Source of the DNA: an uncultured Porphyromonadaceae bacterium
Lineage (GTDB): Bacteria; Bacteroidota; Bacteroidia; Bacteroidales; Muribaculaceae
NCBI GenBank assembly: GCA_946183895.1
Contig: CAMHDX010000018.1
Coordinates: forward strand, 1 to 10,016
DNA: 10,016 nt
Direction: 5' to 3'
In this document: positions 1 through 10,016 of the stretch, in pieces
How positions within the stretch are numbered: the stretch's first letter is position 1
How the letters are laid out: the number at the start of each line of letters is the position of its first letter
Program-made: the position numbers and the translations under genes
Notes under the pieces: generated by a model
Databases searched by the model: none
Told to the model about the DNA's origin: nothing
What the model saw: only the letters and a program-made list of their open reading frames with translations

Positions 1-485
1 GCATAGTAGGCAGGCATTGACGACGGACTGGCGACAATGCGGCGGGCGAGGTCCCCCTTCCACGCGGCAAACTCGGCATTAGCCGTGTCGACAACGGCAA
101 AGCGCATCGCCTCCTTGTCAATGGTCATGATCTCCACAGCGTCCTCGCTGCCCGCCAGGTCATATTCACGACCATAGCCGGCCAGCGACGTGGTGAGCGT
201 GAGCCGGTCAAGGCTGTCAACGGGGAAACAAATCTGCCTGCCGTCCTCCAGGCGCAGACGATAGATTGACGGGAACTGCGGCGCGGTGCTCTCGAGGCTG
301 AACGCGCCATCGTCATGGGTGCGCACAGTGTCCATGATGTACCAGTAGCCACTCGACGACTGCTCCAGCACGAGTACAGTGCTGTCGCCGGCACCCTCAA
401 CAGTGCCGCTCACCGCAAACTTGCCCTCGCGATTGCAAGCCGCGGCGACAAGCACAAGTATTGATAGATAAATTAACTTCTTCAT
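1..485 (-). CDS. DUF4369-like lipoprotein, N-terminal part (cut by window edge)
   Basis: The frame is open from an ATG at 485 to the left edge, giving 161 residues with no stop, so the gene continues outside. It starts with a lipoprotein-type signal: MKK, a hydrophobic stretch, then AAAC with the cysteine at residue 17. The following 100 residues (GTVEGAGDSTVLVLE, then DTVRTHDDGAFSLES, IYRLRLEDGRQICFPVDSLD) fit the DUF4369 beta-rich domain seen in Bacteroidota lipoproteins, which often precedes a thioredoxin-like domain. Whether such a domain follows here cannot be seen. It lies 43 bases downstream of the M3 peptidase gene on the same strand and is probably its operon partner. The family call rests on recognition of the pattern, not on a search. 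A role in envelope thiol chemistry is only a possibility. Confidence 0.75.
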   Translation of the reverse strand, partial: MKKLIYLSILVLVAAACNREGKFAVSGTVEGAGDSTVLVLEQSSSGYWYIMDTVRTHDDGAFSLESTAPQFPSIYRLRLEDGRQICFPVDSLDRLTLTTSLAGYGREYDLAGSEDAVEIMTIDKEAMRFAVVDTANAEFAAWKGDLARRIVASPSSMPAYY

Positions 486-528
486 AACACGTTAATACAT
501 TATTATTGAGGATTGAGCACCCGCACGA

Positions 529-2646
529 TCAATCCAGCCCACGGTTGCGCAACAACGCGGCGGCTGTGGGCTCATGACCGCGGAACTCCTTGTAGAGCGT
601 CATGGCGTCCTCGGTGTCGCCCGCCTCGAGAATGAGGCGGCGATAGTCGTCGGCAACGGCGCGGTTGAGCGGACCCTCCGCCTCAAAGCGCTCGTAGGCG
701 TCCGCCTCCAGCACCTGGCTCCACAGGTAGGTGTAGTAACCGCAACTGTACTGCTCGTTGTCAAAGATGTGCTTGAAGTAGGGGCTGCGATAGCGGAACT
801 GCACCATGGCGGGCATGTGCAACTTGGTTGCCACTTGCTTCTCAAACTCGCGGATGTCGATGTCGGCAGTGGTCCCCGCCAACTTGTGCCACTCGATGTC
901 GAGCAACGCGGCGCCCACCAGCTCGGTGGTCATGAAACCTTGATTGAACTTGTGGCTGGCGATGATCTTGTCAACCAGCTCCTGCGGAATCACCTCGCCG
1001 GTCTTGTAGTGGCGGGCATAGTTCTTCAACACCTCAGGCACGAGCGCCCAGTGCTCGTTAATCTGCGACGGCATCTCAACCAGGTCACGGTCAACATTGG
1101 TGCCCTGCAGCGAGTGGAACGGCGCGCGAGTGAGCATACCGTGCAATGCGTGGCCAAACTCGTGGAACACGGTCTCCACCTCGTCGAGTGTCAGCAACGA
1201 CGGGGTGTCGGCAGTTGCAGGAGTGAGGCTCGCTACATTATAAATAATGGGACGCACGACCTTGCCGTTGTAGTTATACGACGAGTTGAACTCGCTCATC
1301 CAGGCACCCTGCGCCTTAGTGGGACGCGGAGTGTAATCGGTCATGAACACCGCCACATGGGCGCCGCTCTCGTCGGTCACGTCGTACACCTTGACTGCGT
1401 CATTGTACTTGGGCGCGTCCTTCATCTCGGTGAAGGTCAGGCCGTACAACTTGTTGGCGGCAAAGAAGATGCCGTTTTGCACCACACTGTCGAGCACAAA
1501 GTAGGGACGCACGTCGTCCTCGCTGAGGTCAAACTTCTCCTTCTTGACCTTCTCGGCATAGTAATAGTAGTCCCAAGGAGCAATTTGGAAGCCGCCGCCA
1601 TGAGCGTCAACATAGGCTTGCATGTCGGCAACCTCCTCGTCAACCTTCTTGATAGCCGGGCGCCATAGTTGCATGAGCAGGTTCTCGGCGCGCTCCACAG
1701 TGCCCGCCATCACCGGAGCGACGGCATAGTCGGCAAAGGTCGCGTAGCCCAGCAACTTCGCCTTGGCTTGACGCAGGCGGATGATCTTGTTGATAATCTT
1801 GCTGTTGTCATTGTCGTTGCCGCGGCTGGCAGTGTTGGTGTAGGTCTCGTACATCTGCCGGCGCAGGTCGCGGTTGTCGGCACTGCTGAGCACCGTCAGG
1901 CGCGTTGAGCCGGTCGCCGTGAATGCCCAGCCGGTCATGCCCTTCTCCCGGGCGAGCGCAGCAGCATCGGCGATGGTCTGGGCGGGCAGTCCCGCCAGCA
2001 TGGTCGAGTCGGTGATGTTGATGACATTGTTGGCAATCTCAGCCATCACGTTGTTGGTGAACTTGAGCGACAACTCTGCCTGCTGCTGATTCAGGCTCTT
2101 GAGGCTATCCTTGAGCTCGGGCGAGAGCAATGCGCCGGCGCGCACCATGCGCTTGTAGTACTTCTCGGTCAAGCGGCGCTCCACCGGTTGCAGCTGCAGG
2201 CTGTCCGCGTTGTCGTACACAGCCTTGATGCGGGCGAACAGGCTGTCGTTGAGCATGATGTTGTCGTGGTGGGCGGTAAAGCGCGGCGACAACTTCTCGG
2301 CGAGCGCGTGCATCTCATCGGTGTTATCACTCTCGACCAGCGCGGCGAACACATACTCTACCTTGTTGATAATCTCGCCACTGTTGTCCAATGCCAACAC
2401 AGTGTTGGCAAAGTCGGGCGTTGCGGGATTGTTGATAATCGAGTCAATCTGCTCGTTTTGCTGCTTGATGCCCGCCTCGAGTGCCGGCTCATAGTCGGCA
2501 TAGGTGATTTTGTCGAACGGAGGAATACCGTAAGGCGTGGTGTACTCCTCCAGGAAGGGATTAGTGTGATTCATCTTTTCACATGACACTGTCGTGAGTG
2601 CCAGCGCACCCAGGACAATAGCGATTGATAAAACTGATTTCTTCAT
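529..2646 (-). CDS. dcp: M3 family metallopeptidase, dipeptidyl carboxypeptidase-like lipoprotein
   Basis: A 705-residue zinc peptidase of the M3 (thimet oligopeptidase/Dcp) family, full length for the family. The zinc site is clear: HEFGH at 495-499 with catalytic Glu496, and the third ligand Glu524 in DLVEMPSQ. The tail (residues 626-705) follows the Dcp pattern, with HIF, then YSCGYYTYLW, and ends in RNRGLD. Such enzymes remove C-terminal dipeptides or cut short peptides. The N-terminus (MKKSVLSIAIVLGALALTTVSC) reads as a lipoprotein signal with Cys22, so the enzyme is probably membrane-anchored facing the periplasm. The lipobox (TVSC) is not ideal, so simple export is possible. The gene begins 18 bases after the EEP gene stop, with an AT-rich leader and no Shine-Dalgarno. 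Oddity: the glycine-rich loop before the YY motif reads DNEQ (629-632) where many members have GG. Confidence 0.93.
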   Translation of the reverse strand: MKKSVLSIAIVLGALALTTVSCEKMNHTNPFLEEYTTPYGIPPFDKITYADYEPALEAGIKQQNEQIDSIINNPATPDFANTVLALDNSGEIINKVEYVFAALVESDNTDEMHALAEKLSPRFTAHHDNIMLNDSLFARIKAVYDNADSLQLQPVERRLTEKYYKRMVRAGALLSPELKDSLKSLNQQQAELSLKFTNNVMAEIANNVINITDSTMLAGLPAQTIADAAALAREKGMTGWAFTATGSTRLTVLSSADNRDLRRQMYETYTNTASRGNDNDNSKIINKIIRLRQAKAKLLGYATFADYAVAPVMAGTVERAENLLMQLWRPAIKKVDEEVADMQAYVDAHGGGFQIAPWDYYYYAEKVKKEKFDLSEDDVRPYFVLDSVVQNGIFFAANKLYGLTFTEMKDAPKYNDAVKVYDVTDESGAHVAVFMTDYTPRPTKAQGAWMSEFNSSYNYNGKVVRPIIYNVASLTPATADTPSLLTLDEVETVFHEFGHALHGMLTRAPFHSLQGTNVDRDLVEMPSQINEHWALVPEVLKNYARHYKTGEVIPQELVDKIIASHKFNQGFMTTELVGAALLDIEWHKLAGTTADIDIREFEKQVATKLHMPAMVQFRYRSPYFKHIFDNEQYSCGYYTYLWSQVLEADAYERFEAEGPLNRAVADDYRRLILEAGDTEDAMTLYKEFRGHEPTAAALLRNRGLD

Positions 2647-2664
2647 GAGATATAATGTTGTTTA

Positions 2665-3789
2665 TTAATATTCAAAGGTGGTAAATTGCGGATAGTGGTC
2701 GCTGGTGATGGCGTCGCCACGCACGAGGCTCACAGGCCTGAGGTTGCCGCGATACATCACATGGTCGATGCGGAACAGGAAGCGGTCCTTGTTGTAGGTG
2801 TTCATGTAGCCGCGATAGACCTCGGGGTAGACGTCGTGCAGGTCATCGCCCATCAGCGTCCGGTAGGTCCACGAGGCGGGCGTGTCGTTCATGTCGCCAC
2901 ACAACACGAGGTCGGTGGCAGTGCTGTCAACAATGCCGCGCAGCATCTCCGCCTCGGTGGCGCGCAACTCGTAGGCGGCGCGTAGCTTGGCTATCAACGT
3001 GTTCTTGACTGTCTGCATCGTCTCGCGGTCGCGCACCTTGCCATCGGTCACGTCGCGGAACAGGTCCTTGTCGTCACGCTTGAGGCCGATGGGTTGCAGG
3101 TGGTAGCCGATGAACCGGATCACGCGACCGGCGGGCATCGACACGTCGTATGCCTCAATGTCCATACTGTAAGTGCTCTCACAGTCCGGATTTAATATAC
3201 AAGGGTCAATCGTGGTTATCGCCAACCGCTCGTAGGGGTACTTGGACAAGATTATCACATCGTGATAGCCATGCTCTCGATAAGGATAGTGGGCATCAAT
3301 CGAGTCGAGTATCACATTGATGGCGGGAATGTCCTCATAGTGTATGCTGCCCAGCGAAGCTTCCTGCAGTATCACCACATCGGGATTTTGCTCAAGGATA
3401 TATTGAAAAATGGCATTGGGCTCGCGCTTGCGATTCTTGGTCCACGGTCCGGTGCCGCCCACATTGAACTGCATCATGGTGAAAGTGTGCTTCAACTCCA
3501 CCTTGCGGTCAACATTGCCGCCCACGCCGAGAGCTATCACGCGCGAGATGGGGGCCGCGCACGCGAGCAATGCCGCCAGCATGACTACCACACTGCGCCA
3601 TGCCCTCGCCGCCACCAGCACCACCAGCCACACCAGCGCTACCACCACGACGACAGGCAGCGCCAGCGTCGCCACCGCCGGCAGTGACCACCATCGCGGG
3701 TCGACCAGTCCGCCATAGGCACTGACAACAAGCATCAGCGCCACCACTATGGTAACTATCAGCAACCCTATGTCAATCAGTCTCTTCAT
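2665..3789 (-). CDS. Membrane-anchored endonuclease/exonuclease/phosphatase family protein
   Basis: 374 residues. Three hydrophobic segments (about 5-25, 38-60 and 66-88) precede a soluble domain with the EEP (DNase I-like) signatures in order: QFNV with Asn109, LQEA with Glu143, GYH with His230, GDMND with Asp299 and Asn301, RIDH with Asp342, and SDH with Asp364-His365. These are the metal-binding and catalytic residues of the fold, so the enzyme should cut phosphodiester or phosphomonoester bonds. Its substrate (DNA, phospholipid head group or sugar phosphate) cannot be read from the sequence. With three N-terminal helices, the catalytic domain may lie on the periplasmic side. Its ATG overlaps the stop of the upstream rhomboid gene (ATGA, 4 bases), which implies translational coupling. 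The M3 peptidase gene follows 18 bases later. Confidence 0.9.
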   Translation of the reverse strand: MKRLIDIGLLIVTIVVALMLVVSAYGGLVDPRWWSLPAVATLALPVVVVVALVWLVVLVAARAWRSVVVMLAALLACAAPISRVIALGVGGNVDRKVELKHTFTMMQFNVGGTGPWTKNRKREPNAIFQYILEQNPDVVILQEASLGSIHYEDIPAINVILDSIDAHYPYREHGYHDVIILSKYPYERLAITTIDPCILNPDCESTYSMDIEAYDVSMPAGRVIRFIGYHLQPIGLKRDDKDLFRDVTDGKVRDRETMQTVKNTLIAKLRAAYELRATEAEMLRGIVDSTATDLVLCGDMNDTPASWTYRTLMGDDLHDVYPEVYRGYMNTYNKDRFLFRIDHVMYRGNLRPVSLVRGDAITSDHYPQFTTFEY

Positions 3790-4532
3790 TTTTGAGTAAA
3801 ATGAGCTAACACATCACGCTCACGCCGCGACAACGAGTCGTAGCCAGACCGCTTAATCTTGTCCAACACGGCATCCAACTCTGCCTCGGTGGGCCGGTCA
3901 TGCCGTGGTGTCGGACGCCTGCGGGGCATCGCCCAGCGGGTGATGTCGGTGCCGCGTTTGAGCAGCAATGTAAACGCCACGCCGGTCAACGCGCCACCCA
4001 GGTGCGCCACATGCCCTGCAACATTTGTGCCAATGGTCAACACGTCAATCAGCACAATCACCGCCACGACCCACTTGAGCGCCACGTCACCGATGATGAG
4101 CAGGCGCACGCGATAGTCGGGGCGATAGCAGGTGATGGCGAGCATCACAGCGGCAACAGCTGCCGAGGCGCCCAACAGCACCCCGCCCGCCGGCATCGCC
4201 GTCGACACCACGAGGGCGGCAATGGCTCCGACCACGCCGCCCAGCACGTATAGCCGCACCACCTGGCGGTGGCTGTAGAACTCAATGAACACGTTGCCTA
4301 TCCACCACAGCCACACCATGTTGACCAGCAAGTGCCACCAGTCGACATGGACGACCATGTGGGTCAACAGCGTCCACGGGCGCAGGAGCGCACGGCTCCA
4401 CTCCAACGGCAGTGCCATGTACTCCACAACCGGCGAGACGAGGCGCAGCAACACAAACGCAGCCACGTTCACCGCCACCAGCCAGCCTAACCCGTGCAGC
4501 CGCCGCAAGGCATCAGTAATACTGCGAGCCAT
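3786..4532 (-). CDS. Rhomboid family intramembrane serine protease with C-terminal cytosolic tail
   Basis: 248 residues from the ATG at 4532. A longer frame to 4604 exists, but its extra 24 residues are not rhomboid-like and lie inside the preceding gene. Rhomboid signatures are present: HLLVNM (His67, Asn71), the serine loop GASA with Ser123, and AHLGG with His177. Serine and histidine form the catalytic dyad of the family. The usual GxSG is GASA here, so the fourth loop position differs. About six membrane segments end near residue 192. A polar tail follows, with a basic stretch (MPRRRPTPRHDR) and then a short helical segment around LDKIKRSGYDSLSRRERDVL. That segment resembles the small C-terminal domain found on many Bacteroidota rhomboids (DUF6576, from memory). 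The start lies 20 bases inside the preceding rhomboid gene and the stop overlaps the EEP start. The substrate is unknown. Confidence 0.88.
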   Translation of the reverse strand: MARSITDALRRLHGLGWLVAVNVAAFVLLRLVSPVVEYMALPLEWSRALLRPWTLLTHMVVHVDWWHLLVNMVWLWWIGNVFIEFYSHRQVVRLYVLGGVVGAIAALVVSTAMPAGGVLLGASAAVAAVMLAITCYRPDYRVRLLIIGDVALKWVVAVIVLIDVLTIGTNVAGHVAHLGGALTGVAFTLLLKRGTDITRWAMPRRRPTPRHDRPTEAELDAVLDKIKRSGYDSLSRRERDVLAHFTQK

Positions 4533-5247
4533 TCCTGCCGATGTTCTTGCGATACCAGTACAGCAGCACCAGCGCCCCAAACAGCATTCCGCCCAGGTGG
4601 GCAAAGTGTGCCACGTTGTCCCAGGCGAAGTCGCCCAGACCCATCAACAACTCGATGGCGGCGTATATCAGCACCAACCACTTGGCGCGGAAGGGGCCGA
4701 AGAAGAAGAAATACAACTGCAGGTTGGGCAGGAAGAATGCCACCGCCAGCAGGATGCCGAACACCGCGCCGCTGGCTCCCACCGTGATTAACTGGTTGTA
4801 CAGCGGATTGAGCGAGATGCCGTGGGCAATCACTGTCTTGTAATAGTCCACCTCGCCATAGGCGGCGCCAATGCTGTCAATCATCGAGGGTAACGTGAAG
4901 TGCCACGTCAACTCCTGCACGATGCCGGCACCCACTCCACACACGATGTAGTAAAACAAAAAGCGCTTGGAGCCCACAATCATCTCAATGAGCCGCCCGA
5001 ACATGAACAGGGCGAACATGTTGAAGAAGATGTGACCCAAACCCGCGGTCGAGTGCATGAACATGTAGGTGAACAACTGCACCGGATTGAACGCGCTGCC
5101 CTTGTAGTAGTGCAGGCCCAACAACTCGGTGAGGTCAATGGTGCCTTGCAGCAAGATGGTGGCAAGCCACAACAACACGTTTATTATCAACAGATGCTTG
5201 GTCACGGGCGGCATTGACCGCCATGAATCAGAACCGTATTCTATCAT
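4513..5247 (-). CDS. Rhomboid family intramembrane serine protease
   Basis: 244 residues and probably the first gene of the leftward operon. The rhomboid core is complete: HIFFNMFALFMFG (His72, Asn76) in the second membrane helix, GASG with nucleophile Ser159, and AHLGG with His217. The family cuts transmembrane substrates within the lipid bilayer. Compared with the minimal six-helix fold, there is a longer loop between helices around residues 112-150. The C-terminus is short (YRKNIGRNG), so unlike its neighbour it lacks a cytosolic tail. The two rhomboids are only distantly alike, so they look like old paralogs with separate jobs. The ATG at 5247 follows a stretch with no strong Shine-Dalgarno, about 150 bases downstream of a candidate promoter at 5401-5408. 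Substrates cannot be predicted. Confidence 0.93.
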   Translation of the reverse strand: MIEYGSDSWRSMPPVTKHLLIINVLLWLATILLQGTIDLTELLGLHYYKGSAFNPVQLFTYMFMHSTAGLGHIFFNMFALFMFGRLIEMIVGSKRFLFYYIVCGVGAGIVQELTWHFTLPSMIDSIGAAYGEVDYYKTVIAHGISLNPLYNQLITVGASGAVFGILLAVAFFLPNLQLYFFFFGPFRAKWLVLIYAAIELLMGLGDFAWDNVAHFAHLGGMLFGALVLLYWYRKNIGRNGSQYY

Positions 5248-5376
5248 TCAATCAACTTAAGTTTTAATGCCGGCCTCAAGCACTTGAAACCGCAATGTTC
5301 ATCATGTCAATGGCGAGAACACGCTACACCACAACCATTCACAACAGCCCACCGGAGCGACTGCTGCAACATGCGC

Positions 5377-5398
5377 GGCGAGGGTTCGCCATTTTTTT
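5377..5398. other. Small GC hairpin followed by a T run in the divergent control region
   Basis: GGCGA (5377-5381), loop GGGT and TCGCC (5386-5390) form a perfect 5-base stem, followed by A and seven T on the plus strand. In that direction it has the shape of a weak intrinsic terminator that would shield the HU promoter from upstream reading. On the minus strand it would lie right at the start of the rhomboid operon transcript, a few bases past the -7 box. It may do either, or nothing. Confidence 0.35.
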
Positions 5399-5400
5399 GG

Positions 5401-5408
5401 CAAAGTTA
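5401..5408 (-). promoter_or_regulatory. Candidate -7 box for the rhomboid operon
   Basis: Read on the minus strand the bases are TAACTTTG, an exact match to the Bacteroidota -7 consensus TAnnTTTG. The region about 19 bases upstream (around 5429-5435) reads TTTTTAG, only a weak match to the -33 TTTG box. If used, it would give a leader of roughly 150 bases before the rhomboid ATG at 5247. Confidence 0.45.
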
Positions 5409-5451
5409 ATAAAAAGCAGCGATTTAGGCTAAAAATCGTTACAAATCATTG

Positions 5452-5467
5452 AAAAAAACGTTTTTTT
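5452..5467. repeat. A7-CG-T7 palindrome upstream of the HU promoter
   Basis: A perfect 16-base palindrome (seven A, CG, seven T), with one further T after it. It lies 21 bases upstream of the HU -33 box and about 44 bases upstream of the rhomboid -7 box, that is, between two divergent promoters. Such phased A/T runs bend or stiffen DNA. It could act as an upstream activating stretch or a site for a nucleoid protein, but no function is shown by the sequence. Confidence 0.5.
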
Positions 5468-5488
5468 TGCAATTTATCGCATCAAAAT

Positions 5489-5519
5489 TTTGTGCAATTC
5501 ATTGTTTTAGCTATATTTG
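5489..5519 (+). promoter_or_regulatory. Bacteroidota-type promoter of the HU gene
   Basis: A -33 box TTTG (5489-5492), a 19-base spacer and a -7 box TATATTTG (5512-5519) match the Bacteroidota sigma-ABfr consensus at its usual spacing. Transcription would start around 5523-5526, leaving a leader of about 50 bases. The leader is A/T-rich just before the ATG at 5573, with no Shine-Dalgarno, as is normal for strongly expressed genes in this phylum. Confidence 0.75.
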
Positions 5520-5572
5520 CCAGCAGAAAACCATTTTTATTGCTTTTTTTAAACCATTTAAAACCAACTATT

Positions 5573-5845
5573 ATGAACAAAACAGAACTTGTAAACGCAA
5601 TCGCCGCCGCCGCTAAGCTCAAGAAAGCTGACGCAAAGGCTGCTTTGGAGGCTACTATCGCTGCTATCGCCGAGGCTCTTGCTAAGGGTGACAAGGTGTC
5701 GCTGATTGGTTTCGGTACATTCGGTGTTGTCGAGAAGGCTGCTCGTGAGGGTATCGTTCCGCGTACCGGTGAGAAGATCCAAATTCCCGCCAAGAAGGTT
5801 GTGAAGTTCAAGGCAGGCGCCGAGTTGGCCGCTAAGGTGAAGTAA
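5573..5845 (+). CDS. hup: HU family DNA-binding protein
   Basis: 90 residues, the standard HU length. The N-terminal half is the alanine- and lysine-rich helical dimer part. GFGTFG (46-51) leads into the DNA-binding arm, REGIVPRTGEKIQIP, with Pro63 at the position of the proline that inserts between base pairs in HU/IHF proteins. The tail is lysine-rich (FKAGAELAAKVK). It should bind and bend DNA as a dimer and help organise the nucleoid. The frame is open upstream to 5492, but that start lies in the promoter; the ATG at 5573 gives the exact family N-terminus (MNKTELVNAIA). Codons are strongly biased (GCT, AAG, GGT), unlike the GC-ending codons of its neighbours, which fits high expression. 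It is transcribed alone, between its own promoter and a strong terminator. Confidence 0.97.
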   Translation: MNKTELVNAIAAAAKLKKADAKAALEATIAAIAEALAKGDKVSLIGFGTFGVVEKAAREGIVPRTGEKIQIPAKKVVKFKAGAELAAKVK

Positions 5846-5872
5846 TCACAGCACTCCCGCGTTTAACCTATT

Positions 5873-5914
5873 AACATGGTTGACGGCAGGCGTGCCGCCA
5901 ACCATGTTTTGTTG
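5873..5914 (+). terminator. Intrinsic terminator after the HU gene
   Basis: A long hairpin lies 27 bases after the HU stop. AACATGGTTG (5873-5882) pairs with CAACCATGTT (5899-5908). After one A-C mismatch, CGGCA pairs with TGCCG around the loop GGCG (5889-5892). A short T-rich tail (TTTTGTTG) follows. It should end most HU transcripts before ptb. Confidence 0.85.
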
Positions 5915-6002
5915 CTCATCCAAGTTGCTGATGCTCTGAAACTTGAATGTCCCCTACTACGCACTTTACCAGGAAACCCCAAATAACAAACTTTCCCCTC
6001 TC

Positions 6003-6917
6003 ATGGCAACCATTAACAAACTCAACCATCTCATCTCCCATCTCAACCTCGCCGCCAAGCCTACGGTGGCTGCCGTGTGGCCTCAAGACACCTCTACGCT
6101 CAACGCCCTGCGCCGCGCCCTCAACAAGGACATGGTCAACGTGATTACTGTGGGATGCGCCGAGCGTGTGACAAAACACCTGGACCGCTTCATCGGCTCC
6201 GGCTCGCTCACAGTCGTTGATGCCGACACGCCCGAGGCGGCTTCGGACCTCGCTGTGTCGCTGGCGCGACAAGGCGAGGCGGACATCTTGATGAAAGGCC
6301 TGGTCAAGACCGACGTGCTACTGCATGCCGCCCTCAACAAGGAGCATGGGCTGATGACCCCGGGCAACGTGCTGACCCACATCACCGTGGGCGACATTCC
6401 GCAATACGACAAACTGCTGATGTTCACCGACGTCGCTGTGCTGCCCTGCCCCACCCTGGCGCAACGCGAGGCGCAACTGCGCTACATCACGCGGCTGGCT
6501 CGCTCAATCGGGGTGGCGACACCCGCCATCGCGATGGTGCACTGCAGCGAGAAGGTCGACGAGCGCCACTTCCCGGTCACCGCCGACTACCGCGAACTCG
6601 CCGCACGCGCCGCCAGGGGCGACTACGGCGACTGCATGGTTGACGGACCCATGGATGTCAAGACCGCTTGCGACGCCCACGCCGCGCGGGTCAAGGGCAT
6701 CAAATCGCCCGTCGCGGGCATTGCCGACGCGTTGCTCTTCCCCGAGATTGAGAGTGGCAACGCCTTCTACAAGGCGATGACGCTGTTCGGCGAGATGCGC
6801 ACCGCGGCTATCGTGTGCGGCGCCAATGTGCCGCTGGTGGTGCCTTCGCGTGGCGATGACTTCCGCAACAAGTTCTACAGCCTGGCGCTGGCTTGCGCGC
6901 TGATCGTTAACCCATAA
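6003..6917 (+). CDS. ptb: Phosphate butyryltransferase (phosphate acetyl/butyryltransferase family)
   Basis: 304 residues, the usual Ptb length. It converts an acyl-CoA (butyryl-CoA or a branched-chain equivalent) and phosphate to acyl phosphate and CoA in the cytosol. Family blocks are easy to see: DILMKGLVKTD (94-104), DGPMDVKTACD (214-224), KGIKSPVAGIADALL (231-245), PEIESGNAFYK (247-257) and the C-terminal VPLVVPSRGDD (276-286) followed by FYSLALA. The ATG at 6003 gives the family N-terminus. A TTG in frame at 5943 would add 20 unlike residues close to the HU terminator, so it was not chosen. Butyrate kinase begins 29 bases downstream and completes the pathway. No promoter box could be identified in 5915-6002. 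Whether the substrate is butyryl, isobutyryl or isovaleryl cannot be told from sequence. Confidence 0.93.
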   Translation: MATINKLNHLISHLNLAAKPTVAAVWPQDTSTLNALRRALNKDMVNVITVGCAERVTKHLDRFIGSGSLTVVDADTPEAASDLAVSLARQGEADILMKGLVKTDVLLHAALNKEHGLMTPGNVLTHITVGDIPQYDKLLMFTDVAVLPCPTLAQREAQLRYITRLARSIGVATPAIAMVHCSEKVDERHFPVTADYRELAARAARGDYGDCMVDGPMDVKTACDAHAARVKGIKSPVAGIADALLFPEIESGNAFYKAMTLFGEMRTAAIVCGANVPLVVPSRGDDFRNKFYSLALACALIVNP

Positions 6918-6946
6918 CCCACTATTACTCACACTATTACATAACT

Positions 6947-8008
6947 ATGCTCATTCTTGTTATCAATCCGGGCTCCACGTCGACCAAGGTGGCTGTGTTC
7001 AACGACACCGACCAGCGGTTTAGCATCTCAATCAGCCACAGTCCCGAGGAGTTGGCTCCCTTCGACGACTTCACCGACCAGGAGGAGTTCCGCTATGACC
7101 ACATTTGCTCGGCGCTGGCTGCCGCCGGCTATGGTGAGACGCACTTTGACGCAGTGATTGGCCGCGGCAGTCTTGCCAAGCCTGTCGAGGGCGGCGTGTA
7201 TCTAGTCAATGATCAGATGATTGACGATGCGCGACGGGCAACCGACCGCCATGCCTGCGACCTGGGCTGCATCCTCGCCCAACGCTTCGCCCAAACCATG
7301 CCCGGCGCACTGTGCCTCATCGCCGACCCGGGCTCGGTTGACGAGCTCAACGACTACGCGCGTGTCACCGGTTCGCCGCTGATGCCGCACTACTGCATCT
7401 GGCATGCCCTCAACCAGCGTGCCATCGCGCGGCGCTACGCCCACGAGACCGGACGGCACTACGAGGACTTGAACCTGATTATCTGCCATCTGGGCGGCGG
7501 CATCTCTATCGCGGCACATGAGCACGGGCGCGCGGTGGACGTCAACAATGCCCTCAATGGCGACGGTCCCTTCTCGCCCGAGCGCGCCGGCACGCTGCCG
7601 GTGGGCACGCTGGTGGACTTGTGCTACAGCGGGCGCTACACGCGCGCCGAGTGGCAACGCCGCATCGCCGGTCAAGCGGGCATGAGTGCGCACCTGGGCA
7701 CTAACGACATGCGCGAGGCTCTGCGCCGCATCAACGCCGGCGACGCTCACGCCAAACTCATCGTTGACGCCATGCTCTATCACACCGCCAAGGCCATCGC
7801 ATCTCATGGTGCCACGCTGCGCGGCAAGGTCGACGCAATTCTCCTCACCGGCGGCATGGCGCACAACGACTACGTCACCAACGCCCTGCGCGAACGCGTT
7901 GACTGGCTCGCACCGGTGTTTGTCTACCCGGGTGAGGACGAGATGCGAGCTCTCGCCGAGAATGCCCTCGCGGTGCTCAACGGCTCCATTACCGCCAAGC
8001 CTTACTGA
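6947..8008 (+). CDS. buk: Butyrate kinase (branched-chain fatty acid kinase possible)
   Basis: 353 residues, full length for the acetate/butyrate kinase family (ASKHA fold). It transfers phosphate from butyryl phosphate to ADP, yielding butyrate and ATP, and works with Ptb just upstream. Motifs in order: NPGSTSTKV (7-15) for phosphate binding, GRGSLAKPVEGG (72-83), HALNQRA near 153-159, HLGGGIS (181-187), DVNNALNGDGPFSPERAG (198-215), and LLTGGMAHN (299-307) for adenosine binding. These separate it from acetate kinase. Small departures from the common pattern are GRGS where GRGG is usual, and PHYCIWHALN where an R/K-S-I-F-HALN block is typical. Such changes might tune acyl-chain choice, but this is inference. 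The gene ends before a hairpin terminator. Confidence 0.95.
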   Translation: MLILVINPGSTSTKVAVFNDTDQRFSISISHSPEELAPFDDFTDQEEFRYDHICSALAAAGYGETHFDAVIGRGSLAKPVEGGVYLVNDQMIDDARRATDRHACDLGCILAQRFAQTMPGALCLIADPGSVDELNDYARVTGSPLMPHYCIWHALNQRAIARRYAHETGRHYEDLNLIICHLGGGISIAAHEHGRAVDVNNALNGDGPFSPERAGTLPVGTLVDLCYSGRYTRAEWQRRIAGQAGMSAHLGTNDMREALRRINAGDAHAKLIVDAMLYHTAKAIASHGATLRGKVDAILLTGGMAHNDYVTNALRERVDWLAPVFVYPGEDEMRALAENALAVLNGSITAKPY

Positions 8009-8026
8009 GCCACGCCCGATTAACCA

Positions 8027-8074
8027 CACAAAAATAGCCTCGGTCTCAAATGAGTTACCGAGGCTTATTTTGTG
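8027..8074. terminator. Hairpin terminator between convergent genes
   Basis: AGCCTCGGT (8036-8044) and ACCGAGGCT (8057-8065) form a perfect 9-base stem. After a 2-base internal mismatch the pairing continues through CACAAAA upstream and TTTTGTG downstream. The A-rich left flank and T-rich right flank let it work on both strands: it ends the ptb-buk transcript 18 bases after the buk stop and could stop leftward reading from the cysteine-repeat gene. Confidence 0.85.
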
Positions 8075-8189
8075 CGATCCAGATGTGCTATCATCAGCAT
8101 GACGGCTCGCGGTGAGATTGTTTTATTACGAATCAGTCAGTGTTACTATTGTTTGAAGCATTTTACGCCTTTTTGACTGACCAGAACCG

Positions 8190-8224
8190 TAAAGGTTTAA
8201 TCGCTCTCTCGCTTTTAACCTTTA
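8190..8224. repeat. Inverted repeat in the convergent gap
   Basis: TAAAGGTT (8190-8197) and AACCTTTA (8217-8224) are perfect inverted copies around a 19-base loop containing CGCTCTCTCG. It lies 33 bases beyond the stop of the cysteine-repeat gene (minus strand). It lacks a T run, so it may stabilise the 3' end of that mRNA rather than terminate it. The rest of 8075-8256 shows no gene. Confidence 0.35.
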
Positions 8225-8256
8225 TTAACAACCTCGCCACATTACGGCACATGTAT

Positions 8257-8745
8257 TTACTTTGCCTGACCTGCCTTTTTATCGGGCTTGACGGGCGGAA
8301 TCTTGCAGTAGGGCTTGCCCTTGTTGGGCAGAGCCTGCTCGCCCTCAGCCGCAGCTGCCTTGTCGCACTGCTTCTCGGCCTTGCAGCATTGTTGCGCGGC
8401 AGCCTTGTCGCACTTCACGGCGGCTTTGTCGCACTTCGCGGCGGCCTTGTCGCACTTCGCGGCGGCTTTGTCGCACTTCGCGGCAGCCTTGTCGCACTTC
8501 GCGGCAGCCTTGTCACACTTCGCGGCGGCCTTGTCGCACTTCGCGGCGGCTTTGTCGCACTTCGCGGCGGCCTTGTTACACTCCGCTACTTTGCAGTCGC
8601 TACAATCCTTGGCGGCATTTTGCTTGCAGCACTGCTGTCCCGCCTTGCTACACTGCTGCGCGGGCTTGCAGCAATCGTCTGCCATAGCCACTGGGGCGGC
8701 GCACATAGCCAGTACCGCCACCGCTAACATCATCAATCTCTTCAT
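8257..8745 (-). CDS. Exported cysteine-rich heptad-repeat protein of unknown function
   Basis: 162 residues, not recognised as a named family. A signal peptide is clear: MKR, a hydrophobic run, then AMA before Asp23, so the mature protein starts DDCC and enters the periplasm. A lipoprotein is unlikely, because the only signal-region cysteine (Cys15) follows Met. The mature 140 residues hold 20 cysteines, nearly all others being K, A, D and Q. Three loose heptads (CCKPAQQ, CSKAGQQ, CCKQNAA) at 25-45 precede a short CSDC stretch. Nine heptads at 55-117 follow: ECNKAAA, then eight KCDKAAA, one with V in the last place. QQCCKAEKQCDKAAAA comes next, then a proline-lysine tail. If helical, heptad spacing would put Cys56 to Cys112 in one stripe. 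Metal, haem or thiol binding is conceivable but unproven. It begins 38 bases after the barrel-protein gene, with no promoter box between, so the two are probably co-transcribed. Confidence 0.85.
   Translation of the reverse strand: MKRLMMLAVAVLAMCAAPVAMADDCCKPAQQCSKAGQQCCKQNAAKDCSDCKVAECNKAAAKCDKAAAKCDKAAAKCDKAAAKCDKAAAKCDKAAAKCDKAAAKCDKAAVKCDKAAAQQCCKAEKQCDKAAAAEGEQALPNKGKPYCKIPPVKPDKKAGQAK
8395..8583 (-). repeat. Nine tandem 21-base units encoding the cysteine heptads
   Basis: Nine in-frame 21-base units lie head to tail inside the cysteine-rich gene. Eight (8395-8562) encode KCDKAAA or KCDKAAV and the ninth (8563-8583) encodes ECNKAAA. The eight differ at the Ala codon (GCC or GCT), the second Lys codon (AAG or AAA), one Cys codon (TGT at 8500-8520) and one Ala-to-Val change (8416-8436). 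Units 3-4 and 7-8 form an identical 42-base pair, which points to past block duplication. Such arrays tend to vary in copy number between strains. Confidence 0.95.
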
Positions 8746-8783
8746 AATACCTAAATTTTGTGAATCTATTGTTGATTAGTGAA

Positions 8784-9473
8784 TTAATAAATCTTGCTGA
8801 ACAATCCGCTGTAACTCAGTGTGATGCCATAGTAGGTACCACTCACAGCCGACGGCATGCCGCCCTTGAAGCGCGCGCCGCCAATGTGAGGCGTGATGCG
8901 CACACTCGACGTGTAGCGGTGATTGTCGACAAAGCGGCTATGCACCTTGATGTCGACATCAAGCGCTACCTGCCACGACACGCTGCCCAGCGACACGTCA
9001 TGGCTCTCGGTGACGATGAACACGTCGTGACCGTCGTCGTTGACGCCCCATTCCAGGTCGTTGACGCTCCAGCCCAGGCGGTGATAGACCATGCCGGCGA
9101 GTGGTGTGATGCTCACCGCGTCACTGCGCAACACGCTGTAACCCAGCAACGCCCGCACTGTCACATGGCTCGCGCTACCCGACCGGTTGAGCTGCAGGTC
9201 GCGCCCCTTCTCGTCAAACAAGCCGAACGGGTTTCGGACCTTTAACGACGGCTGGCCGTAGTGAGCCCCCGCCTTGAAGCGCAGGCCGCCATAGTCGACC
9301 TCGAATGCGCCGCCAAAGGGGACTTCGCCCTTGACAAAGCTGTGCAGGCCGCCGGCAGGCAGCATGCCGCCCACTCCGGCCTCAAAGCCGTAGCTCCACC
9401 GTTGTGCCCACGCGGACATCGCCATGACACAAGCCAGTATTGTTGTCAAAATTCGCATCATCGGCAAGCTCAT
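8784..9473 (-). CDS. Outer-membrane beta-barrel-like protein, exported
   Basis: 229 residues. A signal peptide ends at AWA before Gln24; starts at Met1, Met5 or Met6 would all keep it. The mature part is rich in alternating polar and hydrophobic residues with glycine and aromatics, as in small outer-membrane barrels: YGFEAGVGGML, AFEVDYGGLRFKAGAHYG, VTVRALLGYSVL, ITPLAGMVYHRLGW, WQVALDVDIKV, and a final YYGITLSYSGLFSKIY. The last strand ends in an aromatic residue, as the outer-membrane insertion signal requires. Length would suit 8 to 10 strands. No catalytic motif was seen. The cysteine-repeat gene follows 38 bases later on the same strand, and panB lies upstream beyond a 141-base gap. The only promoter-like box, TAGGTTTT near 9491-9498, is weak. 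The function (porin, structural or ligand-binding barrel) is not known. Confidence 0.75.
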   Translation of the reverse strand: MSLPMMRILTTILACVMAMSAWAQRWSYGFEAGVGGMLPAGGLHSFVKGEVPFGGAFEVDYGGLRFKAGAHYGQPSLKVRNPFGLFDEKGRDLQLNRSGSASHVTVRALLGYSVLRSDAVSITPLAGMVYHRLGWSVNDLEWGVNDDGHDVFIVTESHDVSLGSVSWQVALDVDIKVHSRFVDNHRYTSSVRITPHIGGARFKGGMPSAVSGTYYGITLSYSGLFSKIY

Positions 9474-9540
9474 TTTAGCTGAAGAATCTTAAAACCTAAA
9501 GTTGAGAGTGTTTTGCTTAGAAATTTCATTAAACATTCTC

Positions 9541-9609
9541 CACAATGCATTACGAATTCTGTAATTATCTGTAAAAATTATCTGTAGTTCTCTGTAATTG
9601 TGCATTGTG
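9541..9609. repeat. AT-rich intergenic repeat element downstream of panB
   Basis: CACAATGCA (9541-9549) and TGCATTGTG (9601-9609) are perfect 9-base inverted copies enclosing about 50 bases. Inside, the plus strand has four TCTGTA or TCTGTAATT units at irregular 10 to 15 base steps, and the right arm carries a direct doubling of TGTGCAT. No ORF or known terminator explains it. It may be a small repeated intergenic element, but that needs genome-wide comparison. Confidence 0.5.
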
Positions 9610-9614
9610 CATTA

Positions 9615-10016
9615 TTAATAACTCTCGTCAAGCGTGGGGAAGGCACCTTGCTTCACATCGCTGATGTAGTTGCCCACACTGTCGATGAGGCGCTCGCCCA
9701 GGTTGTCGTACAGGCGCAGGAACTTGGGCTTGAAGCCCATGTTCAGCCCCAGCATGTCGTGAGCCACCAGCACCTGGCCGTCGGTGTCGGGACCGGCGCC
9801 GATGCCGATGGTAGGAATGGATATCGAGCGCGTCACCAGCGAGCCCAGCGCTGCCGGAATCTTCTCCAGCACCAGCATGAAGCAGCCCGCCTCGGCAAGC
9901 GCCTTGGCATCCTCCAGCAGAGCCTGCGCCTCGGCATCGTTAGTGGCACGCGTCACAAAGCTGCCAAACTGGTTGATTGACTGCGGGGTCAAGCCCAGAT
10001 GGCCGCACACCGGAAT
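9615..10016 (-). CDS. panB: 3-methyl-2-oxobutanoate hydroxymethyltransferase, C-terminal half (cut by window edge)
   Basis: The final 133 residues of PanB (ketopantoate hydroxymethyltransferase), about half of a protein that is usually 265 to 275 residues; the frame is open to the right edge. It adds a hydroxymethyl group from methylenetetrahydrofolate to 2-oxoisovalerate, the first committed step to pantothenate and CoA, in the cytosol. Signatures: IPVCGHLGLTPQS at the visible start, the catalytic glutamate in VLEKIP (the counterpart of E. coli Glu181 in VLECVP), then SIPTIGIGAGPDTDGQVLV and HDMLG. The C-terminal region around YISDVKQGAFP matches the family end. The true start lies outside the window; a GTG at 10010 is an internal valine codon. 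Its stop is followed by the AT-rich repeat region, and the barrel-protein gene begins 141 bases further on. Confidence 0.96.
   Translation of the reverse strand: MPVCGHLGLTPQSINQFGSFVTRATNDAEAQALLEDAKALAEAGCFMLVLEKIPAALGSLVTRSISIPTIGIGAGPDTDGQVLVAHDMLGLNMGFKPKFLRLYDNLGERLIDSVGNYISDVKQGAFPTLDESY

Follow-up and report, generated by a model that had tools for sequence, protein, structure and literature searches.

Copper storage proteins (Csp) hold many Cu(I) ions through the cysteines of a four-helix bundle, and bufferins are cysteine-rich, copper-binding precursors that carry a signal peptide (PMC7558416 and PMC12452194, respectively). Here we compare with these and other known systems a cysteine-array gene carried by a contig of 10,016 bp (C18 of genome G000). 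The entire contig was analysed and is referred to below as the window; the draft genome it belongs to comprises 1.6 Mb and is 71% complete. With moderate confidence, we read the gene from its sequence and its relatives as encoding an exported, hydrophilic, metallothionein-like polythiol that would bind soft metals and would be an HMA-less member of a group of otherwise HMA-containing proteins.

The array gene occupies positions 8257..8745 of the minus strand, starts with ATG and encodes a probably exported protein of 162 residues (open reading frame and translation). From a reading of the sequence, residues 1-22 (8680..8745, minus strand) resemble a signal peptide, with MKR, a hydrophobic stretch and AMA preceding DD. 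They are followed by an N-terminal cysteine cluster at residues 23-54 (8584..8679, minus strand), which includes CCKPAQQ, CSKAGQQ and CCKQNAA (residues 25-45) as well as DCSDCK, and by the tandem array at residues 55-117 (8395..8583, minus strand; TRF and translation), which consists of ECNKAAA (residues 55-61) and eight KCDKAAA/V heptads (residues 62-117). A motif scan placed GKPYCKIPPV, common to exported HMA proteins, at residues 143-152 (8290..8319, minus strand), and the C-terminus reads LPNKGKPYCKIPPVKPDKK. The protein has 21 cysteines: C15 is situated within the signal-like start and the other 20 in residues 23-162, i.e. in 140 mature residues, corresponding to 14.3% cysteine compared to 0.93% pooled over nine other window proteins. 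The mature protein carries a net charge of +14, contains neither histidine nor methionine and has six large hydrophobic or aromatic residues; the 79 residues from 54 to 132 include a single large hydrophobic one. Long open frames also cover the array on the opposite strand; the cysteine frame was taken as supported because of the signal-like start and the cysteine-array relatives described below. The open reading frame, the signal-like start, the 20 mature cysteines, the nine heptads and the three divergent heptads preceding them agree with the preliminary description of this DNA, in which no named family had been recognised either. Correspondingly, no credible family match to the array protein was obtained in Pfam and NCBIfam, metallothionein families included; the HMA domain (PF00403) gave no Pfam match at E ≤ 1, nor did any PDB sequence at the same threshold. 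Matches to TMEM120A-B, Borrelia_P83 and an adenylate kinase model (Pfam/NCBIfam) were of low complexity and were rejected.

Relatives of the array protein occur in the genus. When 101 of its genomes were searched at the protein level, ten gave matches, the source genome included. One of the ten (G011) matched solely through L009, a cysteine-free low-complexity protein that was dropped together with L012/L023, which are of the same kind (L012 being a second match in G098). L002, L003, L004, L006, L007 and L010 were array proteins with signal-like starts, while L005 and L008 consisted of an LTXXQ domain (Pfam, over the cut-off) followed by a Cys/His tail, an architecture also present in L039. 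A profile search of 347 genomes of the family matched at least 11, all of the same genus among the matches listed. Arrays vary from species to species in the number of copies and in the sequence of the unit. At the DNA level, the pattern for CDKA-xxx-CDKA was found in none of the viral contigs searched and in 42 stretches of genome contigs; 20 of these 42 are cysteine-rich proteins or frames of Bacteroidota, two are from Lentisphaerae, and the rest belong to other families or to chance frames.

Some of the proteins encountered have different architectures. Three CDKA-pattern loci recorded as Prevotella or Prevotellaceae (L048, L054 and L056) encode proteins that resemble the membrane-bound cytochrome b subunit of succinate dehydrogenase/fumarate reductase and have a cysteine-rich CDKA tail at their end; the one of the three that was scanned, L048, matched Sdh_cyt under the cut-off (E 0.00093). 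L030, L051 and L052 begin like lipoproteins (SCCNKK) and continue with densely packed CDK repeats; they contain 22-25 cysteines in 126-138 residues. Larger proteins with CDKAKAECD-type stretches and a histidine run near the end are encoded by L044:6458-7552, which matches EstA_Ig_like, and by L037:1185-2072 (35 and 24 cysteines, respectively). Comparable Cys/Lys repeats occur in L049 and L064, from Lentisphaerae/Lentisphaeria and hence non-Bacteroidota.

The array protein is linked to exported HMA proteins by its motif. The pattern P[YFH]C.[IMV]P was scanned against 3,550 distinct open reading frames (630,378 residues) of at least 60 residues, taken from all six frames of all fetched DNA, a set enriched for such genes. 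Nine matches were obtained, namely seven exported HMA proteins, each of which passed the PF00403 cut-off (Pfam), the window array protein and the array protein L003/L067; no unrelated frame in the set of 3,550 carried the motif. L003 had no HMA match at E ≤ 1 (Pfam). In L197/L242 the identical GKPYCKIPPV is placed after the HMA domain and before the Cys/His tail, and in alignment A3 the motif cysteine falls in a column that is invariant across nine HMA proteins, two of which (L162 and L241, among the nine aligned HMA-tail proteins) retain this cysteine but not the rest of the motif. Position provides another link. The array gene lies 38 bp from an upstream gene for an exported, beta-barrel-like protein (8784..9473, minus strand; OMP_b-brl, 23.8 bits, under the cut-off), whose closest available match is found in genome G021 (51% identity). 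There, an HMA gene on the same strand (PF00403, E 1.9e-7) begins 161 bp past the barrel stop and encodes a protein whose end carries GRPYCKIPP (GRGGRPYCKIPPTPRPH), in the slot that is taken in the window by the array gene.

An HMA domain with a cysteine tail is encoded at eight loci of the genus (L165, L162, L241, L242, L243, L244, L245 and L246), and an HMA domain with a Cys/His tandem tail at three loci from further families within the order (L260, L270 and L273), all over the PF00403 cut-off. A Parabacteroides plasmid was the sole plasmid-search match to an HMA-tail protein query, over residues 1-109. From 60 HMA loci, 27 distinct proteins were read out (20 loci yielded no protein), and numerous exported HMA proteins in the genus, those of ~109 residues, are almost tailless, indicating that tails are not essential to the HMA system. 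No exported HMA protein was found in the source genome at its 71% completeness. On these sequence relationships the window gene is read as an HMA-less member of the Bacteroidales exported HMA group, which may have lost the domain or gained the motif; the motif could also have been acquired without the accompanying function.

Genes for exported HMA proteins are associated with those for TonB-dependent receptors. A receptor was present in the flanks (~1.5 kb) of 57 of 60 HMA loci, which come from 42 genomes, 40 of them with a receptor. Across the order, 28 of 30 HMA loci had one, compared with none of 81 control loci, i.e. 0/29 barrel loci, 0/30 panB loci and 0/22 array loci, the latter being drawn from the first array searches and including the same gene more than once as well as a few false matches. 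Nine receptor proteins from HMA loci served as queries, and the count of 57/60 was unchanged when same-genome queries were left aside. In wider maps of 14 HMA loci the receptor was the adjoining gene in eight and one gene off in a ninth, and five of the receptors matched PF00593 (Pfam). Upstream of a receptor-HMA pair, L244:11462-11878 and L245:3825-4238 each encode a protein of 137-138 residues with a signal-like start and a CEMHHG stretch; the one of the two that was scanned, L245:3825-4238, had no family match.

Among the eleven window proteins scanned, no metal family exceeded the cut-off and neither a TonB-dependent receptor nor a thioredoxin-like match was found. Neighbours assigned by Pfam include a convergent acetate-kinase-family gene thought to be unrelated (6947..8008, plus strand), two tandem rhomboid-family genes, the downstream one ending in DUF6576 (3786-5247, minus strand), a lipoprotein-like frame with a DUF4369 domain, truncated at the contig end (3-485, minus strand), and panB, encoding ketopantoate hydroxymethyltransferase and likewise truncated at a contig end (9615..10016, minus strand). 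Scans for regulatory elements returned three promoter-like sites versus 1.0 expected and three terminator-like sites versus 2.4. The beta-barrel was matched in 89 of the 101 genus genomes yet was not found by tblastn in 14 other array neighbourhoods; a common function of barrel and array is therefore not supported. For panB, 73 loci in 72 genomes (one counted twice) were surveyed out of 80 with a PanB match, the source genome of the window and seven others being left out, and a cysteine-rich gene was located divergently upstream in 38 of the 73. Where PanB identity reached 94% or more, this was the case in 36 of 39 loci, the other three having flanks shorter than 600 bp, and below 94% identity in two of 34 (L162 and L165, by a cysteine filter). 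The 36 genes encode repeat proteins with a signal-like start, a unit mostly of the MKHECKEG..CDKAEG kind and CKDHKDGQPCTKPADQQCPDCK-like caps, and in the products of those of L162 and L165 an HMA domain (PF00403, E 2.4e-7 and 3.9e-8, respectively) precedes CDKK/CDKA repeats. The array gene of the window shares the panB strand and follows that gene downstream at a distance of 0.87 kb. Their proximity could therefore be coincidental, and the arrangement may or may not represent the same association as at the divergent loci.

We propose that the array protein is probably an HMA-less, exported polythiol metal sponge, with Cu(I) as the favoured ion. A very hydrophilic polythiol chain would be exported and would bind soft metal ions via its many reduced cysteines in the envelope, most likely Cu(I), with Zn(II) or Cd(II) as possible alternatives, and would buffer or store the metal there. 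The chain would be flexible as in metallothioneins, with thiolate sites arising from folding back or from pairing of chains and with no fixed helix stripe, and it would belong to the Bacteroidales exported HMA group, some members of which carry variable Cys/His tails and which usually stand beside a TonB-dependent receptor. Export, reduced thiols, metal binding, the identity of the metal and the buffering role are what we infer from these relationships, and the step from the HMA relatives to metal binding by an HMA-less protein is of the same nature. The array protein is considered a probable metal binder because of the PYCKIPP motif, the HMA gene in the same slot of G021, the Cys/His tails on both HMA and LTXXQ proteins and the linkage of HMA genes to receptors. 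The metal or thiol-ligand sponge envisaged in the preliminary description hence survives as the best-supported reading, through its HMA, LTXXQ and receptor links, while the helix-stripe mechanism attached to it is not supported.

Copper is favoured because 20 of the 24 distinct PDB sequences matched by a profile of the HMA group bear copper-type names (two others are zinc ATPases and two are neither), but since copper HMA domains are abundant in the PDB, these names should be given little weight; NCBIfam copper models matched the HMA group below the cut-off only. In the 101 genus genomes, 48 of which are at least 90% complete, DsbB was found in none and VKOR over the cut-off in none (one weak match lay below it), so that free thiols in the envelope are plausible. 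Against the metal reading stand the lack of an HMA domain, histidine and methionine in the array protein, the 22 array loci without a receptor and the patchy presence in 10 of 101 genomes. The literature searched, outside which most subscription papers lay, yielded no metal-binding measurement for the array or HMA group.

The preliminary description had aligned the cysteines as a stripe on one face of a helix and had drawn a comparison with Csp. A cysteine-lined helical bundle resembling these proteins, which hold many Cu(I) ions in this way (PMC7558416), appears quite improbable to us. AlphaFold2 did draw a single helix at residues 48-111 (47-110 in the model, in which the first methionine is absent), but with a mean pLDDT of 48.7, a confidence at which the fold is neither supported nor excluded. 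The i,i+7 thiols on an ideal helix were computed to be ~10.6 Å apart and are therefore too distant for two of them on the same helix to hold a single ion. Cysteine spacing is moreover variable, with heptad spacing accounting for 47% of the cysteine intervals in the window protein, 35% in six array-only relatives, 25% in eight HMA proteins with tails, 47% in three LTXXQ proteins with tails and 9% in 35 panB-linked proteins. The array protein also contains no two cysteines four positions apart (CxxxC), lacks a twin arginine in its start, has a single large hydrophobic residue between positions 54 and 132 and gave no Pfam match to the Csp family; the stripe is not supported, and the comparison with Csp was set aside. 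We give hardly any credence to a bufferin-like RiPP, in which an MNIO enzyme would convert the cysteines into thiooxazoles. Signal-peptide-bearing, cysteine-rich copper-binding precursors do exist (PMC12452194), and EGKC and EGNC strings occur in L003 and L005, but the MNIO family PF05114 was detected in none of the 101 genus genomes (48 at least 90% complete) compared to two of 14 control genomes, it had no match among the window proteins scanned, and the array protein had no bufferin-family match. The bufferin and Csp identities were both rejected on the features tested (MNIO, DUF2282, CxxxC and Pfam).

The array might instead be a near-neutral, low-complexity expansion, in which 21-bp slippage would have enlarged an exported linker or tail of little specific function. 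TRF delineated a repeat with a period of 21 bp covering 8395-8576 (score 308; 8.7 copies at 91% match), each of the nine heptads is encoded by 21 bp, species differ in copy number and unit sequence, and the presence across genomes is patchy, all of which would fit such an origin. The variable columns of the eight KCDKAA(A/V) units are, however, three synonymous and one non-synonymous (A to V), and 37 of 44 pairwise differences among these units are synonymous versus seven non-synonymous (pN/pS ~0.05, indicative only, since the units are not independent). This synonymous bias is an indicative sign that the protein rather than the DNA is kept, beyond what plain slippage would produce. The units themselves vary (KHECADKKDCGAA, AGHCQQGQGGCAHKSE, EHKCQGQAAG, HEGNCDK and KCDKAAA), and despite these many different sequences mature cysteine amounts to 5.8-14.5% across the protein sets compared, suggesting that composition and cysteine density are kept rather than any one unit; the tails may have arisen separately in different proteins. 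With such tails also fused to both HMA and LTXXQ domains, we regard slippage with little function as unlikely. The same degree of doubt applies to a redox buffer or sulfide/persulfide carrier of the envelope that would cycle between thiols and disulfides or polysulfides with no metal involved. The very high cysteine content with no histidine or methionine in the mature protein would suit it, and the genus without DsbB and without VKOR over the cut-off makes a thiol-rich envelope plausible. The truncated DUF4369 gene, ~7.8 kb away at the far end of the contig, would also be in keeping with it; DUF4369 often precedes thioredoxin-like domains in Bacteroidales. The occurrence of such tails on the HMA and LTXXQ domains of relatives, the association of HMA genes with TonB-dependent receptors and the lack of a thioredoxin-like match among the eleven window proteins scanned nevertheless argue against this carrier.

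If the metal-binding reading is true, it points to the handling of copper or other soft metals in the envelope of gut and rumen Bacteroidales and ties orphan cysteine-array proteins to a receptor-HMA gene pair that is found across the order. It would also offer a series of naturally occurring polythiol repeats in which the evolution of metal-binding chains can be tested, and it predicts that array proteins become more abundant under metal stress and have metal bound. More tentatively, anaerobic Bacteroidales may grow tandem Cys/His arrays on receptor-partner HMA (and LTXXQ) proteins as metal reservoirs of the envelope, which would sometimes stand free, as in the window; this recurrently invented counterpart of metallothionein is a possibility we hold with considerable reserve. 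An envelope counterpart is conceivable because the cells appear to have none of the common disulfide-forming membrane enzymes.

Among known and newly described systems, Csp1 and Csp3 share with the array protein many cysteines and a possible role as a Cu(I) reservoir, and Csp1 is exported; the array protein differs in having no CxxxC, no twin arginine in its start and no confident bundle prediction. Bufferins likewise have a signal peptide and several cysteines and bind envelope copper, whereas no MNIO enzyme was found in the genus of the array protein, which has no DUF2282 match. The tailed LTXXQ (Spy/CpxP-like) proteins L005, L008 and L039 resemble it in their signal-like start and C-terminal, cysteine-rich CDK-type stretches and differ from it by their folded LTXXQ domain. 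With the exported HMA proteins of Bacteroidales it has in common the PYCKIPP motif, the slot occupied in G021 and the style of the cysteine tails of the tailed ones, but it has no HMA domain, the part that carries a CxxC metal site, and its motif follows rather than precedes the array; of the features of the exported HMA/PYCKIPP group as defined here, it carries the motif and lacks the receptor neighbour. Differing from metallothioneins such as SmtA in being probably exported, in its regular repeats encoded by 21 bp and in having no CxC and no sequence match to them, the array protein is, like them, small, cysteine-dense and hydrophilic, with few large hydrophobic residues.
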